Source of the DNA: Halorientalis persicus
GTDB taxonomy: Archaea > Halobacteriota > Halobacteria > Halobacteriales > Haloarculaceae
Reading direction: 5' to 3'
Length of the DNA stretch: 64,000 bases
NCBI RefSeq assembly: GCF_900110215.1
Contig: NZ_FOCX01000006.1
Location: forward strand, 1 to 64,000
Positions 1 to 64,000 of this stretch are shown piece by piece. The translations under genes were made by a program, and so were the position numbers. The number at the start of each line of letters is the position of its first letter. Position 1 is the stretch's first letter. The notes beneath the pieces were generated by a model that saw only the letters and a list, made by a program, of their open reading frames with translations, ran no database searches and was not told where the DNA came from.

Positions 1-324
1 CTGGTCCACATGGCCGACGGCGCGGAGAACGCCAGTACGAGCGTCGAGTGTGACGCGCTGATGTTCGACAACGAGTCCACGTCGGACACGATGCCGTACA
101 TGGAGATCCAGGAGAACAAGGTCGACGTGGCTCACGAAGCCACCGTCGGGAAGATCGGCGACGAGGACGTCTTCTACCTGGAGACGCGTGGGCTGGACGA
201 CGACGACGCAAAGCAGATGATCGTCGCCGGCTTCATCGAGCCGATCACCGAAGAACTGCCCATCGAGTACGCGGTCGAGCTCAACCGCCTCATCGAACTC
301 GAGATGGAGGGCTCGCTCGGGTAA
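1..324 (+). CDS. sufB: Fe-S cluster assembly protein SufB, C-terminal part
   Basis: The 5' end is cut by the window, leaving the last 107 residues. SufB is the scaffold subunit of the SufBCD complex that builds Fe-S clusters in the cytoplasm. The visible part carries the family's C-terminal core: a conserved Cys near residue 18, then an acidic helix with EATVGKIGDEDVFYLETRG and DDDDAKQMIVAGFIEP, the beta-helix exit and helical tail shared with SufD. SufD follows after 14 bases, as expected of a suf operon. The upstream part, and a possible sufC, lie outside the window. Confidence 0.95.
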   Translation: MVHMADGAENASTSVECDALMFDNESTSDTMPYMEIQENKVDVAHEATVGKIGDEDVFYLETRGLDDDDAKQMIVAGFIEPITEELPIEYAVELNRLIELEMEGSLG

Positions 325-338
325 CCCCCGGATTCACC

Positions 339-1556
339 ATGAGCACGCAGGTACACGCAAACCTCACGGAGGAGCAGGTAACGGAGATCAGCGACCAGTT
401 CGACGAGCCCGAGTGGCTGCTGGAGACGCGACTCGACGCCCTCGACGCGCTCTCCGAGCTGGAGATGCCCGCGGTCATCCAGACGCCGGGCCGGGAGTGG
501 ACGAACCTCGACGCACTCGACTACGAGAGCTTCGTCGACCCCCTGGAGATGGCCCAGGAGAAAGACCGCGTGGACGCCGAGGGCGTCGACGTGCTCTCCT
601 GGTCCGAGGCACTTTCCGAACACGGTGACCTGATCGAAGAACGGTTCGGGAGCGTCGTCGATCCCCAGCGCAACTACCTCACGGCGCTGTCGACGGCGCT
701 GTTCTCGGCCGGGACCGTGGTCTACGTCCCCGAGGGCGTCGACGCCGAGGACGTGAAGATCCGGACCCGGATGAACAGTCGGGCGCTGTTCAACTACACG
801 CTGGTGATCGCCGAGGAGTCCGCCTCCGTCACCATCCTGGAACGCCAGGAGACGGGCGACGACGCGAGCGAGGAGGACGCACGCTACTACAGCGGCGTCG
901 TCGAAGCCGTCGCGGGCGAGAACGCCCACGTCCAGTACGGTGCGCTCCAGAACCTGGACGAGGACACCTACAACTTCCAGGTCAAGCGCGGCCACACCGG
1001 CCAGTACGGCACGGTCAACTGGATCGAGGGCAACATCGGCTCGCGCCTGACCAAGACCAGCGTCGAGACGCGACTGCTCGGTGACAGCTCCGAGAGCAAG
1101 ATCGTCGGCGCGTTCTTCGGCCACGAGGACCAGCACTTCGATCTCGGCTCGCGGGTCTGGCACGAGGCCGAACACACCACCGCCGACCTCGTGACCCGCG
1201 GTGTCCTCGACGACACCGCCCGCTCGGTCTACGAGGGCGTCCAGGACGTGGGTCGGGAGGCCTGGGACACCAACTCCTACCAGCGTGAGAACACGCTGAT
1301 GCTCTCCGACGAGAGCGAGGCCGACGCCTCACCGAAGCTGATCATCAACAACCACGACACCGAGGCCAGCCACTCCGCGACGGTCGGGCAGGTCGACGCC
1401 GAGGAGATGTTCTACATGACCTCGCGGTCGATCCCCGAGCAGGTCGCCGAGAATATGCTGGTCGAGGGCTTCTTCGAGCCCGTCCTCTCGGAGGTCGCGG
1501 TCGACGAGTTCCGCGAGGACCTCGACGACCTGATCGCGCGCCGACTGCGCGAATAG
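339..1556 (+). CDS. sufD: Fe-S cluster assembly protein SufD
   Basis: This 405-residue protein is homologous to the preceding SufB and partners it in the SufBCD complex. The N-terminal helical region (about residues 1-100) is followed by the right-handed beta-helix (about 130-330). The C-terminal helical domain contains HDTEASHSATVGQVDAEEMFY and the MTSRSIPEQVAENMLVEGFFEP stretch, parallel to the SufB tail. ATG at 339 is the first start after the sufB stop, and there is no intergenic promoter, so it is probably co-transcribed with sufB. Length is normal for archaeal SufD. Confidence 0.95.
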   Translation: MSTQVHANLTEEQVTEISDQFDEPEWLLETRLDALDALSELEMPAVIQTPGREWTNLDALDYESFVDPLEMAQEKDRVDAEGVDVLSWSEALSEHGDLIEERFGSVVDPQRNYLTALSTALFSAGTVVYVPEGVDAEDVKIRTRMNSRALFNYTLVIAEESASVTILERQETGDDASEEDARYYSGVVEAVAGENAHVQYGALQNLDEDTYNFQVKRGHTGQYGTVNWIEGNIGSRLTKTSVETRLLGDSSESKIVGAFFGHEDQHFDLGSRVWHEAEHTTADLVTRGVLDDTARSVYEGVQDVGREAWDTNSYQRENTLMLSDESEADASPKLIINNHDTEASHSATVGQVDAEEMFYMTSRSIPEQVAENMLVEGFFEPVLSEVAVDEFREDLDDLIARRLRE

Positions 1557-1630
1557 GAGGTTTCAACCTCGAAAGCGAACGGGCCGCTGGCCCGTGCGTG
1601 ATCTGCTGTGACGCTTTCTTCGCCGTTCCG

Positions 1631-2668
1631 TTACGCCAGCCAGGAGAGCCAGCTCCCGTAGGCCTCGAATTCGGCAATTTTCGCGGTTTCGGCCTCGCCG
1701 TCCTCGAAGCGGACGTGCCGATACGTCGGATCGCTGGGCGGGGTCGACGGATCACCCGACAGCCAGTGGACCGGGCGCTCGCGGCTGGCGTCGGCCAGCG
1801 TCTCGCGGACGGCTGCCACGGCGTCGTCGGGGAACTGATAGAGGGCGATGGTGCTGAACACGACGAGCGTGGCGTCTGCCGGGGCGTCGCCGAGGCGGTC
1901 GGGGAGGACCCCCGCGGCGTCGCCGGCAACGAGGTCGGGCGGTTCCTCGGCGGCCAACTGCAGTGCGGCGGCCAGCCGTTCGTGCCGACGGTGCTGGTTC
2001 GGGAGGACGAGCGCGCGGAGCCAACGAGCGTCGTCCTCGTCGGTCACGTCGAGCGGGTTCAGGTCGACGCCCCACCGCTCTGTGACCATCGGGGCCGCCT
2101 CGGGCAGTGGCGGCGTCCCGTCCCGGAGGTGGGTCTCGATGCGGACCGGCGAGTCGGGATCGCCGACGACGTGGTCGTCGAACGCGTAGCGGTATCGGTC
2201 CCACAGCAGATTCAGGCCCGCGCTGGCTCCGAGTTCGACGAGGGCGAGCGGATCGCCGTCGGCGGCGGCGACGCGAGCGAAGGCCGGGTAGAGGACGGCC
2301 GACCGACCCACGTCGTTGGTCTGGACCAGCCGACTGTCGAGTCGCTCGCGAATCGCCTCGCGGTGGTCGCGACAGAACGACTGAAACGCTGGGAACGGGT
2401 CGGTCTCGGTCGGATCGGCGGGGTCGTCGGTGACGGTGGGGTAGAAGTCGGCCAGAGGATGGTCGACGCCGGACAGGAGGCGGTCGTGGACGGCACCGAG
2501 CAGGAGGTTCGGGGCGGGTTGACTCGCCGGGGCCGTCGCGGCCAGATCGAGGAGGGCATCGTCGTCTGCGGTGGCACGGCTCAGTCGCTCGTACAGCCGG
2601 GACTGGTCGCTCGCCCAGTCGGCGAACTCGCGGAACTCGTCGGCGCGGGGCATGGTCGCTGGTGCCAC
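1631..2668 (-). CDS. DUF2332 family protein
   Basis: The 345-residue cytoplasmic protein matches the DUF2332 family, found in haloarchaea and actinobacteria and of unknown function. Recognisable parts are an N-terminal helical region (EFREFADWASDQSRLYERL), a central GASAGLNLLWDRYRY segment that resembles a nucleotide- or SAM-binding glycine loop, and a later LVVFSTIALYQFPDD strand-helix. The methyltransferase-like loop is an inference. It converges with sufD and is divergent from the ferritin-like gene, so it is probably its own transcript. Confidence 0.8.
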   Translation of the reverse strand: MAPATMPRADEFREFADWASDQSRLYERLSRATADDDALLDLAATAPASQPAPNLLLGAVHDRLLSGVDHPLADFYPTVTDDPADPTETDPFPAFQSFCRDHREAIRERLDSRLVQTNDVGRSAVLYPAFARVAAADGDPLALVELGASAGLNLLWDRYRYAFDDHVVGDPDSPVRIETHLRDGTPPLPEAAPMVTERWGVDLNPLDVTDEDDARWLRALVLPNQHRRHERLAAALQLAAEEPPDLVAGDAAGVLPDRLGDAPADATLVVFSTIALYQFPDDAVAAVRETLADASRERPVHWLSGDPSTPPSDPTYRHVRFEDGEAETAKIAEFEAYGSWLSWLA

Positions 2669-2775
2669 AGCGGCCGCTTAGGGGTGTCGGTCCCGAGGGA
2701 ACGGCTTAAGTTCCCGCCTACCTGAATCGGGAGTATGCAGGCGGGACAGAGTCGATGCCGTCGGTGGTGGTCGCC

Positions 2776-3255
2776 GTGAGCGTCCAGCAACCGGTCTCGA
2801 ACGACCACCAGCTGGCGCGGCTGCTGCAGATCGGCGTCGTCCTCGAAGAGGTCGTGGAGGCACGGGCGGGCGAACACGCCCGGACGATGGACGTCGACGA
2901 CCCGGAACTGGAGGCGTTGCTCGCCGAGGCTGCCGAGGAATCGGCCGACCACCGCGAGCAACTGGAAGATCTGATCGACGACCTCGAAGCCGACACGATT
3001 CCGTTCGAGGAGATCAAGGGGCTCGTGAAGGCCCAGTACGAGGCCGAATCGGACTTCGACGGCGTGCTCTACGACCAGCTGTGCAACGAGGAGACGGCCT
3101 ACAAGTTCTACGACGACCTCATCGCGGCCATCGAGGAGTCAGACGCGACGCTCAGCGTGGATCGGCAGCAACTGATCGAGACGCTGTCGTCTATCCGGGA
3201 GGAGGAAGCCGAAGGGGTCGAAGAGGTCACGGAACTCATGGAGACACGAGAATGA
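2776..3255 (+). CDS. Ferritin-like four-helix protein paired with SirR
   Basis: This is an all-helical acidic protein of 159 residues if GTG at 2776 is used; that start begins MSVQQPVSNDHQLARLLQIGV, and an ATG at 2755 would add seven weakly supported residues. Helices carry spaced Glu/His residues (EEVVEAR..EH and ESADHREQLEDLIDDLE), in the manner of ferritin/rubrerythrin-like domains, suggesting a di-metal or iron-linked role. The DtxR-type regulator begins 31 bases after its stop, so the two are likely co-transcribed and linked in iron homeostasis. The exact subfamily is uncertain. Confidence 0.75.
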   Translation: MSVQQPVSNDHQLARLLQIGVVLEEVVEARAGEHARTMDVDDPELEALLAEAAEESADHREQLEDLIDDLEADTIPFEEIKGLVKAQYEAESDFDGVLYDQLCNEETAYKFYDDLIAAIEESDATLSVDRQQLIETLSSIREEEAEGVEEVTELMETRE

Positions 3256-3286
3256 TCTGGAACTATCCGTACGGAGGGGGTCTCGC

Positions 3287-3718
3287 GTGAACACGTCCGA
3301 CCAGTATCTCAAGGCGATCTATCTCGTCCAGCAGGCGGAAGACGGCCCGGCCTCGACCGGCCGCGTCGCCGATATGCTCGACGTGAGCCCCGCGAGCGCC
3401 AACGAGATGATCGGCAAACTCGAGGACAAGGAACTCCTCGAACACGAGAAGTACAAGGGCGTCACCCTCACCGACGAAGGGATCGTCCGCGCCCGGGACG
3501 CGCTCCAGACCTACTGTATCATCGAACGGTTCCTGCTGGAAGTCCTCGATGTCGAAGAGTTCCGCGCCGAGGCCAAACAACTCGAACCCGTCATCGACGA
3601 GACCGTCGCCGACCGCCTCGACACCATCATCGACCGCGATCCGAAGTGTCCCGACTGTTTCGCCCCCGAAGCCGACGCCTGTTCCCTGCTGGAAGTCGAA
3701 CCCGACCCGGCGGACTAA
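3287..3718 (+). CDS. DtxR/SirR-family metal-dependent transcriptional regulator
   Basis: The 143-residue regulator has a GTG start. Residues 1-65 form the winged helix (TGRVADMLDVSPASANEMIGKL). Residues 65-120 form the dimerisation and metal region typical of DtxR proteins. In the usual metal-binding stretch the family His position is Pro here (EAKQLEPVIDET), and the C-terminus adds a Cys-rich tail (CPDCFAPEADAC), which may supply different ligands. It lacks the SH3-like third domain of long DtxR proteins. The likely role is repression of iron or manganese genes, and the upstream ferritin-like gene is its obvious partner. Confidence 0.88.
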   Translation: MNTSDQYLKAIYLVQQAEDGPASTGRVADMLDVSPASANEMIGKLEDKELLEHEKYKGVTLTDEGIVRARDALQTYCIIERFLLEVLDVEEFRAEAKQLEPVIDETVADRLDTIIDRDPKCPDCFAPEADACSLLEVEPDPAD

Positions 3719-3780
3719 ACTACTTTTATTTTCACTCCGGCTGGCTTGCATATTTGCAACCGTCGACCGAACGGCTTTCC
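3719..3780 (+). promoter_or_regulatory. T-rich stretch and small inverted repeat upstream of the zinc-finger/HNH gene
   Basis: Just after the sirR-like stop, bases 3721-3733 are T-rich (tacttttattttc) and could end that transcript or supply a TATA box. Bases 3746-3759 form a perfect inverted repeat, TTGCA-TATT-TGCAA, about 22 bases before the next ATG. This could be an operator, but that is a guess from position alone. Confidence 0.35.
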
Positions 3781-4526
3781 ATGGAGTGTCCGACTTGTGG
3801 TAAGTCACTCACGACTGAACGTGGCGTCAAACAACACCACACGAAGGTCCACGACGATCCACTCCCGAACCGGGAGTGTGCCGGTTGTGGGACGGAGTTT
3901 TACGATCCGAAGGCCCGCCTGACGTATTGCGACGACTGCAATCCCAACGCCGGCGAACACAACGGTAACTGGAAAGATGCGAAAGAGAAGACGGAGTGTG
4001 AACGGTGTGGTGACGAGTTCGAATACTACCCGTCAGATAAGAAAGGCGTCTATTGCCCGACGTGCGTCGAGGAGGCGGACGAATTCCTCGGAACGCATTA
4101 CGCAGAAGTCCACGACATCGAACCTGTCTCACGCGAATGTAAGCAGTGTGGGGAACAGTTCGAGGTTCTTCCCTGTTTTACGAGGGATGGTGACCGGAAG
4201 TTCTGTGACCACGATTGCCTCAGTTCGTGGCTCTCCGACGAGTGGGGGGCGGGACTGCGGTGTACAATGGCGACTGGCGCTCGATTCGGAGACGAGCGCT
4301 TGAGCGGGACGATTACCAATGTCGCTTCTGTGGTAAAGACCGTGACGAGATGGGCCGTAATCCTGACGTTCATCACGTCAGGCCAGTTCGGGATTTCGAC
4401 GACCCACAGGATGCCCACGTTATGGACAACGTGATCTCGCTCTGCCGGAGCTGTCACGGACTGGCCGAACACGAGACTATCCCAGCATCCGTGCTTCGTG
4501 TCATGGCGAAATCCCGGAATTCATAA
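3781..4526 (+). pseudogene. Zinc-finger HNH endonuclease, interrupted by a frameshift
   Basis: The first frame (3781-about 4248) encodes a C2H2-like finger (CPTCGKSLTTERGVKQHHTKVH), then CxxC knuckles (ECAGCGTEF, CDDC, CERCGDEF, CPTC, CKQCGEQF, CDHDCLSSWLS). The HNH part lies in another frame (about 4242-4526): VYNGDWRSIRRRALERDDYQCRFCGK, then NPDVHHVRPV and NVISLCRSCH, a complete Cys4/HNH core. The two frames meet in a run of six G at 4244-4249. One more G would give an uninterrupted protein of about 248 residues. Such proteins are widespread in haloarchaea. It is either a recent one-base deletion or a sequencing error. Confidence 0.8.
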
Positions 4527-4527
4527 G
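4521..4527 (+). promoter_or_regulatory. TATA-like box for tRNA-Gln
   Basis: The sequence tcataag lies about 30 bases before the first tRNA base, the expected archaeal promoter spacing. It overlaps the end of the HNH reading frame. Confidence 0.45.
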
Positions 4528-4553
4528 ACGCCGGAACCAAAACGAGGTATTGC

Positions 4554-4677
4554 AGTCCCGTGGTGTAGTGGCCAATCATCTAGGCCTTTGGAGGAGTACA
4601 CCCTGTACACGCTTGGAAACCCCAGCTGTGTATTCCGAGGATAGCCTAGGACGGCGGTTCGAATCCGCCCGGGACTA
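4554..4677 (+). tRNA. tRNA-Gln (anticodon UUG) with an intron
   Basis: The acceptor arms AGTCCCG (4554-4560) and CGGGACT (4670-4676) pair perfectly, with discriminator A at 4677. The anticodon stem TAGGC (4581-4585) pairs with GCCTA (4644-4648). The loop C-T-TTG-G places anticodon TTG at 4588-4590. The T-arm GGCGG-TTCGAAT-CCGCC is canonical. The stem only forms if an insertion after position 37 is removed. No CCA is encoded. Confidence 0.93.
4592..4642 (+). other. tRNA-Gln intron, 51 nt
   Basis: Removal of 4592-4642 (or equally 4593-4643) joins G37 to A38 and restores the anticodon stem-loop, the standard archaeal intron position. Haloarchaeal tRNA-Gln genes are known to carry an intron cut by the EndA endonuclease. 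The exact boundary is ambiguous by one base. Confidence 0.85.
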
Positions 4678-4705
4678 CTATAAGATATTTTATAAAAATT
4701 ACGAC
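4678..4705 (+). terminator. AT-rich stretch after tRNA-Gln
   Basis: The sequence after the tRNA (ctataagatattttataaaa) is strikingly AT-rich against the surrounding GC-rich DNA. It likely ends the tRNA transcript at the T runs. The same stretch holds a TATA-like box that could serve the small gene at 4777. Confidence 0.5.
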
Positions 4706-4776
4706 CTCGCCGACCATCTTCCACCGGAACCAAAGCAGTTGAACCTCCGGGCGTCGTACTGACCCACAGAGCGACC

Positions 4777-4935
4777 ATGTTCGAACCCGTCTTCGCCCAC
4801 GCCGGTTCTTCGGCACTCCCACTTCCCCACGCCGTCGTCGATAGCCTTCTCGGAATCGGGGCCGGGCTGGTGGTCGTGGCGCTGTTTTACCTGGTCCTGC
4901 GGTTCTATGCGGGGTCGTCGGAGTCCGAGTTCTGA
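4777..4935 (+). CDS. Small membrane protein, 52 residues
   Basis: A short ORF starts at ATG 4777 and stops with TGA at 4933-4935. The product begins MFEPVFAHAGSSALPLPHAV, has one clear transmembrane helix (about residues 24-44, LLGIGAGLVVVALFYLVLRF) and an acidic serine-rich C-terminus. Codon use fits its neighbours and AT-rich promoter-like DNA lies upstream. Its last 31 bases overlap the 3' end of the convergent PNPOx-like gene. I recognise no family. Confidence 0.65.
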   Translation: MFEPVFAHAGSSALPLPHAVVDSLLGIGAGLVVVALFYLVLRFYAGSSESEF

Positions 4936-5447
4936 GCGTCGGTCATCCGGTCGGCGTAGTCCCAGGTGGCGACGCGGGTCGGGTCGATCCGAATCGTGAC
5001 TTCCTCGCGGTCCTTGTCGAGCAGGCGCTGGGCCAGTTCGGAGTCGGTGCCGCCGAGATAGCGGTCCAGCAGCGACCGGAGGACGGTCTTCTCGGGGTCG
5101 GGGTCGACGGTGGCCTCGCCCTGGCCGCGGACGCCCCGGTAGGGTGGGTCGTTGACCGAGACCTCGAAGGCGACGCCGGGGTCCTGATCGAGGAACGTGA
5201 CCACGTCGGCGCTGGCGGCGGTCGCACAGTGGAGGGCGCCGTCGCGGTACTCGTACCACAGCGAGAGCATCCAGAGGCCGCCGCCGGGGGTTCGACAACT
5301 CAGTCGGATCGGGACGCGGCTGTCGGTGAGGAAGGCGGCTGCTTCCTCGCGAGTCCAGGGGCCGGAGGGGTCCCACGACCCGTCGATCACGGCTCCGGAG
5401 CGTCGGTCGCTGTCGGTCACGGCGGTAGTGAGGGGTTCCAGACGCAT
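4905..5447 (-). CDS. Pyridoxamine 5'-phosphate oxidase-like flavin-binding protein
   Basis: This 180-residue split-barrel protein has the signature of the PNPOx-like superfamily: RVPIRLSCRTPGGGLWMLSLWYEYRDGALHCATAASADVVTFL at about residues 46-90, then DPGVAFEVSVNDPPYRGVRGQGEATV. It probably binds FMN, F420 or haem, but the substrate cannot be read from sequence. ATG at 5447 begins MRLEPLTTAV; a longer upstream extension runs into the DUF502 gene and is not credible. It is divergent from the DUF502 gene. Confidence 0.8.
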   Translation of the reverse strand: MRLEPLTTAVTDSDRRSGAVIDGSWDPSGPWTREEAAAFLTDSRVPIRLSCRTPGGGLWMLSLWYEYRDGALHCATAASADVVTFLDQDPGVAFEVSVNDPPYRGVRGQGEATVDPDPEKTVLRSLLDRYLGGTDSELAQRLLDKDREEVTIRIDPTRVATWDYADRMTDAQNSDSDDPA

Positions 5448-5493
5448 AGTCGTCGGGGGCACGTTCTTTGTCGGGCCGGTGATACCCTCGGGT

Positions 5494-6156
5494 ATGCGAT
5501 TACGAGAAGTACTCCGGAACAGTTTCGTCGCCGGGTTGGCGCTGTTGGCACCGCTGGTCGTGACCGTCGTCGCGATGCAATTTCTGGTCGGCTGGGTGAC
5601 GACGTTCATCGACCCGGTCGTGCAGGGGACGCGGCTGACTCGGTACACGGCCAACATCGAGGCGGTCGCACAGGCGCTGGCGCTGCTGTCGATCGTCGTG
5701 TTCGTCGTCGCGCTGGGCTATCTCGCCCAGGGTCGGATCGGCCAGCGCGTGTTCGCGTGGATCGACCGGGGGATCGGCGTCGTCCCGCTGGTCAGTATCG
5801 TCTACTCCAGCGTCAGACAGGTTGCCAACGCGCTGACCGAGGGGTCGAGCCGCTACAAGCGCGTCGTCATGGTGGAGTATCCCCGCGAGGGCGTCTATAG
5901 CATCGGGTTCGTCACGGGTGATGGGCCCGACGAAGCCGCGAACGTGGCCGGTGAACGGTTGTACAACGTCTTCCTGCCGAACAGTCCAAATCCCACCGGC
6001 GGCCGCTTTCTCATGGTGCCCGAAGACGAGATTCAGGAACTCGACATCAGCGTCCGTCGTGGCGTCCGGTTGCTCGTGACGACCGGGATGGCCGAGAGCG
6101 ACGAGGAGGTGGCCCAACTGCGGGCCGAGGCCGACCTTCCGGATCGTTACATATAG
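5494..6156 (+). CDS. DUF502 family membrane protein
   Basis: The 220-residue protein has two N-terminal transmembrane segments (about residues 10-30, VAGLALLAPLVVTVVAMQFLVGW, and 57-77). These are followed by the DUF502 core with GIGVVPLVSIVYSSVRQVANAL, then VVMVEYPREGVYSIGFVTG and VFLPNSPNPTGGRFLMVPEDEI, all hallmarks of the family. Function is unknown. The earlier in-frame starts lie over the opposite-strand PNPOx gene, so ATG 5494 is preferred. The 3' end overlaps the GNAT gene by ten bases. Confidence 0.88.
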   Translation: MRLREVLRNSFVAGLALLAPLVVTVVAMQFLVGWVTTFIDPVVQGTRLTRYTANIEAVAQALALLSIVVFVVALGYLAQGRIGQRVFAWIDRGIGVVPLVSIVYSSVRQVANALTEGSSRYKRVVMVEYPREGVYSIGFVTGDGPDEAANVAGERLYNVFLPNSPNPTGGRFLMVPEDEIQELDISVRRGVRLLVTTGMAESDEEVAQLRAEADLPDRYI

Positions 6157-6878
6157 GCCGCGTCCCAGCGCGTGGGTTTGCGGCTGTTGCCACACTCGCC
6201 GCACTCGATGCGGCCCATGGCGTCCATCGCGTTGGCCAGCGAGTCGCACTTTCCGCAGTGGTAGCCGTACTTTTCCTCGCGAGCCTCGTCGACGTAGACG
6301 ACGTGGAACGGACCGGCCGAGCCCTCGTCGACGTCGTCGTGATCGATGTACACCGTCTGCCCGTCGTCGGTCGTCCGTGGCTCCAGTCCCTCCGGCTCGG
6401 CTTCGAGGTACAGCGCCTCGGTGTAGGGACTGCCGTCGATCTCGACTTCCCCTTCGCCGACCTTCTCGAAGCCACGCTGTTTGTAGAAGGTGTTCCCGAC
6501 CTCGTTCATCGAGAGGACGCGCCCGCGGAGCTGGGTGATGTCCCGGTCGTGGAGGCGGTCGCGAACGGCGTCGAACAGGTCCGAGCCGATCCCCTCGCCC
6601 CGGTAGTCGGGGTGGACGTGGAGCCACAGCAGGTCCGCGCCGGTCTCGTCGTCGTGGATCACGGTCTCGGTGAACGCGACCGCCTCACCCTCGTGTTCGG
6701 CCAGCAAGAAGAGCATATCCTCCCGATCCACCTTCTCCGTGTACTCCGCCTCGTCGTACCACTGGTGGACCGTCCCCTCGATGGTCTGTGGACTGAGGGT
6801 GTAGGACGCTTCTAGCGACCGTTCGGCGATCTCCATGACCGCTTCCTGATCGTCAGGAGTTGCCGCTCTGACTTCCAT
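6147..6878 (-). CDS. GNAT-family N-acetyltransferase with C-terminal zinc-ribbon domain
   Basis: Residues 1-150 form a GNAT fold. The acetyl-CoA loop is visible as LLWLHVHPDYRGEGIGSDLFDAV (about 83-105), followed by MNEVGNTFYKQRGFEKVGEGE. The C-terminal 90 residues form a separate domain ending in paired CxxC motifs (CGKCDSL and CGECGNS), a zinc ribbon also seen alone in haloarchaeal DUF5816-type proteins. The fusion suggests acetylation of a protein or nucleic-acid-bound target, which is an inference. The acceptor is unknown. Confidence 0.85.
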   Translation of the reverse strand: MEVRAATPDDQEAVMEIAERSLEASYTLSPQTIEGTVHQWYDEAEYTEKVDREDMLFLLAEHEGEAVAFTETVIHDDETGADLLWLHVHPDYRGEGIGSDLFDAVRDRLHDRDITQLRGRVLSMNEVGNTFYKQRGFEKVGEGEVEIDGSPYTEALYLEAEPEGLEPRTTDDGQTVYIDHDDVDEGSAGPFHVVYVDEAREEKYGYHCGKCDSLANAMDAMGRIECGECGNSRKPTRWDAAYM

Positions 6879-7111
6879 ATGTTACGGTACGGCGGTGGTC
6901 GGCATAAATCCATGTCACACGGTCTCGGTGTCGAAGGGTACCGCTGACGGCACAGCGGACCGTTCGGGCAGCCGTATCCACACGCCGGAACCGGCACGCG
7001 GGGGCCGAATTCGGGGGCGTGGTAGATTTCAGGGTGTCGTAACGCTAAAGACCCGCACTCGCTTTTATATCCGTAAGATGAACAGCGAACGTCACGTCCG
7101 GAGGTGGTCCC
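6879..7111 (+). promoter_or_regulatory. Intergenic region with leadered promoter for the HD protein
   Basis: The 233-base gap between the divergent GNAT and HD genes holds no credible ORF. A TATA-like box, cttttatatcc, is at 7062-7072. A Shine-Dalgarno sequence, GGAGGTG, is at 7100-7106, five bases before the GTG start at 7112. The transcript is therefore probably leadered, unlike most in the window. Confidence 0.6.
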
Positions 7112-7843
7112 GTGGGTGTTGAAATACGGGAGTCGCCCGTCTCGGACGCGGAATTCGAGGCGATGCAGGTCTTCGTCCACGACTACCTCGAAGCGAGCGT
7201 GGTCAACGAGGACGAAGGCGGGCGGATGCGGTGGTATCCCTGGCACTCGGCGGCCTACCGGTTCAACCACATCATGAACGTGGTCGAGCTGGCGACCGAC
7301 ATCGCGCGCGAGGAGGGTGCGAACGTCGACGTGACGCGCGTCGCGGCCCTCTTTCACGACATCGCCAAGCTCGAAGCCGACCAGGACGTCCACGCCGAGG
7401 AGGGCGCTCGCATCGCCCGCGAGTACCTGACCACCCACTGCGACTACCCCCAGTCGTTCGTCGACGAGGTCTGTACCGCGGTCGAAGACCACTCCTACCA
7501 GGGACCGCTCTCGGACCTGTCGCTGGAGACCCAGTGTCTGATCGAGGCCGACCTGCTCGACAAGGTCGGTGCGAACGGCACGGCCCTGATGCTGTTGCGG
7601 ATGGGCTACGAGTCCCGGACGCATATGGACGCCGCGGAGATGGTCGGGCGCGTGCTCGAACGCGGCCGCGACGCCGCCGAGCGCGTCGAGAGCGACACGG
7701 CCGAGAGCGTCGTCCACCAGCGGCTCAAACGCGTCAAGTGGTTCAAGGAGTGGCTCGAATCCGAGGTGGCCATGATGGGTGACTCCGACGCCGAGCTGAG
7801 TCCTGGCATGGAGAAGGAACTCGACGACGAAGTCGACGACTAG
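7112..7843 (+). CDS. HD-domain phosphohydrolase
   Basis: This 243-residue HD-superfamily protein has the metal-binding motif H..HD..D: HIMNVVELATDIA (first His near residue 53), ALFHDIAKLEADQDVHAEEGARIA (near 73-96) and a later ED-H in VEDHSYQGPLS, with DLLDKVGANG supplying the last Asp. The family hydrolyses nucleotides, cyclic dinucleotides or (p)ppGpp, and the substrate is not predictable here. GTG 7112 is preferred because GGAGGTG sits five bases upstream. It overlaps the convergent LysE gene by four bases. Confidence 0.85.
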   Translation: MGVEIRESPVSDAEFEAMQVFVHDYLEASVVNEDEGGRMRWYPWHSAAYRFNHIMNVVELATDIAREEGANVDVTRVAALFHDIAKLEADQDVHAEEGARIAREYLTTHCDYPQSFVDEVCTAVEDHSYQGPLSDLSLETQCLIEADLLDKVGANGTALMLLRMGYESRTHMDAAEMVGRVLERGRDAAERVESDTAESVVHQRLKRVKWFKEWLESEVAMMGDSDAELSPGMEKELDDEVDD

Positions 7844-8535
7844 AGGAGCACGCCGAGACCGTCGGCCACGAACAGGAGGCCGAACCCGGCCAGCACGACC
7901 GCGCTCCCGCCGGCGACCAGCGGCGTGAGTCGGTCGACCCGCCGGCCAGCCGCGCGTAGCGCCGCCGGGAAGCCGACGATCCAGCAGACGATGCCGCCGA
8001 ACAGCCCGGCGAGCAAGAGTGGGCTCCCGGTCCGAACGACGACCAGTCCCGCCAGCTCCGCCCCGACGTATGGCGTCTTTTCGAGGATGTCGACGGTCCC
8101 GGGTTCCAGCAGGCCGACCCCGACGGTCAGCCAGAACGCGATCTGGTAGGGGTTGGTCAGCGCCAGGACGAACGCCTTCCGGAACCCCCGCCCCATCCCG
8201 CCCTCGGTCGTCTCGGCCGCCGAGTCGACGCTCAGTGCCTCGCGTGCGCTCGTCGCTGCGCCGACCGCGAAGTACAGCATCAGTCCGCCGCCCGCGAGGA
8301 TCATCGCCGCCCGCAGGGTCGGTGCGTTCTGGACGACGGTGACGATCCCGACCAGTGCGAGGACGAAAAAACAGGCGTCGGCGGCCATCGCGCCGAGACC
8401 AGCGGTGAAACCCGCCAGCCAGCCACGGAGGACGCTCTCCTCGGCGATGACGGCGTTCATCGGACCGGGCGGTGCCGCCAGTGCCAGGCCGAACAGGATG
8501 CCGGCACCGAGCGACGCGACTGGACTGGCCGCCAT
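7840..8535 (-). CDS. LysE/RhtB-family amino-acid exporter
   Basis: The 231-residue integral membrane protein has six likely helices. The N-terminal LysE signature is GLALAAPPGPMNAVIAEESVLRGW, followed by FTAGLGAMAADACFFVLALVG. A second half-repeat contains FRKAFVLALTNPYQIAFWLTVG. The family exports amino acids or related metabolites using the proton motive force. It lies three bases from the threonine-synthase-like gene in the same orientation, so the two may be co-transcribed, hinting at an amino-acid link. The substrate is unknown. Confidence 0.88.
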   Translation of the reverse strand: MAASPVASLGAGILFGLALAAPPGPMNAVIAEESVLRGWLAGFTAGLGAMAADACFFVLALVGIVTVVQNAPTLRAAMILAGGGLMLYFAVGAATSAREALSVDSAAETTEGGMGRGFRKAFVLALTNPYQIAFWLTVGVGLLEPGTVDILEKTPYVGAELAGLVVVRTGSPLLLAGLFGGIVCWIVGFPAALRAAGRRVDRLTPLVAGGSAVVLAGFGLLFVADGLGVLL

Positions 8536-8538
8536 CCC

Positions 8539-9729
8539 TCAGATGCCCTTGCTCACCAGGTGGTTCCGGAGGATGTCCGCCTCCGCGTTGCCCGGAAGCG
8601 TGTTGACTAGCACGACGGTGTCGTCGGAGCCGAATTCACCCCGGTCGGCCAGTTCGGCCGCGCCGCTGGCCGCGACGCCCGCCGAGGCACCCAGCTCGAC
8701 ACCCTCGGACTGGGCGATGCTGACCGCGCCTTCGAGGGCGTCGCGGTCCTCGGTGGCGACGGCCCCGCCGTCGCTCTCCCGAATCGCCGCGAGTACGTCG
8801 GTCCCACCCGCGGGATCGGGAATCTCGATGCCGCCACAGATCGTGTCCGGCGTCTCCCAGACCTCGGTGTCGTCCGCGCCGCTTTCGAACGCCTCGACGA
8901 TTGGCGCACAGCCGTCGGCCTGTGCGGCGTACATCGCAGGGATCCCGTCGACGATACCCAGGTCGGCCAGTTCCTTCGCGCCGGCGTGTGCGCCGACGAG
9001 ACCGACGCCTTCGCCGGTGGGGTAGACGACGGCGTCCGGAGCCGCCCAGTCGAGTTGCTCGGCGAGTTCGTAGGCCAGCGTCTTCTGGCCCTCCCGGCGG
9101 TAGGGTGTCCCGAAGGGAGCCAGCGAGTGCCAGCCCTCCTCGGCGACGGTCTCGCGGAAACTATCGACCGCGTCACCGTAGCGCCCGCCGACGACCTCCA
9201 TGTCGCCGCCGTGGACGTTGATCATCGCCTTGGCGTCGAAGGTCGCTCGCGAGGGGACGAACGAGTGTGAGTCCAGGCCCGCGCGAGCGGCGTAGGCGGC
9301 CGCGGCCTGCCCCTCTATCCCGGTCGTCGGCAGGGCCACGTCGTCGGCCCCGGCTTCGGCGGCCGCGGTCACCGCGACGGCCATCCCGCGGTCCGCGACG
9401 CTCCCCGTCGGATTGGCCCCCTCGTCTTTGACATAGACTTCGCCGACGCCCCACTCCTCGGCCAGATCGGGGCAGGCGACGAGCGGCGTCGCGCCCTCGT
9501 CCATCGTCACGAGCGTCTCGGCGGTGAAGGGGAGCAACTCGGCGTAGCGTGCGATCCCGTCGTACCGCCGGCCGTCGGCGATCTCGGGCGTGAACTCGAC
9601 CGCATCGAGATCGTAGCTGACGGTCAGGTGGCCGTCACACGACGGACACGGGCCGGTCGTCTCCGCGGGGTCGAACGAGTCGCCACACGCTCGGCAGGTG
9701 AGGTCCCGAACGGCCGAATTGCGGGTCAT
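8539..9729 (-). CDS. Threonine synthase-like protein lacking the PLP lysine
   Basis: This 396-residue fold-type II PLP-family protein has an N-terminal zinc ribbon (C12-x2-C15, C28-x2-C31), as in archaeal threonine synthases. The active-site motif normally written NPTGSFKDRG reads NPTGSVADRG (about residues 106-115), so the Schiff-base lysine is Ala112. The phosphate-binding region, usually S-T-G-N, is PTTGIEGQAAAAYAARAGL. It ends VVLVNTLPGNAEADILRNHLV. It may be a non-catalytic paralogue, a sensor, or an enzyme with altered chemistry. It lies directly upstream of the exporter gene. Confidence 0.8.
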   Translation of the reverse strand: MTRNSAVRDLTCRACGDSFDPAETTGPCPSCDGHLTVSYDLDAVEFTPEIADGRRYDGIARYAELLPFTAETLVTMDEGATPLVACPDLAEEWGVGEVYVKDEGANPTGSVADRGMAVAVTAAAEAGADDVALPTTGIEGQAAAAYAARAGLDSHSFVPSRATFDAKAMINVHGGDMEVVGGRYGDAVDSFRETVAEEGWHSLAPFGTPYRREGQKTLAYELAEQLDWAAPDAVVYPTGEGVGLVGAHAGAKELADLGIVDGIPAMYAAQADGCAPIVEAFESGADDTEVWETPDTICGGIEIPDPAGGTDVLAAIRESDGGAVATEDRDALEGAVSIAQSEGVELGASAGVAASGAAELADRGEFGSDDTVVLVNTLPGNAEADILRNHLVSKGI

Positions 9730-9775
9730 GCCCGCGGGTCAGGGCGCGACGGACTAAGCCCTGTCCGTTCGGCGG

Positions 9776-10099
9776 TCAGCGGTCGCGGTCGTCACCCTCG
9801 AAGACCGGGCCGGCCTCGTCCTGCTCGGCCAGTGTTTCGAGGGAGTCGGCCATCGACTCCACCGCTGCCGTCCGACGCCGGTAGGCGAACGCGAACCACT
9901 TGACGAACCGCCAGACGACGTAGAGGCCGATGATCCACGACGCGACGAGTGCGCCGAGCAGTGGCTGTTGTACGATGAGGAGACTGTACAGCACGGCGAG
10001 CATAGCGACCGTCAGAGTCGCACCGAACCCGGCGTTCGACGCGAGCATCGGCCGCCTGTTCGCACCACCGCCCGAACCGGAGGCTGTCTCAGGGCACAT
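9776..10099 (-). CDS. Small two-helix membrane protein, unknown function
   Basis: The 107-residue protein has two predicted transmembrane helices (about residues 27-45, TLTVAMLAVLYSLLIVQQPLL, and 48-68) and a charged C-terminus ending in an acidic tail. ATG 10099 is chosen because agaataacc (10123-10131, minus strand GGTTATTCT) gives a TATA-like box about 28 bases upstream, fitting a leaderless transcript. I recognise no family. It is divergent from the FAD oxidoreductase gene. Confidence 0.6.
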   Translation of the reverse strand: MCPETASGSGGGANRRPMLASNAGFGATLTVAMLAVLYSLLIVQQPLLGALVASWIIGLYVVWRFVKWFAFAYRRRTAAVESMADSLETLAEQDEAGPVFEGDDRDR

Positions 10100-10156
10100 C
10101 GACCCGAACTTGTCACTCCAAAAGAATAACCGTTGCCTTCACGACCGACCGCGCGG

Positions 10157-10164
10157 GCTTTTAG
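10157..10164 (+). promoter_or_regulatory. TATA-like box for the FAD oxidoreductase
   Basis: The sequence gcttttag is centred about 28 bases before ATG 10189, consistent with leaderless transcription. The 89-base divergent region also serves the minus-strand membrane-protein gene. Confidence 0.5.
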
Positions 10165-10188
10165 TGGTCGCCACTCCTTCCACCGGGT

Positions 10189-11442
10189 ATGACAGACGCC
10201 GTGGTCGTCGGCGGGGGACTGGCCGGACTGGTCGCGGCCCGCCACCTCGCCGACGCGGGCAGGGACGTGACGGTGCTGGAACGGCGCGACGAGGTGGGCG
10301 GCCGCGTCCGCTCGACCCACGAGGACGGGTTCGTCTTCGACCGCGGCTTTCAGGTCCTCTTTACTGCCTACCCCGCGGCCAAGCGGGAACTGGACTACGA
10401 CGCCCTCGACCTGCGATACTTCTCGGCCGGCGCGACCATCGCCAACCCAGGTCGCCGCTCGGTGCTTGCCGACCCACTCTCCAGTCCGGGCGACCTCTCC
10501 GATACGCTGTTCAACACCGACGTGACGCTGGGCGATAAGCTCCGACTCTTCAGACTCCAGCGCGAGCTGAAAGCCGCCGACGTGGGGACGCTGTTCAACC
10601 CCAACGAGCGCCAGGACGTGCGGGCCTTTCTGGACGCCAGAGGCTTCTCCGAGAAGTTCGTCGAGAACTTCGCCGCCCCCTTCTACGGCGGGATCACGCT
10701 CGACCGCTCGCTCTCGACCGACGCCGGCGTGTTTCGCTACACGTTCAAGATGCTGTCCGAGGGCAAGACGGCGGTTCCCGCCGACGGGATGGGGGCGATC
10801 ACCGAGCAACTGGCCGACCGCGCACGTGCGGCCGGCGCGGCGATCGAACTCGGGACCGCAGTGACCGATCTCGACGCGACCGCGGGTGGCGTCACCGTCG
10901 AGACCGACGACGAGACGATCAGCGCCGACGGGGCAGTCGTCGCGACCGACCCGCCGACGGCGGCGGCGTTGACGGACGTGGCGGTTCCGACCGAGACCAG
11001 CGGCTGTGTCACCCAGTACTACGGCCTCCCCGGGCACGTCGAACTGGAGACCGGCCGGAAGATCGTCCTGAACGCCCGGGACGCGGAACCCAACCAGATC
11101 GCGCCGCTCTCGGCGGTCGCGCCCGAGTACGCGCCCGACGACCGGACGCTGGTGAGCGCGACCTGGTTGGGCGAACACCCCGAGAGCGACGCGGACCTCC
11201 ACGCTCGCGGGCGCGAGGTGCTTGGCCAGTGGTACCCCGAACGGCAGTTCGACGACCTCGAACTGCTCCGGACCGACCGGATCGACGTGGCGCAGTTCGT
11301 CCAGCCGCCGGGCTTTCGTGGAGATCTCCCCGCGGTCGACGCGCCCGACGGACCCGTCGTCCTCGCGGGCGATTACACCCGCTGGTCCGCGATCCAGGGT
11401 GCACTGGAGAGCGGGCGGGTCGCCGCCCGGAAATTAGAGTAG
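10189..11442 (+). CDS. FAD-dependent amine-oxidase/phytoene-desaturase-like oxidoreductase
   Basis: This 417-residue flavoprotein opens with a Rossmann dinucleotide-binding motif (VVVGGGLAGLVAARHLADAG) followed by VTVLERRDEVGGRVRS, the GG-doublet of the amine oxidase, protoporphyrinogen oxidase and carotenoid desaturase superfamily. The C-terminal FAD-contact motif is VLAGDYTRWSAIQGALESGRVAA. The middle part (about residues 60-260) is the variable substrate domain. The substrate cannot be assigned and no carotenoid genes adjoin it. It overlaps the convergent phosphoesterase gene by nine bases. Confidence 0.85.
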   Translation: MTDAVVVGGGLAGLVAARHLADAGRDVTVLERRDEVGGRVRSTHEDGFVFDRGFQVLFTAYPAAKRELDYDALDLRYFSAGATIANPGRRSVLADPLSSPGDLSDTLFNTDVTLGDKLRLFRLQRELKAADVGTLFNPNERQDVRAFLDARGFSEKFVENFAAPFYGGITLDRSLSTDAGVFRYTFKMLSEGKTAVPADGMGAITEQLADRARAAGAAIELGTAVTDLDATAGGVTVETDDETISADGAVVATDPPTAAALTDVAVPTETSGCVTQYYGLPGHVELETGRKIVLNARDAEPNQIAPLSAVAPEYAPDDRTLVSATWLGEHPESDADLHARGREVLGQWYPERQFDDLELLRTDRIDVAQFVQPPGFRGDLPAVDAPDGPVVLAGDYTRWSAIQGALESGRVAARKLE

Positions 11443-12132
11443 GTCGCGAAACTCGCCGAGCGGCGGGAACTCCCGGATTTCCCCGGTCTCGTCGTCCCAG
11501 ACGATGGGCCGATAGCGGTCGAGGTCGCCGATCAACGGCGAGTTCGTCGTGGCGGTCCCGCCGTAGCGCCGGTTGATCGAGACGCCCTCGATCAGGTGGG
11601 AAAAAGCGGGGAGGACGAGCAGGTCCGCCCCGTCGTAGACTGCGCGGCCGTAGAGATAACAGTGCCACTTCCGCCCCTCGATGGTGATGGTGGGGTGGTC
11701 GTGGCCGACAACGTACAGGTCGGCATCCGTCGTGGGTTCGAGGTGCCCGTGACAGACGACGGCTCGGCCCTCGTCGGTCTCGACCTCGAACTCGTTGGCG
11801 GTCGGCCCGGACCAGACCACGTCGAGCATCGCGTCGTGATTGCCTGGCGTGACGATCGGCCGCGCGCCTGCGTCCCGTACCGTCTGCTCCAGTGCGGCGA
11901 CGGTCTCCTCGGCGGCGCTCGCAACGCGGTCGAACGAGTGGAGCAAATCGCCGGCGAACACGACCGTCGACGGATCGTATCGCGCACAGAGCGTGGCCAC
12001 GCGGTCGACGAGGTGGTCGCGCTCGCCGAGGGGGAGCGAGACGTTCGCCGCGGCGGCCTTCCCGACGTGGAGGTCGGCACAGACCAGTACGTCGCCGAGC
12101 AGGGCGGCTCGGTCTCGGTAGGTCACGTCCAC
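11434..12132 (-). CDS. Calcineurin-like metallophosphoesterase
   Basis: The 232-residue phosphoesterase shows all five motifs: DLHVGK (D-x-H) near residue 20, FAGDLLHSF, TPGNHDAML, VCHGHLEP and VGHDHPTI. The family uses two metal ions to cleave phosphomonoesters or phosphodiesters. This compact archaeal type is usually annotated as an SbcD-like or ICC-like phosphoesterase and is often found near helicase genes, which is not the case here. The start begins MDVTYRDRAALLGDVLVCADL. Confidence 0.85.
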   Translation of the reverse strand: MDVTYRDRAALLGDVLVCADLHVGKAAAANVSLPLGERDHLVDRVATLCARYDPSTVVFAGDLLHSFDRVASAAEETVAALEQTVRDAGARPIVTPGNHDAMLDVVWSGPTANEFEVETDEGRAVVCHGHLEPTTDADLYVVGHDHPTITIEGRKWHCYLYGRAVYDGADLLVLPAFSHLIEGVSINRRYGGTATTNSPLIGDLDRYRPIVWDDETGEIREFPPLGEFRDLL

Positions 12133-12168
12133 ACTTCCCGTCGGGTTCTGTGGTGTAAATGCCTGCCG

Positions 12169-12777
12169 TTAGCTGGCGTGTTGTTTGGCCGTGGTGTAGG
12201 CTTCGCGGACGCGCTTGAACTCGTCCTCGTCGCCGCCGTGGTCTGGGTGGACCTCCTTTGCCTTCTCGCGGTACGCGCGCTTGATGTCGTCGAGACTGGC
12301 CCCGACCGGGAGGCCGAGGACGGCGTGGGCGGCCTCCTGCGGGTCGAGTTCGCCGCCCGTGTCCTCCTCGAAACTGATCTCGGGCGTCTCGAAAGGGAGC
12401 CGCGGGCCCAGCGCCACGCCCGGTAACTCGTGTTCGACCAGCACCGGAAACGTGTCCGAGCGGTCGATGCGGTAGTACGCTCGGGCGTCGAACGTGATCG
12501 CCACGTCTCGTTTGGGCAGGTAGAAGGCGACGTGTTGCCCTTCGACGAAGTGACGTTCGGCGTACTGTTCGCCGATGGCGTCGAGGTAGTTGCGGATCTC
12601 GTCACGGCGATGGGCCTCGCCGCTGGGTTCGCGGCCGTCGACCGCGCCGCGACCGGGGAACCGAGTGACGCCCACGTAGAAGATGGCGGCGATCACGGCG
12701 CTGAGCGCGACCCCCAACAGCGCACCGTCGATGAGCCATTGTGGCAAGCCGTCGATCACCTCGGAATACACGAACAC
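12169..12777 (-). CDS. Membrane-anchored J-domain protein
   Basis: The 202-residue protein has a single N-terminal transmembrane helix (about residues 15-38), a cytoplasmic linker of about 110 residues, and a C-terminal J domain (about 145-200). The J domain contains AHAVLGLPVGASLDDIKRAYREKAKEVHPDHGG, with the HPD tripeptide needed to stimulate DnaK ATPase. The Gly/Phe and zinc-finger regions of DnaJ are missing, so this is a type III J protein that likely recruits DnaK to the membrane. Its client is unknown. Confidence 0.85.
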   Translation of the reverse strand: MFVYSEVIDGLPQWLIDGALLGVALSAVIAAIFYVGVTRFPGRGAVDGREPSGEAHRRDEIRNYLDAIGEQYAERHFVEGQHVAFYLPKRDVAITFDARAYYRIDRSDTFPVLVEHELPGVALGPRLPFETPEISFEEDTGGELDPQEAAHAVLGLPVGASLDDIKRAYREKAKEVHPDHGGDEDEFKRVREAYTTAKQHAS

Positions 12778-12813
12778 GTTAGGGGACGGTCAGTAAAGAA
12801 CCCCTCGGAGCCA

Positions 12814-13572
12814 CTAGCCGATGTAGCGCAGGTCTTCGTCTGCGGGGCCGGCCGCTGCGTTCCCTTCCATCTCCTGGATCTTGCGGACGACCTCCTCCAT
12901 CTCCTCGGCCCGGTCTTCCAGCGAACCGAAGTCGACCTCGAAGCCGACCAGTTCCTCCAGTACCGTCAGCACTGCCTGTGCACTCTTGGGGTCGACGAGG
13001 TAGCCGCTGGTCTCGCCCATCAGACAGGCCGCCTGGAAGTCGCGGCGCTCGCCCAGGCCCAGCAGCAGGCCCGAGACGCCGACGATCCCGCCGGCCGGTT
13101 CGTCCTCGCGGAACTCCACGTCCGCCGCTTCGAGGTCCTCGACGAACGCCTCGTCGGTCGCCGCGCCCAGCACGTCGTACTCCTCGATGAGTTCCCCCGT
13201 CGGGACACCACCCAGCGCGAACACGCGCTCGACGCCGAAGTCCTCGGCCACGTCGAGAATCCGGTCGGTCAGGCGATAGTGGCCCTGGTTGTCCTGTGCC
13301 TGGTGGTCACCGGTCAGCACGAGCAGGTCCTGACCTTGCTCGGTCTTGACCGCGTGGAACGAGGCGCTGGCGAGTTCCGACTCGCCATCGTCGATGCTGA
13401 CCTGCGGCGGGAAGTGCTGTGAGTAGATCCGGCGCACTTCCTCGCCGTCGAGCTCTTCGAGCAGGTGCTCGGCGGCGAGTTTCCCCACGTGACCCACGCC
13501 CGGGAGCCCCTCCACCAGCACTGGGTCCGTGAGCTCCGGGTCCGCGAGCGTCTCGATTTCGAACTCGTCCAT
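12814..13572 (-). CDS. PAC2-family proteasome-assembly-chaperone-like protein
   Basis: The 252-residue protein carries the PAC2 domain: LVEGLPGVGHVGKLAAEHLLEEL near the N-terminus, LLVLTGDHQAQDNQGHYRL, and VFALGGVPTGE. A C-terminal coiled, acidic segment contains FGSLEDRAEEMEEVVRKIQEME. Archaeal PAC2 proteins resemble eukaryotic proteasome-assembly chaperones, but their archaeal role is not firmly established. It lies immediately downstream of nop10 and aIF2-alpha, a conserved archaeal arrangement, so it belongs to the translation operon starting at L44e. Confidence 0.92.
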   Translation of the reverse strand: MDEFEIETLADPELTDPVLVEGLPGVGHVGKLAAEHLLEELDGEEVRRIYSQHFPPQVSIDDGESELASASFHAVKTEQGQDLLVLTGDHQAQDNQGHYRLTDRILDVAEDFGVERVFALGGVPTGELIEEYDVLGAATDEAFVEDLEAADVEFREDEPAGGIVGVSGLLLGLGERRDFQAACLMGETSGYLVDPKSAQAVLTVLEELVGFEVDFGSLEDRAEEMEEVVRKIQEMEGNAAAGPADEDLRYIG

Positions 13573-13577
13573 ACCCG

Positions 13578-13760
13578 CTACTCGCGGTTCCGGCGCTTAA
13601 TAGCGCGTCGATATTCACCGTACCTGTCAGTTGGATCGAACGGTGCCGGGGCGCTGTTCTCGGCGTCGGCCCCACACTCCGGACAGGTCTCGGCCAGCGT
13701 GTACACCGGCCGCTCGTGAGTCGACTCCCAGGCCGAACAGACGTGGATGTCGGATTTCAT
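13578..13760 (-). CDS. nop10: H/ACA ribonucleoprotein complex subunit Nop10
   Basis: The 60-residue protein has a zinc ribbon followed by a basic linker and helix. It joins Cbf5, L7Ae and Gar1 in archaeal H/ACA particles that pseudouridylate rRNA. The visible hallmarks are TYTLAE-like HERPVYTLAETCPECGADAE and the basic RYGEYRRAIKRR tail. C8 replaces one of the usual ribbon positions at the N-terminus (IHVCSAW). Its place between aIF2-alpha and PAC2 is typical for archaea. Confidence 0.95.
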   Translation of the reverse strand: MKSDIHVCSAWESTHERPVYTLAETCPECGADAENSAPAPFDPTDRYGEYRRAIKRRNRE

Positions 13761-13790
13761 GAAAACGGGTCGGATCGGTCGCCCGGCCGG

Positions 13791-14591
13791 CTACTCTTCG
13801 TCGGTGTTGCGCTCGCGGTGGTACTCGCCGCTGCCGCCGTGGTCGGCGACGACCGCGCTGGCGCGGTCGGCGCTCTCTTCGAGGTGGGACTCGGCGGTCT
13901 TGTAGTCGGGCGCGCGGACGCGGATGCGGTACTCCGGCGAGCCGACGTAGGTGACTTCGAGTTCGACCTCCTCCGGAATTTCTCCGTTGCCCTCGGCGGC
14001 CTGCAGGGCTTCCTTGATCACGTCGACGCCGTCGGCCGTCGGGACCGAGAGGTCCACGTAGCCGGTGACGTTGACGTAGGGCACCGAGACGTTCTCGCGG
14101 GCGGTCTGGACGATCTGCTCGATCTCCTCCTCGGAGAGGTCGGTGTCCTCCAGCGCTTCCGTTCCGTGGATGGCCGCCTGCTCGAAGCCGTCGTACATCG
14201 AGCCGAACTCCGCGAGGAACTCGTTGGCGATGGCGGCGTAGGTCTCGTCGTCCAGGTCCTCGCCGAAGGCCAGTTCCATCCAGTTGTCGGCCTTCTGCTC
14301 GTTTTTCCACTCCTGGATCTTCTCTTTGCGCTGGTGATCGTTGACGTCCTTGATCGAGAGGTCGACCTGCTGGGAACTCTCGTCGACTTCCAGCACTTTT
14401 GCGACGACGGTCTGTCCCTCGTTGACGTGGTCGCGGACGTTCTTGATCCAGCCGGAGGCGACCTCGGAGATGTGACACAGCCCGCGCTTGTCCTCGTACT
14501 CCAGCATATCGACGAACACGCCGAAGTCTTCGATCTCGTCGATCCGGCCGACGACGAGTTCGCCGGGGTCGGGCCAGCCACTGTATTTCAT
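13791..14591 (-). CDS. eif2a: Translation initiation factor aIF2 subunit alpha
   Basis: The 266-residue protein is the alpha subunit of archaeal IF2, which binds initiator tRNA with the beta and gamma subunits. Residues 10-88 form the S1-type OB domain ([21 protein letters not shown] and [13 protein letters not shown]). A helical domain follows (about 90-170), then the C-terminal alpha-beta domain that contacts gamma. It ends in a charged tail ([13 protein letters not shown]). It abuts the S27e gene and is co-transcribed with it. Confidence 0.95.
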
Positions 14592-14765
14592 CTATCGCGC
14601 CTCGACGGTCTCGGTGATCTCGCCCTCGATGACCGCCTCGCCGCCGGTCGGGCTGGCGAGCTGGTGGCCACACACCGCGCAGGCGACCTCCGTGGCGGCC
14701 TTGCCGAAGACGATCTGTTCGTTCTCACAGTCCGGGCACGCGACGCTGTAGAAGTTTCCTGCCAT
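14592..14765 (-). CDS. rps27e: 30S ribosomal protein S27e
   Basis: The 57-residue zinc-ribbon ribosomal protein has CPDC and CAVCGH pairs (about residues 11-14 and 30-34) and starts MAGNFYSVACPDCENEQIVF. ATG 14765 is preferred over an upstream in-frame start because it leaves the L44e gene intact and matches the known N-terminus. The start lies two bases from the L44e stop. Confidence 0.95.
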   Translation of the reverse strand: MAGNFYSVACPDCENEQIVFGKAATEVACAVCGHQLASPTGGEAVIEGEITETVEAR

Positions 14766-14767
14766 AC

Positions 14768-15052
14768 TTACTCCTGGAATTCGAGTCGGCCGGCACGCCA
14801 TCCCTCACGGAGGTGGGCCTTGCCACACTCCGAGCAGCGGTACTTCAGGTCCGTCTTCTTGGTGGGCTTGTCCCCACCGGGCACCTTCGAGAACTTACCC
14901 TTGTTCCCGATCCCGGTCCCGCGTCGCTTGCGCTGGCGGTCGTTGACCTTCTTCATGCCCGAGGAACGTCCCGAGCGGACCTTCTCGACCTCCACTTCGT
15001 GGTGTTCGTTGCAGTGCGGGCAGTACGTGTTAAATCGGCGTGGCATCTCCAT
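14768..15052 (-). CDS. rpl44e: 50S ribosomal protein L44e
   Basis: The 94-residue ribosomal protein has the L44e zinc finger: CPHC near residues 11-14 and CSECGKAH near 74-80. Between them is the basic loop [27 protein letters not shown]. It begins [20 protein letters not shown]. It is the first gene of the L44e-S27e-aIF2alpha-Nop10-PAC2 operon, which is conserved across Euryarchaeota. The minus-strand sequence GGTTTTAACG (15087-15096) is a plausible TATA box with a short leader. Confidence 0.96.
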
Positions 15053-15208
15053 AGATATCTACCTTGTCCCGTGGTTAGACAGTGCCCGTTAAAACCCGTT
15101 TGGTTTCGGTATCCGCGTGGGCCGTCGCTGGCGAGGGTGGGCCACCCGTCCACCGCCCGTTTTCTCGGCATCGAAGCGCTTAACAGCGATTCGGGCCAAT
15201 CGGCGGGC

Positions 15209-15463
15209 ATGAAACAGCTCATCATCAACGGGGACCCCGGTATCCGGAAAAACGCCGTCATCGAGTACGACGGCGAGGAGTACGTCTGTTTCGCCGTCGC
15301 ACGGCAGGGCGACTGGCACGGCCCCGACCGGGTCCAGTTGTGGTGTACCGTCGGCTCCGAGGACGAACGCGAGGACTACCAGTACCGCCGATACATCCCC
15401 AACCACCTCGACACCATGTCCGCCGACGCAGACGCCGTCACCGTCGTCGAGTCGGCCACCTAG
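15209..15463 (+). CDS. Conserved haloarchaeal protein of the HAH_0734 type
   Basis: The 84-residue soluble protein, MKQLIINGDPGIRKNAVIEY onward, is rich in beta strands and belongs to a small family I know only from haloarchaea, with no assigned function. Gcttaaca at 15177-15184 sits about 28 bases before the ATG, giving a good leaderless promoter. Its stop overlaps that of the convergent DUF2298 gene by four bases. The longer in-frame extension runs over the L44e gene and is rejected. Confidence 0.75.
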   Translation: MKQLIINGDPGIRKNAVIEYDGEEYVCFAVARQGDWHGPDRVQLWCTVGSEDEREDYQYRRYIPNHLDTMSADADAVTVVESAT

Positions 15464-17952
15464 AGCCTGGACTGGTCGACTTCGTAGATCGTCACTCCGT
15501 CCCACTGTTTTGCCACCGTCACGCCGTCGACCTCGTCGACGGTGATCCCCTCCAGCGCGGACCCGTAGGTCGCTCGCTCGGCCGGTCCGACGTAGACGTA
15601 CCGCACGTCGTAGTGGTCGAGTAGCGCCGCGCTCTCGTTCGGGTCGCCCGTATAGATCGTCCGGAGGTCTTCGGCCCGGCGGTCGTAGGCCGCCTGCCCG
15701 CGATAGCCGATCTCGTGGTGCCAGCCCAGGACCGTCGGCACGCCCGTCAGACTCGACGGTGCGCTGGACCCGCCGTTGCGCTCGCCGTCCCAGACGTAAC
15801 TCCCCGGCGCGGTGGTGATCGTCGGGCGTCCGTCCAGCCCGTCGACCCAGCGGATCGCGGCGGCCTCTATCGGGTGGACCTGCTCGACGAACGCCGTCGC
15901 ATCGAGCGTCGGGTCGTCGGTCTGGGCGTAGGCTGAGTCGCTGGCGAAGTGGGTGGTCAGTGCGAGCCCGCCGTACACCGACGTGCTCGCGATCAGGAGC
16001 GCGGCGAACACCTGCAGTGCGGGCCGCCAGCGGCCACCGCTGAGCGCCAGTCCAGGTCGGTGTTGCCAGACCAGATGTGCGAGGGCCGCGCCGCCCGCGA
16101 CCGCCCACAGCGCCCAGACCTGCGCGTAGGTCTTGAACACCGTGTTCATGCGGCCGGGGCCGGCCTGCTCTTTGACGTAGACGAACTCGACGAGCAAGAC
16201 CAGTCCCGCGCCCGCGACGAGCAAGACCGTCTCGAAGCCCGGCCACGGGAGCAGGTGCCCGTCCGGGTCGGACGATCCGTCGGTCCTCGTGCCGTCGGCG
16301 TCCGTCTCCCCGTCGCCACCATCCGCGCTCACGGCGGTTTCCGTCCCCGTTCGGTCGGGTCGGAGCCGGTCTCCGATCCCCGTGCCGACACCGCCGGGGA
16401 GGTCCCGCCACCGGAGGAGTGCCCAGCCGACGCCGATCAACGGGAGGAAAAGCAAGACTGCGGCCGCCCGACTCAACAGGGCGATCACGGTGACGACGGC
16501 GAGCATGGCGGCCGTACGCCAGCCGTCCTGAAGCCGTGGGAGCGCGTGCCGGAGCAGGTAGGGGACGAACACCAGCAGGAAGGTCCCGTGGACCAGCACG
16601 AGCGCGCCGAGGCCGCTCCGGGACGGGAACAGCGCGAGTTCGCGCCCGCTGGCCGCCACCAGCCAGAACGGGGCCGAGACGACCAGTCCCCCGAACACGA
16701 CGACGGCTCCGGAACCAGTGCCGATCAGCAGCGTCAGGAGCTCGTCGAGTCGCCAGTCGTCGGTATCGAGCCACTCGGCCACCGGGGTGGGCAACAACGT
16801 TCGTGCCGCCGCGGGCGCGAACACGACCGTCAGCACGGCCAGTCCGGCGACACTGGGGAACGACCACGTGTTGACGACCGCCAGCAGGCCGGCCAGCGGT
16901 GGGAGTGCGCCGAACAGGAGCCCGCGCCGTCGCCACACCGCCTCGGCCGGTGTCAGGTAGTACGTGAGACACACCGTCGCCGCCAGCAGGAGGAACGGCG
17001 GCCCCATCATGTGGGCGTGGAGGTCGCCGTTGAGCCAGGCGAAAAACGGGAACTCGTTGATCGTCCCGTCGATGACGCGGCTGGCGTCCCAGTAGTCGAA
17101 CTGGTCGAGTCCGTTCGCGAGTCCGTCCGTCTCGACGCCGAGGATCCCAATCAGCGCACCGATCAGGCCATCGAGCGCGGAAAAGACCAGTCCGACCGGC
17201 GTCAGGACCGTCCCGACGACGCCGTCCAGCCCGTTCAGTGCCGTCGCCCACCCGTCGACGAGGGCGACGACCAGCCGGAGCGGGGTCGTGAGGTTGCTCG
17301 CGATGCCGACGAAGAAGGCACCGAAGACGCCGCCGAGCCAGCGCGGACTGTCACGACTGGCGGCGACGGAGCCGGCGAGGCCGTAGGCCGCGGTGACGAA
17401 CGCCGCGAAGTAGCCCGCCAAGGCGAGGTTGTAGGCGAAGCGGGCTTCCGTCGCGGTGAGTCGCGCCAGCAGCGAGGCCAGCAGGTGCCCACCGTAGTAG
17501 TAGCTGACCGGTTCGCCGGCGAACCACATATCTTCCGGCGGGAGCGTCTCGGTCCGGAGGAGTGATTGCAGGAGGCCGAAATCGAGGAACTTCTCGCCGC
17601 CCGGCGGGTGGACGGCGGGGTCGACCGCCCGGACCGCGACGAGAAAGAGGAAGGCGAGGGTGAACACGCCGGCGGTCTCGGCGAGGACGCGGCGATCCAG
17701 TTCGATACCGCGCCAGGCGACGAGGCCGCCCGCGAGCACGAGCAGGACGGCAACGGCGACGAACGGCGCGGCGTCGAGCGAGACGCGGCCGACCCAGAAG
17801 GCAACGAGCCAGACGACGGTGAACGAGCAGACCAGCGCCACGCCGACACCGCGGTCGGCGAGGCGATCGAACAGCGCGTCGGCCAGCGGGAGCCCGGCCA
17901 GAAGCAGGGCCAGAAAGACCCCCAACCACAGGGCGACGAGCAGGAACTCCAT
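15460..17952 (-). CDS. DUF2298 polytopic membrane protein
   Basis: This protein of about 830 residues has many transmembrane helices and an extracytoplasmic C-terminal domain. DUF2298 marks a family of GT-C-fold-like membrane proteins. The loop FAGEPVSYYYGGHLLASLLARLT and FFAWLNGDLHAHMMGPPFLLL carry the family's acidic and His residues, as in lipid-linked sugar transferases. The C-terminal 150 residues (GLDGRPTITTAPGSYVWDGERNGG onward) form a soluble domain. Start 17952 is chosen because a minus-strand box aaaaggtatac lies about 30 bases upstream; ATG 18027 would add 25 residues. It is divergent from a GT2 gene, suggesting surface glycan work. Confidence 0.82.
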   Translation of the reverse strand: MEFLLVALWLGVFLALLLAGLPLADALFDRLADRGVGVALVCSFTVVWLVAFWVGRVSLDAAPFVAVAVLLVLAGGLVAWRGIELDRRVLAETAGVFTLAFLFLVAVRAVDPAVHPPGGEKFLDFGLLQSLLRTETLPPEDMWFAGEPVSYYYGGHLLASLLARLTATEARFAYNLALAGYFAAFVTAAYGLAGSVAASRDSPRWLGGVFGAFFVGIASNLTTPLRLVVALVDGWATALNGLDGVVGTVLTPVGLVFSALDGLIGALIGILGVETDGLANGLDQFDYWDASRVIDGTINEFPFFAWLNGDLHAHMMGPPFLLLAATVCLTYYLTPAEAVWRRRGLLFGALPPLAGLLAVVNTWSFPSVAGLAVLTVVFAPAAARTLLPTPVAEWLDTDDWRLDELLTLLIGTGSGAVVVFGGLVVSAPFWLVAASGRELALFPSRSGLGALVLVHGTFLLVFVPYLLRHALPRLQDGWRTAAMLAVVTVIALLSRAAAVLLFLPLIGVGWALLRWRDLPGGVGTGIGDRLRPDRTGTETAVSADGGDGETDADGTRTDGSSDPDGHLLPWPGFETVLLVAGAGLVLLVEFVYVKEQAGPGRMNTVFKTYAQVWALWAVAGGAALAHLVWQHRPGLALSGGRWRPALQVFAALLIASTSVYGGLALTTHFASDSAYAQTDDPTLDATAFVEQVHPIEAAAIRWVDGLDGRPTITTAPGSYVWDGERNGGSSAPSSLTGVPTVLGWHHEIGYRGQAAYDRRAEDLRTIYTGDPNESAALLDHYDVRYVYVGPAERATYGSALEGITVDEVDGVTVAKQWDGVTIYEVDQSRL

Positions 17953-17975
17953 CACCTGTGGGAGACGCCCCCGTC

Positions 17976-17987
17976 CGTATACCTTTT
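17976..17987 (-). promoter_or_regulatory. TATA-like box for the DUF2298 gene
   Basis: On the minus strand aaaaggtatac is centred about 30 bases upstream of ATG 17952. It supports the shorter of two possible starts. Confidence 0.4.
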
Positions 17988-18015
17988 CTTGTTCGCCACC
18001 GGATCGAGACGAACC

Positions 18016-18023
18016 GTTTTTAC
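18016..18023 (+). promoter_or_regulatory. TATA-like box for the GT2 gene
   Basis: The sequence gtttttac is centred about 28 bases before ATG 18048, so the glycosyltransferase mRNA is probably leaderless. It overlaps the alternative N-terminal extension of the divergent DUF2298 gene. Confidence 0.5.
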
Positions 18024-18047
18024 TCACCCCGCGGAATTCTGGGGACG

Positions 18048-18812
18048 ATGAGTCGGTCTCTGGGTATCGTCGTCCCCGCTTACCGCCCGGATGTGGAGCG
18101 GCTGTCGGCCTACGTCGAGGCCATCGACCGGCGACTCGACCCGGCAGCCATCCGCATCGAACTCGACGCCGCCGACGACCGGATCGTCGAACAGTTGCGG
18201 TCCCTTCCGGTCTCGCTCGGCGTCGTCCCCTACCGGCGAGGGAAAGGTGCGGCTGTCACCGCCGGCTTCGAGGCGCTCTCGACCGACGTGCTGGCCTTCT
18301 TCGACGCCGACGGGAGCACGACGCCGGACTCGGCCGCCGCCGTCGTCGAGCCGGTCCGCACGGGCGAGGCGGACCTCTCTGTGGGGTCCCGTCGCCATCC
18401 CGAGGCCACAGTATCGGACCACCAGACGACCGCGCGCCGGTGGCTCGGCGAGGGCTTCGTCTGGCTCGCTCGCCGGTTACTCGACGCGAAGCTCCACGAC
18501 TACCAGTGTGGCGCGAAGGCGATCACGCGCGAAGGGTGGGAGCGAATCCGCGAACACCTCTACGAGGCCGGGTTCGCCTGGGACATCGAACTCGTCGCCA
18601 TGGCGGCGGCGTTCGACCTGCGGATCGAGGAGGTCCCGATCACCTGGGAGGACCAGCCCGGCTCGACCGTCGAGCCGATCCGGACCTCGATCAGGATGGC
18701 CACGGCGCTGTTCACCGCCCGGCACCGCGTCGAGCGGGTCCGGGACAGCCGCCTGCACACCGCGATCGCGGACCGCCGGGCGGACGAGGAGGCGTTGATC
18801 GACAAACGATGA
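18048..18812 (+). CDS. Family 2 glycosyltransferase
   Basis: The 254-residue GT-A enzyme resembles dolichyl-phosphate sugar synthases. It shows IVVPAYRPDVERL at the N-terminus, YRRGKGAAVTAGFEALSTDVLAFFDADGSTTP (the DxD-type metal site, about residues 62-95), and DYQCGAKAITREGWERI followed by FAWDIELVAMAAAFDL. Such enzymes move a sugar from a nucleotide donor to a lipid carrier on the cytoplasmic face. The GtrA-type membrane gene overlaps its stop by four bases, a common pairing in lipid-linked sugar export. Confidence 0.88.
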   Translation: MSRSLGIVVPAYRPDVERLSAYVEAIDRRLDPAAIRIELDAADDRIVEQLRSLPVSLGVVPYRRGKGAAVTAGFEALSTDVLAFFDADGSTTPDSAAAVVEPVRTGEADLSVGSRRHPEATVSDHQTTARRWLGEGFVWLARRLLDAKLHDYQCGAKAITREGWERIREHLYEAGFAWDIELVAMAAAFDLRIEEVPITWEDQPGSTVEPIRTSIRMATALFTARHRVERVRDSRLHTAIADRRADEEALIDKR

Positions 18813-19267
18813 GCGATCGGGAACTCCCCAGAAAACTAGACTCGCTTTTGTCCGGCGTCCGGTTCGGGCAGTTCGTCTCTGTCGGCGTCGTGGGCCTGAT
18901 CGCGGACACGATCACGCTCGTTGCGCTGACGGAACTGGTCGGCGTCGAGCCGTGGCTGGCCGGTCTGTTGAGTATCGAGGCGGCCATTCTGGTGATGTTC
19001 GCGGTCAACGAACGCTGGACGTTCGCGGACGTGGGCGAGCCGGGGAAACTGCTCCGGCGGCTGGTGAAGTCCCACGCCGTGCGGTCGGTCGGATCGTCGG
19101 TGCAGTACGGTATCTTCTACGGGCTGGTGACCTTCGTCGGGGTCTCGGTGACGCTGTTCGGGAACGACGTGTGGTATCTGTTCTCGAAGTGGATCGCGGT
19201 CGGGATCGCGATGTTCGTCAACTACGCGTTCGAGAGTCTGTTCACGTGGCGTGTTCACGCGGAGTAA
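18809..19267 (+). CDS. GtrA-family membrane protein
   Basis: The 152-residue protein has four transmembrane helices and the GtrA signature: residues 18-45 (FGQFVSVGVVGLIADTITLVAL), then AAILVMFAVNERWTF and KWIAVGIAMFVNYAFESLFTWR. GtrA-like proteins are proposed to flip or help transfer lipid-linked sugars across the membrane. It overlaps the GT2 gene by four bases (ATGA), so the two form an operon. Confidence 0.9.
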   Translation: MSDRELPRKLDSLLSGVRFGQFVSVGVVGLIADTITLVALTELVGVEPWLAGLLSIEAAILVMFAVNERWTFADVGEPGKLLRRLVKSHAVRSVGSSVQYGIFYGLVTFVGVSVTLFGNDVWYLFSKWIAVGIAMFVNYAFESLFTWRVHAE

Positions 19268-19305
19268 CCACGGGAGAAATTGACGGACGGCTTCGGAATC
19301 ACAAC

Positions 19306-19313
19306 CCTTAATT
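19306..19313 (+). promoter_or_regulatory. TATA-like box for tRNA-Met
   Basis: The sequence cccttaat lies about 27 bases before the first tRNA base, the usual archaeal promoter distance. Confidence 0.5.
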
Positions 19314-19336
19314 GGCGGTCGGGTTTACGAAGATGT

Positions 19337-19411
19337 AGCGGGATGGGATAGCCAGGAGATTCCGGCGGGCTCATAACCCGCAGATCGGTAGTTCAAATCT
19401 ACCTCCCGCTA
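19337..19411 (+). tRNA. Initiator-type tRNA-Met (anticodon CAU)
   Basis: The acceptor stem AGCGGGA (19337-19343) pairs with TCCCGCT (19404-19410), with discriminator A at 19411. The anticodon stem CGGGC and GCCCG-like arm (ggcgggctcataacccgc) carries three G-C pairs next to the CAT loop, the mark of initiator tRNA. The T-arm is GGTAG-TTCAAAT-CTACC. There is no intron. The last 21 bases are repeated downstream in a tandem array. Confidence 0.93.
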
Positions 19412-19735
19412 TGATTTTACTGCGAACAATACGTGAGCAGTAAATCATGCTGCGTCGATTTGAACCAGGGAGTGGAGCGAAGCGAAACGACCGTGGTTCA
19501 AATCTACCTCCCGCTATATTCTGTCGCTCACAATCCGTGAGCGACGAACATAGGCCGTAGTAGTTTGAACGAGAGAAACGCGAGCGTAGCGAGCGTTTCG
19601 CGTAGTTCAAATCTACCTCCCGCTACTTCTCGACGCGAACAAATCCGTGAGTCGCGACAATCAGCTGTGTCGATTTGAAGTAGACCACGAGAGAGTGAAG
19701 TGACCGACGTGGGCGTACAAACCCACTGCCCGCTC
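19391..19735 (+). repeat. Tandem array of units starting with the tRNA-Met 3' end
   Basis: The tRNA 3' segment holding TTCAAATCTACCTCCCGCT recurs exactly at 19496-19516 and 19605-19625, and as a 15-of-21 match at 19715-19735. Spacing is 105, 109 and 110 bases. Each unit has the same order: the tRNA end; a hairpin (19411-19423 with 19437-19448; TCGCTCAC 19524-19531 with GTGAGCGA 19537-19544) whose loop contains a CGTGAG-like motif; an inverted T-arm sequence (GATTTGAACCA 19457-19467 pairing with 19494-19504); then a GAGCGAAGCGA-like stretch. This suggests a chain of attachment-site duplications or a structured RNA array. The 388 bases to 19799 hold no credible gene. Confidence 0.85.
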
Positions 19736-19799
19736 TATTCTGTCGCTCGGCTGAGGGTGGCACAATCGCTACCCGTCCAAGTGTGGTAGTGAGTCGACT

Positions 19800-20084
19800 A
19801 TGGAACAGTACGAGGAGGCGTACCTCGAAGCGATACTGGAGAACCTCTCGACGAGCATGGCACAGTGTCTGCGCGAGGGCGACCCAGGGGTGGAACTGGT
19901 TCGGAACCGATCCCAGCTCACGGACAGTGGCCGGTTCTGGGTCTGTGACTACGTGACGAGTCGCCTGTCGATGGTACGGGTCGGAGAGGGAGGGAACCCG
20001 AACCTGACGGCCGATGACCTCGATCGCGTCCGCGAGGTCGTCGGCCGACACGAGTCGGCGATTGCGGAGCAACTGTACTCGTGA
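19800..20084 (+). CDS. Small acidic protein, unknown function
   Basis: The 94-residue soluble protein is mostly helical, starts MEQYEEAYLEAILENLSTSM, and ends with a C-terminal helix (DLDRVREVVGRHESAIAEQL). I recognise no family. Its stop overlaps the GTG start of the EEP hydrolase by four bases, so they likely form an operon. It lies right after the tRNA-Met repeat array, where integrated genes are often found, but its base composition does not differ clearly from its neighbours. Confidence 0.6.
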   Translation: MEQYEEAYLEAILENLSTSMAQCLREGDPGVELVRNRSQLTDSGRFWVCDYVTSRLSMVRVGEGGNPNLTADDLDRVREVVGRHESAIAEQLYS

Positions 20085-20905
20085 CCGAACTCGACGATCG
20101 GCCGGTTTCGGTCCGGGCCATGACGTACAACGTCCGGCATCCGTCGCCGCCTGGCGGTCCACACGCCTGGGAGCGTCGCCGGGGGCCGGTGACGACGACG
20201 ATCAGGTTCCACCGGCCGGACGTCGTCGGCCTGCAGGAGGCGTTCCACTCGCAGGTGGCGGACATCCGGTCGGCACTGCCGGCGTTCGAGTGGCTCGAAG
20301 CCGGGCGAGCGGGGGACGAGGAGTACGGCGACCATCCGGCGCTGGGGTTCCGGCGCGAGCGGTTCACGCTGGAAGACGAGGGGTCGTTCTGGCTCTCGGA
20401 GACGCCGGAGACGCCGAGTCGGGGCTGGGACGCGGCGCTGACCCGTCTCGTGCGGTACGCCCGTCTCGGCGACGCGGCGACCGACGGGACGCTCTATCAC
20501 TTCAACACGCACTTCGATCATCGCGGGGCGACCGCGAGGGCGGAGAGCGCGACCCTCCTCCGGCGACGGATCGGGGACATCGCGGCCGACGAGCCGGTCG
20601 TCGTGACGGGGGATCTCAACTGCCGACCGGGATCGGGACCCTACAGGCGACTCACGGAGGTATCGGCGGCCGAGAGCCCGCGACTGTGTGATGCCGCGAC
20701 GGCCGCGAGAATGTCGAACCACGGGCCGACGACGAGCATGACCACGTTCAGCAATCTCGTCCCGGAGAAGAAGATCGACTACGTGCTGGTCGATCCGGAT
20801 ACGACGGCTATCCAGCACGGGATCTGCTCGGACACGTACGACGACGGGCGCTACCCCTCGGATCACCTGCCGGTGCTCGCGGATCTGCTGTTGTCCGACG
20901 ATTGA
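20081..20905 (+). CDS. Endonuclease/exonuclease/phosphatase-family hydrolase
   Basis: The 274-residue protein has the EEP fold: MTYNVRHP (Asn of the first motif), VVGLQEAFHSQV (metal-binding Glu), YHFNTHFDHRG, VVTGDLNCRP (catalytic D-x-N) and SDHLPVLADL (Asp-His). These residues fit a Mg-dependent phosphodiesterase. The start is GTG 20081. There is no signal peptide, so it is cytoplasmic. The substrate may be nucleic acid or a small phosphodiester. Confidence 0.88.
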   Translation: MTELDDRPVSVRAMTYNVRHPSPPGGPHAWERRRGPVTTTIRFHRPDVVGLQEAFHSQVADIRSALPAFEWLEAGRAGDEEYGDHPALGFRRERFTLEDEGSFWLSETPETPSRGWDAALTRLVRYARLGDAATDGTLYHFNTHFDHRGATARAESATLLRRRIGDIAADEPVVVTGDLNCRPGSGPYRRLTEVSAAESPRLCDAATAARMSNHGPTTSMTTFSNLVPEKKIDYVLVDPDTTAIQHGICSDTYDDGRYPSDHLPVLADLLLSDD

Positions 20906-20962
20906 CGGTGCGGGTCCTGCTCGTGGTGCCCGGTCAGTCGCGAGAACCGGGCTCGTCGCGCG

Positions 20963-21391
20963 TCAGGCACGTCGCCGGTCGCGCTGCCACGCCTGGAACA
21001 GGAGGCCGACCAGTCCGAGCGCGCCGACGACGGCCGAGAGGCCGCCCACGCCGACGGCGACGAGGTGGGCGATGGCGGCCCCTGCCTCGGGGTCGCCGAC
21101 GACGACCCGGAGGCGGTAGACCGAGCCATCGTAGTGGACGTAACTCGGGTTCGGGCGCTGACCGGGCTCGATCCGGGTGGAGCCGTTCGCTTCGACGGCG
21201 CTACTGACGAGTCGGCGATCGCTGTCCGAGAGGTTCTCGAAGTCCCTGACTGTGGCGTTATCGGGCGCGTCGGTGCGCGTGAGTTCCAGCGTCTGAGTGC
21301 CGGCCGCCTGCTCGGGGGCAGTCACGATCACGTAGCCGGTGCCCGCGAGTCCGAGGACGAACAGGGCAGCAAAGGCCAGGACGAGTCGCAT
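20963..21391 (-). CDS. Membrane-anchored exported protein, unknown function
   Basis: The 142-residue protein has an N-terminal signal or anchor helix (residues 2-24, LVLAFAALFVLGLAGTGYVIV), an extracellular domain of about 80 residues and a second transmembrane helix (about 108-134) followed by a basic cytoplasmic tail (WQRDRRRA). The extracellular part has the Tyr-Arg-Leu strand VYRLRVVVGD. I recognise no named family. It is downstream of, and probably co-transcribed with, the phosphoribosyltransferase gene. Confidence 0.7.
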   Translation of the reverse strand: MRLVLAFAALFVLGLAGTGYVIVTAPEQAAGTQTLELTRTDAPDNATVRDFENLSDSDRRLVSSAVEANGSTRIEPGQRPNPSYVHYDGSVYRLRVVVGDPEAGAAIAHLVAVGVGGLSAVVGALGLVGLLFQAWQRDRRRA

Positions 21392-21395
21392 CCCG

Positions 21396-21965
21396 TCAGC
21401 CGTCGCCGTACTGGTCGACGACGATCACTTCGCCGTCGACCACGTCGACGTTGATGAGCGTCTTGACCTGGTACTCCGAGTCCTCGATCTTGTTCTCGCC
21501 GCCGACCTTCTTGATCACGGCGACTGCGTCGACCACGTCCGCGCCGATGTCTTCGAGCGCGCCGGTGAGCGCGCTGAGGGTGCCGCCGGTCGAGAGGACG
21601 TCGTCGAGTAGGAGCACGCGGTCGCCCTCGTACACGTCGTTGACGTACATCTCGCTCTCGGAGTAGCCGGTGACCTGCGAGAGCGCGACCTCGCCGTCGA
21701 GACCGTACTGGCGCTTGCGGACGACCACCAGCGGGATGTCGGTCATCAGAGAGACAGCGGTGGAGATGTGGATGCCCATCGCGGCGGGCGTGACGATCTT
21801 GTCGACGTCTTCGAGTTCGGCCTTGCGGATGATCTTGATGACGATCTCCCGGAGCAGTTCGGGTTTGAGCATCGGGACGCCGTCACTGATCGGGTGGACG
21901 AAGTAGTGATAGCCGTCCTTCTCGACGATCGGGGCCTCGCGAAGTGACTCCTGCAGTCGATCCAT
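21396..21965 (-). CDS. hpt: Archaeal hypoxanthine/guanine phosphoribosyltransferase
   Basis: The 189-residue type I phosphoribosyltransferase salvages purine bases with PRPP. The PRPP-binding loop is [17 protein letters not shown] (about residues 118-134), and [17 protein letters not shown] and [21 protein letters not shown] match the archaeal Hpt subfamily. ATG 21965 ([16 protein letters not shown]) is preferred over an upstream in-frame start that adds 23 unconserved residues. The exact base specificity is not visible. Confidence 0.88.
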
Positions 21966-22003
21966 GTCGCGCGAGTTTGCCCCCGACGAGTAAAAGGCCC
22001 TCG

Positions 22004-23875
22004 TCACGCGAGCGGCAGCGCCGCCGAGAGCCACCTGACGACCGGGAGCGCGAACTCCCCCGCGTACGCGAAGTACTCGATCCCCGACAGCAGGACGAAG
22101 ATCGTGCCGACCGCCGCCGTGACACCCAGCAGGACCGCGCCCGCGCGCTCGGGGACGGTCCCGGAGAGGGTTCGCGCGACGGCCCAGACCGCGAGGACGA
22201 CCGCGGTCGCCAGCGCGAGGAGGGCGTGGAACTGCACGGCTTCACCGAGTCCAGGCTCGATCGCCGTCAGCGCGATGACGACGAGCTGGCCGCCGATGAA
22301 CACAGTCCCACCGTAGGCCAGTCCGGTCGTCCGCCAGTGGTGCGTCACGGCGGATCGGACGGCTGGCAGTCTGGCGAGGCCGTACACGCCGAGCAGGAAG
22401 AGTGGGTGGAGATACCGGACGGTCACCTGTGCGTGGAGCGGGAGCCGAGGGAGGAAGAGGCAGACGAACAGCACCCCCGACGCGAGTGCGACGGTGTCGA
22501 CGACGCCGGCCGGCGAGCGGAGGTGTGATCCGAGTTCGGCCTGACTCCGGCGGCGGACCCACAGGCCAGCCGCGACGGGGGCCGCGGCGATCCCGGCGAG
22601 GATCGGCGCGGATTCGAGGACTGTCAGTCGGATCGCCTGGAACCCGTCCTCCGAAGCGACTGCGGGGATGTAGCCACCCCGGAGGAACGTGCGGAACCAC
22701 CGGCCCGGTTCGGTGAGTGCGACGACGGCACCCTCGGCGAGCAACGAGACGAATCGCGTCACGATCCGAACCAGTCCGCCGACGAGCGGGATCGCAGTCA
22801 GGAGTCCGCCGCCACCGCCACCGCCACCGCCGCTCAAATCGAGCCCCTCCGCCGCCCCGTAGGACGGGAGCATCCGCGGGGGCTGGATCGGACTCCCCGC
22901 GACCAGCAGGTTCGTGACGAAAAACGGGACGAGCGCGAGCGCGAAGGTGCCCGCGATCACCGCGATCGTCCGCCGGTCGTTCCGGGTGGCCGTCGCGAAG
23001 TCGACGACGACGAGGGGTACGAACAGGAGCAGTGCCTCGGCGGCGTGGATCCAGGCCAGCAGTGCCACCGGCACGTACGCCAACGCGCGGAACCGGCGCA
23101 CGTCGTCGGCATCCGCCGCAGTGCGACTGCGGGCCAGCACGTACAGCGCCGCCGCGATGCACAGCACGGTGAACGAGTGGCGCTTCAACAGCGCCGCCCA
23201 GAAGGCGATCGGCGTGGCCACCAGCACGGCCGCCCCGGCGGCGACGCCGATCCGCTGGCCGTGGAGACACGCCACCAGCCGGTAACAGAACACGCCCGAG
23301 AGCGCAGCGGCGACCATCCCCACGATCTGGAGCGCGAGGACGGGATACAGCGACGGGGCGACCGGCGTCGCAAATGCGACGTTCGCGAGGAAGGCTCCCA
23401 CCGCTAGCACGCTCCCGCCGACGACCACCCACTCACGGTCGACCAGCCGGCCGACGGTCGTCGCCGCCCCCACGAGCGCCAGTGACCAGACGCCGATCAA
23501 CACGACGCTCAGGTCCAGCACCGCGCCGAGCCCCTGCAGGGCGTAGAGGACCGGCACCGCGAGGACGACGATCCCGTAGTTGCGGCCGACCGGCCCGTCG
23601 GTCCCGACGTAGGTGCCCGGAGCCTCCAGGCCGCTCCCGTAGGGCACCTCGGTCAGGACGACCCGTCCCTCGGCGACGTTGACGAGCGTGTTCGCGATCG
23701 CGCTCCCGTCGGTGATGTAGATCCCCATCCGCCAGTAGAGGCCGAAAAAGCAGAGGCCACACAGAAAGAGCGCGAGGCCGCGCCGGTCCCCGAACAGCAC
23801 TCGCCAGACGCCCGTCCGGACGGCCGCGGTCCGCGCGGCGAGTCGCGTCCCGAGCCCCGAGTCGAGCGTACTCAT
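22004..23875 (-). CDS. Large polytopic membrane protein with poly-glycine loop
   Basis: This 623-residue protein has about twelve transmembrane helices. The layout, with a first extracellular loop after helix 1 ([28 protein letters not shown]), resembles GT-C glycosyltransferases, but I see no secure catalytic motif. Residues near 349-357 form nine consecutive glycines (22806-22833, GGN repeats) followed by hydrophobic helices. It overlaps the start-side neighbour by four bases, and both may act in surface glycosylation. That role is an inference. Confidence 0.65.
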
Positions 23876-24354
23876 CGCCGCACCTCCACCGTGATGTTGC
23901 GCTCGGCCACGACCCGTGACTCCTCGCCGGTCCGGTCGACCACGCGCAACGTGCCCGCGTACGAGTCGTTCTGTACGTCGCCCGGCGGGAGTTCGTCACG
24001 CTCCAGGGAGAGTTGCATCCGGTCGCCGGTGTCGGGCCCGAGGAAGAACGCCGACTCCCGGGTGTACCCCAGCGCCGAAATCTCCAGTTTGTAGGTCAAA
24101 ATTGGCCGGCCTTCGATCCCGTCGAACAGCACCGTCGCCGCGGGTACCTGGACGTAGAAACTGTCCTCGCCGAACTGGCCCTGCCGGAGCGTCGCCGTCG
24201 CGGGCAGTCGAACCTCGCTGATCGTGACCGACCCGGTCCCGATCTCGTTGGCTTGCTCGGCCGGGCGGTCGGCCAGCGCCAGCGGACCGGACGCGAGCAT
24301 CCCGACGAGAATCAGCGCCGCCGCGACGGAGGGCACGGACGAGGCGAAATCCAT
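23872..24354 (-). CDS. Exported haloarchaeal protein, unknown function
   Basis: The 160-residue protein has an N-terminal signal sequence (residues 1-30, ALILVGMLASGPLALADRP) and a beta-rich domain with VTISEVRLPATATL and TYKLEISALGYTRESAFFLGP. There is no lipobox. A minus-strand TATA-like sequence, TTTATG near 24382, is about 28 bases before ATG 24354. It overlaps the large membrane-protein gene by four bases, so they form an operon downstream of the pilin genes. Confidence 0.7.
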   Translation of the reverse strand: MDFASSVPSVAAALILVGMLASGPLALADRPAEQANEIGTGSVTISEVRLPATATLRQGQFGEDSFYVQVPAATVLFDGIEGRPILTYKLEISALGYTRESAFFLGPDTGDRMQLSLERDELPPGDVQNDSYAGTLRVVDRTGEESRVVAERNITVEVRR

Positions 24355-24454
24355 CTATGCTGTGACTGGTGTAACGGCCCCATAAACCTGCCGCGCGTGT
24401 GACTCGTCGATGGCTGTCGCTGGCCGGTGTGAAGAAAACGAAAAGTGTGCTCGG

Positions 24455-24958
24455 TTACGCGTCGGGGCCGGTCTTCTCGGAGAGGGTGGCCGACGTATCG
24501 CCTTCCTGGGGCTCCCAGACGAGCGTGAACTCGAAGTCGCTCGTCGCGCCGATCCCGACCACGTCACCGCCGACGACCGCGGAGGTGTCGCCGATCGATC
24601 CGCTGGCTGCCGTTGCGGGCCAGTTCTCACCGGCATTGCCGGAGCTAATGTTGGAATCGGTGTCTCCGGCGTTACGGAAGCCCGTGCCTCGGAACACCAG
24701 TTCGTTATGCTTGATCGAGTCACCGCCGTCGTGGCTCACTTCCACGAGACCTTCTGGTTGGTCACCAGTTGCAGTATCGTTATATTGGGTATAGTCCCAG
24801 CTGAAGGATGCCTGCGGTGTCTGTTGCTGGCTGCCACCGAGTCCCAGCACGAACGATGCGATGACCGCAGCCAGAATGACCGTGATCGCGACCATCAGGA
24901 TGACCCCGATGACCGGACTGACTGCGTCGTCCTCTTCTAGCAGTTGGCGCACCTGCAT
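24455..24958 (-). CDS. Archaeal type IV pilin 1
   Basis: This 167-residue prepilin has a short charged leader ([12 protein letters not shown]), then the nearly invariant hydrophobic helix [20 protein letters not shown], as in PilA-type archaeal pilins processed by PibD. Residues 50-115 are variable, and the C-terminus ([20 protein letters not shown] and EKTGPDA) is shared with the next two genes. The helix packs into the pilus core and the variable part faces outward. It is the last of four tandem pilins. Bases 24795-24936 match the third gene at 141 of 142 positions. Confidence 0.92.
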
Positions 24959-24964
24959 GGGAGT

Positions 24965-24989
24965 CTGTTACTTACTCCCTAACTTATAC
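24965..24989 (-). promoter_or_regulatory. Promoter of pilin 1
   Basis: On the minus strand gtataag (24983-24989) is centred about 28 bases upstream of the ATG, and TAACAG (24965-24970) lies seven bases upstream. Both elements recur at the same positions before pilins 2 and 3, suggesting coordinated, probably leaderless, expression. Confidence 0.6.
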
Positions 24990-25107
24990 GTTCGGGTCGG
25001 CTCAACGGCCGAGTGAGCGGTTCCATCGCCAAAATAATGAAAATAAGTCGTGTCGAGAAATGAGGGCTTAATCGGCCGTTGCACCGAAAGAAGGAATTAA
25101 TGCGCCG

Positions 25108-25644
25108 TTACGCGTCGGGGCCGGTCTTCTCGGAGAGGGTGGCGGAGGTGTCGCCTTCCTGGGGTTCCCAGACCAGCGAGAACTCGAAGTCGCTCGCGGC
25201 ACCAATGGTGATGGTGTCTCCGCCGACGACTGCGGACGTGTCTCCGACGCTGCCCGAAGCGTTCGCGCCGTTCCACTGTTTGCCGGAGCCGCTAATTTGC
25301 GGGTACTCAGTGCCGTTCGAGATCGCCGCTACCCCATTCGGCTGGTCGCCACCGCCATCCGCCGGGTTCACATACCCAGTGCCACGGAAGTACAGTTCGT
25401 TGTGCTTGATTGAGTCCCCGCCGTCGTGACTCACCTCGGCAATCCCTTCTCCAACGTCCGTTCCGGTGACGTTGCTGTATTCCCAGCTAAACGAGGCCTG
25501 CGGCGTCTGTTGCTGGCTCCCGCCTAGCCCCAGGACGAACGAGGCAATCACGGCGGCCAGGATGACTGTAATCGCGACCATCAGGATGACCCCGATGACC
25601 GGACTCACTGCATCGTCGTCTCGTAGCAGTTCTCGCACCTGCAT
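25108..25644 (-). CDS. Archaeal type IV pilin 2
   Basis: The 178-residue prepilin starts [20 protein letters not shown] and has the same hydrophobic helix and Gln-rich [14 protein letters not shown] junction as pilins 1 and 3. The central part (about residues 55-140) is different, with [23 protein letters not shown] then a Gly/Asp-rich loop. The C-terminal 26 residues are almost the same as in pilins 1 and 3. At the DNA level its N-terminal region differs from theirs at many synonymous sites, so it was not part of their recent exchange. Confidence 0.92.
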   Translation of the reverse strand: MQVRELLRDDDAVSPVIGVILMVAITVILAAVIASFVLGLGGSQQQTPQASFSWEYSNVTGTDVGEGIAEVSHDGGDSIKHNELYFRGTGYVNPADGGGDQPNGVAAISNGTEYPQISGSGKQWNGANASGSVGDTSAVVGGDTITIGAASDFEFSLVWEPQEGDTSATLSEKTGPDA

Positions 25645-25651
25645 ACCACAC

Positions 25652-25676
25652 CTGTTATTTGGTGCTTGTCTTATAC
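25652..25676 (-). promoter_or_regulatory. Promoter of pilin 2
   Basis: Minus-strand gtataag (25670-25676) is about 29 bases upstream of the ATG and TAACAG (25652-25657) about eight upstream, matching the pilin 1 and 3 promoters. Confidence 0.6.
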
Positions 25677-25778
25677 ATTCGGGTCAACTCAGCGACCAAA
25701 TCGGTCTCTGGTGGAGGAAGAAACGAGTGGTTGAAGGTATGCGTTAACGCCGTCTTAAAGCGGGGAAAACAGGGTGAA

Positions 25779-26318
25779 TTACGCGTCGGGGCCGGTTTTC
25801 TCGGAGAGGGTGGCGGAGGTGTCGCCTTCCTGGGGCTCCCAGACGAGGGTGAACTCAAAGTCGCTCTCGGCTCCGATGGTGATCGTATTGCCACCGACTA
25901 CTGCCGAAGTGTCTCCGATATTGCCCGAGGCGTTCTTTGCGTCCCAGTTCTGACCCGAATCCACGAGCTGTGGATACTCTGTACTTGGCTGGTCAGATGC
26001 ATCCACTCCGTCCGGCGTATCCGGATCCTGGTCGAACGGATCAGTAAAGCCGTTCCCGCGGAAGACCAGTTCGTTGTGTTTGATCGAGTCTCCGCCGTCG
26101 TGACTCACCTCGACGATCCCCTCTGTCACGTCGGAGTTCGAGTCGTTGTTGTATTCCCAGCTGAAGGATGCCTGCGGTGTCTGTTGCTGGCTGCCACCGA
26201 GTCCCAGCACGAACGATGCGATGACCGCAGCCAGGATGACCGTGATCGCGACCATCAGGATGACCCCGATGACCGGACTGACTGCGTCGTCCTCTTGCAG
26301 CAGTTGGCGTACCTGCAT
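25779..26318 (-). CDS. Archaeal type IV pilin 3
   Basis: The 179-residue prepilin has leader MQVRQLLQEDDA, the conserved helix, and the [16 protein letters not shown] junction. The middle contains [28 protein letters not shown] followed by an Asp-rich loop (DPFDQDPDTPDGVDASD). It ends [20 protein letters not shown] and the shared tail. It is closest in DNA to pilin 1. The predicted location is the cell surface as a pilus subunit for adhesion or biofilm formation, as known for haloarchaeal PilA proteins. Confidence 0.92.
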   Translation of the reverse strand: MQVRQLLQEDDAVSPVIGVILMVAITVILAAVIASFVLGLGGSQQQTPQASFSWEYNNDSNSDVTEGIVEVSHDGGDSIKHNELVFRGNGFTDPFDQDPDTPDGVDASDQPSTEYPQLVDSGQNWDAKNASGNIGDTSAVVGGNTITIGAESDFEFTLVWEPQEGDTSATLSEKTGPDA

Positions 26319-26325
26319 GGGAGAC

Positions 26326-26352
26326 CTGTTACTCTGACCATTACTTATCTAT
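26326..26352 (-). promoter_or_regulatory. Promoter of pilin 3
   Basis: The minus-strand box aaaatagataag (26344-26355 region) is centred about 29 bases upstream, with TAACAG (26326-26331) about eight bases upstream of the ATG, as for pilins 1 and 2. Confidence 0.5.
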
Positions 26353-26465
26353 TTTGACTCGACATAAGCGGCCATTAATGTCCGGCTGCGGTGAGAAAAA
26401 GGTCGGGACAATCGCCAGACAGCGGCCTGTAATTGTGGATTAAAAACGCGAAAATAACGGGTCAG

Positions 26466-26996
26466 TTACGCGTCGGGGCCTTCCCACGTAGCGATCGTCG
26501 CGGAGGAGTCGCCCTGCTGGGACTCGTAGATGAGCCGGATCTGGCCGTCCGTTCCGATCGGGAACGTTAGATAGTCACCGCCCGTGACTGCGCTCGTACT
26601 ACCGATCGAACCACTTGCAGTCCCGTCGATTGCATTGGTACCACTACTGTCTGCATTGTTGTTGGTCGACCCAGTGAGGAACGTATTCCAGTTGGAATTG
26701 TAGCCGTGATCGGCTGCCCCGTTCGAGCCGTTCTGTCCACGAACGTACAACTGCGTGGACTTCACGGAGTCTCCGCCATCGTGGGTCATCGTCAGAATAC
26801 CAGCGCTATTACTGTCTGTCTCATCGAACTGGAAGTTGAAACTCGCCTGCGGTGCAGTAGAGCTCACCTGTTCACCGAGACCGAGCACGAAGGTTGCGAT
26901 TACTGCGGCCAGGATGACCGTAATCGCGACCATCAGGATGACCCCGATGACGGGGCTCACGGCGTCGTCGTCTGAGAGTAACTGTTTCAGTTGCAT
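26466..26996 (-). CDS. Archaeal type IV pilin 4, divergent member
   Basis: The 176-residue prepilin starts [20 protein letters not shown] with the same hydrophobic helix, but the junction is [17 protein letters not shown]. The Asn/Ser-rich middle has several N-x-S/T sequons ([17 protein letters not shown]), possible glycosylation sites. The end is [20 protein letters not shown] then WEGPDA, an outlier to the other three. It keeps the [18 protein letters not shown] motif, equivalent to [13 protein letters not shown] in the others. Its promoter and leader differ from theirs. Confidence 0.9.
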
Positions 26997-27475
26997 GGGT
27001 GGGGTGGGTATGGGGGCACGCGCGCCGTTCGGGTCGTCCCGACCGGACTCGAATCGCCCGGACGGACGGGCTCCCGTGGGGAGCGAGCGTGCTTACAGTT
27101 TGACAAGGCGGTGGCGTTACATAAAGGCTCGTACTGTTTTAACGTCCGTTTACACCCCCTCGCGGCGTTCTACTTGCTGAAACACAGCCTTCCCGTCCCC
27201 CGGTTTGCTCCGGTGCCCTCCTCGGCCGACGCGAGCCACGCTGTGGCTCGCCATAACGTATCACAGATCTGAAAACCCTGTCGCTCGCCGGTCGGTCGTC
27301 GGGCCGTCGGGGTCGATTCGGGCGCGGGTCGGCCGTGGGTCGGTCGGCTGAAAACACAATGGCTTTGATTCGGACCTTCCATGAGCATCACGACAACAGT
27401 GACTGCTGTCAACTATCCAGCGGCCGAGCCAGGCCGGTCGGCGGTCCGGCGGCCCGCGACTGCGGGGGGCCGACC
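26997..27475. promoter_or_regulatory. 479-base divergent region between pilin 4 and the Mrp operon
   Basis: No credible ORF is present. A minus-strand TATA-like box, cctttatgtaa (27117-27127), would give pilin 4 a leader of about 95 bases. A perfect 9-base-pair hairpin, GCGAGCCAC-gct-GTGGCTCGC, lies at 27231-27251. T-rich stretches at 27135-27155 and ctgaaaacacaatgg at 27348-27362 may carry other promoter elements. The promoter of the Mrp operon could not be fixed. Confidence 0.5.
27231..27251. repeat. Perfect inverted repeat, 9-base arms
   Basis: GCGAGCCAC and GTGGCTCGC flank a three-base loop. It is mid-way in the divergent region and has no following T run on either strand, so an operator or RNA hairpin is more likely than a terminator. 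Confidence 0.7.
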
Positions 27476-28498
27476 GTGACGGGCGAGCGACTGCTCGTCC
27501 CCGTCAGTGAGTCCTCGACGCTCCGGAATACGGTGGCGTACGCCGTCCGAAACGCCGTCGAGGGCGAGAACCGCTACGACGCGGTCCACTTCGTCTCTCC
27601 CGCCTCGCGCCGCATCGCGGGCGAGGAGTACGTCGAGAGCGCCCGCGAACTCCTCGACCGGGTCGAAGTCTGGGCCGGCGAGGATCTGGGCGAGGACGAC
27701 CCCGACCTCACCGTCGAGACCGCGCTGATCGGCGTCGACGCTTATCTGTTCAGCCCTGGTGATTACGTCGAGTTGCTGGCCGGGTACGCCGAGGACAACG
27801 GGATCGGGTCGGTCCTCCTCGACCCCGAGTTCAATCCTGGCCAGAACACGCCGCTGTTACCGCCACTCGAGGCCGAACTCGACGGTGCTGGGTTCAGCGT
27901 CGAGACGGCTCCCGTCGAGCGCGGCACACGCCGCGAACGCCTCGTCAGGCGTGCCAGCCTCGGCCAGTTCGTCTTGCTCGCCGGCCTCTCGTACGGTTTC
28001 TATCTGCTCATCGGCGGGTCGCTGGCCGCCTTCGATCTCGTGACCGGCGCGATCAGCGCCGGCATCGTCGCTACGGTCCTGTGGCGCATCTCGCTGACCG
28101 GGCCGGTCCGGCCCGGCCGGCTCCTGGCCCGCATCGCGCGTATGCTCGTCTACACACCCTATCTCCTCTACGAGATCGTCGTGGCGAACCTCGCCATCGC
28201 CTACGTCGTCCTCCACCCGTCACTGCCGATCGATCCCGAAGTGGTGGAGTTCGACGCCGCCGTCTGGTCGGAGTTGCCGGTGACGACGCTGGCAAACAGC
28301 ATCACGCTCACGCCGGGGACGCTCACGGTCGACGTGACTCGCCAGCACTTCGTCGTCCACACGCTCACCGAGGGCGCGCGTGACGACCTGCTGGACGGCG
28401 GCCTCGAACGCGCGGTCCGGTTCGTCTTCTACGGGCGGGCGGCCGCCCGCGGACCGGGGCCCCGCGAGCGCGGCGACGACGGAGGTGAAGACTCGTGA
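27476..28498 (+). CDS. mnhE: Mrp antiporter subunit E with N-terminal stress-protein-like domain
   Basis: This protein of about 340 residues begins at GTG 27476 with VTGERLLVPVSESSTLRNTV. Residues 1-150 form a Usp-like alpha-beta domain (VPVSESSTLRNTVAYAVR and GIGSVLLDPEFNPGQNTPLL). Residues 160-320 form the MnhE membrane domain (PVRPGRLLARIARMLVYTPYLLYEIVVANL and LANSITLTPGTLTVDV). The soluble domain is an addition to bacterial MrpE and may bind a nucleotide. It opens a nine-gene operon of a multisubunit cation/proton antiporter. An upstream ATG at 27335 adds 47 unconvincing residues. Confidence 0.88.
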   Translation: MTGERLLVPVSESSTLRNTVAYAVRNAVEGENRYDAVHFVSPASRRIAGEEYVESARELLDRVEVWAGEDLGEDDPDLTVETALIGVDAYLFSPGDYVELLAGYAEDNGIGSVLLDPEFNPGQNTPLLPPLEAELDGAGFSVETAPVERGTRRERLVRRASLGQFVLLAGLSYGFYLLIGGSLAAFDLVTGAISAGIVATVLWRISLTGPVRPGRLLARIARMLVYTPYLLYEIVVANLAIAYVVLHPSLPIDPEVVEFDAAVWSELPVTTLANSITLTPGTLTVDVTRQHFVVHTLTEGARDDLLDGGLERAVRFVFYGRAAARGPGPRERGDDGGEDS

Positions 28499-28770
28499 CG
28501 CTGATCGCCGACGCCCTGCTGGCGGCCGCGGCCGCGTTCATCGTCCTGTCGGTCGTCATCGTCTACCGAATCGTCCGCGGCCCGACGATGCAGGATCGGG
28601 TGATCGCGGTCAACGTCGTCGGGACGAACACGGTCGTCATCATCGCGCTGTTCGCCGCGGCGCTGGACTCCCCCGGCGTCCTCGACATCGCCTTGGTGTA
28701 CGCCCTGCTGAACTTCCTGATGAGCATCGCCATCTCGAAGTTCACCGTCGAGCGCGGAGGTGTGATGTAG
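28495..28770 (+). CDS. mnhF: Mrp antiporter subunit F
   Basis: The 91-residue protein has three transmembrane helices. The family motif is YRIVRGPTMQDRVIAVNVVGTN (about residues 24-45), followed by the ALVYALLNFLMSIAISKF helix. MrpF is a small membrane subunit needed for assembly of the antiporter. The GTG start overlaps the mnhE stop by four bases, and the next gene starts directly at its end. Confidence 0.93.
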   Translation: MTLIADALLAAAAAFIVLSVVIVYRIVRGPTMQDRVIAVNVVGTNTVVIIALFAAALDSPGVLDIALVYALLNFLMSIAISKFTVERGGVM

Positions 28771-29094
28771 ATGGTCAGCCTCTACGAGGCGGCCGTCCTC
28801 GCCCTGCTGGCCGGCGGTGTCTTCTTCGGCATCGTCGCCGCCGTCGGATTGCTCCGGATGCCGGATCTCTACACGCGGGCGCACGCGGCCTCGAAGGCCG
28901 ACACGCTCGGCTCCGGCCTGTCGCTGGCCGCCGCCGCCGTCGTCTTCGGCTCCGGGCTGCCGACGGTCAAGACCGTCCTCCTGCTCGTGTTCCTGTTCAT
29001 CACCAATCCGACGGCCGCACACGCGATCTCGCGGGCGGCGGCCGATCAGGGGATCGAGCCCTGGACGACCGAAGACGGGGGTGACGACGGATGA
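28771..29094 (+). CDS. mnhG: Mrp antiporter subunit G
   Basis: The 107-residue protein has three helices and the MnhG signature GLLRMPDLYTRAHAASKADT (about residues 26-45), followed by VKTVLLLVFLFITNPTAAHAI. It ends with an acidic tail (DQGIEPWTTEDGGDDG) typical of halophiles. It abuts mnhF and overlaps the next gene by four bases. Confidence 0.93.
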   Translation: MVSLYEAAVLALLAGGVFFGIVAAVGLLRMPDLYTRAHAASKADTLGSGLSLAAAAVVFGSGLPTVKTVLLLVFLFITNPTAAHAISRAAADQGIEPWTTEDGGDDG

Positions 29095-29627
29095 TCGACG
29101 TGGTCTCGCTGGCCTTGCTCGGGCTGGTGATCGCCTGCGCGCTGGCGACCGCCGTCCTGCGTGACGTACTGGCCGCGATCATCGCCTTCGCGGCCTACAG
29201 CCTCGGCATCGCGATGATCTGGGTGCTCCTGCAGGCCCCCGACGTGGGGCTGACGGAGGCGGCCGTCGGCGCGGGCGTGACGACCGTCCTCTTCCTGCTC
29301 ACTATCGCCAAGACCGTCAGGCCGCCGGGCGACGCCATCTTCGAGTCGGTCGATCCGAAGGGACTACTCGTCGCCGTCCTGATCGTCGGCGTCCTCGCGT
29401 CGACGCTCGGGGCGCTCCCGCCGGTCGGGTCGGCGGAGACGCCCGTCGCACAGTCGCAGGTGACCGATTACTACCTCGAGAATGCCTACGAGCAGACCCA
29501 CGTCAAAAACGCCGTGACGGCGGTGCTGGCGGCCTACCGTGGGTTCGACACCATGGGCGAGGCCGTCGTGGTCTTCGCCGCTGGCGTCGGCCTGCTGGTC
29601 GTCCTCGGCCGGGAGGTGTTCGCATGA
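29091..29627 (+). CDS. DUF4040 antiporter subunit (MrpA C-terminal/MbhD-like)
   Basis: The 178-residue membrane protein has about five helices. The first part matches DUF4040 (LRDVLAAIIAFAAYSLGIAMIWVLLQAPDVGLTEAAVGAGVTTVLFLL), which corresponds to the tail of bacterial MrpA or MbhD. The second half (about 85-170) resembles MbhE-type segments with a loop DYYLENAYEQTHVKNAV and the helix AVVVFAAGVGLLVVLGREVF. In haloarchaea this part is split from the large A subunit. It overlaps its neighbours by four bases on both sides. Confidence 0.88.
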   Translation: MIDVVSLALLGLVIACALATAVLRDVLAAIIAFAAYSLGIAMIWVLLQAPDVGLTEAAVGAGVTTVLFLLTIAKTVRPPGDAIFESVDPKGLLVAVLIVGVLASTLGALPPVGSAETPVAQSQVTDYYLENAYEQTHVKNAVTAVLAAYRGFDTMGEAVVVFAAGVGLLVVLGREVFA

Positions 29628-30145
29628 GCGTCGACGACTCCGAGGACGGCGACGGGGCCGTCGAAGCGGGAGAGAACCGCTCGCTGTACGTCGAGAGCCC
29701 GATCATCATGGCCACCGTCAGAGTGGTCGCGCCGTTCGTGTTCACGTTCGGACTGTTCATCATGTTCCACGGGGCCGACTCGGCGGGCGGCGGGTTCCAG
29801 GGTGGCGTCATCGTCAGCACGGTCATCCTGATGCTGGCCGTCGCCTTCGGCGTCGAGTCGACCCGGGACTGGGTCACGCCCGAGCGACTCGTGGCCATCG
29901 TCGGAATCGGTGTCTCCGTCGTGCTGTTGATGGGTATCGTGACCGTCGCGCTCGGCGGCGGCTTCCTCCAGTACGACGTCGTCCCGATCTACCACTTCAC
30001 GAAGTACGGGATCGAACTGTTCGAACTCGGCATCGGCGTCATCGTCTCCGGCATCGTCACCGGCCTGTTCTTCGGGCTGGCGGCTGGTGCCAGCGGCGAG
30101 GGGAGCGCCGACCGTGAGGCCGACGAACGGGAGGGATTGCTATGA
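29624..30145 (+). CDS. mnhB: Mrp antiporter subunit B
   Basis: The 173-residue MnhB-domain protein has four helices. The core is VAPFVFTFGLFIMFHGADSAGGGFQGGVIVSTVILMLAVAFG (about residues 36-78), the family's GxxxPGGGFQGG-like motif. The cytoplasmic N-terminus (about 25 residues) and C-terminus are acidic. It partners the DUF4040 subunit and overlaps both neighbours. Confidence 0.92.
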   Translation: MSVDDSEDGDGAVEAGENRSLYVESPIIMATVRVVAPFVFTFGLFIMFHGADSAGGGFQGGVIVSTVILMLAVAFGVESTRDWVTPERLVAIVGIGVSVVLLMGIVTVALGGGFLQYDVVPIYHFTKYGIELFELGIGVIVSGIVTGLFFGLAAGASGEGSADREADEREGLL

Positions 30146-30528
30146 TCGACGCCCTCGCCGCCGGCCCGGTCGACCTGCTCGCCACCCGGTCGTACTACGC
30201 CGGGACCTTCCTCCTGCTGGGGATCGGCGCGTACGTGATGATCGCCAGCCCGAACCTCGTCAAGAAAGTGATCGGCATGAACATCTTCCAGACCGGTATC
30301 TTCCTGTTTTTCATCGCCTCGGCCTACGTCGACGGCGCACAGAACCCCATCGTCGGCCCGAAAGCAACTGGCCCGTTCGTCAGCCCACTGCCACACGTCC
30401 TCATCCTGACCGCCATCGTCGTCGGGGTGAGCCTCACGGCCGTCGCGCTCGGGCTCATCGTCCGCATCTACAACGAGTACGGTACGCTCGAAGCCGACGT
30501 GCTCCAGGAGGTGCGTTCCGATGACTGA
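30142..30528 (+). CDS. mnhC: Mrp antiporter subunit C (NuoK-like)
   Basis: The 128-residue protein has three helices and is related to NuoK. It has GIGAYVMIASPNLVKKVIGMNIFQTGIFLFFIASAYVDG, then PLPHVLILTAIVVGVSLTAVALGLIVRIY, the family's second conserved helix with PHxLxLTAIVVG. The Glu of NuoK's half-channel is replaced by Asn/Gln in the N-terminal helix (GMNIFQ), as in Mrp C proteins. The start overlaps mnhB by four bases. Confidence 0.93.
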   Translation: MIDALAAGPVDLLATRSYYAGTFLLLGIGAYVMIASPNLVKKVIGMNIFQTGIFLFFIASAYVDGAQNPIVGPKATGPFVSPLPHVLILTAIVVGVSLTAVALGLIVRIYNEYGTLEADVLQEVRSDD

Positions 30529-32041
30529 CCTGCCGCCGTTCCTCGTTGCCCTGCCGCTGGTAGCGTCAGTCGTCGTCCTGTTCGCCGGCCTCGTTCGTTC
30601 GGAGACCGGGTGGCCGATCGCAGCGATGGCCGGCCTCGGCCAACTCGGCCTCGCTGGCTACGTGGCCTATCAGGTGTTCACGGCCGGGCCGACCAGCTAC
30701 GTCGTCGGCGGGTACGAGGCCTTCTACGGCATCGAACTCGTGATCGACGGGTTGTCGGCCTCGGTCGTCGTCCTCATCGCGGCCGTCTCGCTTGGTGTCC
30801 TCGCATTCGCACGCACGGCGGGCCCGCGCGGAAACCCGTTCTACGCGACGTACCTGTTGCTCGTCGGCGGCCTGACCGGCGTCGTGATCACCGGCGACGT
30901 GTTCAACATGTACGTCTTCATCGAGATCTCCGGGCTCACGGCCTACGCGCTGGTCGCAAGCGGTGACACGGGTCGATCGGCGGTCGCCGCGCTGAAGTAC
31001 CTCATCGTCGGGACCGTCGGCGCGTCGCTGTACCTGCTGGGCGTGGGCTACGCCTACATCGGGACCGGGACGCTGAACATGGCCGACCTGTCGGCCGCGC
31101 TCCCGACGGTGGCCGACGGTCTCGGCTATCAGTCCACGCTGGTCCAGACCGCCTTCGCGTTCATCGCCATCGGCCTGTTCATCAAGACGGCGGTGTTCCC
31201 GCTGCACACCTGGCAGCCCGAGGCCTACGCGGGCTCGCCCGACAGCGTCAGCGGGTTCATCTCCGCGCTGGTCTCGACGACGTTCGCCTACGCGCTGATC
31301 CGCATCTCGCTGACCGTGTTCACCCCCGACTTCTTCGCCGCGGTCGACGCCGCACAGACGCTGTTGATCGTCGGGGCCGTCGTCAGCATCGTCGCCGGTA
31401 GCGCGCTCGCGGTCTCACAGTCCGAGATCAAACGGATGCTCGCCTATTCGTCGGTCTCGCAGTTCGGCCTGGTGCTGGCTGGCCTCGCAGTACTGAACCA
31501 GACCGCGCTGATCGGCGCGACCGTCCACCTCGTGGGGCACGCGATCATGAAGGGCGGTCTGTTCCTCGCGGCAGGATTGATCGCGACCGCTACGGGGGCC
31601 CGCGAGGTCCACGAGTACGAGGGACTGAGCGAGCGGATGCCCTACGCGGCCGGCGCGTTCGCGGTGCTCGCGTTCGCGATGGTCGGCGTCCCGCCGGCGG
31701 TCGGGTTCGTCGGGAAGTGGTACATCGCCGTCGGGGCCGTGCAGGCCCAGCTGTGGCCGCTGGCCGCGGTCATCCTCCTCTCGACGCTGCTGACGCTGGC
31801 GTACTTCGCCCGACTCGTCGAGCGGATGTACTTCCGCGAGCCGGCCGCGACCGGCGACCTCGCCGAGGGTGAAGGTACCGCCGACACCCGGCCGGACGCG
31901 GTGGTCGCCGACGGCGGCCGGCCCTCCGTCGGGATGTACGTAGTGGTCGTCGTGGCCGCCGTTCTCGCGGTGGCGCTCGGTGCTGCCGTCGTTCCGTTCG
32001 CCGAATACCTGCAGCCGACCATCGATCTGCTCCTGCCATGA
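30521..32041 (+). CDS. mnhD: Mrp antiporter subunit D, first copy
   Basis: This 506-residue NuoM/N-like ion-translocating subunit has about 14 helices. Key features are FNMYVFIEISGLTAYALVA (the membrane Glu of TM5), IKTAVFPLHTWQPEAYAGSPDSVSGFIS (Lys of TM7), QSEIKRMLAYSSVSQFG and HLVGHAIMKGG (TM11/12 Lys/His). These charged residues line the proton path. The acidic loop at about residues 445-470 is halophile-specific. It overlaps mnhC by eight bases and the next gene by four. Confidence 0.93.
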   Translation: MTDLPPFLVALPLVASVVVLFAGLVRSETGWPIAAMAGLGQLGLAGYVAYQVFTAGPTSYVVGGYEAFYGIELVIDGLSASVVVLIAAVSLGVLAFARTAGPRGNPFYATYLLLVGGLTGVVITGDVFNMYVFIEISGLTAYALVASGDTGRSAVAALKYLIVGTVGASLYLLGVGYAYIGTGTLNMADLSAALPTVADGLGYQSTLVQTAFAFIAIGLFIKTAVFPLHTWQPEAYAGSPDSVSGFISALVSTTFAYALIRISLTVFTPDFFAAVDAAQTLLIVGAVVSIVAGSALAVSQSEIKRMLAYSSVSQFGLVLAGLAVLNQTALIGATVHLVGHAIMKGGLFLAAGLIATATGAREVHEYEGLSERMPYAAGAFAVLAFAMVGVPPAVGFVGKWYIAVGAVQAQLWPLAAVILLSTLLTLAYFARLVERMYFREPAATGDLAEGEGTADTRPDAVVADGGRPSVGMYVVVVVAAVLAVALGAAVVPFAEYLQPTIDLLLP

Positions 32042-33831
32042 CCGAGATTACGCCTTCACTCCGACCGCTCGCGGCGGTACTGGTGCCCGCAATCGCCATC
32101 GTTCCGATCCTGCTGTCGGGTCGACGGCCAAACCTCCGGGAGTCCTGGACGGTGCTGGCCGCACTGGGCGCGTTCGGCATCGTCGCCAGCATGGTCCCCG
32201 GCGTCCTCTCCGGGAGCGTCTACGCCACCCAGCTGGGTGCCTTCCTGCCCGGCGTGCAGTTCACGCTCCGGGCCGACGCGCTCGGCATCCTCTTTGGCCT
32301 GCTGGCCAGCCTGCTGTGGGTGATCACGAGCTTCTACTCGATGGGCTATATGCGCGGGCTGGACGAACACGACCAGACGCGCTACTTCGCGGCCTTCGCC
32401 GCCAGCGTCGCCTCGGCGATCGGCGTCGCGTTCGCCGGGAACCTGTTCGTCATCTTCGTGTTCTACGAACTGCTGACCGTGGCGACCTATCCGCTGGTCG
32501 CCCACGACGAGACCGAGGAGGCCCGCGCCGCCGGCCGGAAGTACCTGACCTACACATTCGGCGGCGGGGTCGCCGTCTTCGCCGGCGCGGTGCTTGTCTT
32601 CTGGCTCACAGCCGGGGGCACGGCCGCTGGCACGACTGCCTTCACCCCCGGCGGCATCGCGGCCCTCGCCACCGCCGACCCGATGATCGCCCGGGTCGCG
32701 TTCGCCCTGCTCGCGGGCGGGTTCGGCGTCAAGGCCGCGCTGATGCCCCTGCACTCGTGGCTCCCGGACGCCATGGTCGCGCCGACGCCGGTTTCGGGCC
32801 TGCTCCACGCAGTCGCGGTCGTCAAGTCCGGCGTCTTCGGCATCGCCCGCGTCGTGCTGGACATCTACGGCCCGGGCCTCGTGGGCGAACTGGGAATGGG
32901 CACGATCCTCGCCGCCGTCGCCGCGTTCACCCTCGTGGTGGCGAGCATCATCGCGCTCCGCCAGGACAACCTCAAGCGCCGGCTCGCGTTCTCGACGGTG
33001 AGCCAGCTGTCCTACATCGTCCTCGGACTGGCGGTCGGAGCGGCTGCCGCACCAGGGCGAGCCTCGGCCTACGCGCTGGTCGGTGGCCTCCTGCACATCC
33101 CCGCCCACGCGTTCATGAAGCTCACTCTCTTCTTCTGTGCGGGCGCGCTCCACGTCGAGACCCACACCGACGACATCTCCAACATGGCCGGGATCGGGCA
33201 TCGGATGCCCGTCACAATGGGTGCGTTCGCCGTCGCCGCGGCCGGAATGGCCGGCATCCCGCTCGTGGCGGGCTTCGTCAGCAAGTACTTCCTGCTGATC
33301 GGGACGGTCTCGGCCGGCAACGTGATCTTCGCCGCCGCGTTGCTGATCTCGGGAGTACTCAACATCGCGTACTTCTGGCCGGTGGTCTACACCGCTTTCT
33401 TCGAGAAACCGACCGAGAGCGATCCCAAGCCGCTGGTCGAGGGGCCGCTCGGCGGCCGGTTCGCCGGGACCGACCCCGGGACCGCCGAGGGGCTGGTGAC
33501 CGACGGTGGGCGGGACGACCGCCACACGGATGGCGGCGACCCGAGTGACGACGAGGCCGATACCGACCACGGCTTCGCCGAGAGCCACGAGGGACAGGGC
33601 ATCGAGGACAAGATCGACGCGGCCGAACAGCTCCACCACGAACACGGCCCCGACGAGCGCCTCGACTGGGAACACCGGCGCTGGATCGGTGAGGAGTCCA
33701 CGTGGCTCATGCTCGGACCGATCTGTTTCGCCGCACTCGGTTCGGTCGTGCTCGGGATCGTCCCCGACACCGCCGTGTTCCTCGAGATCGTCCGCCTGAT
33801 CGTCGAGAACGTGACGGGGGTGGTCGTCTGA
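32038..33831 (+). CDS. Mrp antiporter subunit D, second copy with acidic insert
   Basis: The 597-residue homologue has VIFVFYELLTVATYPLVAH (membrane Glu), VKAALMPLHSWLPDAMVAPTPVSGLLHAVAVVKSG (two Lys) and HIPAHAFMKLTLFF. Between the last two helices is a hydrophilic insert of about 120 residues (about residues 465-570) rich in Asp, Glu and His (DRHTDGGDPSDDEADTDHG, HHEHGPDERLDWEHRR). This insert is not in the first copy and may bind metal or protein partners. It overlaps the following gene by one base. Confidence 0.9.
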   Translation: MTEITPSLRPLAAVLVPAIAIVPILLSGRRPNLRESWTVLAALGAFGIVASMVPGVLSGSVYATQLGAFLPGVQFTLRADALGILFGLLASLLWVITSFYSMGYMRGLDEHDQTRYFAAFAASVASAIGVAFAGNLFVIFVFYELLTVATYPLVAHDETEEARAAGRKYLTYTFGGGVAVFAGAVLVFWLTAGGTAAGTTAFTPGGIAALATADPMIARVAFALLAGGFGVKAALMPLHSWLPDAMVAPTPVSGLLHAVAVVKSGVFGIARVVLDIYGPGLVGELGMGTILAAVAAFTLVVASIIALRQDNLKRRLAFSTVSQLSYIVLGLAVGAAAAPGRASAYALVGGLLHIPAHAFMKLTLFFCAGALHVETHTDDISNMAGIGHRMPVTMGAFAVAAAGMAGIPLVAGFVSKYFLLIGTVSAGNVIFAAALLISGVLNIAYFWPVVYTAFFEKPTESDPKPLVEGPLGGRFAGTDPGTAEGLVTDGGRDDRHTDGGDPSDDEADTDHGFAESHEGQGIEDKIDAAEQLHHEHGPDERLDWEHRRWIGEESTWLMLGPICFAALGSVVLGIVPDTAVFLEIVRLIVENVTGVVV

Positions 33832-35579
33832 TGGTCGACGCGACCGCGCTCCCGGCGATTCCGCCGTTCGTCCCCGTCCTGCTCGTGACCCTGCTGTTGG
33901 GTCTGGTCGGGAAGTATCTCGGCCGGCGCGCGGCCCACGCGCTCGGTATCCTCGCGACGGCCGCCGTCGTGCCCTACGTCTGGCTGCTGCCCGAGGGCGT
34001 CTACCTCGCGGGGATCGACCTGTTCGGGTTCGAGACCGTCATCCTCCACGTGGACGCCTTCTCGCGGCTGATGGGTCTGATCTTCGGGTTCATCGGTGCG
34101 GTCGCGGTCGCCTATTCGTGGGCCAGCGACGCCGACACCGTCCAGACGGCTTTCGCCCTCTCGTACGTCGGGACCAGCCTCGGCGCGGTGTTCGCCGGCG
34201 ACTGGCTCACCCTGATCTTCTTCTGGGAGCTGATGGCCGTCACCTCGACCCTGCTCGTCTGGCACTACGGCGGGCAGGCCGTTCGTGCCGCGTTCCGCTA
34301 CGCCCTGCTGCACGGCATCGGCGGGACGCTCCTCCTGGCCGCGATCGTCTGGCAGTACGCCGCCGTCGGGACCTTCCTGTTCGGGTCGCTCCCGGGCGTC
34401 GAGCACGCACCCGGGATGGCCGGTGCCGTCGCGCCCGTGCTCGCGGCGCTGGGCATCGGCGTCAACGTCGGCTTCGTCGGCCTGCACGCGTGGCTCCCGG
34501 ACACCTACCCGCGGCCCCACGTCGCCGCGTCCGTCTTCCTCTGCGTGTTCACCACCAAGACCGGCGTCTACGGGATGTACCGGGCGTTCCCGGAGGGTGA
34601 ACTCGCCATCGCGTACATGGGGGGCGCGATGGCCGTCTTCGGCGCCTGTATGGCACTGCTTCAGAACGATATGCGTCGCCTGCTCTCCTATCACATCCAG
34701 TCTCAGGTCGGGTACATGGTCGCGGGCGTCGGCATCGCCGGCCACCTGGCGACCGCCGGCGCGTTCGGCCACGTGTTCAACCACATCCTCTACAAGAGCC
34801 TGCTGTTCATGACCGTCGGCGTCGTCATCTACCGAACGGGTGAGGAGAGCCTGAAGAAACTCGGTGGCCTCGGCCGGCAGATGCCCATCACCGCGATCAC
34901 GTTCTTCGTCGCCGCGTTCTCCATCGCCGGCTTCCCCGGCTTCAACGGCTTCGTCTCGAAGGGGATGGTGATCGTCGCGGCCCACGAGGAACACTACAAC
35001 CTGCTGTGGTACCTGCTCCTGGCCGGCGGGGTCGGGACCTTCCTCTCGTTCATCAAACTCGGCTACTACGCCTTCCTCCACGGCGAGTACGAGGGGACGG
35101 TCCGGGACGCCAGCCTCGGGCAGGCCGTCCCGATGGTCGCCGTCGCCGCGCTGTGTGTCCTGTTCGGCGTCTACCCGCCCGCGCTCTACGAGATCCTGCC
35201 GGGCGCGGCCGAACTGGAGTACACCGTCTTCACGTTCAAGCACGTCCTCGAAGGCGTCGCGCTGGCGGCCGCCGGCGTGATCGGGTTCGTCCTGCTGAAG
35301 ACCCCGCTCTCGCGGGTGGCGAAGATTCCCGATATCGACCGGCTCTACAACCCCGGGACGCTGTACGGCACCCGCGGCCTCGTCGTCAGCGTCACCGAAC
35401 TGTACGCCGCGGTCGACCGCACCGTGGTCCGGGCCACTCGGACGACGATCCGTCTCGTCCGTGACCCCCGAACGATGATCGACGATGCGACCGTCGACCG
35501 ACTCACTCGGCAGGACACCATCGGCTTCGGTGTCTTGCTGGTGGTGGTTGCGCTGGCCGTGGCTATCGTGGTGCTGTGA
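33831..35579 (+). CDS. Mrp antiporter subunit D/NuoL-type, third copy
   Basis: The 582-residue protein begins at ATG 33831, sharing one base with the previous stop. It has about 14-15 helices: LTLIFFWELMAVTSTLLVWH (membrane Glu), VNVGFVGLHAWLPDTYPRPHVAASVFLCVFTTKTGVYG (TM7/TM8, first Lys replaced), LLSYHIQSQVGYMVAG, and HVFNHILYKSLLFMTVG. The C-terminal 100 residues hold an amphipathic stretch (YNPGTLYGTRGLVVSVTELY) and a final anchor helix, as in NuoL-like subunits. It ends the operon. An upstream ATG at 33702 is inside the preceding gene and is rejected. Confidence 0.9.
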   Translation: MVDATALPAIPPFVPVLLVTLLLGLVGKYLGRRAAHALGILATAAVVPYVWLLPEGVYLAGIDLFGFETVILHVDAFSRLMGLIFGFIGAVAVAYSWASDADTVQTAFALSYVGTSLGAVFAGDWLTLIFFWELMAVTSTLLVWHYGGQAVRAAFRYALLHGIGGTLLLAAIVWQYAAVGTFLFGSLPGVEHAPGMAGAVAPVLAALGIGVNVGFVGLHAWLPDTYPRPHVAASVFLCVFTTKTGVYGMYRAFPEGELAIAYMGGAMAVFGACMALLQNDMRRLLSYHIQSQVGYMVAGVGIAGHLATAGAFGHVFNHILYKSLLFMTVGVVIYRTGEESLKKLGGLGRQMPITAITFFVAAFSIAGFPGFNGFVSKGMVIVAAHEEHYNLLWYLLLAGGVGTFLSFIKLGYYAFLHGEYEGTVRDASLGQAVPMVAVAALCVLFGVYPPALYEILPGAAELEYTVFTFKHVLEGVALAAAGVIGFVLLKTPLSRVAKIPDIDRLYNPGTLYGTRGLVVSVTELYAAVDRTVVRATRTTIRLVRDPRTMIDDATVDRLTRQDTIGFGVLLVVVALAVAIVVL

Positions 35580-35617
35580 GGTTGTGCCCGAAGGGATCCA
35601 CCGAACCTGTCTCAACC

Positions 35618-35628
35618 GATTTAAATCC
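35618..35628 (+). promoter_or_regulatory. TATA-like box for the repeat-linker lipoprotein
   Basis: The box gatttaaatcc is centred about 28 bases before GTG 35650. It supports that GTG over an in-frame start further upstream, which would lie in the Mrp operon. Confidence 0.6.
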
Positions 35629-35649
35629 GAGAACGCCCTGCATCGCCCC

Positions 35650-36582
35650 GTGCGACGAGCCCTCCAGACTGTTGCAGTCGTGACCCTCCTGCTGGTCGCC
35701 GGCTGTAGCGGACCGAGCGGACAGACAACGACCACTGCACCCGATGCAGCCCCCGCGTCACCGACGTCGACCGACGGGTCCGCACCCGACCCGACGGCGA
35801 CCGACCGACCGACAGCGGACGCGACGGCGACCGACCGACCGACAGCGGACGCGACGGCGACCGACCGACCGTCGACCCCGGATAGCCCATCGAACGACAC
35901 GGCACCCGGTGTGGGGGCGTACCCATCCGGTGTGTCGGCCGACGGTGTGGCGAACGTGACAGCACTCGTCAGTGCCCACCGAGCCAGCGTCGTCGCGGAC
36001 GGTGCCACGATGCGAACCACGGTCCGGACCGACGGGAGCGTCGACGGGACCGCGATCCGCGTCCGTGGCAACGAGACCGCTCGTCTCGCGCCGGGGGCCA
36101 CACGGCTCCAGTGGACGGTCGGTGCGAACACCACTCGCGGGAACCAGAGCAGCGTCCTCGACGAGCGCTACTGGGCCAACGAGTCGGTACTCGTCTCGCG
36201 GGTCGCCAGTGCCGACGGGAACGTGACGGTGAACGTACAGAATCGGAGCGCAACCCTCGAACGGGTCGTCGTCTCCGCCGCGGCCAAGAGCCGTATCGTG
36301 ACCCCGACCCTGTCGAACGCGGACTACGAGGTCGCGAACGTGACCGAACGCGACGGCCGACGAGTGACCACGCTCGTCGCGAGAAACGGAACCTACCGCG
36401 GACCGCGCCCAGTCACGACGTACGACGCGACCGTCACTGTCGCCGCGTCCGGGCGTGTGCTCTCACTCGACCGAACCTGGGAGACGGCCGACACCAGCTA
36501 CCACGACGAGTACGTGTGGACGGCGGCCACCCCCGTCGAGAAACCCGACTGGGCTTCGACGAACGCGACCGGGGCGGCCTGA
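35650..36582 (+). CDS. Surface lipoprotein with 30-base-repeat linker
   Basis: The 310-residue protein has a signal peptide and lipobox (LLLVAGCSG, lipidated Cys19). Residues 20-100 are a Thr/Asp/Pro linker containing ATDRPTADAT repeats. The globular domain (about 105-310) has ten or more N-x-S/T sequons and motifs such as TRLQWTVGANTTRGNQSSVLDERYW and RDGRRVTTLVARNGTYRGP. It is related in style to the haloarchaeal exported proteins at 62-64 kb (LolA-like), but the function is unknown. It is probably anchored on the outer face of the membrane. Confidence 0.78.
   Translation: MRRALQTVAVVTLLLVAGCSGPSGQTTTTAPDAAPASPTSTDGSAPDPTATDRPTADATATDRPTADATATDRPSTPDSPSNDTAPGVGAYPSGVSADGVANVTALVSAHRASVVADGATMRTTVRTDGSVDGTAIRVRGNETARLAPGATRLQWTVGANTTRGNQSSVLDERYWANESVLVSRVASADGNVTVNVQNRSATLERVVVSAAAKSRIVTPTLSNADYEVANVTERDGRRVTTLVARNGTYRGPRPVTTYDATVTVAASGRVLSLDRTWETADTSYHDEYVWTAATPVEKPDWASTNATGAA
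35792..35871 (+). repeat. 30-base tandem repeat, about 2.7 copies
   Basis: Units at 35792-35820, 35821-35850 and 35851-35871 are nearly exact copies of one 30-base unit (cgacggcgaccgaccgaccg core) and encode TATDRPTADA. The low drift suggests recent expansion or contraction by slippage, which would change only linker length. Confidence 0.9.
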
Positions 36583-36608
36583 ACCCTCCGCGACGGTGCG
36601 CCCCCGTC

Positions 36609-37382
36609 TCAGAAACAGGTGCCGCCGGCGTCGATGGCGATCTCCTGCCCCGTAATCTTCCGGGCGTGAGGGCCTGCGAGGTAGGCCACCTGTTCGGCCA
36701 CGTCTTCGGGATCGATGAAGTACTCGGGCAGCGTGAAGTCGTCACCGCCGACGCTGGCGGGTTCGGCGTTCTCTACGTCGGCCAGTTTGGCCTGTTCCTG
36801 GATCGCGTCGTCGATCCGGTCGCCCTGGACCGGGCCAGGCTGGATTACGTTGACTGTTACGTCGTCCCGCCCTAACTCGGCGGCGAGCGTCCGACTCAAC
36901 CCGACCAGCCCCATCTTCGACGCGCTGTATGGCGTCCGGTTGGCGTAGGGGCGTTTCCCGCCGATGGAGCCGATGTTGACGACGCTCCCCTGGTCGCTCT
37001 CCCGGAGGTGTGCGCCGGCGTGTTTGATACAGCGCCACGCGCCGATCAGGTTCACGTCCAGCACCTGCTCGAAGTCGGCTTCCTCCACGCGGTCGTAGGG
37101 CTGGACGGGACCCGCGATGCCGGCGTTGTTGACCAGACAGTCGAGGCCGCCGAAGGTGTCGACGGTCTCCTCGATGGCGGCTTGGACGGACGCCTCGTCG
37201 GTCACGTCGGTCTCGACGGCGAGCGTGCGGTCGGGGTCGTCGATGGCGTCGGCGGTGTCGTGGATGCCCTCGCCCCGCGCGGCCAGCGCGACGGTCGCGC
37301 CGTGGTCGGCGAGGGTGATCGCGATCTCGCGGCCGATGCCCTGGCTCGCCCCGGTGACGAAGGCTGTGAGGTCGTCGAGCAT
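36609..37382 (-). CDS. Short-chain dehydrogenase/reductase
   Basis: The 257-residue classical SDR has the nucleotide motif TGASQGIG (about residues 10-17), NNAG (near 87), catalytic Ser in NIGSIGG, and YSASK (Tyr-x-x-x-Lys, near 155-159). It ends VDPEDVAEQVAYLAGP and GQEIAIDAGGTCF. The family oxidises or reduces alcohols and ketones with NAD(P). The first acidic residue after beta-2 is not in the usual place (ALAARGEG), so a preference for NADP is possible. It looks similar to 3-oxoacyl-ACP reductase-like SDRs. Confidence 0.9.
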   Translation of the reverse strand: MLDDLTAFVTGASQGIGREIAITLADHGATVALAARGEGIHDTADAIDDPDRTLAVETDVTDEASVQAAIEETVDTFGGLDCLVNNAGIAGPVQPYDRVEEADFEQVLDVNLIGAWRCIKHAGAHLRESDQGSVVNIGSIGGKRPYANRTPYSASKMGLVGLSRTLAAELGRDDVTVNVIQPGPVQGDRIDDAIQEQAKLADVENAEPASVGGDDFTLPEYFIDPEDVAEQVAYLAGPHARKITGQEIAIDAGGTCF

Positions 37383-37424
37383 GGGCGTGTCTCGAAGGAG
37401 TCCCGCAAAGGTCTTCCGACGATC

Positions 37425-37898
37425 TCACGGCTCGACAGCGGGGTCGCTCGCTGGCTCCAGTGCTTCCAGTTCCGCCGGATCAGTCCCGGCGTCGAGCGCC
37501 ACGGCCTCGATCCGGACGACGCCCTTCGCGCTCCGGCCGCTGTCGATCCCCGGTCCGACCACGCGAATCTCGTCGGGGTCGAGCGGGTCGCCGTCCCGCC
37601 GGTAGGCAAGCACTGCCGACAGCGCGTCGGTCACGTCGAGACAGACCCGGTAGCCGTCCCGGCAGGTCACGAGGACGTGCGTGGCCGCTGGCGGACTCTC
37701 GGCGGCCGTCAGGAGGTCGCCGAGGTCCAGTCCGGTCCAGGGGCCGTCGATGGGGCCGCTGTCGTCACACGCCATGTCCGTGGCGATCTCGACCGGCTCG
37801 AACCCGTCGCAGGCGTCGAGCGCCGTCGGGAGCAGGAGCTGTCGCTCGCCCTCGATCTCGACGTACGCCGCCCCAGTCCGTTCGCGCTCGGCAGTCAC
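37425..37898 (-). CDS. Molybdopterin-domain-like oxidoreductase fragment protein
   Basis: The 157-residue soluble protein (GTG at 37898, VTAERERTGAAYVEIEGER) looks like the sulfite-oxidase molybdopterin-binding domain in reduced form: GPWTGLDLGDLLTAAESPPAATHVLVTCRDGYRVCLDVTDAL, then LAYRRDGDPLDPDEIRVVGPG. Some cysteine and arginine ligands of catalytic members may be missing, so cofactor binding is uncertain. Longer in-frame extensions on this strand fall inside coaBC and are rejected. It sits between the SDR and coaBC genes, all on the minus strand. Confidence 0.65.
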   Translation of the reverse strand: MTAERERTGAAYVEIEGERQLLLPTALDACDGFEPVEIATDMACDDSGPIDGPWTGLDLGDLLTAAESPPAATHVLVTCRDGYRVCLDVTDALSAVLAYRRDGDPLDPDEIRVVGPGIDSGRSAKGVVRIEAVALDAGTDPAELEALEPASDPAVEP

Positions 37899-37960
37899 GT
37901 CGCCTCGATGTCGTGTCGGCGGACACAAAAGCCCGGCTACACGTTCCCGATATCCGGGAG

Positions 37961-39115
37961 CTACAGTTCCGCCGCGAGCTCCGCCGCGACGTGCGCGCCG
38001 AGGCCGGCCTTGCTCCCGGCGTACTCGTCGGACCCGTCCCGTCGGATCACCAGCGCTCTGGTTTCGGCCTCGCCCATCACGTCCGCGTGGTTCCCGACGA
38101 CGAAAGACAGACCCGCCCGCTCCATCGTCTCGCGGGCGCGTTCGATAAGCGTCGCCTCGTCGCCTTCCGTCTCGACTTTGAACCCGACGATGGACAGGTC
38201 GGGATAGGCCTCTCGGACGGTGTCGATCAGTTTCGGCGTCGGTGTCAGTTCGAGCGTCAACTGGTCTTTCCCGGACTTGATCTTCTCGCCGGCCGCCTCG
38301 ACGGTGTAATCGGAGATGGCAGCCGCCGAGACCAGCGCGTCGGCGTCGTCGGCGTGGGCCTGGACGGCATCGAGCATCTCCGCGGCGCTCTCGACCTGCT
38401 CCACGTCGGCGTAGTGAACGTCCTCGCCATCGTGAACGAGCGTCACGTCGGCCCCGCGGACGTGGCAGGCCCGCGCCACCGCGCGCCCGGTCTTGCCCGA
38501 CGCGCGGTTCGAGAGCGTCCGGACGGGATCGACGGCCTCGGTGGTCGCGCCACTGGTGACGATCACGTGGTCGCCCGCCAGCGGGTCGGGCGTCGTCGCG
38601 CGGGCGACACCGGTGACGATGGCGTCCTCGCTGGCGATCTTGGCCTTGCCCTCTTCGATGCGCGGGTCGACGAACTCGACGCCCCAGGACTCGACGCGGG
38701 CGATGGTTTCGAGGACGCCGGGGTGGTCGTACATCGGTTCGTGCATCGCGGGCGCGACGACGACGGGCACGCCAGCGCCCAGCGCCGTCGTCGCCGTCGT
38801 CGTCACCGGTGTGTCGTCGACGGCGGCCGCCAGTTTCCCGACGGTGTTGGCCGTCGCCGGCGCGATCAGCAACACGTCGGCCCAGCCCTCCCGCCCGCAC
38901 AACTCGACGTGTTCGACCTGTCCGGTGATCTCGGTGACGACGGGTTCGTCGGTCGCGAAATCGACCGCCCACGGGTGGACGATCCCCGTGGCGCTGTCGG
39001 TCATGACGGCGCGGACCGACGCCCCCTGACGGCGTAACTCGTGGGCCAACTCCACGGTCTTGACCGCCGCGATGGACCCGGTGACCCCGAGCGCGACGTT
39101 CACTCCGGAAAGCAT
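37961..39115 (-). CDS. coaBC: Bifunctional CoaBC, phosphopantothenoylcysteine decarboxylase/ligase
   Basis: The 384-residue protein makes 4'-phosphopantetheine in CoA synthesis. The N-terminal flavoprotein domain (residues 1-180) has GVTGSIAAVKTVELAHELRRQG, then VLLIAPATANTVGKLAAAVDD and VVVAPAMHEPMYDHPGV. The C-terminal ligase (about 185-384) has VIVTSGATTEAVDPVRTLSNRASGKTG and LELTPTPKLI. It opens with ATG 39115; the minus-strand box GGATTTACC (39137-39147 region) lies about 27 bases upstream, giving a leaderless mRNA. Confidence 0.95.
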   Translation of the reverse strand: MLSGVNVALGVTGSIAAVKTVELAHELRRQGASVRAVMTDSATGIVHPWAVDFATDEPVVTEITGQVEHVELCGREGWADVLLIAPATANTVGKLAAAVDDTPVTTTATTALGAGVPVVVAPAMHEPMYDHPGVLETIARVESWGVEFVDPRIEEGKAKIASEDAIVTGVARATTPDPLAGDHVIVTSGATTEAVDPVRTLSNRASGKTGRAVARACHVRGADVTLVHDGEDVHYADVEQVESAAEMLDAVQAHADDADALVSAAAISDYTVEAAGEKIKSGKDQLTLELTPTPKLIDTVREAYPDLSIVGFKVETEGDEATLIERARETMERAGLSFVVGNHADVMGEAETRALVIRRDGSDEYAGSKAGLGAHVAAELAAEL

Positions 39116-39164
39116 TAGCTATCCGTTTGCCCCGGTGGGGTAAATCCGTAGGGGATTGTATAGG

Positions 39165-39185
39165 GCGCCCCCGATTTGGGGGTGC
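39165..39185. repeat. GC-rich hairpin in the coaBC/SCP2 divergent region
   Basis: GCGCCCCC (39165-39172) and GGGGGTGC (39178-39185) form eight pairs, one of them G-U, around a gattt loop. It lies between the promoters of two divergent genes, so it may be an operator or shared regulatory site. TATA-like boxes follow at 39186-39192 (ttaaaaa) and 39216-39223 (gttttact). Confidence 0.6.
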
Positions 39186-39250
39186 TTAAAAAGAGGCCGT
39201 AGATTTCCCCGTGAAGTTTTACTAGGGTTGGGGTCTCACGTGGTGATGCT

Positions 39251-39760
39251 ATGGCAGATGGACTCATATTCCCGAGTTCGGAATGGTTCGAAGACTATCA
39301 AGCAAAGGTAAACGGTAACGAAGAGTACTCGGAGAAGTCCGCCGGCTGGGGGGTCGACTTCAACGGCGACTTCATCTTCAAGATGACCGATATGCCCCTC
39401 GACGACATCGACGTCGAGGCCATGCCCGAGCACATTCAGGAAGAACTCGATCAGTACGTTTCCGAGACATCGGAAGGCTACACCGGTCAGACGTTCGTCG
39501 GGCTCGAAGACGGTGAGTGTACCGACGCCTACCTCATCGAGTCCGAAGACGATGTCGACAACGGCTTCAAGCTTACCGGCACCTACGAGAACTGGGTGGA
39601 GCTGACCCGTGGCAACATCGGTGCCGTCGACGGCATGATGTCCGGGAAGTTCGAGCTGGACGGCGATATGCAGAAGATCCTCCAGTACTCCGACGCCGCG
39701 ACGCTGCTGACCGAGTGCGCGACGGAAGTCGACTCCGTGTTCGCACACGAGGAGTACTAG
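39251..39760 (+). CDS. SCP2 sterol-carrier-like domain protein
   Basis: The 169-residue acidic, soluble protein starts MADGLIFPSSEWFEDYQAKV. Its layout fits SCP2-like lipid-binding proteins: YSEKSAGWGVDFNGDFIF, then GLEDGECTDAYLIESEDDVDNGFKLTGTYENWVELTRGNIGAVDGMMSGKFELDGDMQKIL, the part typical of SCP2 domains. GGTGAT at 39242-39247 is a possible Shine-Dalgarno sequence. It may bind a lipid or polyketide-like ligand. The exact ligand is unknown. Confidence 0.8.
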   Translation: MADGLIFPSSEWFEDYQAKVNGNEEYSEKSAGWGVDFNGDFIFKMTDMPLDDIDVEAMPEHIQEELDQYVSETSEGYTGQTFVGLEDGECTDAYLIESEDDVDNGFKLTGTYENWVELTRGNIGAVDGMMSGKFELDGDMQKILQYSDAATLLTECATEVDSVFAHEEY

Positions 39761-39836
39761 ACGTTTCACGCCGATCGCGAATCGGCCGAACCGCGCCTGG
39801 CACCCGTGGGGGTGGGGCGCGCGAAATTCGTCTTTC

Positions 39837-40292
39837 TTAGGGCGCGTACGTACCCTCAAGCCGTGCGTTCGCCAGCACCTTCCCCATCATCTCGTCTTCC
39901 AGTTCGTCCTTGTCGGTCGACACCGGCAGGGAAAGCGTCGCGTCGAGGGCGTACAGCCGGAACCGGTAGGTGTGTTCCCGGTCCGGCGGGTTCGGGCCGC
40001 CGTACCCGTGTTCGCCGTAGTCGTTTTGCCCCTCGGTGGCGTCGTCGGCCGCCCAGTCTTCGGGAATCTCACCGATATCGGGGTCGATGTCCCAGACGAT
40101 CCAGTGGTCCCAGATCTTCCCCGCCGGCTCCATCGCGTCCGGGTCGTCGACGATCAACACCAGCGACTCGGCCCCGCCGGGCACGTTCTCGACGCGCAAG
40201 GGCGGGTTCACGTCGTCCTCGGTGTAGCCGTACTGCTCGGGAATCGTCGCCCCGTCCTCGAAGGCCGGACTCACCAGTCGTAGGTCACTCAC
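39837..40292 (-). CDS. YbhB/YbcL-type PEBP (Raf-kinase-inhibitor-like) protein
   Basis: The 151-residue protein has the phosphatidylethanolamine-binding fold. Motifs are PEQYGYTEDDVNPPLRVENVPGGAESLVLIVDDPDA (with the DPDAP-like site), DHWIVWDIDPDIGEIPEDW, and YGGPNPPDREHTYRFRLYALDA (GPxPP site). It is full length for the bacterial and archaeal group. The ligand and role in archaea are unknown. Confidence 0.92.
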   Translation of the reverse strand: MSDLRLVSPAFEDGATIPEQYGYTEDDVNPPLRVENVPGGAESLVLIVDDPDAMEPAGKIWDHWIVWDIDPDIGEIPEDWAADDATEGQNDYGEHGYGGPNPPDREHTYRFRLYALDATLSLPVSTDKDELEDEMMGKVLANARLEGTYAP

Positions 40293-40346
40293 AGTATCCC
40301 TCCACCGGTGATACGAGCGGGTGACAGAAGAAACTACGGCGTGGAC

Positions 40347-41084
40347 TCACTCACTATCGTCGGCCACGCTCGGATGCTGGGTCGGCTCGTCGGGATGGCG
40401 CTCGGCGAAGGCCTCGGTCATGGTGTCCATGGCCTCGCGCTCGCGTACTTCCCGCTCGGTTTCGTCGATCTCCTCACAGCCCGGCGGCACGTCCCGATCC
40501 CGGTCCGAGAAATACCCCTCGGGTGCGACCCAGTCGTGGTAGAACGGCCGGTCGTCCTCCTCCAGGAGCGTGACGGCGACCTCGGCCCCGTGGCCGGCAC
40601 AGATCGCCGTCTGGTGGGGTTTCTCGGCCAGTCGCCCCGCGGCGTAGAGGCCGTCGACGCCGGTGCGGCCGCGCTCGTCCGTGTCGACGTACATCTTCCC
40701 GCGGTCGACGAAGCCCACGCCCTCGATCCCCCGGAGGTACTCGACCGTGTTCTTCGTCGCCGCGATCACGTAGTCGGCCCAGAACTGGTCGCCGGCGGCC
40801 GTCGCAACGTCGAAGCCCTCGTCGTCGACCGCCACCTGCGTCACCTCCCCCTCGTGAAAGGCACAGCCCGCTTGCTGGGCCTGCCGTTCGAGCAAGTCGA
40901 GGAACTGCCGGGCGTTCACGCCGGCGGGAAATCCGGGGACGTTCTCCAGGTGGCCGTTCCGCCGGAGGAGCGACTCGCCGTCGCTCACGACGGTCGTCTC
41001 CAGCCCGTTCCGGGCGGTGAACACGCCGGCGCTCAGCCCGGCGACGCCGCCGCCGACGATCAACACGTCCGTGGTCTCGGTCAT
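40347..41084 (-). CDS. Reduced thioredoxin-reductase-like flavoprotein
   Basis: The 245-residue protein starts with FAD motif VLIVGGGVAGLSAGVFTARNGLETTVV and has the closing motif VDGLYAAGRLAEKPHQTAICAGHGAEVAVTLL. The NADPH-binding domain and the redox CxxC of thioredoxin reductase are absent; only an FAD domain plus a charged C-terminal extension (about residues 190-245, PPGCEEIDETEREVREREAMDTM) remain. It may be an FAD-dependent protein using another electron partner. The function is not predictable. Confidence 0.8.
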   Translation of the reverse strand: MTETTDVLIVGGGVAGLSAGVFTARNGLETTVVSDGESLLRRNGHLENVPGFPAGVNARQFLDLLERQAQQAGCAFHEGEVTQVAVDDEGFDVATAAGDQFWADYVIAATKNTVEYLRGIEGVGFVDRGKMYVDTDERGRTGVDGLYAAGRLAEKPHQTAICAGHGAEVAVTLLEEDDRPFYHDWVAPEGYFSDRDRDVPPGCEEIDETEREVREREAMDTMTEAFAERHPDEPTQHPSVADDSE

Positions 41085-41145
41085 GACAGCGGGTAGTTGA
41101 CCGGCCCCCGAATAGAATGGTTCGGTTCCGGGTGGCGAGACCCTT

Positions 41146-42315
41146 TCAGAACTCGCTGATGAGCCATTGCCCGTCCTGTCTGCGGAGCGTATAGCGGTTG
41201 ACCGTGCCCATCTCCTGCCCCGCCTCCCCGCCGTATGGTTTGGTCAACACGACGCTTACCTCGGCTCTCCGGTCCGTCTTGCTGTCGATGAGGAATCCCG
41301 TATCATCGAACTCCTGCAGTTGTTCCTGTACCCGTTCCATTCGACTCCGTGGAACGTCGATTCCGTCGACAGTGTACTCGCTCGCCGCCGCTCTGTCGCC
41401 CGCTTCGATGGCGGCGTAGTACGCTTTGACGGTGGCTTTCGGTGACTCGTACTGCGGGTTCGGCGTGTCTTTTGCGGGCTCCGTTCGCGGCTCCGTCGGC
41501 GTGTTCGTCGGCTGGTCGTCTGCGGGGCCATCGGTCCACTTGAGTTGTTCGTCGAGCGCCGCTCGCGCCGCGACGATGCTGCTCGCGTTCGCGGTGGCGA
41601 GGTTTCTGACGTACTTCGCGCCCTGCCTTTCCCACTGCGTTCGATTCGCGTACGCTGACGCGTCGATCTCCGTCCAGGCCGCCAGTGCCGGCAGCGGGGC
41701 GGTGTGCTCGAACTCAGCGCGCAACGCGGCGACGAGGCGCGCCCGGTTCTCGTCGGTTCGTGACGAGCGATACGCTCCGGCGGCGTCGGCCACTGCCTGC
41801 GCTTTCGTCCGGAGCGTTCGGTTTCGGTCTCTGACTTCCCTGACCCGTGCCTCCGGTGAATCCATACAGGCGGTATCCAGCGCGTCCGTGTACGCGCCAC
41901 ACTGGTATATCGCGTTCGCCGCGCTGTACCGTCGGCCGACGATCACGTCTTTGGCTTCCGACAGCGCGTCGATCGGGTCGGGCAGCGGTGCGATCGCGAC
42001 GGCTGCGGCGACGGCGGGCGGATCCCCTCTCATCCGGTCCGTGATCTCCAGGGTTTCGAGCAACGTTCCCAGCGGCGTCAGCGCCTGTGAAACCAGCTCG
42101 TCGTAGGTGTATTCCCGCGAGAACGTCTCGCGGAAGTGGCCGTACATCGCCGCCCGGTTCGTCGCTTTCCGCTCGATCTCCCGTGCCCGATCGCCGCTGT
42201 CGCTGGCATCGTCGTCTCGTGGCGGTGTCGAGTCAGATTGCCCGGCACAGCCCGCGACCCCCGTGGCGGTGAGGAGTCCGAGCGACTGCAGAATCCGACG
42301 CCGATTCACTCGCAT
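41146..42315 (-). CDS. Tat-exported lipoprotein with C-terminal NTF2-like domain
   Basis: The 389-residue protein has a twin-arginine signal (NRRRILQSLG) and a lipobox ending at Cys23 (ATGVAGC). An acidic linker follows, then a helical domain (about 45-255), a Thr/Pro/Glu linker (DDQPTNTPTEPRTEPAKDTP), and a C-terminal 110-residue domain (PKATVKAYYAAIEAGDRAAASEYTVDG ending YTLRRQDGQWLISEF) of the DUF4878/NTF2-like type. It likely sits on the outer membrane face. A minus-strand TATA-like TTTTATC near 42343 lies 28 bases upstream of the start. Confidence 0.8.
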   Translation of the reverse strand: MRVNRRRILQSLGLLTATGVAGCAGQSDSTPPRDDDASDSGDRAREIERKATNRAAMYGHFRETFSREYTYDELVSQALTPLGTLLETLEITDRMRGDPPAVAAAVAIAPLPDPIDALSEAKDVIVGRRYSAANAIYQCGAYTDALDTACMDSPEARVREVRDRNRTLRTKAQAVADAAGAYRSSRTDENRARLVAALRAEFEHTAPLPALAAWTEIDASAYANRTQWERQGAKYVRNLATANASSIVAARAALDEQLKWTDGPADDQPTNTPTEPRTEPAKDTPNPQYESPKATVKAYYAAIEAGDRAAASEYTVDGIDVPRSRMERVQEQLQEFDDTGFLIDSKTDRRAEVSVVLTKPYGGEAGQEMGTVNRYTLRRQDGQWLISEF

Positions 42316-42399
42316 CGTCCCGCCAACCGGACCGTCCGCTGATAAAACGTGGGATCTCGGAACGCCGGACGAGCCAGTTCCCGTGGCCAGATGATGGGG

Positions 42400-43569
42400 C
42401 TAGTCGAGATCGAAGTGCTCGGCGGCAGTCTCCATGTCTTTGTCGCCCCGGCCCGAGAGGTTGACGACGATGGTCTCGTGGTCGGTCTCGGCGGCGACCT
42501 TCTTGGCCATCGCCAGCCCGTGAGCCGTCTCCAGCGCGGGGATGATCCCCTCGGTGCGGGAGAGTTCCCGGAACGCCTCCAGGGCCTCGTCGTCGGTGAT
42601 CGCGCGGTACTGGGCGCGTCCCAGTTCGCGGAAGCGCGCGTGTTCGGGGCCGACGCCAGGGTAGTCCAGCCCCGCCGAGACCGAGTGGACCTCCACGTCG
42701 TCGTCGATCACTCTCGTACGCATCCCGTGGATAACGTCTTCTTTGCCCGAGTCCAGCGGTGCGGCGTGACGGTCCGAGTCACCGCCTTCCCCGCCGCCCT
42801 CGCCGCCGTAGAAGGCTACGTCGTCGTCGCGGAACGCGTGGAAGAGGCCGATGGCGTTCGAGCCGCCGCCGACGCAGGCGACGCAGGCGTCGGGTAGTTC
42901 GCCGATCTGCTCGATGGCCTGCTCGCGGGCCTCCTTGCCGATGACCGACTGGAACTCACGGACCATCCGCGGGAACGGGTCGGGACCGACGACCGAGCCC
43001 ACCATGTAGTGGGTGTCGTCGACGTTCTCCATGAAGTCCTCCAGGGCCACGTCGACGGCGTCGGCCAGCCCCGCGCCACCCTGCGTGACGGGGTTGACCT
43101 GTGCGCCCATCAGCCGCATCCGGAAGACGTTCATCCGCTGGCGCTGGACGTCTTTCTCCCCCATGTAGACCTCCGTATCGAGGTCGAACAGCGCGCCGAC
43201 CATCGCGGTCGCGGTGCCGTGTTGCCCCGCCCCGGTCTCGGCGATCAGCCGGTCCTTGCCGGCCTTCTCGGCGAGCAGGGCCTGCCCGATGGCGTTGTTG
43301 ATCTTGTGTGCGCCGCCGTGGAGCAGGTCCTCGCGTTTGAGGTAGATCTCGGCACCGTACGCCTCGGAGAGGCGCTCGGCGTGGTACAGCGGCGTGGGGC
43401 GGCCGGCGTAGGATTCCAGGATCGCCCGGAACTCCTCGTGGAACGCCTCGGTCTTCGCGATGTCCTCGAACGCCGCCGCGAGCCGCGCGAGCGGTTCCTG
43501 CATCGGCTCGGGAACGTGGCGTCCGCCGAACTCACCGAACGCCGCGTCAGTGCCGTCGTGTTCGCTCAT
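42400..43569 (-). CDS. trpB: Tryptophan synthase beta subunit TrpB
   Basis: The 389-residue PLP enzyme condenses indole with serine. Key parts are RPTPLYHAERLSE, YLKREDLLHGGAHKINNAIGQALLAEKAGK (PLP lysine in HKINN), ETGAGQHGTATAM, and GGGSNAIGLFHAF. A short Gly-rich insert (GGEGGGEGGDSDRHA, about residues 262-276) is unusual. No trpA, trpC or trpF adjoins it, so it stands alone here. ATG 43569 begins MSEHDGTDAAFGEFGGRH, and an upstream in-frame extension is not conserved. Divergent from the SRPBCC gene. Confidence 0.93.
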   Translation of the reverse strand: MSEHDGTDAAFGEFGGRHVPEPMQEPLARLAAAFEDIAKTEAFHEEFRAILESYAGRPTPLYHAERLSEAYGAEIYLKREDLLHGGAHKINNAIGQALLAEKAGKDRLIAETGAGQHGTATAMVGALFDLDTEVYMGEKDVQRQRMNVFRMRLMGAQVNPVTQGGAGLADAVDVALEDFMENVDDTHYMVGSVVGPDPFPRMVREFQSVIGKEAREQAIEQIGELPDACVACVGGGSNAIGLFHAFRDDDVAFYGGEGGGEGGDSDRHAAPLDSGKEDVIHGMRTRVIDDDVEVHSVSAGLDYPGVGPEHARFRELGRAQYRAITDDEALEAFRELSRTEGIIPALETAHGLAMAKKVAAETDHETIVVNLSGRGDKDMETAAEHFDLD

Positions 43570-43641
43570 GTCGCTCTCAGTCTCGGGGACGCACATATGT
43601 CTACTGTTTGCCGACTGGTCGACGCCGTGAGCCTGCGGAAT

Positions 43642-43647
43642 GTTTAC
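43642..43647 (+). promoter_or_regulatory. TATA-like box for the SRPBCC gene
   Basis: The hexamer gtttac lies about 28 bases before GTG 43672, supporting that start and a leaderless transcript. Confidence 0.45.
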
Positions 43648-43671
43648 GGACCGGTCGGCCCCAGAGTGGGT

Positions 43672-44202
43672 GTGGACAGAGTCGAGGTCAGCACCGTCGT
43701 CTACCTGCCACCCGAGGAGATCTACGAGTTTCTCGAGGACTTCCCCGGGTACGCCAAGTACTCGAAGTACCTCGAGGACGTCCGTAGCGACGGCGACGGC
43801 AGTCCAGGGACGCGCTACTTCCTCACTTTCGCGTGGTGGAAACTCACCTACACCGCTCACTCGAGAGTGACCGACACCGACCCGCCGAACCGGATCGACT
43901 GGGAGATAACGAAAGACATCGACGCAGCGGGGAGCTGGACCGTCGAACCGATCCCGGAGGAACGCGCCGACAGTCAGGAACACGCCTGTCGGGTGCGCCT
44001 GACCGTCACGTTCCACCCCGATTCGGCCGACTCGGGCGTGCTGGATCTCCCGCGATTCGTCTCGATGGACTGGGTGATCGAGAAGGCGAAACCGAAGATC
44101 CAGGCCGAGGCCGAGCGGGTGGTCGAGCGAATCGTCGCCGACCTCGAAGGCCGTCACCGCGAGGTCGACCTCGAAATCGAAACCGTCGATACGTCGGTGT
44201 AA
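43672..44202 (+). CDS. SRPBCC/COQ10-like polyketide-cyclase-fold protein
   Basis: The 176-residue soluble START-like protein starts VDRVEVSTVVYLPPEEIYEFLEDFPGYAKYSKYLEDV, the hallmark of ubiquinone-binding COQ10/polyketide cyclase proteins, followed by WWKLTYTAHSRVTDTDPPNRIDW. The final amphipathic helix (VIEKAKPKIQAEAERVVERIV) closes the lipid cavity. GTG at 43672 is preferred because of its promoter. It may bind a quinone or other lipid. It lies next to respiratory genes, which fits but does not prove this. Confidence 0.85.
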   Translation: MDRVEVSTVVYLPPEEIYEFLEDFPGYAKYSKYLEDVRSDGDGSPGTRYFLTFAWWKLTYTAHSRVTDTDPPNRIDWEITKDIDAAGSWTVEPIPEERADSQEHACRVRLTVTFHPDSADSGVLDLPRFVSMDWVIEKAKPKIQAEAERVVERIVADLEGRHREVDLEIETVDTSV

Positions 44203-44210
44203 GAAGCGCT

Positions 44211-44933
44211 CTACTCGTTAATCTCGTAATCGCCGCCGTACTTCATGAAGACGTAGGACAGGCCCAGTGACGCGCTCATCACGAGTGCCGTCGCGACGCC
44301 GATGGTCTTGGCGCTGCCGGGGAGGGCGGGGCCGCCACCGCCACCGCCGCTTTCGGGTTCGACCGTGGGGTAGTCCGTCCCGACGACGACCGCACCGAGC
44401 ATCCCCTGTCCCTCGTGGGGGCTACAGTAGTACTTGTAGATGCCGTCCTCCTCGAAGGTGTGCTCGTACTTGACGCCCGAACCGCCGACCGCGGTGCCGG
44501 AGTCGAGCGGGCCGTCGCCGTCCGAGACGACGTTGTGCGCGCCACCTTCACCGGTCCACTCCCACTCGACGGTCGCGCCGTTGTCGACGCGGACGCCCGC
44601 GGGGCTGAACGCGAACCCGTCGCCAGCACCCACCTGCACCGTGACAGTACTCTGGCCGGTCTTGTCGGTGACGCTCCCGCCGTAGGTGTTCGCGTCGTCG
44701 AGATAGCCGCCGAGGTCCGGGATACCGCCGCCACCGCCGCCCTCGGTCCCTTCGGGGGCGCTCGTCCCGTTGGTGGCCGTCCCGTTGGTCGCCGTTCCGT
44801 TTGCCGTTGCGGTGCCGCCCGTCTGGGTGGTCTCCTGGGCAGCCGCCGTGCCCGTGACGCCGGCGGCCGCAGCGCCGCCCGCCGTCGCCATGAGGAAACC
44901 CCGTCGTGACACGTCCTCCGAACGGTCGCTCAT
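44211..44933 (-). CDS. Halocyanin-domain blue copper protein
   Basis: The 240-residue exported protein has a Tat signal (SRRGFLMATAGG, RR at 10-11), a Thr/Asn/Gly linker with several N-x-T sequons, and a plastocyanin-like domain (about residues 90-188). Copper ligands are H133 (GGAHNVV), C170 and H173 (YYCSPHEGQGM) and M178. A Gly-rich linker and a C-terminal transmembrane helix (about 210-232) anchor it. It is a likely electron carrier to the nearby haem-copper oxidase. Minus-strand ACATATTC near 44965 is a TATA-like box. Confidence 0.92.
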   Translation of the reverse strand: MSDRSEDVSRRGFLMATAGGAAAAGVTGTAAAQETTQTGGTATANGTATNGTATNGTSAPEGTEGGGGGGIPDLGGYLDDANTYGGSVTDKTGQSTVTVQVGAGDGFAFSPAGVRVDNGATVEWEWTGEGGAHNVVSDGDGPLDSGTAVGGSGVKYEHTFEEDGIYKYYCSPHEGQGMLGAVVVGTDYPTVEPESGGGGGGPALPGSAKTIGVATALVMSASLGLSYVFMKYGGDYEINE

Positions 44934-45004
44934 GCTCGGGCGTTAGAAGGGGGTGGTAGTGAATATGTTGGTTCCGAGTCGACGGCTCGGGGTTTCGATG
45001 CGCA

Positions 45005-45010
45005 TTTTAC
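45005..45010 (+). promoter_or_regulatory. TATA-like box for the 45033 membrane-protein gene
   Basis: The hexamer ttttac lies about 26 bases before ATG 45033. Confidence 0.45.
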
Positions 45011-45032
45011 GCGTGAGCCCTATTCGTGGGGT

Positions 45033-45449
45033 ATGGAAGAAGAGCCCGGCCTGAGCGACCAGTACCGGAAAGCCAGCCCGTGGCCCATGTTCGTCGCGCT
45101 CGGGTTCGTCCTCTCGGAGGTCGGCATCATCATCGGCATCTTCTCGATCGCCGTCGGCGGCCTGTTGCTGTTCGGCGGGAGCGTCGCCGGCATCCTCAAA
45201 GAATCGGCGTACGTCGACACGCTGTGGGGCTCCCTGCTCGCGTTCGGCGGTGTCCTCGCGGCGATCGGCCTCGCCGTCGTCGCCTGGCGCGTCGGCGTCG
45301 ACCCCGGCGTGCTGATCGACGTGGTCGCCGCACCCGGTGACTTCGGACTCATCGTCCCGCGCGCGCTCGCCGTGGCGCTGGCCGGCATCATCCTGCTCGC
45401 CGCTGGGGGTACCGTTCAGGCGCTCGAACGGAACGTCGACGCTCGCTAG
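45033..45449 (+). CDS. Three- to four-helix membrane protein in the oxidase cluster
   Basis: The 138-residue protein has a short acidic N-terminus (MEEEPGLSDQYRKASPWPMFVALGF) and about four transmembrane helices (about residues 20-45, 60-85 and 108-130). I recognise this type from haloarchaeal clusters around cytochrome oxidase genes (DUF7541-like) but not by function. It lies between halocyanin and coxA and may be an assembly or accessory factor. Confidence 0.7.
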   Translation: MEEEPGLSDQYRKASPWPMFVALGFVLSEVGIIIGIFSIAVGGLLLFGGSVAGILKESAYVDTLWGSLLAFGGVLAAIGLAVVAWRVGVDPGVLIDVVAAPGDFGLIVPRALAVALAGIILLAAGGTVQALERNVDAR

Positions 45450-45450
45450 C

Positions 45451-45507
45451 CGCGACGATTCGGAACGACGACGCGATAACGCGACGATTCCGACAACCTA
45501 TTTATCG
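45451..45507 (+). promoter_or_regulatory. Direct repeats and TATA box upstream of the DUF6684-type gene
   Basis: CGCGACGATTC occurs twice, at 45451-45461 and 45480-45490, 29 bases apart. A TATA-like box, ctatttatc, follows at 45498-45506, about 26 bases before ATG 45528. Two same-direction copies almost three helical turns apart just upstream of the box look like a tandem activator or repressor site. Confidence 0.6.
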
Positions 45508-45527
45508 TCGTCTCCAAACCGGTTGGT

Positions 45528-45782
45528 ATGCTCCCGAGTACATTCGACCGCGAAACCATCCTCGACCTCACGGTCAATATGATCCCGCTTGGCATCCTGT
45601 TGTTCTTCATCGTGGCCTTTGGCCTGGTCAACCCCTTCGGCTGGGACAACGTCATCTCGTCGCTCCAGTTCGGCATCCTGATCGCCGCGTTCGTCCTGCT
45701 GGCTATCTTGACCTACTACTCCGGGAAAGCGATCTCGAAGGCCGAAACCGAGATGGAAGGCGACGAAGACCACACGGCCTGA
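45528..45782 (+). CDS. Two-helix membrane protein in the oxidase cluster (DUF6684-like)
   Basis: The 84-residue protein starts MLPSTFDRETILDLTVNMIPLG and has two transmembrane helices (about 18-38 and 44-66) with a charged C-terminus (SKAETEMEGDEDHTA). Such small proteins precede coxA in haloarchaeal genomes. The role is unknown; an accessory part of the oxidase is a reasonable guess. Confidence 0.75.
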   Translation: MLPSTFDRETILDLTVNMIPLGILLFFIVAFGLVNPFGWDNVISSLQFGILIAAFVLLAILTYYSGKAISKAETEMEGDEDHTA

Positions 45783-45818
45783 CTCGGTGCTGGATCTCTT
45801 TGTTCTCGCGGGCGCTAC

Positions 45819-45832
45819 CCACTCGAGAGTGG
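45819..45832. repeat. Inverted repeat upstream of coxA
   Basis: CCACTC and GAGTGG flank a two-base centre (GA). It lies 75-90 bases before the coxA TATA-like box and may be an operator or the terminator of the preceding small gene. Confidence 0.5.
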
Positions 45833-45902
45833 TGACCTCGCGTTGGGCCTGAACCGCCGCGTTGTCCCCGGACGAACACGTTCGAGAGGACCCAAAGGGA
45901 AT

Positions 45903-45912
45903 CTTTCTTTAG
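45903..45912 (+). promoter_or_regulatory. TATA-like box for coxA
   Basis: The sequence ctttctttag is about 30 bases before ATG 45939, and the intergenic region otherwise has no gene. Confidence 0.4.
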
Positions 45913-45938
45913 CCCCCAGTCCTGAGAGTCGAGTATCA

Positions 45939-47744
45939 ATGGCTGCAGGACAGCTCGCACTAACGGTGCTGATGGGCGTGTTCCTCGTCGCCGTGGCAGC
46001 GTTGCTGACACGGATCGAGGACTGGCGCTCGTACACGCCACTCGCCGGCGGCGGTGCCATCGGCGAGGAAGCGGGGTACGGGCACGACGAAAAGCCCGGC
46101 GGAATCGTACGGTGGCTCACGACCGTCGACCACAAAGACATCGGGATGCTGTATGGCACCTACGGGGTGCTCGCGTTCGCGGTCGGTGGCATCATGGCCG
46201 TCCTCATCCGGCTGCAACTCATCACGCCGGCCGGGGCCGTCATCGAGAACGGCTTCTACAACGCCATCCTGACCAGTCACGGGATCACGATGCTGTTCCT
46301 GTTCGGGACGCCGATCCTCGCGGCGTTCTCGAACTACTTCATCCCGCTACTGATCGGCGCGGACGACATGGCGTTCCCCCGGATCAACGCCATCGCGTTC
46401 TGGCTGCTCCCACCCGGCGCACTGCTGGTCTGGGGCGGCTTCCTCATCCCCGGCATCGGCACCGCCCAGACTTCCTGGGTGATGTACCCGCCGCTGTCGG
46501 TCGAGCAGACCCAGGTGGGGGCCGACCTGATGATGCTCGGCCTGCACCTCACTGGGGTCTCGGCGACGATGGGTGCGATCAACTTCATCGCGACCATCTT
46601 CACCGAGCGTGGGGACGACGTCACCTGGGCGAACCTCGACATCTTCTCGTGGACCGTCCTCACCCAGTCGGCGCTGATCCTCTTTGCCTTCCCGCTGCTC
46701 GGAAGCGCGCTGATCATGCTCCTGCTGGACCGGAACTTCGACACCCTCTTTTTCGCCGTCGAGGGTGGTGGGACGATGCTGTGGCAACACCTGTTCTGGT
46801 TCTTCGGCCACCCAGAGGTGTACATCCTCGTGCTCCCGCCGATGGGACTCGTGAGTTACATCCTGCCTCGCTTCTCGGGCCGGAAGCTGTTCGGGTTCAA
46901 GTTCGTCGTCTACTCCACGCTGGCCATCGGGGTCCTGAGCTTCGGCGTGTGGGCTCACCATATGTTCACGACCGGGATGGACCCGCGGCTCCGAGCTAGC
47001 TTCATGGCCGTCTCACTCGCCATCGCGATACCGAGCGCGGTGAAGACGTTCAACTGGATCACGACGATGTGGAACGGGAAGATCCGGCTGGCGGCCCCGA
47101 TGCTGTTCTGTATCGGGTTCGTCTCGAACTTCATCCTCGGCGGGGTCACCGGCGTGTTCCTCGCGTCGATCCCCGTCGACATGATCCTCCACGACACCTA
47201 CTACGTCGTGGGTCACTTCCACTACATCGTCATGGGTGCCATCGGCTTTGCCGTCTTCGCGGGAATCTACTACTGGTTCCCGATCTTCACCGGCCGGATG
47301 TATCAGCGCACGCTGGCGAAGTGGCACTTCTGGCTGTCGATGATCGGCACCAACATCACCTTCTTCGCCATGCTGGCGCTTGGGTATCTGGGTATGCCCC
47401 GCCGGTACGCGACCTACGAGTTCGACTCGGCGATCGCGCCCCTGGCGACGACCACGACCTTCCACCAGCTGGCTTCGGTCGGTGCGTTGATCCTGCTTGT
47501 CGGCCAGATCATCTTCGTCTGGAACCTCGTCCAGTCGTGGCTGGAAGGTCCACGCGTCGGCCCGGACCCCTGGAACCTCAAGGAGGAAGCGCCGGAACTG
47601 TTCGGCCGCGAGTTCACCTGGCACGAGAACCGCCTCGAAACCCAGATCGCCACGGACGGCGGCGAGGGCGAGGACGAGGTCGCGACCGACGGTGGCAGGC
47701 CCACCGACGGTGACGACGCGGACGTCGAACGAGCCGACGACTGA
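45939..47744 (+). CDS. coxA: Haem-copper oxidase subunit I
   Basis: The 601-residue catalytic subunit of an aa3-type terminal oxidase has VRWLTTVDHKDIGMLYG at the start of the core, haem ligands His in LTSHGITMLF and GHFHYIVMG, CuB ligand and cross-linked Tyr in FGHPEVYILVLPPMG (E of the D-channel present), and DMAFPRINAIAFW (D-channel Asp and Asn). This is a type A1-like pattern. The last 45 residues are acidic and cytoplasmic. No subunit II lies next to it. ATG 45939 avoids an unconserved 32-residue extension. Confidence 0.95.
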   Translation: MAAGQLALTVLMGVFLVAVAALLTRIEDWRSYTPLAGGGAIGEEAGYGHDEKPGGIVRWLTTVDHKDIGMLYGTYGVLAFAVGGIMAVLIRLQLITPAGAVIENGFYNAILTSHGITMLFLFGTPILAAFSNYFIPLLIGADDMAFPRINAIAFWLLPPGALLVWGGFLIPGIGTAQTSWVMYPPLSVEQTQVGADLMMLGLHLTGVSATMGAINFIATIFTERGDDVTWANLDIFSWTVLTQSALILFAFPLLGSALIMLLLDRNFDTLFFAVEGGGTMLWQHLFWFFGHPEVYILVLPPMGLVSYILPRFSGRKLFGFKFVVYSTLAIGVLSFGVWAHHMFTTGMDPRLRASFMAVSLAIAIPSAVKTFNWITTMWNGKIRLAAPMLFCIGFVSNFILGGVTGVFLASIPVDMILHDTYYVVGHFHYIVMGAIGFAVFAGIYYWFPIFTGRMYQRTLAKWHFWLSMIGTNITFFAMLALGYLGMPRRYATYEFDSAIAPLATTTTFHQLASVGALILLVGQIIFVWNLVQSWLEGPRVGPDPWNLKEEAPELFGREFTWHENRLETQIATDGGEGEDEVATDGGRPTDGDDADVERADD

Positions 47745-47803
47745 CGGGCGACGCGACCGCCGTTCGCGGCTCTTTTCTGCGCCGCACGCGCGACATGGAA
47801 AGC

Positions 47804-47809
47804 GATTTA
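47804..47809 (+). promoter_or_regulatory. TATA-like box for purL
   Basis: The hexamer gattta is about 28 bases before ATG 47835, fitting a leaderless transcript. Confidence 0.45.
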
Positions 47810-47834
47810 GCCGGCCTGTGGCTACCCGTGTCCA

Positions 47835-49979
47835 ATGAGTCTGTCCGATCAGGACCACGATCTCGTCACCGCGGAACTCGGCCGCGAGCCGACGGCAGCC
47901 GAGGCCGCGCTCTTCGAGAACCTCTGGAGCGAACACTGCGCGTACCGCTCCTCACGACCGCTGCTCTCGGCGTTCGAGAGCGAGAGCGAGCACGTCGTCG
48001 TCGGGCCCGGCGACGACGCGGCCGTCGTCGCCCTGCCAGACAGTGACACCTACATCACGCTGGGTATCGAGAGCCACAATCACCCCTCTTACGTCGACCC
48101 GTTCGACGGCGCGGCGACCGGCGTCGGCGGCATCGTCCGGGACACCCTCTCGATGGGTGCCTACCCCATCGCACTCGCGGACTCGCTGTACTTCGGCGAC
48201 TTCGACCGCGAACACTCCCGCTATCTCTTCGAGGGCGTCGTCGAAGGGATCAGCCACTACGGCAACTGCATCGGCGTGCCCACCGTCACGGGCAGTGTCG
48301 CCTTCCACGACGATTACGAGGGCAACCCGCTGGTGAACGTCTCCTGTATCGGCCTGATCGAGGATCCCGACCGGCTGGTCACCGCCGAGGCCCAGGAGCC
48401 GGGCAACAAGCTCGTCCTCGTCGGCAACGCGACGGGTCGGGACGGGCTGGGCGGAGCCTCCTTCGCCAGCGAGGACCTCGCGGAGGACGCCGAGACCGAG
48501 GACCGGCCCGCGGTGCAGGTGGGCGACCCCTACACGGAGAAACTCCTGATCGAGGCCAACGAGGCGCTGATCGACGAGGACCTGGTCGAGTCCGCGCGCG
48601 ACCTCGGCGCGGCGGGGCTGGGCGGCGCGACCAGCGAACTCGTCGCCAAGGGTGGCCTCGGTGCCCACATCGAACTGGAGCGGGTCCACCAGCGCGAGCC
48701 CAACATGAACGCCCTGGAGATCCTGCTGGCGGAATCCCAGGAACGGATGGCCTACGAGGTGAAACCCGAGAACGTCGACCGGGTGGCCGAGATCGCAGAC
48801 CGCTACGATCTGGGCTGTTCGGTCATCGGCGACGTGACCGACGGCAACTACCTCTGTGAGTTCGAAGGCGAGGTCGTGGTCGACGCGCCCGCGGAGTTCC
48901 TCGGCGACGGCGCGCCGTTCAACGACCTCGATTCCGTGGAGCCGAGCCAGCCCGAGCGGGACCTCCCGGAGACCGACCTCGACGACGCCTTCGAGGCCGT
49001 CGTCGGCAGTCCCAACACGGCCTCCAAGCGCTGGGTCTACCGGCAGTACGACCACGAGGTGCAGGTCCGGACGGCGACGCCACCGGGCGACGACGCCGCG
49101 ATCCTGGCGATTCGCGAAGCCGAGACGGGACTGGCGTATTCCGCCGGAGCCGACCCCAACTGGACCGACGCCGCACCCTACGACGGCGCGCGGGCGGTCG
49201 CACTGGAGAACGCCACCAACGTCGCCGCGAAGGGCGCGACGCCGCTGGCCGCGGTCGACTGTCTCAACGGCGGCAACCCCGAGAAACCCGACGTGTACGG
49301 CGGGTTCGAGGGAATCGTCGACGGGCTGGCCGATATGTGCGCCGAACTCGGCGTGCCAGTCGTGGGCGGGAACGTCTCGCTGTACAACGACTCGAACACC
49401 GGCCCGATCCCGCCGACGCCGACGCTCGCGCTGGTGGGCACCAAGGACGGCTACGACGCGCCCCCGGCGGCCCTCTCGGGCGAGGGTGAGTTACTGGTCG
49501 TCAACGACCGGGCGCTCTCGGACGGGTCCGAACCCCGACTCGGCGGATCGGCGTACCTCGCACAGCACGGCGGGAGCGGCCGATTCCCCGAACTTCCAGA
49601 CGACCGCGCTGCGTTCGTCGAGACGCTGGCGGACGTAGCCGATCACGACGCCACGCTCGCGGTCCACGACGCCAGCCACGGCGGCCTCGCGGTGACGCTC
49701 GCCGAGATGGTCTCCGACGATGCGGGCGCGGACGTGCGTCTGGACGGCGACGGAAGCGCCGCCGAACTCTGCTTTCACGAACAGCCCGGTCGCGTCGTGA
49801 TCGAGACCGACGACGCCGACGCCGTCGAAGCGGCCTTCGAGGGGATCGCCCCTGTCGAGCGAGTCGGTTCGGCCGACGACTCGGGGGCGCTGTCGCTGAC
49901 GGCGAACGACGAGACACTCCACTACGGGGCCGACGTGATCGCGGACCTGCGCTCGGTCATCGAGCGGGAACTGGAGTAG
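47835..49979 (+). CDS. purL: Phosphoribosylformylglycinamidine synthase subunit PurL
   Basis: The 714-residue small-type PurL makes FGAM from FGAR with PurS and PurQ in purine synthesis. The N-terminal motif is [20 protein letters not shown] (catalytic His), then [45 protein letters not shown] and the second half-repeat [43 protein letters not shown]. Length and motifs match archaeal PurL. No purQ or purS adjoins it in the window. Confidence 0.96.
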
Positions 49980-50465
49980 TTACTCCTCTTTGCTGGGCCA
50001 GTACTCGACCTCGTCGTCCATGGGGTAGTACCCCTTGAAGGGGCGCTCGTCGCGGCCGCCGGGCGGCGAGCCGACGTAGACCCCGAACTTCTCCATCTCC
50101 GGGTAGATCGTCACGTCCGGTTCGTGCATCGTCGAGACCATCAGGTAGCGGAGCGTGTCGTCGCCGTCGTTGACCACGCGGTGGCCGCCGGACTCGTCGG
50201 CGGGAAGGGTGACGAAATCGCCCGCCTGGAGGTCGTGTTCGCCGTCCTCGGCCCGAAGCAGGCCCTCGCCGGCCAGCACGTAGATCGCCTCCTCGTTGGC
50301 GGTGTGGTAGTGGTAGGGCCAGGCCCGCGTCCCCGGCGGCATCTCGTAGAGGCTACAACCCAGGTCGTCGGCCCCGACGGCCGCGCCGAGTTCCTTCCGG
50401 TGGAACGTCGCCTCGTCCTGGTCGTAGGTCTTCCAGTCCAGTTCGGACTCGTTGATCTTGTCCAT
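49980..50465 (-). CDS. Cupin-domain protein
   Basis: The 161-residue protein has a single cupin barrel: motif 1 PYHYHTANEEAIYVLAGEGLLR (His-x-His and Glu) and motif 2 GDFVTLPADESGGHRVVNDGDD (His). These residues bind one metal ion. The C-terminus is EVEYWPSKEE. It could be an isomerase, dioxygenase or binding protein. The 3' end directly abuts purL's stop on the opposite strand. Confidence 0.88.
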   Translation of the reverse strand: MDKINESELDWKTYDQDEATFHRKELGAAVGADDLGCSLYEMPPGTRAWPYHYHTANEEAIYVLAGEGLLRAEDGEHDLQAGDFVTLPADESGGHRVVNDGDDTLRYLMVSTMHEPDVTIYPEMEKFGVYVGSPPGGRDERPFKGYYPMDDEVEYWPSKEE

Positions 50466-50526
50466 CGATTGGCCGTACTCGAACCAGTTACAAAACCCAC
50501 ACGAATTTTCACCAGAACTGCGACCG

Positions 50527-50949
50527 TCACTCGCGGTAGTAGTCTGGGTCGTCGCTGGAACCGATCCATTCGCTGATATCGCCGTCCTCGCGGACGCGAA
50601 ACGTCACCGACACGAACCGGTCGTCACCGGCGAAGTCCACGGCGTCTACGTCGGTGACGGTGTCCTCGTGCCGCGCGGTGACCGTGTACTCTCCCCGCTC
50701 GTCGACCGGGGCCGGGATGACCACGCGCGTCCGGGTATCGTACCCCCCGAGTACTGTGACCGTCTCGGAGAACTCAGTTGCGCCGTCTTCGGCGATTTCG
50801 ACGGTCAGGTCCATGGGAACGCCGGTCGTGTTCACCAGTTCGACGTGGTCGACGATCACTCCGTCCGGGCCGAGTACACCGTCCAGACAGCCACTCACCG
50901 AGAGACAGCCGACACTGACGAGGAGGCAGAGAGACTCCCGTCGCTCCAT
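50527..50949 (-). CDS. Small lipoprotein, unknown function
   Basis: The 140-residue protein has a signal sequence with lipobox LSVSGC (Cys21) and a single beta-sandwich-like domain (DHVELVNTTGVPMDLTVEIA onward). It resembles many haloarchaeal surface lipoproteins with a short Ig-like fold. Function is unknown. Confidence 0.75.
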   Translation of the reverse strand: MERRESLCLLVSVGCLSVSGCLDGVLGPDGVIVDHVELVNTTGVPMDLTVEIAEDGATEFSETVTVLGGYDTRTRVVIPAPVDERGEYTVTARHEDTVTDVDAVDFAGDDRFVSVTFRVREDGDISEWIGSSDDPDYYRE

Positions 50950-50991
50950 AGTTGCGATGCTAACAGGACGAACAAAACGTCACCGACTGCG

Positions 50992-51177
50992 CTACAGCAG
51001 GAACGGGATGCCGAAGGTGACCGCGAGGCCGATTACGAGGACGACGAAGCCGAAGCCGACCTGACTCATCGTGAAGTCACTCTGCGGGGCGGTGCTGCGC
51101 AGCGGCGGTTCCCCGTCGGGGATCTCGGGACTCTCCGGATCGTACTCGGGTCGGTCCTCGTCGTGATCGTCGCTCAT
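50992..51177 (-). CDS. Small single-span membrane protein (DUF7550-like)
   Basis: The 61-residue protein has an acidic Pro/Glu-rich N-terminus (MSDDHDEDRPEYDPESPEIP) and one C-terminal transmembrane helix (about residues 39-60, VGFGFVVLVIGLAVTFGIPFLL). It is common in haloarchaea next to hisF. Function is unknown. Confidence 0.7.
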   Translation of the reverse strand: MSDDHDEDRPEYDPESPEIPDGEPPLRSTAPQSDFTMSQVGFGFVVLVIGLAVTFGIPFLL

Positions 51178-51313
51178 AACTGGCTGTTTGGAATCGGCGT
51201 ACTTCGATGTGTCGAAACCGCGGTCCAGGCGACACAGCGGCCGACCCGCGGCGAGCCCCGACTGCGGGAATCAGACGCCTTTTGTCGGGCGGTGCCGTAG
51301 CCGCAGGCAACTG

Positions 51314-52129
51314 ATGACCCTCACCAAACGGATCATTCCCTGTATCGACGTGGACTTAGACGACGAGGGCAACGCGGCGGTGTACACCGGCGTCAACTTC
51401 GAGGATCTGGAGTACACCGGCGACCCGGTCGAGATGGCCAAGAAGTACAACGAGGCCGGGGCCGACGAGTTCGTCTTCCTCGATATCACCGCTTCGGCCG
51501 AGGGCCGCGAGACCATGCTCCACGTCGTCGAGTCCATCGCCGATGAGGTGTTCATCCCGCTGACCGTCGGCGGCGGCATCCGCACCCGCGGGGACGTGAA
51601 AGAGACCCTGCGCGCCGGCGCGGACAAGGTGTCGATCAACACCGGGGCACTCCAGCGTCCGGAACTCATCGAGGAGGGCGCGGCGGCCTTCGGCAGTCAG
51701 TGTATCGTCATCAGCGTCGACGCCCGCCGCCGGTTCGACGAGCAGGGCGACCACTACGTCGAGGTCGACGGCGAGTCCTGCTGGTTCGAGTGTACGGTCA
51801 AGGGCGGTCGTGAGGGGACCGACATCGACGTGCTCTCCTGGGCCGAGGAGGCCGAGGAACGCGGCGCGGGCGAACTGTTCGTCAATTCCATCGACGCCGA
51901 CGGGACCAAGGACGGCTACGACATCCCGCTGACGAAAGCCGTCTGTGACACCGTCTCGACGCCGGTCATCGCCTCCTCGGGCTGTGGGGGCCCCGAAGAT
52001 ATATACGAGGTGTTCACCGATGCTGGCGCGGACGCCGGGCTCGCGGCCTCTATCTTCCACTTCGGGGAGTACTCGATCCAGGAGACCAAGGAGTATCTGG
52101 ACGAGCGCGGGGTGCCGGTGCGGTTGTAG
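51314..52129 (+). CDS. hisF: Imidazole glycerol phosphate synthase subunit HisF
   Basis: The 271-residue TIM-barrel cyclase of histidine synthesis acts with HisH. Catalytic Asp residues are visible in IIPCIDVDLDDEG (N-terminal, Asp11) and NSIDADGTKDGYD (Asp130). The phosphate sites are GGGIRTRGDVKETLRAGADKVSINTGAL and SSGCGGPEDIYEVF. ATG 51314 begins MTLTKRIIPCIDVDL. No other his gene is nearby. A hairpin terminator follows the stop. Confidence 0.96.
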   Translation: MTLTKRIIPCIDVDLDDEGNAAVYTGVNFEDLEYTGDPVEMAKKYNEAGADEFVFLDITASAEGRETMLHVVESIADEVFIPLTVGGGIRTRGDVKETLRAGADKVSINTGALQRPELIEEGAAAFGSQCIVISVDARRRFDEQGDHYVEVDGESCWFECTVKGGREGTDIDVLSWAEEAEERGAGELFVNSIDADGTKDGYDIPLTKAVCDTVSTPVIASSGCGGPEDIYEVFTDAGADAGLAASIFHFGEYSIQETKEYLDERGVPVRL

Positions 52130-52142
52130 TTAATGCGTTGTA

Positions 52143-52176
52143 CCGAGCGCGAGTGCAACGAGCGCTCGGCTTTTTC
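52143..52176 (+). terminator. Hairpin terminator after hisF
   Basis: CCGAGCGC (52143-52150) pairs with GCGCTCGG (52162-52169) around an 11-base loop, directly followed by cttttt (52170-52175). This is a bacterial-style stem plus U-run and a strong candidate for hisF termination. A second T run is at 52183-52187. Confidence 0.75.
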
Positions 52177-52196
52177 GCCCACGTTTTTCGAGGAGC

Positions 52197-52215
52197 GGTT
52201 CGCCGGAGGCGAACC
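52197..52215. repeat. Second inverted repeat in the hisF-PMD gap
   Basis: GGTTCGCC and GGCGAACC form eight pairs around a three-base GGA loop. It is adjacent to the hisF terminator and may be part of a repetitive extragenic element. Confidence 0.7.
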
Positions 52216-52282
52216 CGACGAGCAAAAAGGTGGCGGCGCGGAACTCCGGTTGTAATAAGTTCCGGTGCCCGAATCAGGAGGT

Positions 52283-53254
52283 ATGAAAGCGACGGCGAAG
52301 GCACATCCGATTCAGGGGTTGGTGAAGTACCACGGGATGCGCGACGAACAGTTGCGCCAGCCGTACCACGACTCGATCAGCGTCAGCACGGCACCGAGCC
52401 GGACGGTGACGACCGTCGAGTTCGAACCCGACAGCAACGAGGACGTGTTCCTGATCGACGGCGAGACTGTCGAAGGGCGGGGGCGCGAGCGCATCGAGAA
52501 CGTCGTCGATCACGTCCGCGACCTCGCTGGTATCGACCACGCGGTGCGGTTCGAGTCCGAGAACGACTTCCCGACGAACATCGGCTTCGGGTCGTCGTCG
52601 TCGGGCTTTGCCGCCGCCGCGCGGGCCCTGGTGGGCGCGACGGACCTGGACATGACGCTCCCGGACATTTCGACGGTCGCGCGCCGTGGCTCGGCCTCGG
52701 CCGCACGGGCGGTGACCGGCGCGTTCTCCCATCTTCGGACGGGACTGAACGACGCCGACTGTCGCTCCGAGCGCATCGAGACCGACCTCGAAGACGACCT
52801 CCGGATTATCGGCGCGGAGGTCCCGGCCTACAAGGAGACCGAGGAGGCCCACCGCGAGGCCGCAGACAGTCATATGTTCGATGCGCGGATGGCCCACATC
52901 CACGGACAGATCGCGGAGATGCGCGACGCTCTGCGCGAGGGTGACTTCCACCGCACCTTCCAGCTGGCCGAACACGACTCGCTGTCGCTGGCGGCGACGA
53001 CGATGACCGGCCCCGCGGGCTGGGTCTACTGGCAGCCCCGGACCATCGAGATGTTCAACACGGTCCGGGAGCTCCGCGAGGCGGACGTGCCGGTCTACTT
53101 CTCCGTCGACACGGGCGCGAGCGTCTACGTCAACACGACCGCCGAGCACGTCGACCGCGTCGAGGGTGCCGTCGCCGACTGTGGCGTGGACACCCGCGTC
53201 TGGGAGGTCGGCGGTCCGTCACAGCTGCTCGACGAGAGCGCGGCCCTGTTCTGA
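52283..53254 (+). CDS. Phosphomevalonate/diphosphomevalonate decarboxylase
   Basis: The 323-residue GHMP-fold protein starts MKATAKAHPIQGLVKYHGMRD. The ATP-binding loop is ESENDFPTNIGFGSSSSGFAAAARAL (about residues 93-118). Other parts are TVARRGSASAARAVTGAFSHL, IIGAEVPAYKETEEAHREA, and SVDTGASVYVNTTAEHVDRV. Haloarchaea are known to use a modified mevalonate pathway in which this enzyme decarboxylates phosphomevalonate before isopentenyl phosphate kinase acts. It feeds membrane isoprenoid synthesis. An AGGAGGT sits right against the ATG. Confidence 0.9.
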   Translation: MKATAKAHPIQGLVKYHGMRDEQLRQPYHDSISVSTAPSRTVTTVEFEPDSNEDVFLIDGETVEGRGRERIENVVDHVRDLAGIDHAVRFESENDFPTNIGFGSSSSGFAAAARALVGATDLDMTLPDISTVARRGSASAARAVTGAFSHLRTGLNDADCRSERIETDLEDDLRIIGAEVPAYKETEEAHREAADSHMFDARMAHIHGQIAEMRDALREGDFHRTFQLAEHDSLSLAATTMTGPAGWVYWQPRTIEMFNTVRELREADVPVYFSVDTGASVYVNTTAEHVDRVEGAVADCGVDTRVWEVGGPSQLLDESAALF

Positions 53255-53289
53255 GTCCGCGTGTCCCGCCTCGCGAGAGCGGGGGAGCG

Positions 53290-53295
53290 CTTTAC
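53290..53295 (+). promoter_or_regulatory. TATA-like box for the NDH-2-like gene
   Basis: The hexamer ctttac is about 28 bases before ATG 53320. Confidence 0.45.
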
Positions 53296-53319
53296 CCACC
53301 GGCGACCCAACAGAGAAAC

Positions 53320-54564
53320 ATGAAGATCGCAGTTTTCGGGGCCGGCTACGCTGGCCTGACGCTCGCTCGACGGCTGGAGCAACAGCTCCCGCCCGAGGTG
53401 AATCTGGTCGTCGTCGACGAGGACGAGGCCCACCTCGTCCAGCACGAACTCCACCGCGCGATCCGTCGGCCGTCCATCGCCGAGGACATTACGGTTCCGC
53501 TGACGGAGTGCTTCGAGCGTGCGGAGATTCGGCAGGCTCGGGTTACCGACCTGGATGCAGAGGCGGGGGTCGCCACGCTCGACGGCGACGAGGAACTCGC
53601 CTACGACGTCGGGGCGGTCTGTCTCGGTGCAGAGACGGCCTTCTATGACCTGCCGGGCGTCGAGGCCCACGCGACGCCGCTGAAACGCCTCGACGACGCC
53701 GAGCGGATCAGGGCCGACGTGCTCGAAGCGTTCGACGCCGGCGACGCCCGGATCGTCGTCGGCGGGGCCGGGCTGTCGGGGATCCAGGTCGCGGGCGAAC
53801 TCGCCGCGCTGGCCCGCGAGGTGGGGGCTGGTGACGCCGCTGAGATCACGTTACTCGAACAGCAGGAAACCGTCGCGCCGAACTTCCCCGAGCGGTTCCA
53901 GCGTGCGGTCGACCAACAGCTCCGGGACCGCGGGATCACGGTTCGGACGGACGCGGCCGTCGATGGGGCCGACGGGAACACGATTACTCTCGACGGCGGG
54001 ACCACCATCGACTACGACGTGTTCGTCTGGACCGGGGGCATCCGCGGGCCGGACGCACTGGCCGGCGACCGCCCGCTGGTTCGGAGTCGGCTCCAGCTAG
54101 CCGGTGACACGTTCGTCGTCGGCGACGCCGCCCGCGTCGTCGATGCCGATGGCCAGGCCGTCCCCGCGAGCGCGCAGGCGGCTATCCGCGAGGCCCGCGT
54201 GGCGGCGGCGAACATCGAGAAACTCGTCGACCACCGCATCGGGGACAGTAACGGCGAATTCGAGCCGCGCCTCGAGGACTTCCAGTTCGACTCGCCGGGC
54301 TGGCTGGTCAGCGTCGGCGACGGCGCGGTCGCACAGGTCGGCGGGACGGTCCTGACCGGCCCGGCCGCCGTCGCGCTGAAGGCGACCGTCGGCGTCGGCT
54401 ACCTGACCTCGGTCGGTGCCGTCCGGAAAGCCGTCGGGCTCGTGGGTGAAGAACTGGATCTCGACGGCGTTCCGGACGAGGCCGTCGACGCATTCGAGGA
54501 AGAAGACGGCGAACCGGCGGCCGTGGACGTAGCGGTCGACGAGGAAGAAGACGGCAACGATTAG
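53320..54564 (+). CDS. NDH-2-like NAD(P)/FAD oxidoreductase
   Basis: The 414-residue flavoprotein has two Rossmann motifs: FAD-binding VFGAGYAGLTLARRLEQQL at the N-terminus and NAD-binding VVGGAGLSGIQVAGELAALA (about residues 146-165). The third motif FVVGDAARVVDADGQAVPASAQAAIREARVAA (about 265-296) is diagnostic of NDH-2 enzymes. It likely passes electrons from NADH to quinone on the inner face of the membrane. A long acidic tail (about residues 385-414) follows. It overlaps the convergent cheW gene by four bases. Confidence 0.88.
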   Translation: MKIAVFGAGYAGLTLARRLEQQLPPEVNLVVVDEDEAHLVQHELHRAIRRPSIAEDITVPLTECFERAEIRQARVTDLDAEAGVATLDGDEELAYDVGAVCLGAETAFYDLPGVEAHATPLKRLDDAERIRADVLEAFDAGDARIVVGGAGLSGIQVAGELAALAREVGAGDAAEITLLEQQETVAPNFPERFQRAVDQQLRDRGITVRTDAAVDGADGNTITLDGGTTIDYDVFVWTGGIRGPDALAGDRPLVRSRLQLAGDTFVVGDAARVVDADGQAVPASAQAAIREARVAAANIEKLVDHRIGDSNGEFEPRLEDFQFDSPGWLVSVGDGAVAQVGGTVLTGPAAVALKATVGVGYLTSVGAVRKAVGLVGEELDLDGVPDEAVDAFEEEDGEPAAVDVAVDEEEDGND

Positions 54565-55811
54565 GACGAGGAGTTCAGCGCGAGGTCGGGCGTCGTCCAG
54601 ACGATGAAGTCGTCCTCGTCCTCGCGGTTGATGATGCCGTTGATGTGTTCGTCCTCCTCGTCGGGCGACTCGTTGACCTCGTCGTCGCTGACGGGTGTGA
54701 CCTGTCGGACCTCGTCGACGACCCAGCCGAGGTGGCCCTGCTCGTCCATCTCCTCGGAGTCGAAGACGACGATGAGGTCGCCACGGCCCTCGTCCTCGAC
54801 CGCGAGGGCGTCCTTGGGGTTGATGATCGCCGTCACCTGCCCGCGCAGATCGACCACGCCCTCGACGTAGGACGGCGAGTTGGGAACCCGGGTCATGTTC
54901 TCCAGTTCGACGATCTCCTCGATGTACTCGATGTCGAGACAGAACCGTTCCTCGCCCAACTCGAACTCCAGGACCCGCGTTCGGTCGCTCGCGTGGGCCG
55001 TGCGTCGACCCGCCGCGGCCGCTCGTGCGGCGGCGACGGTCCCCTCGGCGTCCAGCATCGACTGCTCGTCGTCCTCCGAGACCGTCGTCGCCTGATCCGG
55101 GATGGCGAAGGTCCCGCTTCCCGACAGTGCGTCGACAGCTTCGGCCGCGTCGGCCGAGGACACCGTCGACGCGACGCCGGATTGGGGCGTCGTTCGTTCG
55201 GCCGTCTCGGTCGCCGCCTCCGTGGTCGCCGTCTCATCGTCGCTGTCGTCGCTCGCCGTGTCGTCGCCGTCCTCGTCCGCGGCCGACTCCGCGAACTCGA
55301 AGCCACTCGTCGCCACGGCGTCGGATTCGTCAGCGGCGTGTTCCCGCCCGTTCTCGCTGTCGCCCCGATCGTCGGTATCGGTGGCTGTGGCATCGGCCGC
55401 GTCCTCGGTCTCCGTGACACCGCCGGCGTCGGCCGCTGGGTCCGCCGATCCGGCGTCCTCGTCGGCCGAGGCCGCGCCGGCGGTATCGCTCGCGTCCGTC
55501 GGGGCGTCTGCCGGTGGGTCCGCGGCCGGATCGACCGTCTCGTCGATCGTCGGTGTCGATCCGGCGTCGTCGTCGGCTCCCGTGATATCGTCGGTCTCGG
55601 CAGCGGCCGGTTCAGTATCCGCCGTGGCCTCGTCCGTTGCGTCGGATTCGTCGGCCGGTGGTTCACTCTCGGTCTCGCCACCGTCGGCGGTCGCGTCGGA
55701 CTCGTCCGCGTCGTCGCTCTCGTCGTCCGTGGGTGCGCGGCGTCGTCCTTCGCGCATCTCTCGAATGCGGTTCGCCCGTTCCATCCGGTCGTTGGTGTCC
55801 TCGTCGCTCAT
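54561..55811 (-). CDS. CheW-domain protein with long acidic disordered N-terminus
   Basis: The 416-residue protein has a CheW domain at the C-terminus (about residues 277-416): RVLEFELGEERFCLDIEYIEEIVELENMTRVPNSPSYVEGVVDLRGQVTAIINPKDAL, the classic scaffold fold linking receptors to CheA. The first 270 residues are Asp, Glu, Ala, Thr-rich and low complexity, far longer than a normal CheW of about 150 residues. It overlaps the ParA-like gene by four bases (ATGA), so the two are translated together. This suggests positioned or clustered signalling arrays. No other che gene is in the window. Confidence 0.88.
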   Translation of the reverse strand: MSDEDTNDRMERANRIREMREGRRRAPTDDESDDADESDATADGGETESEPPADESDATDEATADTEPAAAETDDITGADDDAGSTPTIDETVDPAADPPADAPTDASDTAGAASADEDAGSADPAADAGGVTETEDAADATATDTDDRGDSENGREHAADESDAVATSGFEFAESAADEDGDDTASDDSDDETATTEAATETAERTTPQSGVASTVSSADAAEAVDALSGSGTFAIPDQATTVSEDDEQSMLDAEGTVAAARAAAAGRRTAHASDRTRVLEFELGEERFCLDIEYIEEIVELENMTRVPNSPSYVEGVVDLRGQVTAIINPKDALAVEDEGRGDLIVVFDSEEMDEQGHLGWVVDEVRQVTPVSDDEVNESPDEEDEHINGIINREDEDDFIVWTTPDLALNSSS

Positions 55812-56707
55812 TGTGGTATCTCCTCTATGAATCCGAACTGCCTGTCCAGATCGGCGGCGATCTCCAGGAATCGGTCGGCCATGTCCACCGTCGGGTCGTA
55901 CGCGAACAGCGACTGGCCGCTGGAGAAGGCCCGCTGGAGCGCGACCCGCTTGCGGACCGACCAGACCGGCACGTCCTCGAACACGGCTTCCAGCCAGTCG
56001 AGCATCTCTGCGTCCTCGTTGGTCGACTCGACCCGGTTGGCGACGACGCCGACCTCCCGCACCGTCTCCCCGGTGCGATCCTCCAGCGCCGCGATCTGGT
56101 CGAACAGGAGTTCGATGGCCCGCTCGGAGGTGGCCTCGGTCAGTGCCGGGATCAAGACGTTGCCCGTCGCGTAGATCGCGGTGTCGGTCAACTGGCCGTA
56201 GAACGGCGGCGAGTCGACGATCACGTAGTCGTAGTCGGTGAGCTCGTCGAGTACCTGCTCCAACCCGTCCAGTGCCGTGTCGCCGGTGATCGTGTCCGGT
56301 CCGACGTTGATCGTCAGCGGTTCCAGCACCGCGGGATCCACGTCCAGCGACGGGTCGGCGTCGAGCTTGGTCATCACGTTGGCCAGCGTCAACTCGTGTT
56401 CGGCCTGGAGCATATCGATGCTACTGGGCAACACGTCCATCTCGTCGTGGGAGCGGATCAGGTCGTGGACCGCCGACCGCTGGTCGGGGTCGGTCAGGAC
56501 GTCGAACAGCGTCGGCGGTGCCGCGTCGTAGGCTTCGACCAGACCCAGCCCCTCCGTGGCGTTGCCCTGCGGGTCGAGATCGACGAACAGCACGTCCCGC
56601 CCGCGCTCGTTCAACGCGCCCGCGACGTTGATCGCCACCGTCGTCTTCCCCGTCCCGCCCTTGGCGTTTGTCACACAGAGCGCCGCGGGACGGTCGTTTC
56701 GATGCAT
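55808..56707 (-). CDS. ParA/Soj-family ATPase
   Basis: The 299-residue P-loop ATPase has a deviant Walker A NAKGGTGKTTVAINVAGALNERG (about residues 13-36), VDLDPQGNATEGLGL (Walker A' region) and VIVDSPPFYGQLTDTAIYATGNVLIP (Walker B region). ParA proteins position DNA or protein complexes, and ones linked to chemotaxis genes are known to place receptor arrays in bacteria. Here it overlaps a cheW gene. There is no parB downstream. A TATA-like box (56737-56746) lies about 34 bases before the ATG. Confidence 0.93.
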   Translation of the reverse strand: MHRNDRPAALCVTNAKGGTGKTTVAINVAGALNERGRDVLFVDLDPQGNATEGLGLVEAYDAAPPTLFDVLTDPDQRSAVHDLIRSHDEMDVLPSSIDMLQAEHELTLANVMTKLDADPSLDVDPAVLEPLTINVGPDTITGDTALDGLEQVLDELTDYDYVIVDSPPFYGQLTDTAIYATGNVLIPALTEATSERAIELLFDQIAALEDRTGETVREVGVVANRVESTNEDAEMLDWLEAVFEDVPVWSVRKRVALQRAFSSGQSLFAYDPTVDMADRFLEIAADLDRQFGFIEEIPQ

Positions 56708-56736
56708 CGCTACTACCGGTGGTCGGTCACCGCTCC

Positions 56737-56746
56737 TTATAAAAAT
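56737..56746 (-). promoter_or_regulatory. TATA-like box for the parA-cheW operon
   Basis: The strand complementary to ttataaaaat reads atttttataa. Its centre is 34 bases before the ParA ATG (56707), so the leader is only about seven bases. It is the most perfect TATA box in the window. Confidence 0.65.
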
Positions 56747-56776
56747 CCGCTCCCGATTCTCAATTGTTGTAGAGGG

Positions 56777-56804
56777 GACGTGCCGCCGGTTCCGGCGGCA
56801 CGTC
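56777..56804. promoter_or_regulatory. Perfect inverted repeat upstream of the parA-cheW operon
   Basis: GACGTGCCGCCGG (56777-56789) and CCGGCGGCACGTC (56792-56804) form a perfect 13-base-arm palindrome around TT. It lies between the divergent parA and lipoprotein promoters, about 36 bases upstream of the parA TATA box. A parS-like centromere or an operator is plausible. Confidence 0.7.
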
Positions 56805-56869
56805 GCTCCGTCACTCCGGGAGCCGTACCGCAGGTGTTGCAGGTTTCGAACCGGGAAACGATACCCGGT

Positions 56870-56877
56870 GATATATT
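56870..56877 (+). promoter_or_regulatory. TATA-like box for the Tat lipoprotein at 56900
   Basis: The sequence gatatatt is centred about 26 bases before ATG 56900, suggesting leaderless transcription. Confidence 0.55.
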
Positions 56878-56899
56878 CCGACTGACCGTACTGTACGGT

Positions 56900-57988
56900 A
56901 TGCGGACACGACGACGATGGCTCCGAACGCTCGGGGCGAGCGGTCTCGCGATCGGTCTGGCCGGCTGTACGGGCGGTGGTTCAGACGACACACCGAACGG
57001 TGGGTCGCCGCCGGCCGGCGATTCTGGACCGGGTGACGGTCAGACTACCGACGGCGCGGCGGTCAGCGGTCGGGACCTCGGGGAGTTCGTCACGTACACC
57101 GAGGGCGACGGCGAACTCAGGCTGGCGGCGACCGACGCACGGCTGACCGACTACGTCGTCGGGACCTACGGCGGACGGCTCGAATCCATCGCACCGGACG
57201 GCGGTATTACCGATTCGGAGAACGAGAACCATCTCTTCTTGCTGGTGAACCTCCGCCTGGAGAACACCGGTGACGAGACGCTGGCGTACCCAAAGGGGTT
57301 CTCCTTCGAGGCCAAGAGCGGGTCCGAACACGAGCGGGTCCCGCTCGAACACACCGACGCCGTGTACACGTTCCCCATTCCCGACGAGTACCCACACCAA
57401 CTGGAGGCCGGCGACGAGGAGTCCGTCTGGGTCGCGTTTGTCGTCCCGCCCTCGACGACGGCGGGGACGCTCGTCGCCGACCTCTCCGAGTGGGGATTCG
57501 ACGACGAGCCCAGCGAGTGGGCCATCGACGTGAGCCGCCTCACTCCCCAGACGCACGATTTCGAGGGACTGGACCCCGGCGAGAGTGCGACGATCGGGAA
57601 CGAGAACAGGGGCATGGCCGTCACTGTCCGAAACGTCCGCGAAGAGACGGGGAGTTTCGAGACGACCTTCTCCGGAAACGAGACAACCGTCGATCCGCCG
57701 CCCGAGGGCCGGAAGTACGTCCTCGTCGACCTGGCCCTCGAGAACGTCGGGACCGAGCTAATCAGCGCGATCAGGCCGAGTCGGATGTCGCTCGTGGGCG
57801 ACGACTGGGACGCCGATCCCAGATCCTACACCGCCGACGACACCTACAACCGCGGTCCCCTCGGGGCTATCGACCCCGGGAAGACGAAATCGGGATACGT
57901 GGTGTTCACCGTCCCGTCCGACGCGACGGCGTACACGTTCACCGTCGACGTGACGCTCGACATCACCGCCTCGTGGTCGCTGCCCTGA
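56900..57988 (+). CDS. Tat-exported lipoprotein with two beta domains
   Basis: The 362-residue protein has a Tat signal (RTRRRWLRTLGASG) and lipobox (IGLAGC, Cys23), then a Gly/Asp-rich linker. Two related beta-sandwich domains follow (about residues 75-205 and 225-355): ENHLFLLVNLRLENTGDETLAYPKGFSF and RKYVLVDLALENVGTELISAIRPSRMSL share the DUF4352 pattern. It sits on the cell surface and its function is unknown. ATG 56900 has a TATA-like box at the right distance. It is divergent from parA. Confidence 0.82.
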   Translation: MRTRRRWLRTLGASGLAIGLAGCTGGGSDDTPNGGSPPAGDSGPGDGQTTDGAAVSGRDLGEFVTYTEGDGELRLAATDARLTDYVVGTYGGRLESIAPDGGITDSENENHLFLLVNLRLENTGDETLAYPKGFSFEAKSGSEHERVPLEHTDAVYTFPIPDEYPHQLEAGDEESVWVAFVVPPSTTAGTLVADLSEWGFDDEPSEWAIDVSRLTPQTHDFEGLDPGESATIGNENRGMAVTVRNVREETGSFETTFSGNETTVDPPPEGRKYVLVDLALENVGTELISAIRPSRMSLVGDDWDADPRSYTADDTYNRGPLGAIDPGKTKSGYVVFTVPSDATAYTFTVDVTLDITASWSLP

Positions 57989-58027
57989 ACGGTCGGCCGG
58001 ACTCCCCACGATCCGGGTTCGGGACAG

Positions 58028-59503
58028 TCAGAACCGCGCCACTGGCCCGTCGTCGGTATCCTCGACCGTTGCACCCAGCGCTTCGAGTTCGTCGCGCAAC
58101 TCGTCGGCCCGTTCGTAGTTGCCCGCCTCGCGTTCCTGCTCCCGAACCGAGAGGAGCAGGTCGGCCAGTTCCTGGGCGACCCGGACGTCACCCTCGCTCT
58201 CGCCGCCGAAACTGAGTCCCAGCACGCCTTCGCCCAGGTCCTCGAAGGTCTCGATGGCCCGGCGCAGGCCCACGTAGTCGTACGCGTCGTGGTCGTCGAC
58301 GTGACGGTTGACCGCGCCCGCCAGGTCCAGCAGGGCCGTCGTCGCCTCTCGCGTGTTGAAGTCGTCGTTCATCGCCGCCGTGAACGCCTCGCGGACCTCG
58401 TCGACGGTGCTCCGAAGGTCGTCGTCTTCGACCGTGGTGTGGGCGTCGACGCTGTCGGTGGCCTCGACGGCCCGGCGGTGCCCCGTCTGGAGCCGTTCCC
58501 AGCGCTCCTCGGCCTCCGCGACTGTCTCCGCGCTGTAGGTGGCCTTGCTGTGGTATGCCGTCGACAGCAGGAAGGTTCGTGCGACGTTCGGGCCGTGCTC
58601 ACCGACGAACTCCGCGACCGTCGAGAAGTTCCCCAGCGAGGAGGACATTTTCTCGTCTTTCGTCTCCAGCAGCCCGACGTGGAGCCAGTAGCGGGCGAAC
58701 TGCTGGCCGGTTGCGGCCTCGCTCTGTGCGATCTCGTTCTCGTGGTGGGGGAAGACTAGGTCCTGCCCGCCGACGTGGATGTCGATGGTGTCGTCGAGGT
58801 GGGTCGTGCTCATCGCCGAGCACTCGATGTGCCAGCCGGGCCGGCCCTCGCCCCACGGCGAGTCCCACGTCTGGGCGGTCTCGCAGGCCTCCTCGGGCGG
58901 GGCCGCGTCCTCGTGCTGGTGGTCGGCGATGTCGTCGGGGTCGACGCCACCGGCCTTCCAGAGCGCGAAGTCCGCGGGGTTGCGCTTCTCGCCGGTGTGT
59001 TCGCCCTGGGAGTCGAGTTCGTCGACCTGCTGGTTCGAGAGTTTGCCGTAGTCGTCGAAGGCGGTCACGTCGAAGTAGACCGACCCGTCGACTTCGTAGG
59101 CGTAGTCCCGGTCCAGGAGCGTCTCCACGAGGTCGATAATCTGGGGGACGTGCTCGGAGACGCGGGGGTAGACGTCCGCGCGCAGGAGGTTCAAAGAGCG
59201 CATATCGCGGATCACCTGCTGGACGTAGGTGCGGGCCACGTCGGCCTCGCTGTCGCCGTCCTCGCCGACGCGCGCGACGATCTTCTCGTTCACGTCGGTG
59301 AAGTTCTCGACGTGGCGCACGTCGTACCCGAGGTGGTCGAGCCAGCGGTGCATCACGTCGACGTGCACCCAGCCCCGGGCGTGGCCCAGGTGAGCCGGGT
59401 CGGAGGTCGTCAGGCCACAGTAGTAGAGCAGCACCGAGTCGGGGTCCCGTGGCTCGAACGCCTCGCGCTCGCCGGTGAGCGTGTTCGTCACGCGAAGGGT
59501 CAT
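58028..59503 (-). CDS. cysS: Cysteinyl-tRNA synthetase
   Basis: The 491-residue class I synthetase has [29 protein letters not shown] (HIGH-like HLGHARGW and a zinc Cys), [43 protein letters not shown] and [12 protein letters not shown] (KMSKS). Together these match CysS of bacteria and haloarchaea. The C-terminal DALR-like helical domain (about residues 330-480) binds tRNA. It starts [20 protein letters not shown]. Confidence 0.96.
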
Positions 59504-59559
59504 TACCGGAGTGGAGCGCGGGAGACGGTTTCAATGCGTCGGAAAGCCACCGCTCGCGC

Positions 59560-60105
59560 TCAGTCCCCGGTCGCCGGCGTCGTCTCTAGCGCCGCCTCGA
59601 CCGCCCTGACGGCGTCGGCCCCGGCCCGGCGCTCGACGACGACCAGCAGGGCATCACCGCCGACTCCGGCGGCCGTCACCGCCACATCCTCGGCCCGGAG
59701 GTGGGTCAGGACGTGTGCCAGTGCCGTGGCGTCCACGTCCCCGGTGGCCAGGATGCCGGTGAGTTGCCCCCCGCCCGGGACGAGTGCGGTGTCACCGACG
59801 GTCAGGAGCGCGTCCGCGGGGTCGCCGTCGCCAAGTCCGCTCTCCATCGATACGCGTGCACTGGTTCCATCGGACTCGTACTCGGGTAGATCCTCGGCGT
59901 AGCGTCTGAGTGCCGCGACGACCGCCTCCTCGGGGGCGTCAGCGACCGAGGGCTCGTCGGACTCCTGTCCGACGGTGTCTTGATCGTCCGCTCCGAGGTC
60001 GAGAAATCGGGCGGCGGCGGTGTAGTTGACGACGCCCGCTCGCAGCCCGTCGTAGAGAAACGGATGGCTGCGGACGGCCTCACGTGTACGGGATGCCAGC
60101 GACAT
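59560..60105 (-). CDS. DUF7523-like conserved haloarchaeal protein
   Basis: The 181-residue soluble protein starts MSLASRTREAVRSHPFLYDGLRAGVVNYTAAARFLDLG, which looks like a short helix-turn-helix-type N-terminus. The second half (about residues 100-175) has an ACT-like beta-alpha pattern with TGILATGDVDATALAHVLTHLRAEDVAVTAAGVGGDALLVVV. It may be a small ligand sensor. ATG 60105 is chosen over an upstream start that would add 35 poorly conserved residues. I recognise it only as a conserved haloarchaeal type. Confidence 0.7.
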   Translation of the reverse strand: MSLASRTREAVRSHPFLYDGLRAGVVNYTAAARFLDLGADDQDTVGQESDEPSVADAPEEAVVAALRRYAEDLPEYESDGTSARVSMESGLGDGDPADALLTVGDTALVPGGGQLTGILATGDVDATALAHVLTHLRAEDVAVTAAGVGGDALLVVVERRAGADAVRAVEAALETTPATGD

Positions 60106-60245
60106 ACCACCCGTGCGCTCGCCGCGACAAAAAACGCCCCGCCTCGACGGGCTATTAAAATACCCGTAACTTTGTGGCAGTTCAGCTATTCCCATGGGGA
60201 CGAACCACATGGACGTGTCGGGGGGAGTGCCCGACTGAACTCACA
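60106..60245. promoter_or_regulatory. Divergent promoter region and hairpin leader
   Basis: The AT-rich sequence ctattaaaatac (60151-60162) can serve as TATA box in both directions. A transcript to the plus strand would have a leader of about 60 bases with a 6-base-pair hairpin GTCGGG/CCCGAC (60217-60222 with 60230-60235), ten bases upstream of ATG 60246. Confidence 0.4.
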
Positions 60246-60392
60246 ATGCCGGAAACCACGATTCCAAACTGCGCGGAGAACTGTCCGTACAAGCAATCTG
60301 TCAGCGGTGCCTGCGACCACGACCTCGAACAGTCGCTGGTACAGGAGTTCCTGGACAATCCGGGGCAGGGGTGCCCGTTCGGGCCGGAGTGA
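60246..60392 (+). CDS. Small Cys-rich protein, 48 residues
   Basis: The short ORF starts ATG 60246 (MPETTIPNCAENCPYKQSVS) and has four cysteines in a C-x3-C, x9-C, then C-P-F-G arrangement, suggesting zinc or Fe-S binding. Haloarchaea carry many such micro-zinc-finger proteins. A leader hairpin precedes it. It stands immediately before cbiX. Confidence 0.65.
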   Translation: MPETTIPNCAENCPYKQSVSGACDHDLEQSLVQEFLDNPGQGCPFGPE

Positions 60393-60483
60393 GCCGGTTT
60401 CTTTCGCAGCCGAGTACCCACGCCGAAACGGTTCTGCGGGGGACATCCGAACCCCTAAGCCTCGCCTGCACCTAGGCGTGAGT

Positions 60484-61362
60484 ATGCAAGCGCTGGTCAT
60501 CGCGGCCCACGGCTCACACCTCAACGCGGAGTCGAGCACGCCGACGTTCGATCACGCCGACACGATCCGGCGGGCGGGCGCGTTCGACGAGGTCCGCGAG
60601 AGCTTCTGGAAGGAGGAACCCCACTTCCGGGAGGCGCTCCGGACGCTCGAATCCGACGAGGTGTATCTGGTGCCGCTGTTCGTCAGCGAGGGTTACTTTA
60701 CCGAGCAGGTCATCCCGCGGGAGTTCCGCCTCGACGAGTGGGACGTCGACCAGTGGGACTCGGACGGCACCGGAGCCACCCACACGACCCTGACGGCGAC
60801 CGACACGGGTCAGACCGTCCACTACTGTGGCCCGGTCGGGACCCACGACGCGATGAGCGACGTGATCGTCCAGCGCGCCGAGTCCGTGACGGGCGACCCC
60901 GAAGTCGGAGACGGGTTCGGGCTCGCCGTCGTCGGCCACGGCACCGAGCGCAACGAGAACTCGGCAAAGGCCATCGAGTACCACGCCGACAACATCCGCG
61001 AGCGCGGCCGGTTCGACGAGGTGAAGGCCCTCTACATGGACGAGGACCCCGAAGTCGACGACGTGACCGACTTCTTCTCCGCTACGGACGTGGTGGTCGT
61101 CCCGCTCTTCATCGCGGACGGCTACCACACCCAGGAGGACATCCCCGAGGACATGGGGCTGACCGACGACTATCGCACGGGCTGGGAGACGCCGGCCGAG
61201 GTCGACGGGCATCGGATCTGGTACTCCGGTGCGGTCGGCACCGAACCCCTGCTGGCCGACGTGGTCCTCGAACGCGCGGCCGACGCCGGTGCCGACGTGG
61301 CCGACGCCATCGAGCGGGTCCGCGAGGAGACCGGCGGCGGGCGAGTGACGGCGGACGACTGA
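60484..61362 (+). CDS. cbiX: Sirohydrochlorin cobaltochelatase CbiX, two-domain
   Basis: The 292-residue protein has two CbiX repeats. The first starts IAAHGSHLNAESSTPTFDHAD (residues 6-26), with EVYLVPLFVSEGYFTEQVIP; the second starts VVGHGTERNENSAKAIEYHADNIR (about residues 143-166), with DVVVVPLFIADGYHTQEDIPEDMG. The paired histidines (HGSH and later HTQ) bind the metal. The long form inserts Co2+ or Fe2+ into sirohydrochlorin for B12 or sirohaem. No other cob or cbi genes are near, so metal and pathway are not settled. It has an acidic C-terminus. Confidence 0.9.
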   Translation: MQALVIAAHGSHLNAESSTPTFDHADTIRRAGAFDEVRESFWKEEPHFREALRTLESDEVYLVPLFVSEGYFTEQVIPREFRLDEWDVDQWDSDGTGATHTTLTATDTGQTVHYCGPVGTHDAMSDVIVQRAESVTGDPEVGDGFGLAVVGHGTERNENSAKAIEYHADNIRERGRFDEVKALYMDEDPEVDDVTDFFSATDVVVVPLFIADGYHTQEDIPEDMGLTDDYRTGWETPAEVDGHRIWYSGAVGTEPLLADVVLERAADAGADVADAIERVREETGGGRVTADD

Positions 61363-61525
61363 CGGGCGACGCAACCAACGGGGGCGTCGCCGAACGGTCG
61401 AGCGGCGCAGCCGCGAGACTGGGTAGTCACGGAATGACCGGCTCGTCGGTGACCGCGTTCCGCCCGTTTTCTGAGTCGGAAAGCGACTGTGGACTTTTAA
61501 CCCCTCCTGGTCCCATGCTCGACTC
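61363..61525 (+). promoter_or_regulatory. Gap upstream of the HTH gene, with TATA-like box
   Basis: The 163 bases hold no credible ORF. Cttttaa at 61494-61500 is about 28 bases before GTG 61526, supporting a leaderless start. Confidence 0.55.
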
Positions 61526-61897
61526 GTGAGTGAGGATTGGGAGCTGGCCGAGGTCCTCGACCTGCTCAGCGACGAGTACGCCCGCTCAATCCTCGCGGCA
61601 ACGAGTGTCGAACCCATGTCCGCCAAACAGCTCTCCGAACAGTGTGACGCGTCCCTCCCCACGGTCTACCGACGGATCGAGTGGCTCCAGGAGTACGAGC
61701 TAATCGAGGAACGCACCAAAGTCGAACTGAGCGGTAACCATCACAAGGTGTATTCGGCGACCTTAGACGAGTTCGCGATGGACCTCGAGGACGGCGGCTA
61801 CGAGGCCACCATCGAACGGACCTCCCGGGCCGAATTCCCCGGGGAAGACGCCGACGACACCGCCGACCGGTTCACCAAAATGTGGGAGAACCTCTGA
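61526..61897 (+). CDS. ArsR-like winged helix-turn-helix regulator
   Basis: The 123-residue protein has the pattern EVLDLLSDEYARSILAATSVEPMSAKQLSEQCDASLPTVYRRIEWLQEYELIEERTKV (about residues 9-65), an ArsR/TrmB-type winged helix with recognition helix SLPTVYRRIEWL. The C-terminal helix may dimerise. Haloarchaea often have this gene in a pair with the four-helix membrane protein that follows two bases later. The genes it controls are unknown, but the nearest candidates are its membrane partner and the exported proteins downstream. Confidence 0.85.
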   Translation: MSEDWELAEVLDLLSDEYARSILAATSVEPMSAKQLSEQCDASLPTVYRRIEWLQEYELIEERTKVELSGNHHKVYSATLDEFAMDLEDGGYEATIERTSRAEFPGEDADDTADRFTKMWENL

Positions 61898-61898
61898 T

Positions 61899-62210
61899 AT
61901 GCTCGGGCCCAACCAACTCGCGTACTGGCTGATATTCGCCCTCTCGGCCGGGTCGGTCGTCGTCGGGAGCTACGTGGGCTATCAGGCTTACCGCGGGTTC
62001 CGCCGCCACGACAGCCGGCCGATGCAGTACCTCTCGATCGGCCTGTTCCTGCTGACGGCCGTCGCCTTCGGGCTCTCCTTCGTCGGCTCACTGCTGCTCC
62101 AGATGCAGATCCTCCCGCCACAGACCTTCCAGCAACCGCTGACGCTCCTGACGCGGTTGCTCCAGTTCCTCGGCGTCTTCTTCATCGCCTACTCGTTGCA
62201 CAAGCGCTAA
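61899..62210 (+). CDS. DUF7521-like membrane protein paired with HTH regulator
   Basis: The 103-residue protein has three transmembrane helices (about residues 8-28, 43-65 and 78-98) and ends in LHKR. It belongs to a small haloarchaeal family that follows winged helix-turn-helix genes, as here with a one-base gap. It may sense a membrane signal for its partner, which is an inference. Confidence 0.75.
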   Translation: MLGPNQLAYWLIFALSAGSVVVGSYVGYQAYRGFRRHDSRPMQYLSIGLFLLTAVAFGLSFVGSLLLQMQILPPQTFQQPLTLLTRLLQFLGVFFIAYSLHKR

Positions 62211-62234
62211 TCCGGCCGGGCGGACACGGGACAC

Positions 62235-63458
62235 TCACTCACAGCCGACCGACCTGGCGATCTCGATCAGCAGTTTCGGCGAGACGGCCTTGCCGGACAC
62301 CTGATAATCGTAGCCACCACACGACCACGAGACGTAGGTGGTGTAGCCGACGCTCACGTTCGCCTGCTGGCCGGCGACCCGGGTCGACCGATCGGGTGTC
62401 GGTGGGTAGAAGTACCCCTCGACCTTCGAGACGGAGATCTCCGTGCTGGCGTTGACGTACTTCTGGCCGACGCTCGTGATTCGTGGACTCTCGGTTTTCG
62501 AGGCGAACTGGAGCTGGAACGACGGTGGGAGGTCCGGCGTCGGGACGGAGACGTTCGTCACCCGTCGCAGGGCCGCCGTCGAGGAGTAGAAATCCCGTCG
62601 CGGCGTGTCCTCCAGCTTGACCGTGACGTTCGCCGAGGGATCGAACCGGAACACCGAGTCGTCGAGCCCCGGATTGAACGTGACGTTCTCGTAGACGACC
62701 GTCTTCGCGTGCTGGACGCCGTTCGAGTGCCACTCCGAGTGGCGTTTGAGCGGGACGAACCACTCCGTGTCGACCCAGAGCGTCTGCCGGAAGTCACCCA
62801 CCAGTGACCCGTTGCGAGGCGTGATCTTCAGGACGTAGACCGACCGACCGTCGATCGTTTCGGTCCCGTTGTAACTGACGGCGAAGGCCGCGTTCCCGAC
62901 CCCGTTCGGTCGCTCGCCGGTCTGTCCCGCCGGGACATCTCCCGACTGCGGGACGGCCGGAAGCGGATTGATCCCCGGCGTCGGCGTCGCGGCGGTTCGG
63001 TCCGTACCATCGGTCACGTTGAGCCGATCGAACAACCGTTCGATCCGTTCTCCCTCCGTGCGCTGGACCGAGACGTCGGGGGTGCTCAGATCGAGGCGTT
63101 CGACCGCGCCCGACGTTCGGTTCTGCCACCACATCATCGATCCGTTGGAGACGGTCAGGTCGTGGCGGTGCTGTGGCCCGTACTGCAACCGCTCGCGGAA
63201 CTGGTCCGTCCCCGGCCGCATCGAGACGCGATGGATCGACCGGTTCACCTCGTCACCGTCCCGGTTGATGGTGGTCCGCGTGGCGTTGATACCGTCGACC
63301 GCGGCGTACCGGTCCGAGGCGTTCGCGCCGATCTGCCGTGGCTCCGGTCGGTCAGGACTGTCCGACGACAGAAACCCGACCGCGAGAACGCCCCCGACGA
63401 GTGCCAGTAGACAGATCCCCCCGAGGATCTGTTTCGCTGTGACGGTTCCGCGAGACAT
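62235..63458 (-). CDS. Exported LolA-like protein, first of a tandem pair
   Basis: The 407-residue protein has an N-terminal membrane anchor (about residues 10-29, QILGGICLLALVGGVLAVGFL). Its extracellular part has repeated beta strands (QTLWVDTEWFVPLKRHSEWHSNGVQ and VTFNPGLDDSVFRFDPSANV), the pattern of outer-membrane-lipoprotein-carrier-like (LolA/DUF2092) domains. Several N-x-S/T sequons occur. The C-terminus ends YVSWSCGGYDYQVSGKAVS and a final Cys, a block shared with the next gene. Function is unknown. Confidence 0.75.
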   Translation of the reverse strand: MSRGTVTAKQILGGICLLALVGGVLAVGFLSSDSPDRPEPRQIGANASDRYAAVDGINATRTTINRDGDEVNRSIHRVSMRPGTDQFRERLQYGPQHRHDLTVSNGSMMWWQNRTSGAVERLDLSTPDVSVQRTEGERIERLFDRLNVTDGTDRTAATPTPGINPLPAVPQSGDVPAGQTGERPNGVGNAAFAVSYNGTETIDGRSVYVLKITPRNGSLVGDFRQTLWVDTEWFVPLKRHSEWHSNGVQHAKTVVYENVTFNPGLDDSVFRFDPSANVTVKLEDTPRRDFYSSTAALRRVTNVSVPTPDLPPSFQLQFASKTESPRITSVGQKYVNASTEISVSKVEGYFYPPTPDRSTRVAGQQANVSVGYTTYVSWSCGGYDYQVSGKAVSPKLLIEIARSVGCE

Positions 63459-63513
63459 CTGATCGTTCGACTAGAGGTCGAGACGTGTTGATAGTCGTTT
63501 CGAGACGTGCGGT

Positions 63514-64000
63514 TCAGGGACACGGCATCGATTCGGCCACCTCGATCAGGAGCGGTTTCGAGACGAACGACCCACCGACACTGTACTCGACCTCGCCACA
63601 GCTCCACGAGACCGATTTCGACAGCCCTGCCGAGTACCGGACGGTCCGGTTCCCGACCTGTATCCGCTCGCCGTCACGGGCGTCGTCTCCGGTCCCGTTG
63701 GGCTCCGTTCCGTTGGCCGCCGTCAGGTTCTCCGGGAGCGCGGACTCGTTGGTCACGGACGCCGTGACGAACAGCCGCGAGGTTTCGTTCCGGTAGGACA
63801 GGATCAGCAACTCGGTGACCTCCGTTTCCGTCGTCTGACCGGACGTGAACTCGAAGCCAGGCGGGACCGTCGGTTCCGCGGCCGGGAACGAGGCATTCTC
63901 GACGGTCTCCTCGGGGCTGTCGTAGCTCTCACCGAGGGGGTTCGTCTCTGTGACGTTCGCGTCCGCCGGCGGCTCGAACGTGAACGTCCCCGGCTCGAAG
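63514..64000 (-). CDS. Exported LolA-like protein, second of the pair (partial)
   Basis: The gene is cut by the right end of the window, so only the last 161 residues are seen. It reads FEPGTFTFEPPADANVTETN onward and has a C-terminal block SVSWSCGEVEYSVGGSFVS with a final Cys that matches the gene at 62235. The two are tandem paralogues 55 bases apart. The visible part holds several N-x-T/S sequons. Function is unknown. Confidence 0.75.
   Translation of the reverse strand, partial: FEPGTFTFEPPADANVTETNPLGESYDSPEETVENASFPAAEPTVPPGFEFTSGQTTETEVTELLILSYRNETSRLFVTASVTNESALPENLTAANGTEPNGTGDDARDGERIQVGNRTVRYSAGLSKSVSWSCGEVEYSVGGSFVSKPLLIEVAESMPCP

Follow-up and report, generated by a model that had tools for sequence, protein, structure and literature searches.

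Tandem hairpin units behind haloarchaeal tRNA genes resemble the tRNA-linked repeats of Escherichia coli

Here we describe tandem arrays of short hairpin units standing on the 3' ends of haloarchaeal tRNA genes, among them the array behind an initiator tRNA gene in a 64-kb stretch of DNA from Halorientalis persicus (the window, meaning the whole stretch that was analysed). The arrays are a system of haloarchaea-wide spread and more than a local event, and judged by the plan of their sequence the closest known kind are the tRNA-linked repeats (TLR, or rtT) of E. coli, of which they are a class-wide archaeal counterpart. We read them as archaeal tRNA-linked repeats, built of F-hp1-R-hp2-F units on the tRNA 3' end that form a recombinational cassette stack, an explanation to which we give about an even chance. 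The original prediction for this locus was correct but underestimated its scope: the phenomenon is genome-wide, and both the tracking of the tRNA by two repeats of the unit (R and F, defined below) and the likeness to E. coli were missed.

Results

Layout of the initiator tRNA array

The gene called as tRNA-Met(CAT) at 19336-19412 on the plus strand (ARAGORN; Rfam RF00005) begins with AGCGGG, the archaeal initiator form; this tRNA-iMet is the parent of the array. Downstream of it follow three units of 104, 109 and 110 bp on the same strand, and each finishes with a copy of the 3' end of this tRNA. The 21-nt end, GTTCAAATCTACCTCCCGCTA, recurs exactly at 19496-19516 and 19605-19625 and with 15 of 21 matches at 19715-19735, so that the two exact copies and the degenerate one recognised at the outset stand at a near-even spacing of 105, 109 and 110. 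Every unit has the same internal order, i.e., a T-rich start with hairpin 1 (hp1), then R, then hairpin 2 (hp2), then F, where R is the reverse complement of the T-loop and the 3' strand of the T-stem of the parent tRNA, and F is the tRNA copy from G53 through the discriminator.

In unit 1, hairpin 1 occupies 19413-19453 (stem-loop 19418-19442, TACTGCGAACAATACGTGAGCAGTA) and is followed by R (GTCGATTTGAAC, 19454-19465), an hp2 core of type A (CAGGGAGTGGAGCGAAGCGAAACGACCGTG, 19466-19495) that occurs behind 9 tRNA kinds, and the first exact F. Unit 2 comprises its T-rich start and hairpin 1 at 19517-19556 (stem-loop 19523-19545), R at 19557-19570 (GTAGTAGTTTGAAC), an hp2 core of type C at 19571-19604, and the second exact F, while unit 3 holds its T-rich start and hairpin 1 at 19626-19668 (stem-loop 19631-19656), R at 19669-19680 (GTCGATTTGAAG), a diverged hp2 core of type B at 19681-19714, and the degenerate F. 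The 13 nt after unit 3, TATTCTGTCGCTC (19736-19748), repeat the first bases of unit 2 without a mismatch and are the remnant of a fourth unit.

The predicted CGTGAG-type hairpin and inverted T-arm copy are indeed found in all three units, with CGTGAG forming the 3' side of each stem-loop. The pairing of 11 out of 11 bases claimed for unit 1 holds between GATTTGAACCA (19457-19467) and TGGTTCAAATC (19494-19504). The further stretch said to be shared by the units, GAGCGNAGCGA, has two exact copies in the window, one in unit 1 and one in unit 2; unit 3 has a diverged version. The spacers between F copies in the window are about 85 bp long and gene-free, as they are in other arrays. Elsewhere in the window, at 24455-26318 on the minus strand, we observed three tandem paralogous genes with type-IV-pilin-like N-termini.

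Spread across tRNAs and genomes

In the source genome (4.87 Mb), 19 of the 46 tRNA loci (about 40%) carry arrays, each with the 3' end of its own tRNA. The search of haloarchaeal genomes proposed with the original prediction bore it out: arrays stand behind Lys, Ser, Arg, Val, Thr, Gly, Leu, Met and Ile tRNAs of other haloarchaea, and the genera concerned include Natrinema, Natronorubrum, Natronococcus, Halorhabdus, Haladaptatus and Halorussus. The pattern GATTTGAA-N22-52-GGTTCAAATC was present in 44 of 53 haloarchaeal genomes of the source's own order, compared with 2 of 242 others of the phylum, and its version for tRNAs with the TTCGAATC T-loop in 20 of 24 genomes compared with 0 of 124; because the search patterns are exact, the counts are minimum values. 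The arrangement is more than chance: it was met again behind many tRNAs and in many species, and the reversed control pattern gave 0 matches. A same-strand tRNA lay at most 900 bp upstream in 27 of the 30 pattern sites examined. Among 174 parsed loci, a sample that was partly array-guided, 111 held one to five units, and the F copies, 19-21 nt in length, are exact in most tRNA-proximal units of the source genome and of many species.

Several loci showed features of other kinds. Loci L160, L172 and L167 (Arg-CCT, Arg-CCG and Ser-GGA) and L041 (iMet of genome G026) contain a second, longer module type, ACCCACTTTTT...GCAAAAACTTGGGGAAAAA..., which is unrelated to hp1 and hp2 and in Arg arrays likewise ends in a tRNA-end copy. 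A conserved hairpin reproducing the acceptor end, GTGCGGGTGC...GCACCCACGCA, is common to the tRNA-Leu-GAG loci L292-L294, L300 and L319, and long units at tRNA-Leu-GAG loci enclose inner partial tRNA-Leu copies. Locus L184 (G000:C22:15500-21500; also G002:C4:112978-117203) packs about 28 tRNA genes, mostly with TTCGA T-loops, into about 4 kb; it resembles the tRNA clusters of large haloviruses and proviruses, and unit arrays were not seen there.

R and F match the parent tRNA

Comparing each R of the source genome with the complement of its own T-arm, we counted 2.73 mismatches in 12 positions, compared with 3.66 ± 0.13 after permutation (best of 2000: 3.24). The R of tRNA-Lys(TTT), which has the odd T-loop TTCAACTCC, reads GGAGTTGAA, and that of Arg(CCT), with TTCGAATCC, reads GGATTCGAA. 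One 30-nt hp2 core is common to 21 units from 9 tRNA kinds, and around this constant core R and F read GGAGATTTGAA...TTCAAATCTCC for Ser, GCAGATTTGAA...TTCAAATCTGC for Val, CGGGATTTGAA...TTCAAATCCCG for Gly and GTAGATTTGAA...TTCAAATCTAC for iMet. Across the 21 units 95.2% of R-F cells are paired and 20 cells are changed on both sides, neither of which was reached by any of 500 shuffles. As units of one locus or genus are related, these figures characterise the sample and should not be taken for independent trials. R and F thus covary strongly with tRNA identity around near-identical hp2 cores. This match is not accounted for by recombination alone and needs either selection for pairing, at the RNA or DNA level, or a copying step.

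Two ideas about R were discarded. That R tracks the tRNA and not the local copy appeared to hold by 55 to 8 at first, but with unbiased placement of R the count became 59 to 38, with 34 favouring neither, and the claim was dropped. A role of R as a C/D-box guide for T-loop methylation was ruled out by eye, there being no D box after R.

Module sharing, decay and folding

The two hairpins differ in how they are shared: among 9734 unit pairs, hp2 exceeded the similarity threshold between tRNAs of different amino acids in 244, often with nearly identical cores, and hp1 in none. The orientation of hp2 is nearly constant (72 to 2), inversion being very rare. F decays with position in the array: the copy nearest the tRNA was the better one in 33 arrays and the last copy in 2 (p=4e-8). 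At the other end of the unit, a TTYT motif lies within 10 nt of the start in 109 of 153 units, compared with 1.4% elsewhere in units.

Folding predictions single out the R-hp2-F hairpin, which is far more stable than its shuffles (mean z of -4.6 under RNA parameters and -3.8 under DNA parameters); the tRNA-sense strand gives the stabler fold of the two strands in 120 of 143 cases. At its tip, hp2 has a C(GNA)G triloop in 93 of 153 units, where shuffles predict 11, whereas GNRA tetraloops were not enriched at the hp2 tips of the same 153 units. GNA triloops form hyperstable mini-hairpins in DNA (PMC4686876), which makes the folded DNA strand the somewhat likelier form to act, RNA being also possible. 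Among R-F mismatches (position 0 left out), G.T is not the commoner kind, with 46 compared with 61 A.C. A reading of hairpin 1 as a K-turn was rejected, as many variants have plain pairs in place of the G.A pairs.

Turnover between close relatives

Comparison of relatives, which had been suggested as a check on presence and copy number, revealed differences by whole units, both in the sister species and between strains of Haloferax gibbonsii. In the iMet array of the sister species, unit 1 is kept, unit 2 keeps its hp1 and R with a type E core in place of the type C core between identical R and F, and unit 3 differs. Behind other tRNAs of the sister species the orders of units are permuted, with new joins of hp1 to hp2 of the sort that R-R recombination predicts, and R-R recombination likewise explains the X-I junction of the Ser array. 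Three congeners have a single unit behind tRNA-Leu(CAA); two others lack it, and in these the flank is joined exactly to F. Leu-GAG was considered as an empty site in the source genome and rejected, the locus holding a long unit. Haloferax gibbonsii strains LR2-5 and ARA6 have near-identical flanks and differ in the whole unit adjoining a plasmid-borne tRNA-iMet, a difference for which precise loss suffices, because a related species has both units. These whole-unit differences, with their exact junctions and the exchanged hp2, indicate that F and R are the sites of a recombinational turnover of the arrays. None of the relatives compared showed an array newly arisen behind a tRNA that had none before, and all differences can be loss or reshuffling of old units.

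Near a second, unit-bearing iMet gene we observed a gene for a tyrosine integrase of 322 aa (G000:C71:11375-11950 and G002:C11:261264-261839).

Comparison with E. coli TLRs and other known systems

The TLRs of E. coli were first seen in 1978. They are alike in that a tRNA (or 5S) gene is followed by tandem units, all of which end with a copy of the gene's own 3' end; the copied part is 18-19 bp of the upstream tRNA or rRNA, and the genome holds 22 units at ten loci, with one to five per locus (PMC8144298), compared with about 40% of the tRNAs of our source genome. In the five E. coli units that we read, the start is T-rich in four, with TATTCT in the arg units, which is also the start of several haloarchaeal units, and TCACTTTC in tyrT. 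An internal complement was found as well: in tyrT, GGGGAAGGAT is a 10-nt exact complement of ATCCTTCCCC in F (as long in 3 of 2000 shuffles), argV has 8 nt (GGGAGGAT), and in argZ and argQ it is weak or absent. The tyr and arg units have a common core with CCCGAAGGG, to which CCCGGAGGG in rrnB is related, and all five units have C(GNA)G loops. The internal complement and the shared core were seen in this analysis and stand outside the published TLR definition. A difference lies in the position of R, which corresponds to the T-loop and T-stem in haloarchaea and to the T-stem and acceptor part in E. coli.

We detected no sequence homology between the haloarchaeal units and E. coli TLRs. The Rfam family RF00391 (RtT) gave no match in the haloarchaeal units tested, whereas E. 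coli tyrT, run as a control, was matched four times. By plan the two are the same kind of thing, but the haloarchaeal units are not RtT family members; in the Rfam search of haloarchaeal units, only the tRNA itself reached a family cut-off.

Other known systems share single features. HF2-like and SNJ2-like integrative elements also leave a tRNA 3'-end copy downstream of the tRNA, but their copies bound kilobases of genes with an integrase, whereas those of the arrays bound gene-free hairpin units of about 85 bp with R. The palindrome-associated transposable elements (PATEs) of Haloquadratum are likewise short, non-coding haloarchaeal repeats with palindromes; they are relatives of IS605 without a link to tRNA ends. 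Unlike REP and PATE elements derived from IS200/IS605, our arrays are abundant in some genomes that have no match to a Y1 transposase. Integron attC arrays are similar in array topology, in the one-strand hairpin and in the flanking inverted core, but the present units have no genes and the T-loop GTTCAAAT does not fit the R-box GTTRRRY. In the open-access literature we found no earlier account of archaeal tRNA-linked arrays, and nothing fuller than a remark in a Haloferax genome paper on partial tRNAs directly adjoining full copies (PMC7921747).

Discussion

What maintains such arrays can be explained in several ways. Haloarchaeal elements duplicate about 22-43 nt of tRNA 3' ends (PMC3119063, PMC7921747), and repeated integration and excision of proviruses or plasmids could in principle leave serial attachment-site copies. 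Yet the even spacing of about 110 bp, the hairpins and R in every unit, the presence at 19 tRNAs of one genome and the lack of any gene between copies leave this explanation scarcely credible. The original prediction had preferred a small hairpin unit to serial provirus scars, and this preference is upheld by the same unit recurring behind many tRNAs and genera with no gene and no integrase between copies. It had also held that the array would be a local duplication were the unit absent elsewhere; the unit is present behind other tRNAs and in other genomes. Plain tandem duplication without a general system would fit the near-identical copies of some arrays (Lys and Leu-GAG of genome G002), but the units of one array mostly differ and the same modules turn up again at unrelated tRNAs and in further haloarchaeal families, and the genome counts given above (44/53 vs 2/242; 20/24 vs 0/124) refute it as the whole story, so that we regard it as very unlikely.

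A more serious competitor, although still a doubtful one, is a selected RNA element, in which the units would be structured 3' trailers or tandem pre-tRNA terminators, or small RNAs with tRNA-like 3' ends, and R would sequester F or present it to a nuclease, e.g., RNase Z. The location of the units on the tRNA strand (27 of 30 sites), the TTYT motif near the unit start and the better folding of the sense strand all fit, so that the structured RNA of the original prediction is compatible with the folding model; in E. coli, the TLRs of rrA, rrB and rrF are transcribed, processed and bind Hfq and CsrA (PMC8144298), the sRNAs of these three rRNA operons being the only TLRs with a known function. 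On the other hand, over half of the tRNAs have no array, orthologous tRNAs of sister species differ in theirs, G.T mismatches between R and F are not commoner than A.C, and the tips are GNA triloops, hyperstable in DNA, with no enrichment of GNRA tetraloops.

We consider it improbable that the units are minimal mobile cassettes inserted by a recombinase acting in trans, whether a tyrosine integrase or an enzyme for folded single strands, with F as the attachment core and R-hp2 as an attC-like recognition structure. F does equal the usual integration core of tRNAs, its polar decay fits insertion adjoining the tRNA, and the exact junctions and the single hp2 core behind many tRNAs point the same way, but hp2 is almost never inverted and a unit moved between tRNAs would carry the wrong F. 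Moreover, no recombinase is linked to the arrays, haloarchaeal units were not found in viral contigs or phage records, and plasmid units occur only behind plasmid-borne tRNAs. A Y1 transposase was rejected as the required enzyme, as two array-rich genomes, G101 and the single-contig, 99% complete G054, gave no PF01797 match; tyrosine recombinases are uninformative because PF00589 is found in all 20 genomes tested. Of the mobility originally proposed, gain, loss and exchange of units and hp2 modules with exact junctions stand, whereas F-F deletion and exchange at short R and F repeats account for all of it and insertion into an array-free tRNA was not seen. As a separate observation, high-GC bacterial phage and prophage contigs (L078, L090, L107, L109 and L123) carry near-perfect palindromes of tRNA 3' ends, GATTTGAACCGTGGACCTCTGG...CCAGAGGTCCACGGTTCAAATCCATGCCCCGC, possibly a bacterial R-F hairpin.

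For the recombinational cassette stack that we prefer, the plan, its spread, the R and F match, the decay, the differences in unit number and the swapped hp2 are observations, and from the positions of the repeats we infer the following pathway. The F copies of about 20 bp would allow deletion and duplication of whole units, and the R repeats would allow hp1 of one unit to be joined to hp2 of another. Short-homology conversion may carry copies of an hp2 module from the array of one tRNA to that of another, because the T-loop sequence GATTTGAA / TTCAAATC, present in nearly all haloarchaeal tRNAs, bounds hp2 on both sides, while hp1 would remain local to its array because it is bounded by tRNA-specific sequence. 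The R-hp2-F hairpin is the probable trigger of these exchange events, given its fold on the tRNA-sense strand and its C(GNA)G tips, and the units are probably read through as pre-tRNA 3' trailers. That the plan is so deeply conserved hints at a selected role of some kind beyond this cassette account. A bolder idea, which we consider quite unlikely, is a general cassette system at tRNA 3' ends, common in principle to haloarchaea and enterobacteria, in which a folded sense-strand R-hp2-F would be inserted or copied at the tRNA end and R would be a re-programmable address that chooses the tRNA.

E. coli TLRs have long been without a general function and were apparently an enterobacterial curiosity, and the same plan is now found across an archaeal class. 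Where E. coli offered a few loci, the haloarchaeal arrays supply natural replicates by the hundred in genetically tractable hosts, e.g., Haloferax, and what they add to the E. coli TLRs is an R matched to its tRNA together with clear records of turnover between close species.

Follow-up and report, generated by a model that had tools for sequence, protein, structure and literature searches.

In Vibrio, the adaptor of the ParC/ParP system binds the ATPase through its N-terminus, from which a long linker leads to a CheW-like domain at the C-terminus; this domain enters the chemoreceptor arrays (PMC5706961). For Halothiobacillus neapolitanus, in silico docking placed an N-terminal peptide of the ParC partner on the ATPase (PMC10241942). 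Among haloarchaea, MinD4 and MinD2 of Haloferax volcanii, ATPases of the ParA/MinD superfamily, affect polar CheW foci (PMC11588486), while Halobacterium salinarum CheW2 binds receptors and not CheA, for which a competition model has been proposed (PMC3579733). In the literature that we found, only MinD-type proteins, in Haloferax, have been implicated in the placement and inheritance of archaeal chemosensory arrays, and our literature searches returned no description of a haloarchaeal ParA-CheW pair. Here, we describe such a pair from Halorientalis persicus, which is probably a ParA-type cargo-positioning system with the chemoreceptor array as its cargo.

The pair is located in the window, i.e., the whole stretch of 64,000 nt that was analysed (contig NZ_FOCX01000006.1), and its features are listed in Table 1. 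The four-base overlap and the single shared promoter proposed in the first-pass annotation were confirmed and found plausible, respectively; one TATA box precedes parA, and a T-rich box resembling it was present in 31 of the 32 relatives examined. CheW domains elsewhere in the window genome were found only at two places, both on contig C82 (CheW1 and CheA), and the pair thus lies away from the che cluster.

Table 1. Coordinates of the parA-cheW locus and its features in the window.
Feature	Position	Strand	Remarks
TATA box, 30–39 nt upstream of the parA start codon	56737..56746	−	TTATAAAAAT (+ strand)
parA, 299-aa ParA/Soj-type ATPase	55808..56707	−	stop codon included
parA residues 16–23, KGGTGKTT, deviant Walker A with signature lysine	56639..56662	−	motif definition PMC9178275
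parA residues 252–259, RKRVALQR, conserved basic patch, candidate non-specific DNA-binding site	55931..55954	−	
ATGA overlap, parA stop/cheW start	55808..55811	−	−4 overlap in 59/61 CheW pairs
ParA-linked cheW, 416 aa (N-terminal peptide, acidic linker, CheW domain)	54561..55811	−	stop codon included
cheW residues 1–24, arginine-rich peptide, modelled helix 3–20	55740..55811	−	proposed ParA-binding site
cheW residues 25–276, variable, acidic, disordered linker	54984..55739	−	
cheW residues 277–416, CheW domain	54564..54983	−	receptor-groove positions L281, I294, I297, I300

The ATPase matched AAA_31/CbiA in Pfam and presented the features of a Soj-like (type Ib) ParA. KGGTGKT at residues 16–22 agrees with the deviant Walker A motif with signature lysine, KGGxxK[S/T] (PMC9178275), and the ATPase domain starts by residue 10 with no N-terminal HTH domain. 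The AF2 model (pLDDT 91.6) had its best Foldseek matches in Soj, ParA, and McdA, all ranked above MinD, and the C-terminus, judged by eye, is acidic with no helix past residue 290 in the model; by fold ranking and C-terminus, identity as a MinD-type membrane ATPase is not favoured. In the basic patch, R252, K253, R254, Q258, and R259 were invariant among 16 sequences; among 36 sequences, R252, R254, and Q258 were invariant and R259 was present in at least 90%.

The ParA-linked CheW matched the Pfam CheW family at residues 280–400 (76 bits; cut-off 23.5). By alignment, the positions of the hydrophobic receptor groove (L14, V27, I30, and V33 in Thermotoga maritima; PMC5706961) are kept. The model of the domain is weak in its middle (residues 299–361, pLDDT <50). 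In the CheW tree, the window protein fell into a clade separate from CheW1. The approximately 276 residues ahead of the domain contain 30% D+E with a net charge of −69, and residues 34–275 were nearly all modelled at pLDDT <50. The amount of acidic sequence reported in the first-pass annotation, a "long acidic tail" of about 270 residues, is therefore right and its position is not; the CheW domain is C-terminal and the acidic stretch precedes it, so that a C-terminal tail was rejected. CheW partners in relatives presented three parts (an N-terminal helix rich in arginine, a disordered acidic linker that varies, and a CheW domain whose receptor groove is intact); their length statistics cover 60 of the 61 partners, the absent one probably being L126.

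In the alignment of CheW partners, positions 1–22 include eight invariant residues and positions 23–278 none; M1, R9, R12, A13, R15, R17, R20, and G22 were invariant among 28 sequences. A motif describing this peptide (RxxR[ILV]xx(x)[RK] within the first 60 aa), defined after the sequences had been seen, was present in 61/61 CheW partners, in 26/26 small non-CheW partners of related ParAs, and in all three truncated partners, compared to three of 431 control proteins and none of the 45 CheWs without ParA. This count covered the window locus together with 80 named loci and nine from the genome search, with seven others (L027–L033) left out; the CheW match of L126 runs on in a different frame, and this partner was therefore scored as a CheW, no base being changed. 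The start of the L031 partner, which lies outside the count, also carries the motif. In the window genome, the partners of two more distant ParAs lack it, and the peptide was thus rejected as a universal signature of haloarchaeal ParA partners.

A ParA ortholog was found in 82 of the 146 genomes of the family. CheA was present in 81 of these 82 genomes, compared to 17 of the 64 ParA-negative ones (Fisher 1e-22, uncorrected for phylogeny). The counts of ParA-less and CheA-less genomes were obtained by subtraction from tallies, in which 44 and 28 genomes, respectively, are not itemised; a genome of the same genus as the window (G110) has neither ParA nor CheA. Eight genomes of one genus (g4) carry CheA without ParA, indicating that the pair is not essential to chemotaxis. 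The −4 overlap was present in 59 of 61 haloarchaeal ParA-CheW pairs, and the same partner with the same overlap in dozens of genomes shows that the pairing is more than chance; conservation of the pair in relatives, on which the idea of the first-pass annotation depended, was thus found for pair and overlap alike, and chance neighbourhood was ruled out. The phylum search gave at least 9 of 294, with eight candidates scored per genome. In Natrialbaceae, a similar pair was found at most about 2.5 kb from cheA in seven of eight genomes examined, a proportion that is no measure of family frequency because these pairs were picked by eye from long frames among those listed. The earlier statement that no other che genes accompany the pair consequently holds for the window genome and fails in these relatives; at one locus (L066), cheA-cheB is divergent, and downstream there is another cheW together with a gene encoding a protoglobin-MCP. 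A Halobacteriaceae CheW near a ParA-like gene (L072) was rejected as an instance of the same pair, since the upstream ATPase is MinD/Mrp-like and lies 0.8 kb away from a different CheW; the CheW2 counterpart in L072 is short and, as we read the locus, situated in the arl region.

The gene pair, its overlap, its conserved anatomy, its co-occurrence with CheA, and a peptide common to CheW and non-CheW partners form the base of the array-positioning reading, and the idea of the first-pass annotation that the pair positions signalling clusters gains support from the conservation of pair and overlap, the near-strict co-occurrence with CheA, the proximity to cheA in Natrialbaceae, and a conserved N-terminal peptide of a type that other ParA partners employ. 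The Soj/ParA/McdA-like fold, the kept groove positions, and the ArlD/E-domain neighbour described below also speak for this reading. ParA-ATP dimers would bind the nucleoid through the C-terminal basic patch, while the CheW domain of the partner, to judge from its residues, would enter receptor arrays through the conserved groove. The arginine-rich N-terminal helix may dock on ParA and trigger ATP hydrolysis and release, for which ParB/Spo0J and other ParA partners offer precedent, and the long acidic linker could give array-borne peptides the reach to contact ParA on the nucleoid while keeping them from adhering to DNA. Repeated binding and release might then position arrays, or segregate them, when the cell divides, in a manner functionally comparable to Vibrio ParC/ParP or Rhodobacter PpfA/TlpT. 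In Haloferax, MinD2/MinD4 already influence the arrays (PMC11588486), and a further system for positioning them may therefore be redundant.

An improbable alternative is that the pair regulates array composition, with the long CheW competing with CheW1 for receptors and ParA setting only its availability or place. Receptor binding by Hbt. salinarum CheW2 without CheA binding, and the competition model built on it (PMC3579733), would agree with this, as would a window CheW that keeps the groove yet belongs to a separate clade; left unexplained are the long linker and the N-terminal peptide common with plasmid-type partners, and the Halobacteriaceae CheWs in the analysed set are unpaired and lack the peptide. 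The logic could also be reversed, with polar arrays anchoring ParA-driven movement or orientation of the chromosome, so that the pair would be a DNA-segregation system. The ParA is indeed close to haloplasmid partition ATPases (best identity to plasmid ParAs 60%, the nearest plasmid matches being haloarchaeal), and Salactin, implicated in DNA partitioning (PMC10746226), was found within the examined flank at 30 of 46 Haloarculaceae-type loci; we regard this account as quite unlikely given the near-strict co-occurrence with CheA (ParA in one of 48 CheA-less family genomes) and the location of the Natrialbaceae pairs beside cheA.

It is very improbable that the arginine-rich N-terminus itself binds DNA and tethers arrays to the nucleoid while ParA has another role. 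FrzCD of Myxococcus provides a precedent (PMC5716589), but residues 1–24 are near neutral (seven Arg, seven Asp/Glu) and adjoin a strongly acidic linker, and the motif tracks ParA, being absent from the 45 unpaired CheWs. Placement of the archaellum or of the polar cap, instead of receptor arrays, is suggested by an archaellum ArlD/E-domain gene located divergently beside the pair at 37 of 46 Haloarculaceae-type loci; the adaptor, however, has a CheW domain in which the receptor groove is intact, and the pair of the window genome has no adjacent ArlD/E gene, leaving this explanation little likelihood.

The locus is thus best read as a portable ParA-plus-peptide partition module, built from haloarchaeal parts and recruited to chemoreceptor arrays, which it would position. 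A single origin of the pairing was rejected by trees (AU tests; CheW, p = 0.005; ParA, p = 0.03), and one ancestral CheW pairing is disfavoured accordingly, although error is conceivable given the long branches and a CheW tree of only 132 columns; an ancestral pairing with many losses is a possible alternative to repeated origin. One AU test omitted four loci with long branches (L132, L146, L143, and L136) and seven broken or near-identical ones (L031, L033, L158, L159, L117, L118, and L121), truncated loci being uncounted; the other used a chosen subset of loci with L078 and L079 left out for their long branches. Parts of plasmid-inheritance systems seem to have given rise to related cassettes on at least two occasions. 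We consider the chances evenly balanced for a broader proposal, in which the plasmid-partition modules of haloarchaea, each a ParA with an N-terminal arginine peptide, serve as portable cassettes for positioning whose cargo domain was swapped for CheW at least twice independently, yielding a convergent archaeal counterpart of ParC/ParP, and in which the Haloarculaceae cassette further settled beside the archaellum-domain protein and Salactin, where a polar-organisation locus might join arrays with archaella and DNA. This suggests a route to positioning systems in which the partition ATPase and activating peptide are kept and the cargo domain is exchanged; the pair represents a concrete positioning candidate in organisms such as Haloarcula, in which both adaptor and peptide are defined and point mutations could be tested.

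Among described haloarchaeal proteins, Hbt. salinarum CheW2 resembles the window CheW in being an additional CheW located outside the main che cluster (PMC3579733), and its counterparts among the Halobacteriaceae analysed are unpaired and lack the peptide. H. volcanii MinD4 and MinD2 are of MinD type, with no cheW-gene linkage described in the sections of that report cited here (PMC11588486), whereas the present ATPase is of Soj type and shows no obvious membrane helix at its C-terminus. ParAs of haloplasmids (e.g., Hbt. salinarum pHS4 and Haloarcula pHsi139) are about 50–60% identical and show the same four-base overlap; the small partners of such ParAs carry the same N-terminal motif, followed by a small C-terminal part instead of CheW, with no Pfam match above cut-off in three examples. 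Among bacterial systems, the orphan ParA PpfA of Rhodobacter sphaeroides uses the nucleoid to segregate clusters of chemotaxis proteins (PMC9178275, PMC10241942); its partner TlpT is not a CheW and forms the cluster together with CheW proteins (PMC9178275). The ParC gene of H. neapolitanus overlaps the next gene, and its partner is annotated as CheW, as here (PMC10241942); this pair is bacterial, unlike ours, and is compared by description only. As in Vibrio, a ParA-like ATPase gene lies immediately upstream of the adaptor gene, and the adaptor shares with ParP an N-terminal part (here a putative ATPase-binding one), a long linker, and a CheW-like domain. The Vibrio ParP domain is nearer to CheA-P5 than to CheW and its linker is proline-rich (PMC5706961), whereas here a Pfam CheW domain follows an acidic linker; Vibrio ParC works with the landmark HubP (PMC10241942), whereas the haloarchaeal ParA is close to haloplasmid ParAs, and the pair of the window genome lies outside a chemotaxis operon, the setting characteristic of ParC/ParP. 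Likened to that system by published descriptions, and not classed as a member of it, the haloarchaeal pair would work like ParC/ParP.

The four-base overlap of parA and cheW (bases ATGA in the window), which the first-pass annotation had pointed out, is kept in relatives, with 59/61 CheW partners (from 51 named loci, the window locus, and nine others) beginning at the identical overlap. A TATA box lies 30–39 nt 5′ of the parA start in the window and a comparable box precedes parA in 31 of the 32 relatives examined; therefore, as had been proposed, parA and cheW are likely served by a single promoter. This T-rich box (TATTTTTATA-like; upstream of 56707 in the window) is strikingly uniform at ~30–40 nt before parA, a placement that suggests a near-leaderless parA transcript. 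In a scan of ParAs in named genomes, in which the best 80 of 233 relatives were kept, a long CheW was found downstream of parA in the 46 Haloarculaceae-type loci, bar one truncated by a contig end (L089); the nearest named locus among these 80 is that of Halorientalis regularis, whose ParA is 96% identical to that of the window, so that the window genome probably belongs to Halorientalis.

Features of the pair and of related loci (L numbers are fetched loci; coordinates without L number refer to the window)
Feature	Location	Strand	Remark
parA	55808-56707	-	299 aa
cheW (ParA-linked)	54561-55811	-	416 aa
Small orphan ArlD/E-domain protein	L115:5321-5803	-	beside Salactin; matching places in other Haloarculaceae loci
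Salactin	L115:4087-5178	-	beside ArlD/E-domain gene; matching places in other Haloarculaceae loci
ArlD/E-domain gene and Salactin, window genome	L170:6542-7063 and 5403-6452		together, on a contig other than the pair's
Small ParA/MinD-like protein	L066:12411-13034	+	Natrialbaceae; 208 aa
MinD/Mrp-like ATPase	L072:2208-3155	+	Halobacteriaceae
ATPase and CheW similar to those of L072	L073:14835-16352	-	Halobacteriaceae
CheW partner	L126:6867-7972	+	Haloarcula rara
Non-CheW partner	L109:6888-7370	+	Halococcus thailandensis

Among 146 genomes of the family, 82 carry the ParA (E ≤ 1e-80) and 98 a CheA dimerisation domain (96 above the curated cut-off). CheA is present in 81 of the 82 ParA-bearing genomes, the exception (G172) being 58% complete, and in 17 of the 64 genomes without ParA (Fisher p = 1e-22, shared ancestry ignored). 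Eight of these 17 belong to one genus (g4), which has no ParA ortholog and could serve as a natural comparison for array placement; G110, from the genus of the window genome, is without both ParA and CheA.

Divergent from parA, 37 of the 46 Haloarculaceae-type loci encode a ~160-aa protein with an archaellum D/E domain (PF04659, 104 bits in L115), and Salactin (PF25229, 619 bits in L115) lies inside the fetched flank of 30 of the 46. Salactin, which extends from the poles of the cell, influences how DNA is distributed (PMC10746226). These neighbours link the parA-cheW locus to motility and polar organisation, but they also leave room for a DNA-related role.

The window ParA has a deviant Walker A motif (KGGTGKTT), and its structure model (mean pLDDT 91.6) matched Soj, ParA, and McdA structures at the top Foldseek ranks (9a6n, 8ray, 6nop, and 2bej), with MinD ranked lower. 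A conserved basic stretch, RKRVALQR (residues 252–259), lines up with its counterpart in ParA-family structures and is, judging from the sequence, a candidate DNA-binding stretch.

In the CheW domain of the window partner (residues 280–400), the four positions that line up with the groove residues of T. maritima CheW are retained (L281, I294, I297, and I300); the domain follows an acidic region (residues 1–276; 30% D+E, net charge −69). The model places a helix at residues 3–20 (block pLDDT 75–86), nearly all of residues 34–275 are of low confidence, and the CheW fold is partly resolved. Across 28 Haloarculaceae-type partners, M1, R9, R12, A13, R15, R17, R20, and G22 are invariant, no position from 23 to 278 is, and invariance resumes in the CheW domain; mean identity among Haloarculaceae-type partners is 0.70 for residues 1–24, 0.06–0.28 in the linker, and 0.73 in the CheW domain. 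The N-terminal extension varies from 91 to 415 aa (median 199; 60 partners), as compared to an upper-bound median of 12 aa in 45 CheWs without ParA. In Haloarcula rara, the CheW frame is seemingly broken between linker and domain, which appears to be a frameshift or sequencing error.

The motif RxxR[ILV]xx(x)[RK], a pattern written after the sequences were seen, was searched in the first 60 residues and found in all 61 CheW partners, all 26 non-CheW partners, and all three truncated partners (relatives that are not independent), but in just 3 of 431 other proteins of the same flanks and none of the 45 unpaired CheWs. The motif is absent from the partners of two more distant ParAs in the window genome and thus follows the ParA clade of the pair. 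Three small partners gave no Pfam match above cut-off. Hypothetical proteins also share a four-base overlap with ParA on annotated plasmids (Hbt. salinarum pHS4 and Haloarcula pHsi139). The Halococcus thailandensis partner carries the motif too, but its C-terminal part is small and of the plasmid type, with no CheW domain; the ParA of this locus is 66% identical to that of the window.

CheW-linked ParAs fell into two groups (Haloarculaceae-type and Natrialbaceae) in a 97-row tree, the latter among small-partner ParAs (SH-aLRT 83–87); forcing all into one group was rejected (AU p = 0.031, reduced set). In a 78-row CheW-domain tree, paired CheWs formed three groups, from Haloarculaceae (18; support 93/95), Natrialbaceae (13; 100/98), and Haloferacaceae (2; 100/100); a constraint uniting the first two was rejected (AU p = 0.005; few columns and some long branches). 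Read most simply, these trees point to at least two origins of CheW pairing, each of which involved a peptide of this one type and an acidic linker. The Haloferacaceae pairs (L080, from genome G124, and L129) represent a third, very long-branched lineage with CheW partners >500 aa.

In Natrialbaceae, cheA lies ~2.5 kb or less from parA in 7/8 fetched pairs. In L066, cheA-cheB is divergent from parA-cheW-cheW1, and the genes behind cheW1 encode a protoglobin-MCP and a member of the CheC family. A second, small ParA/MinD-like protein is encoded directly after a CheC-family gene of this che cluster. The place near CheW in the Halobacteriaceae loci examined holds a MinD/Mrp-like gene; in L072, it lies directly behind a membrane-protein gene interpreted as arlJ-like, and a short CheW gene and a transducer gene follow 0.8 kb further on in the same orientation. 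A gene named parA1 presumably lies near cheW2 in Hbt. salinarum. The accessible part of a description of the Natrialba magadii che operon reports two distantly related cheW genes and does not mention parA (PMC3403918).

Bacterial ParA partners use a charged disordered N-terminus to bind the ATPase and stimulate it, and the remainder of the protein to bind cargo (PMC10241942), and the ParB arginine finger provides a precedent for a partner acting on the ATPase (PMC9178275). Vibrio ParP, encoded immediately downstream of parC, begins with a part that binds ParC, continues with a long proline-rich linker, and ends in a CheW-like domain that enters arrays (PMC5706961). Because the haloarchaeal CheW partner has this same order of parts, the CheW groove is kept, and the basic stretch in ParA is conserved, we propose, by analogy, that the ParA-CheW pair probably positions or segregates chemoreceptor arrays over the nucleoid. 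No description of the haloarchaeal pair was found in the accessible literature on haloarchaeal ParA, archaeal chemotaxis and arrays, or ParC/ParP, in which subscription papers are thinly represented. This kind of system is already known in bacteria; the haloarchaeal version, with its plasmid-type ATPase and repeated origin, appears to be new.
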